A DNA stretch of 14,598 nt, taken from positions 1 through 14,598 of the forward strand of contig JAFGQA010000363.1 of NCBI GenBank assembly GCA_016935885.1, written 5' to 3'. This document shows positions 1-14,598 of this stretch, in pieces. Every line of letters starts with the position of its first letter. Position 1 is the stretch's first letter. Origin of the DNA: Phycisphaerae bacterium (GTDB taxonomy: Bacteria; Planctomycetota; Phycisphaerae; UBA1845; UTPLA1). The position numbers and the translations under genes were made by a program. Under the pieces are notes generated by a model. That model ran no database searches, was not told the origin of the DNA, and was given only the letters and a program-made list of their open reading frames with translations.

Positions 1-261
1 GTTCTCAAGACGGAATCGTTACCACCGGTAGGTCGTCAGCCTGAGCCGACACCCCATCAAGACCCCAAAGTGCCAAAGTCCAGACACCGCCGGGACGGCG
101 GTGCCACAGCCTGTCGAAAACAAAGGGGTCAAAGAACGCGCCCAAAAGAGGCGCCCGGCCACTTTGATCTCAGCCGACCCCTCGGACAAAGCGATGTCTT
201 CGACGACAGGGTAGCCTGACCCCTCCTTCCTCGGTTGCGGTGGCCCCATGCCGCCGGTTGT
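1..261. other. Gene-free left edge
   Basis: No convincing coding region is seen. The one long minus-strand open frame here reads through a hairpin repeat (85-107) and has no recognisable domain or ribosome site. GACCCC at 61-66 is the complement of GGGGTC at 125-130, so the hairpin sits inside a 70-bp segment with short inverted ends. No terminator with a T-run is visible for the minus-strand cupin gene that ends at 262. Confidence 0.5.
85..107. repeat. Hairpin repeat, CACCGsC subtype
   Basis: A perfect 7-bp stem (CACCGCC 85-91 with GGCGGTG 97-103) closes a 5-base loop, and the right arm runs into GTGCCAC (101-107). The same plan (CACCG-C arm, short loop, arm merging with GTGCCAC) recurs at 11274-11297 and, in reverse orientation, at 3193-3215. 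It is read as one member of the dispersed hairpin family of this window. Confidence 0.6.
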
Positions 262-615
262 TCAGCGTGAGCAATCCTCGGCGGCGGGGATCAGGCAGAT
301 GATCTCACACGGCGTGTCGCCGTCGTTCACTATGCCGTGCTTCTCCGTCGCCGGGATGAACGCCACGTCGCCCGGTTTGAAGGGCCGATCACCCTGCTCG
401 GACTTGAAGTGGCCGGTGCCCTTGAGGACGAAGACCTCATGCTCATAGTCATGCTGATGGTGCGGCGTGTGGCCGCCCGGCGCGACCTCGAAGTGGCGCA
501 TGTGGAAGTTCTTCGCGCCGTGCTCGGGGCCGATGAGCATCCGCATCTTGACCTTCTCGGCGCCGTCCATCTCGACGTCGTTCTGCTGATAAGATTCGAT
601 GGGCTGCAGATTCAT
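262..615 (-). CDS. Small single-domain cupin protein
   Basis: This encodes a 117-residue protein that is essentially one cupin barrel. Cupin motif 1 is seen at residues 47-68 (GGHTPHHQHDYEHE..., with H53, H55 and E60 as likely metal ligands). Motif 2 is at 81-94 (PGDVAFIPATEKHG), with H93 as the fourth ligand. Stand-alone cupins of this size bind a divalent metal; they include isomerase-like, dioxygenase-like and purely sensory proteins, and the substrate cannot be read from sequence. There is no signal peptide, so it should be cytosolic. The ATG start is preceded by AAAGAGG at a suitable distance, and a promoter lies at 685-713. It is divergent from the epimerase gene at 924 and shares the intergenic region with it. 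Family is certain, function unknown. Confidence 0.9.
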   Translation of the reverse strand: MNLQPIESYQQNDVEMDGAEKVKMRMLIGPEHGAKNFHMRHFEVAPGGHTPHHQHDYEHEVFVLKGTGHFKSEQGDRPFKPGDVAFIPATEKHGIVNDGDTPCEIICLIPAAEDCSR

Positions 616-684
616 AACGCGCCTCTTTGCGGTTTAAGAGCACCCCCCGGGTTTCGTTGGCAGGTGACCCGGCTATTCCCGCAG

Positions 685-713
685 ATTATGTTCTCGCGCC
701 GCCTTGATTGCAA
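685..713 (-). promoter_or_regulatory. Sigma-70-like promoter of the cupin gene
   Basis: Read on the minus strand, TTGCAA (708-713) and CATAAT (685-690) are separated by exactly 17 bases. The -10 matches TATAAT at five of six positions and the -35 matches TTGACA at four. It would give a leader of about 60 nt before the ATG at 615. It is close to the tandem repeats at 729-776, which could act as an operator. Confidence 0.5.
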
Positions 714-728
714 GCAACCTGCGACATT

Positions 729-776
729 GACAGCAGGATGCGATGACAGCAGTATGCTATGATAGCAGAATGGGGG
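729..776 (+). repeat. Three tandem 16-bp repeats (candidate operator)
   Basis: Three head-to-tail copies of a 16-bp unit start at 729, 745 and 761: GACAGCAGGATGCGAT, GACAGCAGTATGCTAT and GATAGCAGAATGGGGG. The first two copies differ at two positions; the third keeps GAtAGCAGnATG and then decays. The array lies just upstream of the cupin promoter (on its -35 side) and overlaps possible plus-strand promoter elements for the epimerase gene. A regulator binding site is the simplest reading. Three short direct repeats alone do not indicate a replication origin, and no AT-rich unwinding region or replication gene is present. Confidence 0.55.
755..763 (+). promoter_or_regulatory. Possible extended -10 element
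   Basis: TGCTATGAT at 755-763 fits an extended -10 (TGnTATAAT, one mismatch). A TTGACA at 727-732 is in the same region but spaced 25 bases from it; it is 20 bases from an alternative TATGCT at 753. Either would fire toward the epimerase gene through the hairpin repeat at 796-868. Because these letters also belong to the 16-bp repeats, the promoter call is weak. Confidence 0.25.
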
Positions 777-795
777 TTCGTGGCAGTTCAGGCGG

Positions 796-868
796 GTGCC
801 ACGGGCAGCTTGTCTGCCCGTGTGTCCATCGCGTGTGCGGGCACTGGCGGACAAGCCGCCAGTGGCAC
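796..868. repeat. Paired-hairpin repeat bounded by GTGCCAC/GTGGCAC
   Basis: GTGCCAC at 796-802 and its complement GTGGCAC at 862-868 bound a 73-bp element with two perfect hairpins. The first is CACGGGCAG (800-808) with CTGCCCGTG (814-822). The second is CACTGGCGG (842-850) with CCGCCAGTG (856-864). Each has a 9-bp stem and a 5-base loop. The same two hairpins recur at 12876-12921, a degenerate pair at 7562-7636, and a single one inside the kinase gene at 3811-3833. Here it lies in the leader of the epimerase gene. Confidence 0.8.
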
Positions 869-902
869 GCATGGTGTTCATGCATCAGCAGAACCGGCTT
901 AG

Positions 903-1874
<972 letters not shown>

Positions 1875-1916
1875 AGCTCGCGGATAGCGTGATCAGGAGG
1901 TCGAAAGAGGAGGCAT

Positions 1917-1940
1917 CTTGCGGCGGCCTGCCGCCGCGAG
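1917..1940 (+). terminator. Strong GC hairpin after the epimerase gene
   Basis: Ten bases at 1917-1926 pair with 1931-1940 (GCGGCGG against CCGCCGC at the core, one G-U pair) across a 4-base loop, 43 bases after the epimerase stop codon. There is no T-run on the plus strand, so it is at best a weak or Rho-assisted terminator or a 3'-end stabiliser. Confidence 0.3.
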
Positions 1941-1959
1941 CGATGAAGAACTGAATGGC

Positions 1960-1993
1960 AAAAAAAGAGGGGCCCGCCGCGAGACGGGTCCCC
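1960..1993 (-). terminator. Intrinsic terminator, minus strand
   Basis: On the minus strand a GC hairpin (arms 1985-1993 and 1969-1976, eight pairs with one bulged base, 8-base loop) is followed by TCT7 (1968-1960). This is the canonical Rho-independent form. It is about 290 bases beyond the response-regulator stop codon, so it more naturally ends a short transcript from the promoter at 2067-2095, although it would also stop read-through from the kinase operon before it meets the convergent epimerase gene. Confidence 0.75.
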
Positions 1994-2061
1994 TGCCTAC
2001 GGGCTCCCTTCCACCCTCCAGGGAACCAGATTCCCAATCCCTCCTATGCTTCCTCCAACGC
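1960..2061 (-). ncRNA. Candidate GGA-rich small RNA
   Basis: A sigma-70-like promoter and an intrinsic terminator bracket about 100 nt with no supported reading frame, the arrangement of a stand-alone small RNA. The minus-strand transcript is purine-rich and has nine GGA trinucleotides, two of them as AGGGA. An internal hairpin (about 2022-2029 with 2003-2010, one wobble pair) has a roughly 10-nt loop that displays two GGA motifs. RNAs that titrate CsrA/RsmA (CsrB, RsmY, RsmZ) carry many GGA motifs in loops, so such a role is possible but unproven. I compared it with SRP RNA by eye: the conserved GGAA-loop domain is missing. The A of a +1 near 2061-2063 is estimated from promoter spacing. Confidence 0.45.
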
Positions 2062-2066
2062 GTGTT

Positions 2067-2095
2067 AGCCTACACGCATTGGGCCACGATGTCAA
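2067..2095 (-). promoter_or_regulatory. Sigma-70-like promoter for the candidate small RNA
   Basis: On the minus strand a perfect TTGACA (2090-2095) is followed after exactly 17 bases by TAGGCT (2067-2072), which keeps the first, second and last bases of TATAAT. Transcription would start near 2061-2063 and end at the terminator at 1960. Confidence 0.5.
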
Positions 2096-2210
2096 CGATG
2101 TTCAAAGGGCAAGCAGAGCGCGAAACCGGGGATGGCTGAACCAACCCGGCTGCGACGACGCCGCGCTCCCGGAAGGTACCGCAAGGCCTTGGAAGGAGCA
2201 CAAGTTATCG

Positions 2211-2239
2211 GTCGTTTGAGAGCTGAGCTGCCAAACGAC
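2211..2239. repeat. Inverted repeat downstream of the response regulator
   Basis: GTCGTTTG (2211-2218) and CAAACGAC (2232-2239) form an 8-bp stem. The 13-base loop contains the sub-palindrome AGCTGAGCT. It is 48 bases past the regulator stop codon. There is no T-run on either strand, so it may be a 3'-end processing or stability hairpin, or a protein-binding dyad. Confidence 0.45.
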
Positions 2240-2286
2240 TCCCGGGCCAGATGCAGTACGCTTCGGGAAAGGCCTTGAACCGGCTC

Positions 2287-3033
2287 TCACGCCTCGCTTA
2301 ATCCGTCTTCGGGACACAACCCCTTTGTCAGGCATCCGTTGCGCGGCCGCGAGCGATGGCTTTGCGATGAGCGCGGCTGCGGTTCGGCCAAGCCCTCGCG
2401 AATCGCAAAGAGGGCCAGCCCTACACGATCATGGATGTCGAGTGTCCTCATGAGCCGCATGGTGTGATGCTCGACGGTCTTGACGCTGATGCTCATCTGC
2501 TCGGCGATTTTCTTCTTGGACATACCGCGCGCGATGTAACGCAAGGTCTCCAGCTCGCGCGGCCGTAGCGTCGCGGCGCGGGACTTCCGGGCCGTGAGCA
2601 GCCTCGCACCGGTGGAGCCCACCACGATTCGAGACTGAACCTCCTCCGAGAAACACGCACCACCGGCGGCCACTTCAAGGATCGCCTCGACGACCCTCTC
2701 TGGAGGTTCGCGCTTCGTCAGGTATCCCCTGGCCTTCACCTTCAGCGCCTCCTCAATGTACTGATCGTGCATGAACGCGCTGAGGAAGATGATGCGGGTC
2801 TCCGGCCACATTCTTGTGATCTCACGGGCGGCATCGAAACTCACCATCCCGGGCATGTCGATGTCCATCAGGATGACGTCGGGTCTGCCCGCGAGCGTCT
2901 TGGTGATCGCCTCGTCCGCAGTGCCGGCCGTGCCGGTCACGACGAATCGCGGCTCTCGTTGCAGGCGCTCGGCCAACGCGCCTCGCACCAGTGCATGATC
3001 GTCCACGAGGAGGATCTTGATTTCACGCGCCAT
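2287..3033 (-). CDS. NarL/LuxR-family response regulator
   Basis: This is a 248-residue two-domain regulator. The receiver domain (about 5-125) has the acidic pair D11/D12, phospho-acceptor D57 (LMDIDMPG), S85 and K107. The C-terminal LuxR-type helix-turn-helix (about 155-215) is typical: LRPRELETLRYIARGMSKKK, then SVKTVEHH in the recognition helix. It should bind DNA as a dimer when phosphorylated. The ATG at 3033 is preferred over an upstream in-frame TTG (3051) because GGAAGGA lies just before the ATG. It overlaps the end of the hybrid kinase gene by 11 bases, so the pair is translationally coupled and the kinase is the probable partner. A Ser/Arg-rich tail of about 30 residues follows the DNA-binding domain and is unusual. 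Confidence 0.93.
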   Translation of the reverse strand: MAREIKILLVDDHALVRGALAERLQREPRFVVTGTAGTADEAITKTLAGRPDVILMDIDMPGMVSFDAAREITRMWPETRIIFLSAFMHDQYIEEALKVKARGYLTKREPPERVVEAILEVAAGGACFSEEVQSRIVVGSTGARLLTARKSRAATLRPRELETLRYIARGMSKKKIAEQMSISVKTVEHHTMRLMRTLDIHDRVGLALFAIREGLAEPQPRSSQSHRSRPRNGCLTKGLCPEDGLSEA

Positions 3034-6000
3034 TGTTGCTCGTCCTTCCAACCGCTGCCGGTTCCAGCAACTGAGACACCAGTGCCATCAGATCCAACAT
3101 CTGAAAGGGCTTGCGCAACAGACAGCCGCACGATGGGAGGCTGTCCGCCGTCGACGCAGGGTCGTCCACCGCGCCACGCTCCTTGCCGATCCGTGGCACC
3201 GGCATCTCGCCGGCGGGATCATAGACTCCGGCGCTCCCGGTTACGACAATGAACGGGATCTTGCCATGTCTCTGCTGGGCTTCGCCAAGGAATGAAGCGC
3301 CGTCCTTCTGGGGAAGATCGAGATCAAGAACTATCAGACGTACAACGCCCCTGTGGGCATCGAGTGTCGCCAGGGCTTCCACGCCGTCAGCCGCGGGGAG
3401 GACCTCATAGCCCCGCGAGCGGAGCGTGGAAGTGATGATCGATCGCACGTGCTCGTCGTCTTCGACCACGACGACGACCTCTCCGTTTCCGTTGCGGAAT
3501 CTGGGCTCAGATGGCTTTGGCTGCTCGGCGGCAGGGACGCAGCAAGGGAATGCCGCCGTGACGCGCGTGCCTCGACCGGACCGCGAGGACACTTCGATGT
3601 GCCCGTCCTGGTCGGTGACGATGCCGTGAATGACCGACATGCCCAGGCCGGTTCCTTGCCCGCGCGGCTTCGTGGTGAAGAACGGCTCGAAGACTCGAGA
3701 GCTGACCTCGTCCGTCATGCCGACGCCGGTATCTTCCACAACGAGCACCGCCTCGCCCGGTTGCCCGACCTCGCCCGACGGTCCTGTGCCCGTTCCGCAT
3801 AGGCGGGTGCCACTGGCAGCTTGCCTGCCAGTGCGCATGTCCCGTGCCGGCTCTTTGCGAAGCGAGATGCGCAGAACGCCGCCGTCCGGCATGGCATCAC
3901 GGGCGTTGACGGCGAGGTTCATGACCACTTGTTGGAGCTGCGTGGCGTCGGCGTTCACCCAGATCTCCGATGTGTCGGGAAGGACCTCGACCACGTCGAT
4001 GGAGGCGGGCAACACGTGTCGCAGCAAGCGAAGCGTGTCGCGGACGGTCTTGACGAAGTCCACCGGCGCCTTCTCGGCGACCTTCTTGCGGCTGAAGGTC
4101 AGCAGGGCGTTGGTGACACCACGCGCCTGCCGGGCGCTCTGTTCGACCATCTCCAAGGCCCGTGCGGCCGGATGACCGTCGGGCAACGTCGTCTTCGCGA
4201 GATCCGTGTAGCCGAAGATTGCCGTCAGCAAATTGCTGAAATCATGGGCAATGCCGCCCGCGAGGAGCCCCACCGCCTCCATCTTCTGGGCTTGTCGAAG
4301 TTGGCCTTCGAGTTTGGCCTTCTCCTTCTCGGCCTGCCTGCGAGAGGTGATGTCCCGGTTGACCGAGACCGTGCCGATCCATCCACCATCTTCAGCATTC
4401 AACTGAACGAGAAAGGCTTCACAGACGCCTTCTCTCCCATCCTTGTGTACGAAATTCACCTCGCTCGACCAGTAGCCATCTTGCTGGATACCCGTGTGAA
4501 TGCTGTCTGTAATCAGCTTGGCTTCCTCAGGTCTGTTCAGTAATTCCGGACTCTTGCCGATGACCTCTTCCTTGCAGTAGCCGAATATCTGTTCCGCGCC
4601 GGTATTCCAGTCGGCGATCCGGTCCTGTCTATCCGTGATGATCACACCGTCGTTGATGCTGTTGAAGACCAGGGCTTGCCGTCGCAACGTTGCCTCCGCG
4701 CGCTTGCGATCTGAGATATCAACCATCATGACGGAGAAGAACAGCGGGGCACCGTTGGAGTCGGTGATGAATGCGGCATCCATCAAGGTGGGGAAGACGT
4801 TGCCGTCCCGCCGCTTGTGCCAGACCTCTTCACTGACGTAACTGCCCTCGTGCCGGAGTTTGGCATTCATCCTGTCAACGTGCGACATTTGCTCTTCTGT
4901 GTGCAAAACCGATATGTGCGCACCAATCAACTCCTCGCGTGCGTAGCCGTGCATCCGGGCAAAGGCCTCGTTGACGTAGAGCAGCCTGCCGTCGAGATCA
5001 CTGATCGCATTGCCGTGGGGGGTCCTGTCAGAAATCGTCTTGAATTTTCGTAGTTCCTCTTCCGCCTTCTTGCGCGTCGTGATGTCGCGGTCGATGCCGC
5101 GGTAACCCAGGACTCTTCCGTTCCCGTCAAGTATTGGCACGCCACTCGTCTCCAGCACCACGCGTCGCCCGTTCCGGTGAATGTTGACGTTCTCCAACCC
5201 TGCAAACGGCTCTTGTGACTCGGCGCGGACCCTGAATACGCTGGCGACCCGTTTCGCCTCCTCGACAGGCATGAAATCGAAGGGGGTCTTGCCGATCACC
5301 TCCTCGGGCTCGTAACCCAACAAGTCCTTGACTTTGGGGCTGGCATAGGTATAGCGACTATCCTGATCCATTTCCCAGACCCAGTCACTGGTTGTCTCGA
5401 CCAGCGAGCGGAATTTATCCTCGCTCCTCCGCAGCGTCTCCTCCGCCTGCTTGCGTTCGGTGATGCCCCGGATGACGGCGAGCACGAACGGCTCTGTGTC
5501 AGAATGAAGGCCCGCGGAGAGGGACAACTCCACAGGGAAGACCTTGCCGTCAGCACGCAACGCAGGGAGTTCGAGTGTCTTGCCGATCGCGCCGCGCAGT
5601 CCGCCCCTCGTGAAAAAGCCCTTTACGTAGCGCGCGTGGCGCTGCTGATACCCTTCGGGCATCAGACAGTCGAGCGGCTGGCCGATCATCCGCTCCTTCG
5701 CCTGACCGAACATCGTCTCGGCCGCGGGATTGAACAGCCTAACCAATCCGTCTTTGTCGATCGCGATCATCGCATCCTTGCTCGCATCCACGACCGTTCG
5801 GAACAGTACCTCGCTCTCGCTCAACGCCTCCTCGGCCCGCTTCTGCTCGGTGATGTCGATCCAATAGCCGACAATCTCACGCGGGCTGCCATCTGCGGCA
5901 CGCACCAGTCGCATTTCGTCGCGCATCCATACACAGGTGCCATCTTGATGACGAAAGCGGTATTCATGTAGGTGATGCCCGTGCTCGAACAGGCGCGGCA

Positions 6001-7204
6001 ACTCGGAGAAGACCCGTGGCGCATCCTCCGGGTGAATATGATCAGCCCAGAAGCTGGGCCCGTCCGTGAATTCCTGCACCCCATAGCCGAGCAGTGCTTC
6101 GACATTCTCGCTGATGAACGTGGCCGGGTAAGCGCCCGCCGGCTCGCAGGTATAGATCACTGCCGGGCTGGTGGTAAGGAGAAACGATAGTCGTGCCTCG
6201 CTCTTCCGCAGCGCCTCCTCGGCCCGCTTGCTCTCGGTGATGTCCCGGCCTACCGACTGATACTCGGCGATCTGGCCGTTGTCATCGAAGACTGCCCGGT
6301 CGGTCCACTGGTGCCAGCGGATCTGGCCGTTCTTCGCGATAACGCGGTGTTCATGGCTGGCAATAGGGTTCTCACGGCTGAGCGAATCGAAATGCTCCTG
6401 CACCTTTCCGTGTTCCTCCTCGGGGATGAGCGCCATGAGGCTACTGCCGAGGAGTTCCTCGCTGTCCTTGCCAAAGCAGCGGCAGTAGGCATTATTCACG
6501 AACGTGTGTACCCCACCCGGCAGCCAGCGGCAGATCAACTCCGTTTGATCCTCCACGATTGCGCGGTAGCGGTGCTCGCTCTCCTTCATCGCCTCTTCGG
6601 CGCGCCTGCGCTCGCGGACCTCCTCCACGAGACGCCTGTTGGCGGCCAACAGGTCACGAGTCCGCTTCTCCACCCGTGCTTCCAATTCGTCGCGGGCCTT
6701 TCGCAGCGCATCCTCCGCACGCTTGTACGCCGTGATGTCTCGCGAGATGCCAACGATTCCCACGACTTGCCCAGATGTGTTCCGGATCGGAGCCTTTGTA
6801 GTCGAGAACCAGCGCGGCTCGGTGCCGTCCGGCCCGGCCTGCTCAACCTTCGCGATCATCGGCTCGCCGCTGTTGATGAGGTGCTGCTCGTCTGCAAGGA
6901 ACTCGTCAGCCATTTCCGCCGGGTAGAAGTCCGCATCCCGCTTCCCGACCACCTTGCTGGGGCCATCGACGCCGTAGAAACGCGCCAGGGCAGGATTGAC
7001 CCGCGTGAACCGGCTCTCACGATCCTTGAAGTAGATGTTGTCCGGGATGTTCTCCATCAATAGCCGCAGGAACTGTCGCTCTCGCCGCAGTGCCTCCTCT
7101 GCCCGCATGCAATTGCGATGCTCGGATTCAAGAGCCGCCAGGCGTGCTCGCAACGCCTCGTTCTCGTCACGAAGCCGAGCCTCACCATTGTCAGACTCGC
7201 TCAA
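3023..7204 (-). CDS. Seven-PAS hybrid sensor histidine kinase
   Basis: The protein has 1393 residues and no membrane segment, so it should be a cytosolic sensor. An N-terminal coiled coil (1-45) is followed by PAS domains at about 48-160, 212-325, 338-455, 467-583, 597-712, 722-833 and 845-953, joined by repeated KRAEEAL-type linkers; a longer coiled coil lies at 160-210. Then come a HisKA dimerisation domain with H987 (GGIAHDFSN), a HATPase domain (N1100; DTGVGM at 1158-1163; GTGLGM at 1184-1189) and a C-terminal receiver (D1249/D1250, D1294, T1322, K1365). The start is TTG with AAGGAG six bases upstream. Two segments, about 1120-1147 in the ATPase domain and 1326-1350 in the receiver, look like insertions, and each is encoded by a hairpin repeat. 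Phosphotransfer to the overlapping regulator gene is likely. No HPt domain is present. Confidence 0.93.
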   Translation of the reverse strand: MSESDNGEARLRDENEALRARLAALESEHRNCMRAEEALRRERQFLRLLMENIPDNIYFKDRESRFTRVNPALARFYGVDGPSKVVGKRDADFYPAEMADEFLADEQHLINSGEPMIAKVEQAGPDGTEPRWFSTTKAPIRNTSGQVVGIVGISRDITAYKRAEDALRKARDELEARVEKRTRDLLAANRRLVEEVRERRRAEEAMKESEHRYRAIVEDQTELICRWLPGGVHTFVNNAYCRCFGKDSEELLGSSLMALIPEEEHGKVQEHFDSLSRENPIASHEHRVIAKNGQIRWHQWTDRAVFDDNGQIAEYQSVGRDITESKRAEEALRKSEARLSFLLTTSPAVIYTCEPAGAYPATFISENVEALLGYGVQEFTDGPSFWADHIHPEDAPRVFSELPRLFEHGHHLHEYRFRHQDGTCVWMRDEMRLVRAADGSPREIVGYWIDITEQKRAEEALSESEVLFRTVVDASKDAMIAIDKDGLVRLFNPAAETMFGQAKERMIGQPLDCLMPEGYQQRHARYVKGFFTRGGLRGAIGKTLELPALRADGKVFPVELSLSAGLHSDTEPFVLAVIRGITERKQAEETLRRSEDKFRSLVETTSDWVWEMDQDSRYTYASPKVKDLLGYEPEEVIGKTPFDFMPVEEAKRVASVFRVRAESQEPFAGLENVNIHRNGRRVVLETSGVPILDGNGRVLGYRGIDRDITTRKKAEEELRKFKTISDRTPHGNAISDLDGRLLYVNEAFARMHGYAREELIGAHISVLHTEEQMSHVDRMNAKLRHEGSYVSEEVWHKRRDGNVFPTLMDAAFITDSNGAPLFFSVMMVDISDRKRAEATLRRQALVFNSINDGVIITDRQDRIADWNTGAEQIFGYCKEEVIGKSPELLNRPEEAKLITDSIHTGIQQDGYWSSEVNFVHKDGREGVCEAFLVQLNAEDGGWIGTVSVNRDITSRRQAEKEKAKLEGQLRQAQKMEAVGLLAGGIAHDFSNLLTAIFGYTDLAKTTLPDGHPAARALEMVEQSARQARGVTNALLTFSRKKVAEKAPVDFVKTVRDTLRLLRHVLPASIDVVEVLPDTSEIWVNADATQLQQVVMNLAVNARDAMPDGGVLRISLRKEPARDMRTGRQAASGTRLCGTGTGPSGEVGQPGEAVLVVEDTGVGMTDEVSSRVFEPFFTTKPRGQGTGLGMSVIHGIVTDQDGHIEVSSRSGRGTRVTAAFPCCVPAAEQPKPSEPRFRNGNGEVVVVVEDDEHVRSIITSTLRSRGYEVLPAADGVEALATLDAHRGVVRLIVLDLDLPQKDGASFLGEAQQRHGKIPFIVVTGSAGVYDPAGEMPVPRIGKERGAVDDPASTADSLPSCGCLLRKPFQMLDLMALVSQLLEPAAVGRTSNNGA
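3193..3215. repeat. Hairpin repeat inside the kinase receiver domain
   Basis: GTGGCAC (3193-3199) leads into CACCGGC (3197-3203), a 5-base loop, and GCCGGCG (3209-3215), which pairs except at the last-but-one position. It is the reverse orientation of the subtype at 85-107 and 11274-11297. It encodes kinase residues about 1330-1338, between T1322 and K1365 of the receiver. Those residues are about 43 apart rather than the roughly 20 usual in CheY-like domains. Confidence 0.55.
3811..3833. repeat. Hairpin repeat inside the kinase ATPase domain
   Basis: CACTGGCAG (3811-3819) and CTGCCAGTG (3825-3833) form a perfect 9-bp stem with a 5-base loop, and GTGCCAC (3807-3813) lies at the left edge. 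It belongs with the second hairpin of the elements at 796-868 and 12874-12925. In the kinase frame it encodes TGRQAASG (about residues 1125-1132), within a Gly/Thr-rich stretch between the N box and the G1 box that has no obvious family counterpart. The frame is kept open. Confidence 0.75.
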
Positions 7205-7555
7205 GGCGCTCTCCTTCTACTCTCAAGGGTCGGTCATCTTCTTCGTTGGGAACCATCCTCTAATCACGCCGATGGGACAACGACGCGCACGTGCTCGGCC
7301 GAAGCTCGCCCGCGATTGCGCCCTGCCCCCCGCGAACCAGCGGCCTTGCCACAACAGCATCCTTCCTATGGCGGCGGCCATGATACCAGCGCTGCTGTGC
7401 GGGCCAGGCCGTGCTCCGGGACCGGGACTGTTGTGCCGTTCCTACCGCCCAATGGCCAGAACAGAGACATTGTATGGTAACAAATTGCAGTGTCTTTGGG
7501 CAAGGCGCCGCGCCGACGCAGGGTCCGTGACACTTCCGGCGGCATTCGACTCTGT

Positions 7556-7640
7556 GTGCCACGGGCGGCCTGTCCGCCCGTCCGGTCTCTCCGGTGGGCG
7601 CATGGGGCACACACACTGGCAGGCAGGCTGCCACTGGCAC
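7556..7640. repeat. Degenerate paired-hairpin repeat
   Basis: GTGCCAC (7556-7562) opens the element. The first hairpin is CGGGCGG (7562-7568) with CCGCCCG (7574-7580). The second, CACTGGCAG (7614-7622) with 7628-7636, has one mismatch. TGGCAC closes the element at 7640. The plan is that of 796-868, with a slightly longer spacer between the hairpins, and it is in the same orientation. Confidence 0.65.
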
Positions 7641-7715
7641 GCCTAGACTGTCACAGACCCGACGCGGCAGGTGTAGGTCACGATTGTAGGTGGATTCTAA
7701 TGGCGGCCAGGGGCC

Positions 7716-7955
7716 GCTGGTGCGAGAGTCCTTCCCGCTGGTGCGAGAATCCTTCCCGCTGGTGCGAGAATCCTTTCTCGCACCCACTTCCGGCGGAAAT
7801 CTTCTCTCACACTTCGACACGAGGAACCGAGAAGGGATTCTCGGCCCAGCTTCGTCCCGCTGGTGCGAGATTCCTTCTCGCACCCACTTCCGGCGGAAAT
7901 CTTCTCTCACACTTCGACACGAGGAACCGAGAAGGGATTCTCGGCCCAGCTTCGT
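7716..7955. repeat. Nested tandem repeat: 21-bp units, then two 100-bp units
   Basis: Three copies of a 21-bp unit (GCTGGTGCGAGAATCCTTCC-like) start at 7716, 7737 and 7758. The third leads into a unit of about 100 bp that is duplicated: 7775-7855 and 7875-7955 are identical over 81 bases. Each 100-bp unit has two hairpins. X is GGTGCGAGAA (7761-7770) with TTCTCGCACC (7775-7784); its second copy is a 9-bp stem at 7862-7870 and 7876-7884. Y is CCGAGAA (7827-7833) with TTCTCGG (7838-7844), copied at 7927-7944. The 21-bp units supply extra left arms of X. No coding role is evident. Confidence 0.85.
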
Positions 7956-8149
7956 CTTTGCCTACGGAGCTCACGTACACCCGACGCAGCGGATGCGCCG
8001 AGCAGCACATTTCGCCCGTCGCCGCTCTCACTGCTTCCCGGAACACCCAAACGGCGGATCGCGGCCGCAAGCGGTTTCAAAGGTAGCACCCCACCGAATC
8101 GCCGAGCGCTATCGGCTTACCGGCCGACCGAACGGGACGATGCCCCGGA

Positions 8150-10210
8150 TCAACCTTCGGACTTGGCGTCGCCACGGGCGAAGATGCTGGCCACGTAGTT
8201 CAGCACATCGGTCGCGCTCGTTTCGTTGTACCCGAAGTACTTGATCAACCGCTGTTTGACGACGTCGATCTTGGCCTGGGTTTCGTCGTCGATGACCCCA
8301 CTGACGACGTTCTTCAACTTGATCGTGTCGCGCTGGTCCTCGAAGAGCTTCAACTCCAGCGCCTTCTGGAGCCTGGCGTTGGTGTTGTAATCGAACTTCC
8401 GGCCGTCGAGAGCCAGCGCACCGATGTAGTTCATGATCTCCTGGCGGAAGTCGTCCTTGCGCGAATCGGGGATGTCGATCTTCTCCTCGATCGACCGCAT
8501 CAGGCGCTCGTCCGGTTCGTCATCTTTGCCGGTGTATTTGTTGCGCACCTTCTCCTTCTGCGTGTAGGCGCGGACGTTTTCGATGTAATTCGTTGCAAGG
8601 CGTTTGACGGCATCCTCGTCCGCGCTGATGGCCCGCTGGACCTCGCCCTTGAGAATGTCCTCGTATTCGTCGCGGACGACGCTGAGCAACTCCTTGTATT
8701 CTTTCTTCAGATCCTCGTCGGCGATCAACGAATGGTGCGACAGCCCCGATTCAAGTTCGTTCAAGACCATGAACGGATTGATGCCCTTGTTCTGGATGGC
8801 CTGATCGTTGACGAGCGAGTTGGAAACCTTGTCCTGGATGTAGCGGGGGCTGATCCCCTGCATCCCCTCCCGCTTGGCCTCCTCGACCAATTCCTTGACG
8901 GAATCCTCGGTGAAGCCTGGAATGGATTTACCATTGTATAGCTTGAGCTTTTGCAACCGCGTCAGCCCGGCCTTCTTCGGCTCATCGAGTCGGGTCAGCA
9001 CGGCCCACATCGCGGCCATCTCGATCGTGTGTGGGGCGATGTGCATGCCACGGATCTTCTCGTTGTTGAAGTCCTTCTCGTAGATCTTGATCTCGTCCTC
9101 AAGGACCACGTTGTAGGGGATGTCGATCTTGATCGTCCGATCGCGGAACGCCTCCATCAGCTCGTTGTTCTGGAGCTTCTTGTACTCGGGCTCATTGGTG
9201 TGGCCGATGATCACCTCGTCGATGTTCGTCTGGGCGAACTTCTTCGGCTTGATCACGTGTTCCTGGGACGCGCCCAGCAGGTCGTACAGGAAGGCCACAT
9301 CGAGCTTGAGGACCTCGATGAACTCGATGATCCCGCGGTTTGAGATGTTCAGTTCGCCGTCGAAATTGAACGCCCTCGGATCGGAGTCTGAGCCGTACTC
9401 GGCGATCTTGCGGTAATTGATGTCGCCGGTCAGTTCGGTGGAATCCTGGTTCTTCTCGTCCTTCGGCTGGAAGGTCCCGATGCCGCGCCGGTCCTTCTCG
9501 CTCACGATGAAGCGCCTGATGACGACGTGCTCCATAACCTTCTTCCAGTCGCCGTCGTACTGCTTGAGGAGGTCGGAGAAGGTCCTGCGGCAAAACGGGT
9601 CCAGATCGCCCTCGACGATGACGCGCCGCTCCAGCGGCAGCGATTCGTTCAGCATGGCGATGACCTCGCCGCGCGCCGCCTCCGGGATGAGCTTGAGCGG
9701 CTCCTCGTGCATGGGGCAGTCCACGAGGTCAACACGGCCGTCCGCGTTGGGGAGCTTCCAGGAGAAGGTGTACATCGCCCCATCCTCGAGACGCGAGTAG
9801 TGTTCGAGGCCTTTCTTGAGCAGCCTGCAAATAGTCGATTTCGCCGAGCCGACCGGGCCGTGCAGCAACAGGATCCGGCTTTCGGTCCCGTAGCCCTGAG
9901 CGGCCGATTTGAAGAAGTCCACCAACTGAATCAGGGCCTTCTCCATGCCGAAGATCGCGTCCTCGCCGTTCCCGATCGGATCGGAGAAGAACTTGTATCG
10001 CACGAAATCCTGCTTGAGCTTGGTGTACCGCTCGGTCCCGAAATGCAGGACCATGTCGTAGATCCGCTGGAAGGCATTCCTCGCCACCCGCGGGTCGCGG
10101 GCCACGATCTCCAAGTAGTCGTCGAACGAACCCTCCCAATGCTCATCACGGAAACTCTTCGTATCGAGGTGTTTGCCGACGAGTTCCCAAATCGCGTTCT
10201 TATCAGCCAT
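8150..10210 (-). CDS. prkA: PrkA-family serine protein kinase (AAA-type)
   Basis: This 686-residue protein is slightly longer than E. coli YeaG/PrkA (about 640). The N-terminal AAA-like ATPase region has a Walker A loop at 118-126 (GPVGSAKST), the conserved [12 protein letters not shown] segment at 291-302, and a sensor-like GHTNEPE at 336-342. The C-terminal PrkA domain (about 420-680) ends in a helical ATP-binding-like region. PrkA proteins act in starvation and stress responses or sporulation, with kinase or AAA-protease-like activity reported. The ATG at 10210 is preferred over an in-frame upstream start (10252) because GGGAGG lies eight bases before it and the family begins near this point. 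In many bacteria prkA is followed by yeaH (DUF444) and spoVR; here 945 bp of non-coding DNA follows instead. It has its own promoter at 10328-10356. Confidence 0.93.
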
Positions 10211-10327
10211 GTCGGTAACCTCCCTGTCAGGATCGAGGCCCTGGGTTCCCAAGGACTACACATCCTTCTTCTTTGATCGGTCTCGCACTACGGAGACTGC
10301 GATGCGAATACCTCGTCCTCACGCTGA

Positions 10328-10356
10328 ATCCTATCGGACCCACACGCCAAAGTCAA
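10328..10356 (-). promoter_or_regulatory. Sigma-70-like promoter of prkA
   Basis: On the minus strand TTGACT (10351-10356) and TAGGAT (10328-10333) are separated by exactly 17 bases; they match the consensus at five and four of six positions. The predicted start, near 10321, leaves a leader of about 110 nt before the prkA ATG. I see no riboswitch-like fold in the leader. Confidence 0.5.
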
Positions 10357-10539
10357 CTCCGGCCCACCCATAACTCCTTGAAATCAAAGGCGATACACGC
10401 AAACGCGCCTGGGCCAACCACCCCGCGCGCACGCGCCACGCCACACACGTTCATCGGTTCGACAGGCAGGCAAGCCGCGTTGCGGGTCCCGGATTTCCCA
10501 GGCGCTGGCCGTGGTCATCTTGACGGGGCAGCTTGCGGA
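10357..10539. other. Space between prkA promoter and small membrane gene
   Basis: Together with the prkA leader this makes a gene-free stretch of about 330 bp. It contains a decayed fragment of the dispersed hairpin family near 10460-10500 (ACAGGCAGGCAAGCC), but no perfect hairpin, terminator or coding region that I can support. Confidence 0.35.
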
Positions 10540-10752
10540 CTACTCGACACGGCTGGGCTGGAACAGGAGGCTGGCCACGATCAGGGTTGCCCCGGCCCCC
10601 AGCGCGGCGCCTGGGTGGGAGAGCAGGAGATTGGCGTGCGGTAGCCAATCAAGGTGATTCGCGAGATGGCCGGTACCGACGTAGCAGATCAGACCGGAAA
10701 CAGAGGAGAGAACAACGCCAAACGCCAAGGTTGTCATCGTAATGAATCCCAT
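10540..10752 (-). CDS. Small two-helix membrane protein
   Basis: This encodes 70 residues with two hydrophobic segments (about 5-25 and 47-64) separated by a short polar, His-containing stretch (GTGHLANHLDWLPHANLLLSHP). No family is recognised. The start ATG at 10752 is preceded by a strong AAGGAG eight bases away, which is the main reason for believing the gene; a second in-frame ATG is at codon 6. It lies upstream of prkA on the same strand, but the prkA promoter lies between them, so a shared transcript is not required. An open frame in another register (10649-10882) overlaps its 5' end but lacks a ribosome site. Confidence 0.5.
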   Translation of the reverse strand: MGFITMTTLAFGVVLSSVSGLICYVGTGHLANHLDWLPHANLLLSHPGAALGAGATLIVASLLFQPSRVE

Positions 10753-11081
10753 CTTCCGTGCTCCTTTTCCCGGCGAGTGTCATCTGCTCCGGCGACGCCA
10801 GGAGTGCGGCAACGACCGTGCCAATGAGCACCAGCCTGCCGGTTGTCGCCCGAGCGGCTATAAAAGCGGAGTTGAGAATCACGGAGGCTGGATCACGTGG
10901 CGGTGCCGCACGTCCTCTAATCGCTGCAATGGTCCCGTGGGCAAAACAACCCCAAGTTGGGTGCGAACCGGCCTTCTTGTCCCGGGGCGATAACCACGGG
11001 CGAAGCCATCGGATCGCCGGGGGCCGTGACAGTTTCGGTGGAAGGTTGGTCGGCTTCGTACGTGTTCAGCGTTCAAACGCG

Positions 11082-11208
11082 GTGGCATGGGTAACGAACG
11101 ACCCGCCCCACATTAGGGGCGGGCCGTTCATTACCCGTGAGAACAGGCTGGAACGGATGCCCACGGGTAAGCTCCGCCGCCGCTGGCGGCTCCGCTAACC
11201 CATGCCAC
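11082..11208. mobile_element. 127-bp MITE-like element with 11-bp terminal inverted repeats
   Basis: GTGGCATGGGT (11082-11092) and its exact complement ACCCATGCCAC (11198-11208) bound the element. Inside are a long hairpin (11089-11109 with 11116-11136, 19 of 21 positions paired, 6-base loop) and a second perfect stem (GCCGCC 11176-11181 with GGCGGC 11185-11190). The whole can fold as a three-way junction. It encodes no protein and no target-site duplication is obvious. Its end sequence GTGGCA resembles the ends of the other hairpin repeats. A folded non-coding RNA is an alternative reading. Confidence 0.55.
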
Positions 11209-11273
11209 TCCGCCAAGAAGCTGTTACAGGACTTTGGAGACGAGCGAGAGAATGCCCAGTGAATCATTCAATC

Positions 11274-11297
11274 CACCGGCTTTGGCGCCGGTGCCAC
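11274..11297. repeat. Hairpin repeat, CACCGsC subtype
   Basis: CACCGGC (11274-11280) pairs perfectly with GCCGGTG (11287-11293), and the right arm continues into GTGCCAC (11291-11297). The plan matches 85-107 and, reversed, 3193-3215. Confidence 0.6.
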
Positions 11298-11462
11298 GGG
11301 TTTCTTCTCGAGACGCGAAGATTCCAATCGTCAGAAGTGCAGGGTCCTGAAACAGCCTCTGAGCGCGTACTCGGCTTCAGCCGACCGGCGTTTGCCACCA
11401 TCTTCCTGTGGTAGTTGGCGGTCCACTGGCACCGCGGGCCGAGTTCGGGCAAGATTTGCGGC

Positions 11463-12434
11463 ATGGCTGACACGATCGTGCTGGTAGGAATCGACGAGGC
11501 GGGCTACGGGCCGATCCTCGGGCCGTTGGTGGTGAGCGCGTCGGCGTTCGAGGTACCGGTGGCCAAGGCCGATGCCTGCCTATGGGATCTGCTGCACAGA
11601 AGCGTGGCCCGGGCGGCTTCGGCGCGTGAGACGCGGCTGGCGATCCTGGACAGCAAGAAGCTGTACCGACGCAAAGCGGGCGTGGCCCGGTTGGAACGTT
11701 CGGTGTTATCGGCCATCGGCGCGTGGCGCGGCTCGCCGGCGTCAATGCGAAGTCTGCTAGGCCTGTTGTGTCCTGACGTGCTTGGGAAACTCTCCGAGTA
11801 CCCCTGGTATCGCGAGGCGGACATGGCGATACCGACCGCGGCGGACGCCGGTGGGATCCGCATCGCGTCCGGCTTGTTCGCACGGGACCTGGCGGCGCAG
11901 CCGGCGCAGCTTGCGGGCTGCTTGTCGGAGGTGCTGCTGGAGGGACACTATAACCGCTTGGTCGGCAACACACAGAACAAGGCGGTCGTGCTATCCGGTC
12001 TGACATTGCGGTTGATGCAGCGCGTGGCCGACGCCCATCCGAATCGCGAGCTGCGCATCCACGTCGACAAGCAAGGTGCCCGCGAACACTATGGGGCGCT
12101 GCTGCTGCGCGCGTTTGAGAGCCGCCGTTTGAAGGTGTTGGAGGAAAGCGACGAATACAGCGCGTACGAATTGACCGGCGGGCAGGCGCGATGGCGGATC
12201 AGCTATCGTCAATCAGGGGAATCGCATCATCTGTCGGTCGCCCTGGCAAGCCTCGTCAGCAAGTACATCCGCGAATTGCTGATGGCGTGCTTCAACGCCT
12301 ATTGGACGAGCCGGGTCCCGGAATTGCAGCCGACGGCGGGCTACTACCAGGACGGCCTGCGGTTCCTGCGCGAGGTGCAGCCGCATCTGCAACGCCTGGG
12401 CGTGGTGCGGAACCAACTCGTGCGGCAACGATGA
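11463..12434 (+). CDS. Divergent RNase HII-like protein
   Basis: The product has 323 residues, longer than typical RNase HII (about 200-230). The N-terminal GIDEAGYGPILGPLVVSA (9-26) closely resembles the RNase HII signature and carries D11 and E12. LDSKKL (62-67) matches the conserved DSKKL loop, and HVDKQG (200-205, D202) sits where the third acidic residue is expected. The region SVALASLVSKYIRELLM (258-274) resembles the conserved Ala/Ser-Lys segment, but the usual fourth Asp before it is not obvious. RNase HII cuts the RNA strand of RNA/DNA hybrids and single ribonucleotides in DNA; whether this variant does is uncertain. The ATG at 11463 is preferred to an upstream TTG (11415) because the conserved fold starts right after it, though no strong ribosome site is seen. 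Its stop overlaps the next start (ATGA). Confidence 0.8.
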   Translation: MADTIVLVGIDEAGYGPILGPLVVSASAFEVPVAKADACLWDLLHRSVARAASARETRLAILDSKKLYRRKAGVARLERSVLSAIGAWRGSPASMRSLLGLLCPDVLGKLSEYPWYREADMAIPTAADAGGIRIASGLFARDLAAQPAQLAGCLSEVLLEGHYNRLVGNTQNKAVVLSGLTLRLMQRVADAHPNRELRIHVDKQGAREHYGALLLRAFESRRLKVLEESDEYSAYELTGGQARWRISYRQSGESHHLSVALASLVSKYIRELLMACFNAYWTSRVPELQPTAGYYQDGLRFLREVQPHLQRLGVVRNQLVRQR

Positions 12435-12832
12435 CGAATGACGCCGATACGCGATCGCCGACGACGGGCCACGGGCCTCAGCCCGTGCGGCCTTCCGCTC
12501 ACCGGGGGCGCCCACGCGCATGGCCGGCCTGGCTGAAGCGATGGCTGGAGCGGCACCAGACACCCGTTTCGTTCTGGCTGCACGTGGTCGGCATTCCGAT
12601 GGCGGTTGCTGCGCTCGTGCTGGCGGTCGTGCAACTGTGGCAGGGCCGTTGGGACCTGTGGTGGCGACCCGGCGTGCTGCTTCTCGTCGGGTACGTGCTG
12701 CAATGGATCGGCCATAGGGTCGAGGGCAACGACATGGGAGAGGTGATCCTAATCAAGAAGCGATTGGGCAAGCCGTACGTCGCGGTCTCCCCGCGGTGCT
12801 CGGAGGAAGACGATCAGGCCGGCGCCGCCTGA
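12431..12832 (+). CDS. Mpo1/DUF962-like small membrane protein
   Basis: This protein has 133 residues with two hydrophobic helices (about 48-71 and 78-96). It shows FWLHVVGIP (H51) and LQWIGHRVEGND (H95), which resemble the conserved histidines of the Mpo1/DUF962 family; yeast Mpo1 is an iron-dependent dioxygenase of fatty-acid alpha-oxidation. Activity in this protein is inferred only from family likeness. The ATG at 12431 overlaps the stop codon of the RNase HII-like gene (ATGA), so the two are translationally coupled. Residues 1-30 are a polar Pro/Arg-rich extension, part of which (about 14-19) is encoded by a CACGGGC hairpin (12470-12487), suggesting recent addition. The function of the pairing is unknown. 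Confidence 0.75.
   Translation: MTNDADTRSPTTGHGPQPVRPSAHRGRPRAWPAWLKRWLERHQTPVSFWLHVVGIPMAVAALVLAVVQLWQGRWDLWWRPGVLLLVGYVLQWIGHRVEGNDMGEVILIKKRLGKPYVAVSPRCSEEDDQAGAA
12470..12487. repeat. Hairpin in the 5' coding region of the Mpo1-like gene
   Basis: CACGGGC (12470-12476) pairs perfectly with GCCCGTG (12481-12487) around a 4-base loop. The arms equal those of the first hairpin at 796-868, shortened by two base pairs. It starts 39 bases after the start codon, where a stable hairpin could also affect translation. Confidence 0.5.
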
Positions 12833-12873
12833 TGACTGACGACCGACAACTGAGTGACTATCTTAAAGTGGGC

Positions 12874-12925
12874 GTCACGGGCAGCTTGTCTGCCCGTGCA
12901 CTGGCGGACGAGCCGCCAGTGGCAC
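12874..12925. repeat. Compact paired-hairpin repeat
   Basis: CACGGGCAG (12876-12884) with CTGCCCGTG (12890-12898) abuts CACTGGCGG (12899-12907) with CCGCCAGTG (12913-12921), and the element closes with GTGGCAC (12919-12925). The arms are identical to those at 796-868, but the 19-base spacer between the hairpins is missing. It fills most of the gap between the Mpo1-like gene and the methyltransferase gene, where it could end or shield transcripts. Confidence 0.8.
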
Positions 12926-12983
12926 CCGAGACGGCGCCCAAAGCGGCGTTTTGAGATGCTATCCAAAGACATGAGGCGAGCGT

Positions 12984-14213
12984 GTGAACGTGGCACTGGG
13001 ACAGGTAAACCACGGCGACTGCATCGAGGGCATGGCCGCGATGGAGGCGGGTTCGGTGGACCTGGTCTTCGCCGATCCGCCGTTCAACATCGGCTACGAC
13101 TACGATGCGTACGACGACAAGCAAGAGCACGAGGTCTACATCGACTGGAGCCGTCGATGGATGCGGGCGGTACATCGGGTCCTCAAGCCCAGCGGCACGT
13201 TCTGGCTGGCGATCGGTGACGAATACGCGGCGGAGCTGAAGCTCATCGCCCAGGGTGCCTTCCCTGGCGTGCCGCTGCTCGACGAGGACCCCGCACGGTC
13301 CGCGCCGACCGAGACGCCGCCCCCGACCCGCCGCCGCGGACGGCGGCGGCGGTCCCAGATCGAACCGTCCGCCCGCGGCTTCCACTGTCGCAGTTGGGTC
13401 ATCTGGTACTACACCTTTGGCGTCCACTGCACGCAGAAATTCACCCGCAGCCACGCGCATCTGTTCCATTTTGTAAAGGACCCGAAGGATTTCACCTTCA
13501 ACGCCGACGACGTCCGCGTGCCGTCGGCCCGGCAACTGGTCTACGCCGACAAGCGCGCCAACCCGAAGGGGCGCATGCCGGACGATACGTGGATCACCCC
13601 GCCGGGGGGGCCTTCCGGCGGGTACGACCACGAGCCTGGCTCAAAGGCCCCGACGGATTCGAGCGAGATTCGACGCCGCCCGACGCGCCCCGGCCCGCCG
13701 ACGCACGACGGCTTCATTCTTCGCCCCCAGGACTTGCCCGAGGGTTTCACGCCCGACTCGGACACGTGGTACTTCTCCCGCGTGGCCGGCACGTTCAAGG
13801 AGCGCGAAGGCTGGCACGGATGCCAGATGCCCGAGCAATTGCTCGGCCGAATCATCCGCGCCTGCTCCAACAAGGGCGATCTCGTCCTGGACCCGTTCGT
13901 CGGCAGCGGCACGACGCTTGTCGTGGCCAAGAAGCTCGGCCGACAGTGCATGGGGTTTGAACTGTCTCAGGAATACGCCGACCAGGCCAGGAAACGTCTC
14001 GCCGCCGCCGCCACGGGCGATCGGTTGACCGGTTTCGAGGAGCCACTCGTCAGCGCGCCAGGGACTCTGAGCAGAAGCGTAAGACACGACAGCGATGCAC
14101 AAGCGACGTTTGACCTCGAAGCTGAAAGCAGCGATACGGCGAAGCCCCAGCCGCGCGCAAGGAGGGCCGAAGCGAAGACCGGCACTTCGACAAACAGAAT
14201 GGCGTCGGCATAG
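12984..14213 (+). CDS. Beta-class site-specific DNA methyltransferase (N4/N6)
   Basis: The 409-residue product carries the amino-methyltransferase catalytic motif DPPF at 31-34 ([14 protein letters not shown]) before the SAM-binding motif DPFVGSGTT at 303-311, the motif order of beta-class enzymes such as CcrM-like or M.HinfI-like. It should methylate adenine N6 or cytosine N4 at a short DNA site. The start is GTG with GAGG seven bases upstream. Two stretches look inserted relative to the family as I know it: residues about 92-130 (Pro/Arg-rich, [14 protein letters not shown]) and about 205-243 (Gly/Pro/Arg-rich, splitting the common [14 protein letters not shown] run). Both are encoded by DNA with perfect hairpins. 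There is no endonuclease beside it, so it is an orphan and more likely regulatory or housekeeping. A polar tail (355-409) follows the core. Confidence 0.9.
13328..13349. repeat. GC hairpin in methyltransferase insert 1
   Basis: CCGCCGCCG (13328-13336) pairs perfectly with CGGCGGCGG (13341-13349) across loop CGGA. It encodes the Arg-rich run at about residues 115-122. Trinucleotide expansion is an alternative origin to insertion. Confidence 0.5.
13598..13622. repeat. GC hairpin in methyltransferase insert 2
   Basis: CCCGCCGG (13598-13605) and CCGGCGGG (13615-13622) form a perfect 8-bp stem with a 9-base loop that contains a run of G. It lies at the left end of the segment encoding residues about 205-243, which interrupts an otherwise recognisable family motif. 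Confidence 0.5.
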
Positions 14214-14357
14214 CCTCAAGTCTTGCAGGGGCCGGCGTGCCGGATCCCGTGCCTTCACACGGCGACGGTGCGGGTGGGCTTGAGCACCGGTCTCGAAACA
14301 TGGCCGCCCGTGATTGTGCCGCGCGAAGCCAGGGCCTCTCGTGGGAAGGATGTCATC

Positions 14358-14598
14358 GTGCGCAAGTTCTCCCTCCTCCGCCGTCGACTCAAGCAGGCCG
14401 GGGTCATTGCGTGTGGACTGGTCCTGCTGGTCATGGCCGTCACTTCACTGTGGTTCCTTGACTACGCCAAGGCACAGCCCCCTGCGCATGCGGCCGCGAT
14501 CATCGCAAGTCGGGTCGTGCTTATGGTCGGCGCGGTGGCGGTGGCTTTGGTGCTCTTGCGTGACCGCCACGCCAGCGACCGCACGCCTTATTGCCCAA
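14358..14598 (+). CDS. Two-helix membrane protein, 3' end outside the window
   Basis: A GTG start at 14358 follows AAGGA seven bases upstream. The first 80 codons are open to the window edge. The peptide begins MRKFSLLRRRLKQAGVIACG, a basic N-terminus then a hydrophobic helix (about 15-33), and a second hydrophobic helix at about 53-68 is followed by charged residues (RDRHASD). This pattern suggests an inner-membrane protein with both ends in the cytoplasm. No family is recognised from this part. An overlapping ATG at 14350 in another frame gives no membrane pattern and was not chosen. The 144-bp gap after the methyltransferase gene shows no clear terminator. Confidence 0.6.
   Translation, partial: MRKFSLLRRRLKQAGVIACGLVLLVMAVTSLWFLDYAKAQPPAHAAAIIASRVVLMVGAVAVALVLLRDRHASDRTPYCP

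Follow-up and report, generated by a model that had tools for sequence, protein, structure and literature searches.

The kinase gene and its hairpin

The window analysed here, a 14,598-nt stretch of DNA from a Phycisphaerae bacterium, carries on its minus strand (3023..7204) the gene for a PAS-rich hybrid histidine kinase of 1393 aa, recognised from its open reading frame and from Pfam and NCBIfam matches to PAS repeats and to HisKA, HATPase_c and receiver domains. The HATPase_c domain occupies residues 1086-1220 (3545..3949, minus strand; PF02518, E 6.6e-19, 68.8 bits), and structure comparison returned fold matches that agree with this assignment. Eight residues, H987, N1100, D1158, G1160, G1162, G1184, G1186 and G1188, are invariant in 14 aligned proteins, the window kinase included, as expected from the original prediction that the key catalytic motifs remain. 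The residues that define the N, D(G1) and G2 boxes of the histidine kinase CA domain are all present. In the receiver domain, the stretch running from TGS to LLRKPF (1322-1367; window 3104-3241) is 46 residues long, compared with a mode of 23 among 67 proteins gathered by a simple motif search that included false matches; this long stretch is possibly a second insertion, one with no recognised hairpin. A further repeat cluster, upstream of the kinase at 7712-7956, combines direct repeats of 27 nt, an 87-nt block that occurs twice at a spacing of 100 nt, and inverted arms.

The nearest relative genome used for comparison is that of Phycisphaerae bacterium CSMAG_386 (G001), whose locus L001 shares with the window the gene order PrkA-kinase-response regulator-epimerase and a PrkA of 88% identity. 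The orthologous kinase of G001 is 52.7% identical to the window kinase across the final 434 residues and 58% and 61% identical in matched stretches, the closest kinase homologues found thus being ~60% identical.

Within the kinase gene, at 3807..3833 (plus strand), sequence and folding reveal a single REP-like hairpin in which GTGC is joined to CACTGGCAG-CTTGC-CTGCCAGTG, whose arms pair without mismatch over 9 bp around a 5-nt loop; the 27-mer is identical to copies in G001. Read in frame on the minus strand it encodes RTGRQAASGT, residues 1124-1133. The original prediction had placed an in-frame hairpin inside the kinase between the N box and the G1 box, and its location and reading frame were borne out. 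Folded as single-stranded DNA, the 36 nt around the hairpin reach -12.7 kcal/mol (z -2.4) on one strand and -13.2 kcal/mol (z -3.0) on the other, values equalled on each strand by 2 of 200 shuffles. A possible target-site duplication, GCAT at 3797-3800 and 3835-3838, was rejected because its copies start 38 nt apart, which is not a multiple of three, and a 38-nt insertion would break the frame.

Elsewhere in the window there are three inverted hairpin pairs, all intergenic: pair A at 796-868 (796..822 on the plus strand and 842..868 on the minus strand), pair B at 7556-7640 (7556..7582, plus, and 7614..7640, minus) and pair C at 12872-12925 (12872..12898, plus, and 12899..12925, minus). The kinase hairpin is a single unit, whereas the other window units are all in inverted pairs. 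Compared with these six it shows 2 to 7 differences over its 27 positions, the second unit of pair B being the closest (2 differences). The segment had been described as a perfect copy of the intergenic hairpin; it is a perfect palindrome with exact copies in G001 and in a second relative, G071, but not a perfect copy of any other unit in the window. The statement that intergenic copies yield the same peptide is supported by HTGRQAARGTR in ORF 612-881 and TGGQAARGT in ORF 7366-7614, both on the minus strand, and the proposed shared origin also stands: the segment derives from a dispersed hairpin repeat.

A dispersed hairpin family and its candidate transposase

The repeat is dispersed in the genomes of certain uncultured Planctomycetes. 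Of 198 genomes in the class, 12 contain matches to a strict pattern for the family, G001 having 166; the reversed pattern, used as a control, gave 0 matches in all 198. Allowing up to 2 mismatches raises the G001 count to 253, with 0 control matches in 5.2 Mb; this high copy number refers to the 27-nt unit in a relative rather than to the genome from which the window comes. The folding z-scores, together with 166 strict matches against 0 for the reversed control in G001, indicate that the kinase hairpin is not a product of chance. The exact kinase 27-mer occurs at least 26 times in 57 sampled G001 loci and twice in 8 G071 loci, and was absent from 55 sampled loci of six other genomes. No exact match to a 25-nt core was found in the IMG/VR viral collection, nor any match to six 23-nt stem-loop spellings in the PMC papers searched.

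The typical unit has a 9-bp stem and mostly a 5-nt loop, and often occurs in inverted pairs. Across 54 distinct variants the GTGC preceding the stem hardly varies, and within the stem base pairs have changed in compensatory fashion, one from T-A to G-C and another from G-C to A-T. Double-changed stem cells numbered 27, compared with 7.8 in shuffles, none of 500 shuffles reaching as high a value; the stem positions scored were free to vary independently in the search pattern. Stop codons occur in at least one frame of 10 of 51 variants, while the nine commonest, each with at least five occurrences, contain none in any of the six frames. Among the matches listed, 120 loci around copies from eight genomes were sampled, contig-end copies being mostly left out, and these loci hold 140 hairpin groups: 69 inverted pairs, 67 singles and 4 others. 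Because the ungapped pattern misses units with shorter loops, some of the singles are really pairs, as at L179. Three G001 contigs (L186, L190 and L202) stop no more than about 35 nt from a repeat pair; the repeat thus breaks assemblies, and copy numbers may be underestimated.

A RAYT gene with the family hairpin on both sides was found in relative G072 (contig C31), and a second, encoding a protein 58% identical to the first, in G059 (contig C53), where the hairpins lie 6 to 38 nt from the matched stretch. The G072 protein just passes the NCBIfam model for REP-associated tyrosine transposases (NF047646; 80.8 bits, cut-off 80). A related RAYT-type gene of G083 (L229, 2599-3433) was found as two pieces and is flanked as well as interrupted by the hairpin. 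Only the G072 and G059 genes, 2 of the 30 RAYT-query loci fetched, have the family hairpin adjoining the gene; at one other, L301, two copies lie ~600 nt away. Shuffled RAYT loci gave 0 hairpin matches in 96 kb. Among earlier Y1_Tnp loci, 1 of 12 (L154) has a hairpin, ~940 nt from the gene, and Y1_Tnp presence by itself is uninformative since matches were obtained in 20 of 20 genomes, hairpin-positive and hairpin-negative alike. The RAYT flanked by the family hairpin in two related genomes suggests itself as the candidate machinery. G001, with its 253 hairpins, contains no close RAYT (best match E 4.1e-10, 30% identity, with an internal stop); the G001 sequence is in fragments, some of its contigs stopping right after a repeat pair. 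In a search for any strong hairpin beside RAYT genes, which covered 7 loci, different hairpins were seen on both sides of RAYT genes at L313 1420-2105 in G072 (GGCACTGACAAGC..) and at L291 59-877 in G057 (CACGGCCGG..), suggesting that each RAYT type has its own hairpin.

Hairpins inside genes

The kinase hairpin falls within a loop at residues 1119-1150 (3755..3850, minus strand) which AlphaFold2 predicts to be disordered, after the post-N-box strand and before the strand running to the D box. In the modelled fragment, where residue numbers equal kinase numbers minus 959, these strands are 150-159 and 192-199, and the intervening blocks have pLDDT values of 48-64. The original prediction had envisaged a new loop near the ATP lid. 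The segment is indeed modelled as a disordered loop, but it precedes the D box, and the ATP lid comes after that box. From NLAVNARD to GVGM the window kinase has 68 residues, compared with a mode of 53 and a range of 38-68 among 120 listed proteins, so the loop is hypervariable in length; the syntenic orthologue has 58. The excess is therefore ~15 residues over the modal homologue and 10 over the syntenic orthologue, fewer than the about 27 extra residues first proposed. Loop length alone proves no insertion, because one of 20 relative kinase loci, itself free of the hairpin, has a 71-residue loop, longer than that of the window.

The hairpin was absent from all 20 of these relative loci with up to 4 mismatches allowed, and from the loop of the G001 syntenic orthologue. 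In the loops of the 119 other listed homologues there was no TGRQA-type peptide save the 5-mer TGSLP in P0024, whose segment is of modal length and which was taken as probably a chance match. Hairpin-derived 5-mers outside the loop in six of the 120 proteins (P0034, P0037, P0050, P0096, P0105 and P0118) are scattered and were likewise put down to chance. Relatives thus lack the segment, as anticipated, and none of the homologues compared carries it in unrelated codons. No clean empty site for the kinase insertion was found among the homologues, and none can be drawn because the nearest are ~60% identical and the loop is hypervariable. The same loop of the syntenic orthologue holds a different repeat, GGGTCAGGGTCCAGGGTTCAGGGTC (L001 6866-6890), of which G001 has 8 occurrences when up to 3 mismatches are allowed.

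The repeat lies mostly outside genes. Among the matches listed, 8 of the 140 groups fall within ORFs of a recognised family, in 6 genes of relatives; the true number is at least this, the count being confined to frames of recognised families. The genes encode a GT9 heptosyltransferase (L179), in which the hairpin separates two matched halves, MnmG (L250, in G072), Mfd (L239), AlaRS (L245, in G071), a PMT_2-type, mannosyltransferase-like membrane protein (L283) and a class II ribonucleotide reductase (L232 2146-5853, in G083), in which three hairpin groups occupy linkers. The linkers of this reductase also hold several CATAVSAV-type repeats, apparently another repeat family. In MnmG, the G072 protein counts 90 residues from LKRPDV to GFIDRH and the 23 relatives that align there have 23 to 61, a 24th (L370) having no residues in that stretch. 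Alignments to solved structures do not by themselves show insertion because those of AlaRS and Mfd do not extend across the hairpin and that of MnmG breaks on either side of it. Open reading frame length alone was discarded as an in-gene criterion, many long frames being shadow frames of neighbouring genes. Also set aside were L167 (Vut_1) and L276 (Lnt), where the hairpin is upstream of the domain and may lie in a 5' leader, and the open frames without a Pfam family at L182, L205, L210, L252, L271 and L238 (both frames), the L238 group being one more, beyond the eight, in an open frame without a family.

One strand of the hairpin is read as GATGG.. (L250, L239, L232), VPLA.. (L179) and CHGRL.. 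(L283), and the other as HWRTS.. (L250), TGRQA.. (window kinase) and ALAGK.. (L245), the VPLA.. frame resting on an L179 unit with a shortened loop. All six reading frames are thus in use across the window kinase, L250, L239, L245, L179 and L283, which indicates that DNA, and not a peptide, has spread. Together with the stop-free variants, this usage fits self-spreading DNA that is filtered afterwards and speaks against an old shared peptide motif.

Taken together, these observations make it highly probable that the kinase segment belongs, as one unit, to a family of mobile palindromes of the REP/REPIN type in Phycisphaerae and was inserted in frame into the kinase gene. The hairpin would have been moved as single-stranded DNA by a RAYT, an HUH tyrosine transposase. 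Most insertions into genes would be purged, and the survivors would be those in loops or linkers; since the common variants are free of stops in six frames, survival would be eased and mainly length would have to fit. In the kinase, the insertion adds about ten residues to a disordered loop within the ATPase domain and probably, as the original prediction allowed, leaves catalysis intact.

At AlaRS the hairpin occupies the same in-frame site in four genomes, G071, G230, G006 and G229 (L245, L337, L346 and L341), with 0, 0, 0 and 1 mismatches to the pattern, respectively; outside the hairpin the four proteins are 55-75% identical. The AlaRS and kinase orthologues were extracted by tblastn, L343, L356, L366 and L370 being short or empty in the compared stretch. 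Over the nine codons of the hairpin, 9 of 9 third positions agree in all six genome pairs and the stem is unchanged, whereas same-residue codons elsewhere agree at 45, 48, 50, 51 and 56% of third positions in five pairs and at 74% in the closest. Agreement at 9 of 9 would arise by chance with a probability of 0.0007 to 0.005 in each of the five distant pairs and of 0.07 in the closest. This agreement favours selection of in-gene hairpins as DNA or RNA structures, beyond mere tolerance, for example through effects on mRNA stability, translation pausing or chromosome organisation. Such selection is nevertheless unlikely as the explanation of the in-gene units: the pattern comes from one site noticed after the fact and from six pairs that are not independent, the outcome would look alike if other copies had homogenised the site by conversion or if insertion there had recurred, and in-gene copies are rare (the 8 of 140 groups given above). 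The AlaRS pattern may stem from selection at the level of structure, from homogenisation by other copies or from repeated insertion. It is a doubtful but conceivable extension that, as at AlaRS, hairpins once lodged in this clade are kept intact in the long term by nucleic-acid-structure selection or by homogenisation, and that a transposase-made repeat keeps rewriting the loops of housekeeping proteins, the kinase included.

It may also be asked whether the insertion disabled the kinase and left a gene on its way to becoming a pseudogene, given that it lies within the ATPase domain and that the receiver domain, too, has an unusually long stretch. This appears quite improbable when all 1393 codons are open, the checked catalytic residues are kept, HATPase_c still scores 68.8 bits, the segment is a loop in the AlphaFold2 model and the PrkA-kinase-response regulator-epimerase neighbourhood is conserved in L001; the kinase is likely, on these sequence features, to remain a working enzyme. 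That the segment is an ordinary lineage-specific kinase loop, its palindrome and repeat likeness due to coincidence or codon convergence, would accord with the hypervariable loop lengths and the 71-residue hairpin-free locus but is very hard to credit when 27 of 27 bases match at least 26 sampled G001 copies, the reversed control gives 0 in 5.2 Mb, and the same hairpin, unlike a protein motif, is read in six frames in different genes.

Relation to known palindromic repeats

New here is a GTGC hairpin family with a candidate cognate RAYT, with recognisable enzymes among its targets and with one target common to several species. The frequency with which mobile palindromes extend protein loops, and the retention of the hairpins, become measurable. 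For annotation, caution is called for where proteins of this group contain peptides of the TGRQAA-, GATGGLPAS- or ALAGKPPVAP-type, since these may come from the repeat. Among earlier-known elements, the Rickettsia palindromic elements (RPEs) were reportedly described by Ogata et al. in 2000 and 2002.

As described in portions of PMC10969869, RPEs are ~150 bp in length and encode a conserved peptide. The present family resembles the RPEs of that account in being a palindromic repeat found in frame in unrelated protein genes; it differs in its 27-bp unit, in its use of six frames and in having no common peptide across host proteins.

REPs, according to parts of Di Nocera 2013 (PMC3733652), are short, high-copy palindromes, single or dimeric and mostly intergenic, some of which lie wholly within ORFs, among them genes for DNA repair, tRNA synthetases and tRNA pseudouridine synthase. 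REPs sitting in frame inside genes are already known, from several bacteria in those parts of PMC3733652 and from Rickettsia in the portions of PMC10969869 cited above. The former also report RAYT genes flanked by REPs, with families in Planctomycetes and the verrucomicrobium O. terrae as well, and give a GTAG or CGTC end as the mark of two large REP superfamilies. To the REP/RAYT (REPtron) systems as portrayed there, the present family is alike in copy number, dimers, intergenic bias, in-ORF units and a REP-flanked RAYT. It likewise matches the TnpA(REP)/RAYT HUH endonucleases, as far as these are outlined in sections of PMC6006769, in having an HUH tyrosine transposase gene with hairpins on both sides, seen here in relatives only. 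Set against the parts of PMC3733652 drawn on here, it differs from the two superfamilies in having GTGC beside the stem, neither GTAG nor CGTC, and from the REPs described in its Phycisphaerae hosts and in one in-gene site common to four genomes.
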